Shown one piece after another: positions 1 to 5,084 of a stretch of 5,084 nucleotides of DNA; position 1 is the stretch's first letter, and the number at the start of each line of letters is the position of its first letter. The position numbers and the translations under genes were made by a program. Source of the DNA: JBDRGX01 sp043817485 [NCBI: bacterium] (lineage in GTDB: Bacteria > JBDRGX01); assembly GCA_043817485.1 (NCBI GenBank), contig JBDRGX010000127.1:1-5084 (forward strand), read 5' to 3'. The notes beneath the pieces were generated by a model. It did not search any database and was not told where the DNA came from. It saw nothing but the letters and a program-made list of their open reading frames with translations.

Positions 1-35
1 ACCATCACAAACATTGTTTTAAATATTTTGCTCAT
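1..35 (-). CDS. N-terminus of an unidentified protein, cut by the window edge
   Basis: Only the first 11 codons are inside the window: MSKIFKTMFVM, with a twelfth codon starting GT. The start is well supported. An AAAGGAG Shine-Dalgarno sequence lies at 43-49, seven bases before the ATG, the best-spaced ribosome-binding site in the window. The visible peptide has a positively charged start (K3, K6) followed by hydrophobic residues, which would fit the start of a signal peptide or membrane segment, but too little is seen to decide. It follows alr on the same strand after 278 bp and appears to have its own sigma-54-type promoter at 185-201. Function is unknown. If the frame closes soon after the edge, the call fails. 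Confidence 0.72.
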   Translation of the reverse strand, partial: MSKIFKTMFVM

Positions 36-45
36 TGTAATTCTC

Positions 46-78
46 CTTTGACATGAAATGTCTTTGACATAAAATGTC
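46..78 (-). repeat. Tandem 16-bp repeat, each unit a GACAT-N3-ATGTC palindrome
   Basis: Two adjacent 16-bp units (46-61 and 62-77) differ at one base. Each centres on a perfect 5-bp inverted repeat with a 3-base middle: 50-62 and 66-78. The left palindrome abuts the AAAGGAG of the edge gene (43-49). As DNA they could be a paired operator. As RNA they would be two small hairpins just before the ribosome-binding site. The repeat and symmetry are directly visible. The regulatory role is inferred. Confidence 0.6.
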
Positions 79-82
79 TTTT

Positions 83-113
83 TTCAGAGATTAGATGAGG
101 ATGTATCTCTGAA
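83..113 (-). promoter_or_regulatory. 9-bp stem-loop in the leader of the edge gene
   Basis: TTCAGAGAT (83-91) and ATCTCTGAA (105-113) form a perfect 9-bp stem with a 13-base loop. This is the longest perfect stem I found in the window. On the minus strand the stem is followed by A residues, not T residues, so it is not a normal intrinsic terminator for leftward transcription. On the plus strand it is followed by a T-rich stretch, but no plus-strand gene precedes it. It probably acts as a structured element of the 5' leader, for example in RNA stability, ribosome access or protein binding. The structure is seen and the role is inferred. Confidence 0.5.
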
Positions 114-142
114 TTTAATTTTAATTAATGATTATAAATTGC

Positions 143-169
143 TTACCTCCTTTTTTCTTTTTTGCTCAT
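143..169 (-). other. Orphan AAGGAGGT ribosome-binding sequence ending an 8-codon mini-ORF
   Basis: On the minus strand AAGGAGGTAA is close to the ideal anti-16S match, yet no ATG, GTG or TTG follows at a usable distance. The same bases end a mini-ORF, MSKKEKRR then TAA (169 to 143), whose ATG lies about 5 bases after the transcription start predicted from the sigma-54-type promoter. It could be a ribosome standby site, a leader peptide, or a relic of a lost gene start. The low-complexity A-rich codons leave chance as a real possibility. Confidence 0.25.
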
Positions 170-184
170 CTACTTTTAATAATA

Positions 185-201
185 AGCAAAATTCATGCCA
201 A
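185..201 (-). promoter_or_regulatory. Sigma-54 (RpoN) type -24/-12 promoter for the edge gene
   Basis: The minus strand reads TTGGCATGAATTTTGCT. The known sigma-54 consensus is TTGGCACG-N4-TTGCW, and only one fixed position differs (T for C after TGGCA). The invariant GG (199-198) and GC (187-186) are separated by exactly ten bases, the required spacing. Transcription would begin near 174 and run left into the gene starting at 35, giving a leader of about 140 nt. Two TGT-N10-ACA dyads lie about 98 and 129 bp upstream of that start, where sigma-54 enhancer-binding activators usually sit. A sigma-70 reading (TTGGCA, 17 bp, TAAAAG) also exists but fits less well. The match is seen. Dependence on RpoN is inferred. 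Confidence 0.72.
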
Positions 202-225
202 TAATAAAAATATGTTTAAAAGCCG

Positions 226-241
226 TCTATTAAAGAATAGA
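226..241 (-). terminator. Weak hairpin, possible terminator after alr
   Basis: TCTATT and AATAGA form a 6-bp stem around a 4-base loop. On the minus strand CGGCTTTT follows, and on the plus strand TATTTTTC. The stem is almost all A/T and the T run is short, so any termination would be weak. It is the only terminator-like element between alr and the sigma-54-type promoter. It could equally be chance in AT-rich DNA. Confidence 0.22.
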
Positions 242-256
242 TATTTTTCAAAAGAG

Positions 257-315
257 TTTAATATGTACCTAAAAGAACACTTTTTTATTTAATATGTACC
301 TACAAGTACACTTTT
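257..315 (-). promoter_or_regulatory. Two enhancer-like TGT-N10-ACA sites in a 28-bp direct repeat
   Basis: The 28-bp units at 257-284 and 288-315 match at 26 positions and have a 31-bp period, close to three helical turns, so bound proteins would face the same side. Each unit holds a 16-bp dyad: 264-279 (TGTACCTAAAAGAACA, one arm mismatch) and 295-310 (TGTACCTACAAGTACA, perfect TGTAC/GTACA arms). TGT-N10-ACA is the outline of known NifA-type activator sites, but other sigma-54 activators use similar dyads, so the activator is not identified. The right-hand unit runs into the alr stop codon. Position relative to the promoter at 185-201 is typical for upstream activating sequences. Confidence 0.6.
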
Positions 316-1459
316 AATTAATTATTCGGGGAATATGTTCTGGAATTCTTGAAATGATTTCATAACTAATTGTTCCAGATAATGAAGCTAATTGTTCAGC
401 AGTTATTTTTTCTTCTTTTTGATTACCTATTAAAACTACTTCATCTTCAATTTTTACATTTTTTACATTAGTTATATCAATTATCATTATATTCATACAA
501 ATTCTTCCACGAATAGGGCATCTTTTTCCTTTAACTAAAACATATCCAATATTAGAAAGATTTCTGGGATAACCATCATAATAACCAATTGGTAAAATAG
601 CTATTTTTATTTTTGAAGTAGTTTTATAAGTACAACCATATCCAATAAAAGAATTTTTAGGGACTTCTTTTATTTGAGCAATTTTTGTTTTCCATGTTAA
701 AATTGGTTTTAATTCTAAATGATTTTTTGGATTTTTGTCTATATAGGAAATATATATTTCTTTTGATGGCCAAAGTCCATATAAACTAATACCTATTCTT
801 ACTAAATTAAAATATGTTTCTGGAAAAAGAATAGTTGCAGCAGAACAAGTAGTATGTTTATAAATAGGATTTAATCCAAAAATTTCTATTTCATTTGACA
901 TTTTTAAAAAATTATTGAGTTGAAATTTTGCATAAATATGATTAGTAGTATCTTCAATATTAGCAAAATGAGTAGAAATTCCTTCTAATTGAAGTAAAGG
1001 ATTTTTTTTAATAAAATTAAGAATAGATGGTAAATTCTTTTTTAAAATACCTTGTCTATAAGTACCAGTTTCTAATTTTAAATGAAGATAAGATTTTTTT
1101 GAAAGTTTTTCAGAAAAATAAGATAATTTTTCAATAGTTTCTTGATTATACACTGTTATTCTAAAATTATTTTTTACTATTTCTTCTAAATAATTAAAAG
1201 GAACATATCCCATAATAAGAATTGGTTTTTTAATTTTTTGCTTTTTCAAAAAAATTGCTTCTTCAATAGAAATTACTCCCAAAAAATCTATATTAGTTTC
1301 TTTAATTATTTTTGAAATTGGTAAAAGCCCATGTCCATAAGCATTACTTTTTATTACAGATAGTAGTTTAATATTTTTTCCTAAAAGGTTTTTAAATTGG
1401 CTAACATTGTCTTTAAAAGCATTTTTATTTATTTCTATCCATGTTAAATAATTACTCAT
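314..1459 (-). CDS. alr: Alanine racemase
   Basis: This cytoplasmic PLP enzyme interconverts L- and D-alanine, supplying D-Ala for peptidoglycan. At 381 aa it is full length for the family. The N-terminal TIM-barrel carries the PLP-lysine motif VIKSNAYGHG (K37). Other expected features are LKLETG..R (K128, R135), THFAN (H164) and RIGISLYG (R221, the residue near the PLP pyridine nitrogen). The C-terminal beta-domain has GYGCTY, where Y274 is the likely second catalytic base, then IGYYDGYPR, RGRICMN (M322) and ISYEIISRI (Y366). The usual Asp of the CMD motif is Asn here. All catalytic residues are present, so it should be active. The ATG overlaps the previous gene's TAA by one base (TAATG), with GGAG at 1467-1470 seven bases upstream, inside that gene. 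It is the last gene of the packed glycosyltransferase cluster, and its stop touches the enhancer-like repeats at 257-315. Confidence 0.96.
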   Translation of the reverse strand: MSNYLTWIEINKNAFKDNVSQFKNLLGKNIKLLSVIKSNAYGHGLLPISKIIKETNIDFLGVISIEEAIFLKKQKIKKPILIMGYVPFNYLEEIVKNNFRITVYNQETIEKLSYFSEKLSKKSYLHLKLETGTYRQGILKKNLPSILNFIKKNPLLQLEGISTHFANIEDTTNHIYAKFQLNNFLKMSNEIEIFGLNPIYKHTTCSAATILFPETYFNLVRIGISLYGLWPSKEIYISYIDKNPKNHLELKPILTWKTKIAQIKEVPKNSFIGYGCTYKTTSKIKIAILPIGYYDGYPRNLSNIGYVLVKGKRCPIRGRICMNIMIIDITNVKNVKIEDEVVLIGNQKEEKITAEQLASLSGTISYEIISRIPEHIPRIIN

Positions 1460-2625
1460 TATTTTACTCCTAAATTTTCAAATAGTTCTTCTACTTTTTT
1501 TATTGTTTCATTCAAATTAAATAATTCATTTACTCTTTTAAATCCAGCATTTCCAAAATTATTTTTCATTTCATTATTTTTCAATAATTCAATTATTTTT
1601 TTTGCTAATTTTTTATAATTATTTGGTTCAATCAAAAAACCAGTTTTATTATCTATAATAATTTCTGAAACTCCTCCAGTATTAAAAGCTATAACTGGAA
1701 TTTTACAAGCCATTGCTTCAATAATAACTCTTCCAAAATGTTCATGAATGCTAGTTAAAGTAAAAATATCAAGAATAGAAATTATTTTAAAAAGATCTTT
1801 TTGGTATTCAATGAAAATAACATTTTTTTTAAGATTTAATTTTTCAATTAGTTCTTGAAGACTTAATTTATAACCTTTTGAATAATAGGGTTCATCTCCT
1901 ACAATAAGAAATTTTGTATTTGGAATTTCTTTTAATATATGAAAAGCAGATTTAATAAAATATTCATATCCTTTTATTGGGACTAATTGTCCTATCATTG
2001 CGATTACAAAATCATTTTTTTCTATTTCAATTTCTTTACGAATATTTATTTTTTCTTGTTCTTCTATTTTTTTTATTTTTTGAAAATTAACACCATTATA
2101 AATTACTACTAATTTTGATTTATTTAATAAAAATTTACCTAATCTTTTTTTAACATCTTCACTTAATACAATAATTTTATTAACAAAAAAGGATAAAAAT
2201 AAATGTAAAAATATTTTTTCTCTAAAACCATGGATATGCCATAAACTTGGAATTTTTGTTAATTTAGATGGTATTAAACTTAAAATTTGGCATCGAAGAT
2301 TGTTATTATAAATTAAATCGATTTTTTCTTTTTTAATTAAGTTATAAATATTTAACATTACTTTACAAATATTTATAAAAAATAAAATAACAGAAATTGG
2401 ATTGAAAAATTTTACATTTTTTTTTATATTTACATATTCTTTTTTCATTGGCAAAATAAAAGTTTTAATTTTATTTTCTTCTAATAATCTAATAAATTCT
2501 CCATCAAAACAAGAAATAATCAATGGAATATATTTATTAAAATTAAGATGAGTTACTAAATCTAAAATATATTGTTGAGAACCACCCATTGTAGGATGAC
2601 TAATGAAAAATAAAATTTTTTTCAT
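1459..2625 (-). CDS. GT4-type glycosyltransferase
   Basis: A 388-aa GT-B fold enzyme of the GT4 type, which transfers a sugar from a nucleotide-sugar donor with retention of configuration. The N-terminal acceptor domain starts MKKILFFISHPTMGGSQQY, with the glycine-rich loop at residues 14-15. A hydrophobic stretch at about 77-94 may hold it to the membrane face. VIYNGVN (174-180) marks the linker between domains. The C-terminal donor domain has IGQLVPIKGYEYFI (K218, with Q213 where many relatives have Arg), FLIVGDEP (239-246) and the E-x7-E motif (E295, E303), then GGVSEII. The start overlaps the previous stop as ATGA (2622-2625) with no good Shine-Dalgarno sequence, so translation is probably coupled to the upstream gene. 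Donor and acceptor cannot be read from sequence. A role in surface polysaccharide synthesis is inferred from the neighbouring transferases. Confidence 0.93.
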   Translation of the reverse strand: MKKILFFISHPTMGGSQQYILDLVTHLNFNKYIPLIISCFDGEFIRLLEENKIKTFILPMKKEYVNIKKNVKFFNPISVILFFINICKVMLNIYNLIKKEKIDLIYNNNLRCQILSLIPSKLTKIPSLWHIHGFREKIFLHLFLSFFVNKIIVLSEDVKKRLGKFLLNKSKLVVIYNGVNFQKIKKIEEQEKINIRKEIEIEKNDFVIAMIGQLVPIKGYEYFIKSAFHILKEIPNTKFLIVGDEPYYSKGYKLSLQELIEKLNLKKNVIFIEYQKDLFKIISILDIFTLTSIHEHFGRVIIEAMACKIPVIAFNTGGVSEIIIDNKTGFLIEPNNYKKLAKKIIELLKNNEMKNNFGNAGFKRVNELFNLNETIKKVEELFENLGVK

Positions 2626-3794
2626 TTTAATACCAAATATTCTTTTTCAATTTTTTTTGCAATTTGTGTCCAAGAATAATTATTTACAACAAAATTTCTT
2701 AAATCAAAGGACATTTTTTTTTCTTGTTTTAAAAAATTTATGATTGTTTCAGATAAACTATTTTTTACAATTAATTTTTCATCAATTTTTTTTAATATTT
2801 CTGGAATAGCTCCAATATTAGTCCCTATTACTGGAACTCCACAAGATAAAGCTTCTAAAATAACTAATCCAAATCCCTCTAATTCTTGCGTAGGAATAAT
2901 AAATAAATCTGCTATTTGATAATATAAATGAAGATATTCATCTTTTATAAATCCAGTAAATTTTATTTGATTAGTTAATTTTAAATTTTCAACTATTTTT
3001 TGATAATATGATAATGAATTTCCTTTTCCAACAATTACTAAAAAAGTATTGGGACATTCTTTAGTTATTAATGACATTGCTTTTATTAAATTTTCTATGC
3101 CCATACGAGGAACTAATCTTCTTACTGTAAGCAAAATTTTTTTATTTTTTGGTAATTGAAGTTTTTGTTTTATAATAGTTTTATCAATAGGTGGTTTAAA
3201 TTTTTCAATATCAACTCCTCCTGGAATAATTTCAATTTTTTCTTTTGGACATTGAAATATTTCAGTAAGTTCTTTGAAAGAAAATTCACTTAAACAAATA
3301 ATTTTATTACTTTTATTTAGACAATATTTTTGTAAATACTTCATTATTTGTGGTAAAATTTTTAACCAAATAAAAAAAGTATATTTTATTATTTTAGATT
3401 TTTTACAAGATAAAAGAGAAATCCATTCTTTATGCCAACAAGAATAAAAATGATAAACTTTTTTAATATTTTTATTGCTTATAATTGCTCCTAATGCAGA
3501 TTGAGGATGATGTAACACAATCAAATCTATATTTTTAATTGTTGGTAATTTTTTTTTAACTCCTAAAAAAATAGAAATCCAACAACTTAAAAAATTTGCA
3601 TTAAAAACATTGTATTTAATTATTTCAATTCCATTATTTCTTTCATAAAGTGGTTTTTTAGAATCATATCTACCTGTTAAAATTGTTACCTTGTGTTTCA
3701 ATTTAACCATTTCTTTTGATACATTTTCAATGTATCTTTCACTACCACCCATATTATCTGTAGTATAAGAATTACAAACCATTAAAATATGCAT
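2622..3794 (-). CDS. GT4-type glycosyltransferase, RRLVPRMG subtype
   Basis: A 390-aa GT-B glycosyltransferase, full length. The N-terminal domain has MGGSERYIENV (15-25) and HFYSCWHKEW (115-124). IIPGGVDIEKFKP (189-201) is the interdomain linker. In the donor domain the phosphate-binding loop reads TVRRLVPRMGIENLI, with Met231 where many GT4 enzymes have Lys. From memory this occurs in a recognised GT4 subgroup, so I treat it as subtype, not damage. FLVIVGKGN (251-259) and the E-x7-E motif (E306, E314) with GFGLVILEALSCGVPVIG complete the domain. The ATG is one base after the stop of the upstream broken transferase. Its GAAGG (3800-3804) sits in that gene's last codons. It ends in TGA overlapping the next ATG. 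All five Trp codons are TGG. The sugar specificity is unknown. It probably acts in the same glycan pathway as its neighbours. Confidence 0.93.
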   Translation of the reverse strand: MHILMVCNSYTTDNMGGSERYIENVSKEMVKLKHKVTILTGRYDSKKPLYERNNGIEIIKYNVFNANFLSCWISIFLGVKKKLPTIKNIDLIVLHHPQSALGAIISNKNIKKVYHFYSCWHKEWISLLSCKKSKIIKYTFFIWLKILPQIMKYLQKYCLNKSNKIICLSEFSFKELTEIFQCPKEKIEIIPGGVDIEKFKPPIDKTIIKQKLQLPKNKKILLTVRRLVPRMGIENLIKAMSLITKECPNTFLVIVGKGNSLSYYQKIVENLKLTNQIKFTGFIKDEYLHLYYQIADLFIIPTQELEGFGLVILEALSCGVPVIGTNIGAIPEILKKIDEKLIVKNSLSETIINFLKQEKKMSFDLRNFVVNNYSWTQIAKKIEKEYLVLK

Positions 3795-3795
3795 T

Positions 3796-4923
3796 TTATC
3801 CTTCTATTATTTTTTGAAGTTTTTGAATAATTACATTCCAATTATATTTTTTTATTATTTCATTCCATTCTTGATTCCAAATACTATTTTTTTCTTTTTT
3901 AATTGCATTTACCCAATTTTCTATTTTTCTTTCAGTTAAAACAAGATGTGGAAAATTCAAATAAACTAATTCTTGCAAAGGAGTTGCGATTACTTTTTTT
4001 TGTGAAGCTCCATATTCAAGTACTTTTAAAGGAAAAGCATAATCAGTAAAAGGTATTTTTATGAATGGTAAAACTCCAAGATCAATTACTTTAAAAAATA
4101 AATGAATTTTTTCTGGAGATATATTTTGAGTGAAAATTATATTTTCATTTGCTAATTTTTCGAATTTTTCAATTTCAGATCCACCTCCTATTATAAACAA
4201 TCATTTATTTGGTATATCTAATTTATTAAAAACTTCTATTAAAAAATCCAATCCAGACCATGAACCATGATATCCAATAAAACCAATAACAAATTTTCCT
4301 TTTAATTTATATTTTTCTCTAATTCCTTCTAATTCTGTGTTTGAGAAGTTACTGAATTGAAACAATGAAACTCCATTAGGAATAAGTATTGCATCTTTAT
4401 TATATTTTTCTTTTATTATTTTAGATAATGAATTAGAAATAGTAATTACTTCATTTGATTTTTCAATTTCATTTTTTATAAAATTTTCTATATAATTTTT
4501 TGTTTTTGAAATACAAATAGAAGTATGTTCATCCACTAAATCATAAATATATTTTACATTTTTTAATTTTGGCGAAGGATAATAATAAGTATTAGCATTT
4601 ATTACAACATCTATTTTATGTTTTTTAATAAATTTTGTTATTTGCCAACAATTATATTTTGCCATAAATTTTTGTGGTATATATAAACTTTAAATTTTTA
4701 CATAAAAAAGATTATCTTTTAAAATAATTAAAGGTTTAAATAAAAAAAAATGTTTTATTTCATTTAAAATTTTTTTAAATAAAGTTTTAGGGGTAAAAGA
4801 TAAATAAGGATACCATGTTAAATAATAAACATTGTAATTTTTTTGTAAAATTTTAGCTATTTCTTGTGATCTTATTTTTATATTTAATAAAGGTGTATGT
4901 GGAATTATTAAAATGTTTTTCAA
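3796..4923 (-). pseudogene. GT4-type glycosyltransferase with two in-frame stop codons
   Basis: One continuous reading frame of 375 codons has the size and layout of a complete GT-B glycosyltransferase but contains TAA at codon 78 (4690-4692) and TGA at codon 241 (4201-4203). The frame is kept across both. Before the first stop: KNILIIPHTPL and a Rossmann-like N-terminus. Between the stops: IYDLVDEHTS, VITISNSLSKII, LIPNGVSLFQF and FVIGFIGYHGSWSGLDFLIE. After the second: LFIIGGGSEIEKF, then FPLKVLEYGA with the conserved Glu at codon 303. The TGA splits the beta-strand before IIGGGSE, where Trp would fit. The apparent start is TTG at 4923 behind AAGAGG (4930-4935). The internal ATG (4665) and TTG (4200) have no ribosome-binding sites, so the pieces are unlikely to be separate genes. 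No frameshift is present despite many A/T runs, suggesting recent loss. Sequencing error or strain polymorphism remain possible. Confidence 0.85.
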
Positions 4924-4978
4924 AAAAACCTCTTTTTTTTGTTATATTAAATTGTATTTAAAAGTAAAACAAATATAT

Positions 4979-5048
4979 AATAAAAATTATAAATTAAAAA
5001 TTAAAAATTCAGATTTTTTCATTCTGTATTCTGACTTTTAAATTTATT
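4979..5048. repeat. Degenerate 7-bp tandem repeat upstream of the gene cluster
   Basis: Ten phased heptamers can be laid out from 4979. They include ATTATAA (4986), ATTAAAA (4993), ATTAAAA (5000), ATTCAGA (5007), ATTCTGT (5021), ATTCTGA (5028) and ATTTATT (5042), with less regular units at 4979, 5014 and 5035. Short tandem heptamers in intergenic DNA are known from several bacterial groups, cyanobacteria among them. TCTGA (5030-5034) and TCAGA (5009-5013) could form a weak 5-bp stem, followed on the minus strand by a T-rich stretch, so a poor terminator for a gene beyond the edge is possible. Confidence 0.45.
4986..4991 (-). promoter_or_regulatory. Possible -10 box for the glycosyltransferase cluster
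   Basis: The minus strand reads TATAAT, a perfect sigma-70 -10 hexamer, which would give a leader of roughly 55 nt before the TTG at 4923. No convincing -35 hexamer lies 16-18 bp upstream, and in DNA this AT-rich such a hexamer is expected by chance. A second candidate, TATAAC at 4941-4946, is too close to the start to be convincing. The cluster may instead be transcribed from beyond the window. Confidence 0.2.
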
Positions 5049-5084
5049 TGGTATATATCTTTGATTGTAATTTGGTATTATAAT

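What the first reader, a model, noticed from the sequence alone, without database searches (positions are those of the whole stretch)
185..201. Near-consensus sigma-54 promoter in the gap after alr
TTGGCATG-N4-TTGCT with exact GG-N10-GC spacing is a strong RpoN signature, and several of its G/C positions are improbable in such AT-rich DNA. It faces the edge gene and has paired dyads at enhancer distance. It implies that the unseen gene is switched by an ATP-dependent activator. If the host belongs to a reduced candidate-phylum lineage, sigma-54 control would itself be unexpected.
Basis: partly seen in the sequence, partly recalled or inferred. Interest (0 to 1): 0.75.

Follow-up and report, generated by a model that had tools for sequence, protein, structure and literature searches.

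The report
Sigma-54 promoter with paired enhancers
A very AT-rich bacterial DNA fragment carries a well-formed, activator-controlled (sigma-54) gene switch in front of a gene cut off at the fragment's edge; this is an ordinary kind of switch, and the neighbouring gene does not show that its owner is one of the reduced bacteria in which such a switch would be a surprise.

Summary
On the minus strand, 201-185 reads TTGGCATG-AATT-TTGCT with GG-N10-GC spacing. It fits all 12 fixed bases of the sigma-54 consensus used for Clostridiales, TTGGCATNNNNNTTGCT (PMC6615313). In this 20.8% GC DNA the exact core arose in 1 of 3000 shuffles of the window and 0 of 20000 of the intergenic region. Upstream lie two 28-nt direct repeats 31 bp apart, each with a TGT-N10-ACA dyad, centred about -98 and -129 from the expected start; 0 of 3000 shuffles gave such a repeat. 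Downstream are a Shine-Dalgarno sequence and 11 codons of an unseen gene. Best reading: an ordinary sigma-54 promoter driven by an unseen enhancer-binding activator. A candidate-phylum host is not supported: the window's Alr groups with three genomes of an order whose four held genomes all carry rpoN, although the next branch is Gracilibacteria-class. No genome is held for the window, so host rpoN, activator and transcript start are untested.

The parts
185..201 (-). -24/-12 (sigma-54) promoter TTGGCATG-N4-TTGCT; expected transcript start about 174-173
   Evidence: consensus TTGGCATNNNNNTTGCT used for Clostridiales, PMC6615313 passage; top score in the window (17.3 against 10.4 for the next) with a matrix built from 21 sites of three rpoN-bearing genomes
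264..279 (.). Proximal enhancer-like dyad TGTACCTAAAAGAACA (TGT-N10-ACA), centre about -98
295..310 (.). Distal enhancer-like dyad TGTACCTACAAGTACA (TGTAC-N6-GTACA), centre about -129, 31 bp (about three turns) from the first; its 28-nt repeat copy (288-315) reaches into the alr stop codon
257..315 (.). Pair of 28-nt direct repeats (257-284, 288-315) that carry the two dyads
   Evidence: 93% identical; 0 of 3000 shuffles have such a repeat
1..35 (-). First 11 codons of the unseen edge gene, MSKIFKTMFVM..., with Shine-Dalgarno GGAG at 46-43; about 139 nt of leader from the expected start
   Evidence: reading of the sequence
50..78 (.). Two tandem palindromes GACATTTTATGTC (78-66) and GACATTTCATGTC (62-50) just before the Shine-Dalgarno: possible operator of another regulator, or leader RNA hairpins
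   Evidence: 0 of 3000 shuffles with two GACATNNNATGTC; RNA fold of the leader is not unusual, z -1.31
314..1459 (-). alr, alanine racemase; last gene of the upstream transcription unit, same strand as the edge gene
   Evidence: TIGR00492, 345 bits against cut-off 168

Best explanation
The gap after alr holds an ordinary sigma-54 promoter unit. RNA polymerase with RpoN would bind at 201-185. A hexameric AAA+ enhancer-binding activator would bind the two TGT-N10-ACA dyads about 98 and 129 bp upstream, on the same face of the DNA, loop to the polymerase and melt the promoter with ATP. The transcript would start near 174 and, after a leader of about 139 nt, express the edge gene separately from the glycosyltransferase-alr operon before it. 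Shown: sequence match, spacing, repeats, gene start and orientation. Inferred: RpoN and activator in the host, looping, start site, the gene's function.
For: Exact consensus match, rare by chance. It fits all fixed bases of the consensus used for Clostridiales (PMC6615313, passage). Best site in the window by a matrix from 21 sites of three rpoN-bearing genomes, 17.3 against 10.4 (those sites were picked by the same pattern). Paired 28-nt repeats with dyads at enhancer distance, 0 of 3000 shuffles (the test was shaped after seeing them); TGT-N10-ACA is the NifA activator format, usually at least 100 bp upstream (PMC2820453, passage). Shine-Dalgarno and start codon downstream in the right direction. 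The best-scoring Alr relatives lie in an order with rpoN in 4 of 4 held genomes, where the exact motif occurs 21 times in 3 of 4 genomes against 0 for the reversed pattern. In 14 of 21 of those sites a 6-bp-arm dyad lies 20-160 bp upstream of the motif, against 31 of 93 control stretches of the same loci, not matched for composition.
Against: No genome is held for the window, so rpoN and an activator gene could not be sought. The exact 16-mer also occurs 78 times (52 of 145 genomes) in the class of G002, whose phylum has an RpoN domain over cut-off in 1 of 379 genomes, so the motif alone is not proof. G171, an rpoN-bearing genome with the best-scoring Alr, has none of the exact motif. No copy of repeat plus promoter was found in viral contigs (no other collection was scanned for it). 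A sigma-70-like site (9 of 12, 229-201 minus) overlaps it; such sites are as common as chance (4 found, 4.1 expected). The leader of about 139 nt is long. The dyads could bind a regulator that is not an enhancer-binding protein.
Confidence: 0.85

Rival explanations
1. The -24/-12 match is a coincidence; the edge gene is read from a sigma-70 type promoter, and the repeats are operators of an ordinary repressor or activator.
For: The same 16-mer occurs about once per two genomes in a class where RpoN is rare (78 in 145 genomes; RpoN domain over cut-off in 1 of 379 genomes of the phylum). A 9-of-12 sigma-70-like site lies at 229-201 minus. Host RpoN unverified.
Against: In DNA of this composition the exact match came up in 1 of 3000 shuffled windows. 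It sits in the gap before a gene start, in the right orientation, with paired dyads at enhancer distance. The sigma-70-like sites are no more frequent than chance.
Confidence: 0.12
2. The host is a member of the candidate phyla radiation that uses, or has kept a relic of, sigma-54 control.
For: Gracilibacteria-class genomes hold Alr sequences up to 54% identical to the window's, as high as G171, and form the next branch of the tree. One genome of that class (G040) encodes a protein with a sigma-54 DNA-binding domain over the Pfam cut-off (32.9 against 22.8 bits).
Against: Alr groups the window with G171, G178 and G001 rather than inside the Gracilibacteria-class branch (99/93, 91/93). PF04552 is over its cut-off in 1 of 379 sampled genomes of the phylum; that protein is 300 aa, shows no other sigma-54 domain and has no match in the other 73 of 74 genomes of its order.
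Confidence: 0.05

Closest known systems
Sigma-54 (RpoN) -24/-12 promoters, consensus TTGGCATNNNNNTTGCT used for Clostridiales (PMC6615313, passage seen)
   Same: All 12 fixed bases, spacing, and activator-type dyads upstream.
   Different: Host, activator and target gene unknown; I found no sign of a clostridial host, but no clostridial genomes were searched as a group.
[quoted passage not shown]
   Same: Both dyads fit TGT-N10-ACA; centres about -98 and -129, usual place at least 100 bp upstream.
   Different: The dyads have longer arms (TGTAC...GTACA, one mismatch in the proximal copy) and nothing ties them to nitrogen fixation. Resemblance of format only.
-24/-12 sites of the order holding G001, G165, G171, G178
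   Same: Same 16-mer pattern, often with dyads upstream and an open frame downstream.
   Different: Many of their dyads are of other kinds (for example GTGCAAATTTTGCAC), and the stretches read are 33-41% GC.

Membership tests
Sigma-54-dependent promoter | GG and GC dinucleotides ten bases apart within TGGCAY-N5-TTGCW | tested here: met
Sigma-54-dependent promoter | Upstream enhancer dyads, typically within a few hundred bp, often paired in helical phase | tested here: met
   centres about -98 and -129, 31 bp apart; that they bind an activator is not shown
Sigma-54-dependent promoter | A gene downstream on the same strand | tested here: met
   start codon 35-33 minus with GGAG at 46-43; only 11 codons visible
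Sigma-54-dependent promoter | rpoN in the same genome | not testable with these tools
   no genome held; 4 of 4 held genomes of the order with the best-scoring Alr have it
Sigma-54-dependent promoter | AAA+ enhancer-binding activator in the same genome | not testable with these tools
   no genome held
Sigma-54-dependent promoter | Transcript start about 12 nt downstream of the GC pair | not testable with these tools
   needs RNA data
NifA-controlled nif promoter | TGT-N10-ACA upstream activator sequence | tested here: met
NifA-controlled nif promoter | nif target gene and nifA in the genome | not testable with these tools
   11 visible codons of the edge gene are too few, and no genome is held
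Candidate phyla radiation (Gracilibacteria-class) host | Alr falls among sequences of that class | tested here: not met
   next to that branch, not in it (one gene, biased sampling, so weak for the host as a whole)

The most novel reading that the evidence does not exclude
The window comes from a strongly reduced, 21% GC lineage (symbiont or candidate phylum) that has kept a working sigma-54 and activator circuit for one surface or secreted protein, with a second pair of palindromes as a repressor site in the same leader.
Probability: 0.08. Interest if true: 0.55.

Novelty: new member of a known kind. Interest (0 to 1): 0.22.

Why it matters
If true, one more gene of an unidentified, very AT-rich bacterium is under ATP-driven, activator-dependent control, and the paired TGTAC-N6-GTACA dyads give a concrete enhancer motif to look for once its genome is known. 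It changes no view of how sigma-54 works. It would matter more only if the host proved to be a reduced lineage, for which the evidence here gives no positive support.

Tried and rejected
Candidate-phylum host: rejected as favoured reading after Alr searches in one collection and five groups of genomes and two trees. One search used 57 rows after I dropped duplicate proteins and those under 330 aa; for I took out 21 of these 57 by hand (long branches and rows with near relatives kept) and added eight from the phylum of G011. I did not add the rows to a tree. Both trees flag the window's amino acid make-up as unlike the rest, and one search finds only genomes that share an exact 8-residue stretch, so closer relatives in phyla that I could not reach may exist. 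L014 and L028 (labelled Proteobacteria and Burkholderiales) fall inside branches of candidate-phylum sequences and are probably mis-binned contigs (inference).

A known RNA in the leader: no Rfam match at E up to 1. Leader fold not unusual, z -1.31, 16 of 200 shuffles fold as well. No tRNA. Plasmid or phage origin: no DNA match; Alr in plasmids at most 41% identical in the 8 rows listed of 429, all under 60%. Viral contigs: no relative of Alr or of the second glycosyltransferase, and no copy of repeat plus promoter. Glycosyltransferase 1 in the four genomes of the order of G171: full-length matches 28-33% identical, only short pieces higher, not useful for placing the host. Papers: 'sigma-54' with 'Patescibacteria' gave one paper and 'Candidate Phyla Radiation' with 'RpoN' two, seen as search listings only; so I found no paper on sigma-54 control in that group by these two searches, in a library of open papers. 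Searches were seen as listings. I saw passages of PMC2820453, PMC4641369, PMC6615313 and PMC12316311; no whole text. The strings TGTAC and GTACA do not occur in the main texts of PMC4641369 and PMC6615313.

The reversed-pattern control in the genome search is not matched for composition: it gave 22 against 78 in the class of G002, where RpoN is rare (my counts of the rows), so I rest on shuffles of the window itself.

Full report
What is in the sequence. The window is 5084 bases at 20.8% GC. The genes recognised lie on the minus strand: a broken third and two intact GT4-type glycosyltransferases, then alr (314-1459), then a gap, then the start of a gene that runs off the window at base 1. In the gap the minus strand 201-185 reads TTGGCATG-AATT-TTGCT. 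GG (199-198) and GC (187-186) are ten bases apart, as sigma-54 promoters need (established knowledge). The expected start, 12 nt downstream of GC, is at about 174. A Shine-Dalgarno GGAG (46-43) and ATG (35-33) open the edge gene, MSKIFKTMFVM...; so few residues allow no family, though the basic and hydrophobic start could be a signal or membrane segment (inference).

Is it more than chance? An exact match arose in 1 of 3000 dinucleotide-preserving shuffles of the window and in 0 of 20000 shuffles of bases 1-313; the looser TGGCAN6TTGC in 0.93% and 0.065%. The bare GG-N10-GC is uninformative: 3 seen, 2.2 expected. A matrix built from 21 sites of three rpoN-bearing genomes ranks the site first in the window, 17.3 against 10.4 for the next; those sites were chosen by the same pattern, so this is a consistency check. 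Against this, many windows were presumably read in the scan, and the exact 16-mer occurs 78 times, in 52 of 145 genomes, in the class of G002 (the 78 is my count of the rows), in whose phylum RpoN is rare. I did not test each of those 145 genomes for RpoN.

The enhancers. Upstream lie two 28-nt direct repeats, 257-284 and 288-315, 93% identical and 31 bp apart. Each holds a dyad of the form TGT-N10-ACA: TGTACCTAAAAGAACA (264-279) and TGTACCTACAAGTACA (295-310). The centres lie about 98 and 129 bp before the expected start, close to three helical turns apart. None of 3000 shuffles of bases 1-330 gave a 28-nt direct repeat with at most two mismatches within 60 nt; the test was framed after the repeats were seen. 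TGT-N10-ACA is the format of the NifA activator site, usually at least 100 bp upstream (PMC2820453, passage); I claim the format only, not NifA.

A second pair of dyads. GACATTTTATGTC (78-66) and GACATTTCATGTC (62-50) sit in tandem just before the Shine-Dalgarno; 0 of 3000 shuffles had two GACATNNNATGTC. They may be an operator or small leader hairpins; the leader's RNA fold as a whole is not unusual (z -1.31), and the window matches no Rfam family at E up to 1. The same bases, read on the plus strand, form an 11-of-12 sigma-70-like site (48-75), but the number of such sites in 1-500 is what shuffles give (4 against 4.1).

The host. No genome is held for the window. The best-scoring Alr relatives I found are 52-54% identical, in G171, G178 and G001 (469, 451 and 432 bits); the record behind G001 is labelled Candidatus Cloacimonadota. 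The Peregrinibacteria-labelled G002 is equally identical, 54%, at 426 bits. The best in the phylum of G011, labelled Spirochaetes, is 50%, and the best full-length matches in the phyla of G012 and G016, labelled Aegiribacteria and Sumerlaeota, are 48%. Counts of genomes with any match in those calls (68 of 145, 109 of 120, 142 of 149, 41 of 42, 24 of 28) include far more distant alanine racemases. In trees of 57 and 44 rows the window groups with G171, G178 and G001 (99/93 and 91/93, the second below the tool's mark for firm support). The next branch, 30 and 24 rows (99/98 and 98/98), is nearly all Gracilibacteria-class, and it is the sister of the window's group. The end branch of the window is long and its amino acid make-up is flagged. 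So Alr does not name the host; it puts the window beside, not inside, the candidate-phylum branch.

Sigma-54 in those groups. Of 4 held genomes in the order of G171, 4 carry the RpoN DNA-binding domain. The exact motif occurs 21 times in 3 of these 4 genomes and the reversed pattern 0 times; G171 itself has none. In 14 of the 21 sites a 6-bp-arm dyad lies in the 140 bp that end 20 bp before the motif, against 31 of 93 control stretches from the same loci, which were not matched for composition. In the phylum of G002, 3 of 379 sampled genomes show a PF04552 match and 1 is over the cut-off. That one, in G040, is a 300-aa protein with no other sigma-54 domain in the scan, with no match in the other 73 of 74 genomes of its order. 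Of 23 genomes behind 23 of my first 31 loci, 5 had RpoN; their records are titled Cloacimonadota, Spirochaetes, Aegiribacteria, Proteobacteria and Sumerlaeota.

How it most likely works. RpoN-polymerase waits at -24/-12; an activator on the two dyads loops and opens it with ATP; the edge gene is then transcribed apart from the glycosyltransferase-alr operon. The promoter anatomy is shown; the proteins and the looping are inferred from what is established for this class. The consensus used for Clostridiales, TTGGCATNNNNNTTGCT (PMC6615313, passage), fits the site at every fixed base, which suggests that the T in GGCAT is normal in AT-rich genomes.

Verdict. A convincing but ordinary sigma-54 promoter with paired enhancer-like sites, in an unidentified AT-rich bacterium. 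It is a new member of a known kind.

Noticed in passing
3796-4923 (minus): The third glycosyltransferase gene is one continuous frame broken by a TAA (4690-4692) and a TGA (4201-4203): a pseudogene or an assembly or sequencing fault. TGA as a sense codon is unlikely because the second glycosyltransferase ends in a TGA that overlaps the next start (2622-2625), and a TAA breaks the frame too.
   Followed up: partly
50-78: Two tandem palindromes GACAT-N3-ATGTC, 16 bp apart, directly before the Shine-Dalgarno of the edge gene; regulator unknown.
   Followed up: partly
143-169 (minus): A tiny frame ATGAGCAAAAAAGAAAAAAGGAGGTAA (MSKKEKRR) right after the expected start, opening with the same ATGAGCAAA as the edge gene and ending in a strong GGAGG that has no ATG, GTG or TTG after it at normal distance.
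   Followed up: no
1459-1461 and 2622-2625: Tight stop-start overlaps (TAATG, ATGA) couple the two intact glycosyltransferases and alr in one operon, so the edge gene needs its own promoter or read-through.
   Followed up: no
L069:1438-2340 (minus), genome G040: A 300-aa protein with a divergent sigma-54 DNA-binding domain (32.9 bits, cut-off 22.8) and no other sigma-54 domain detected, in one genome of the class of G002 and without a match in the other 73 of 74 genomes of its order; relic, contaminant or something new.
   Followed up: partly
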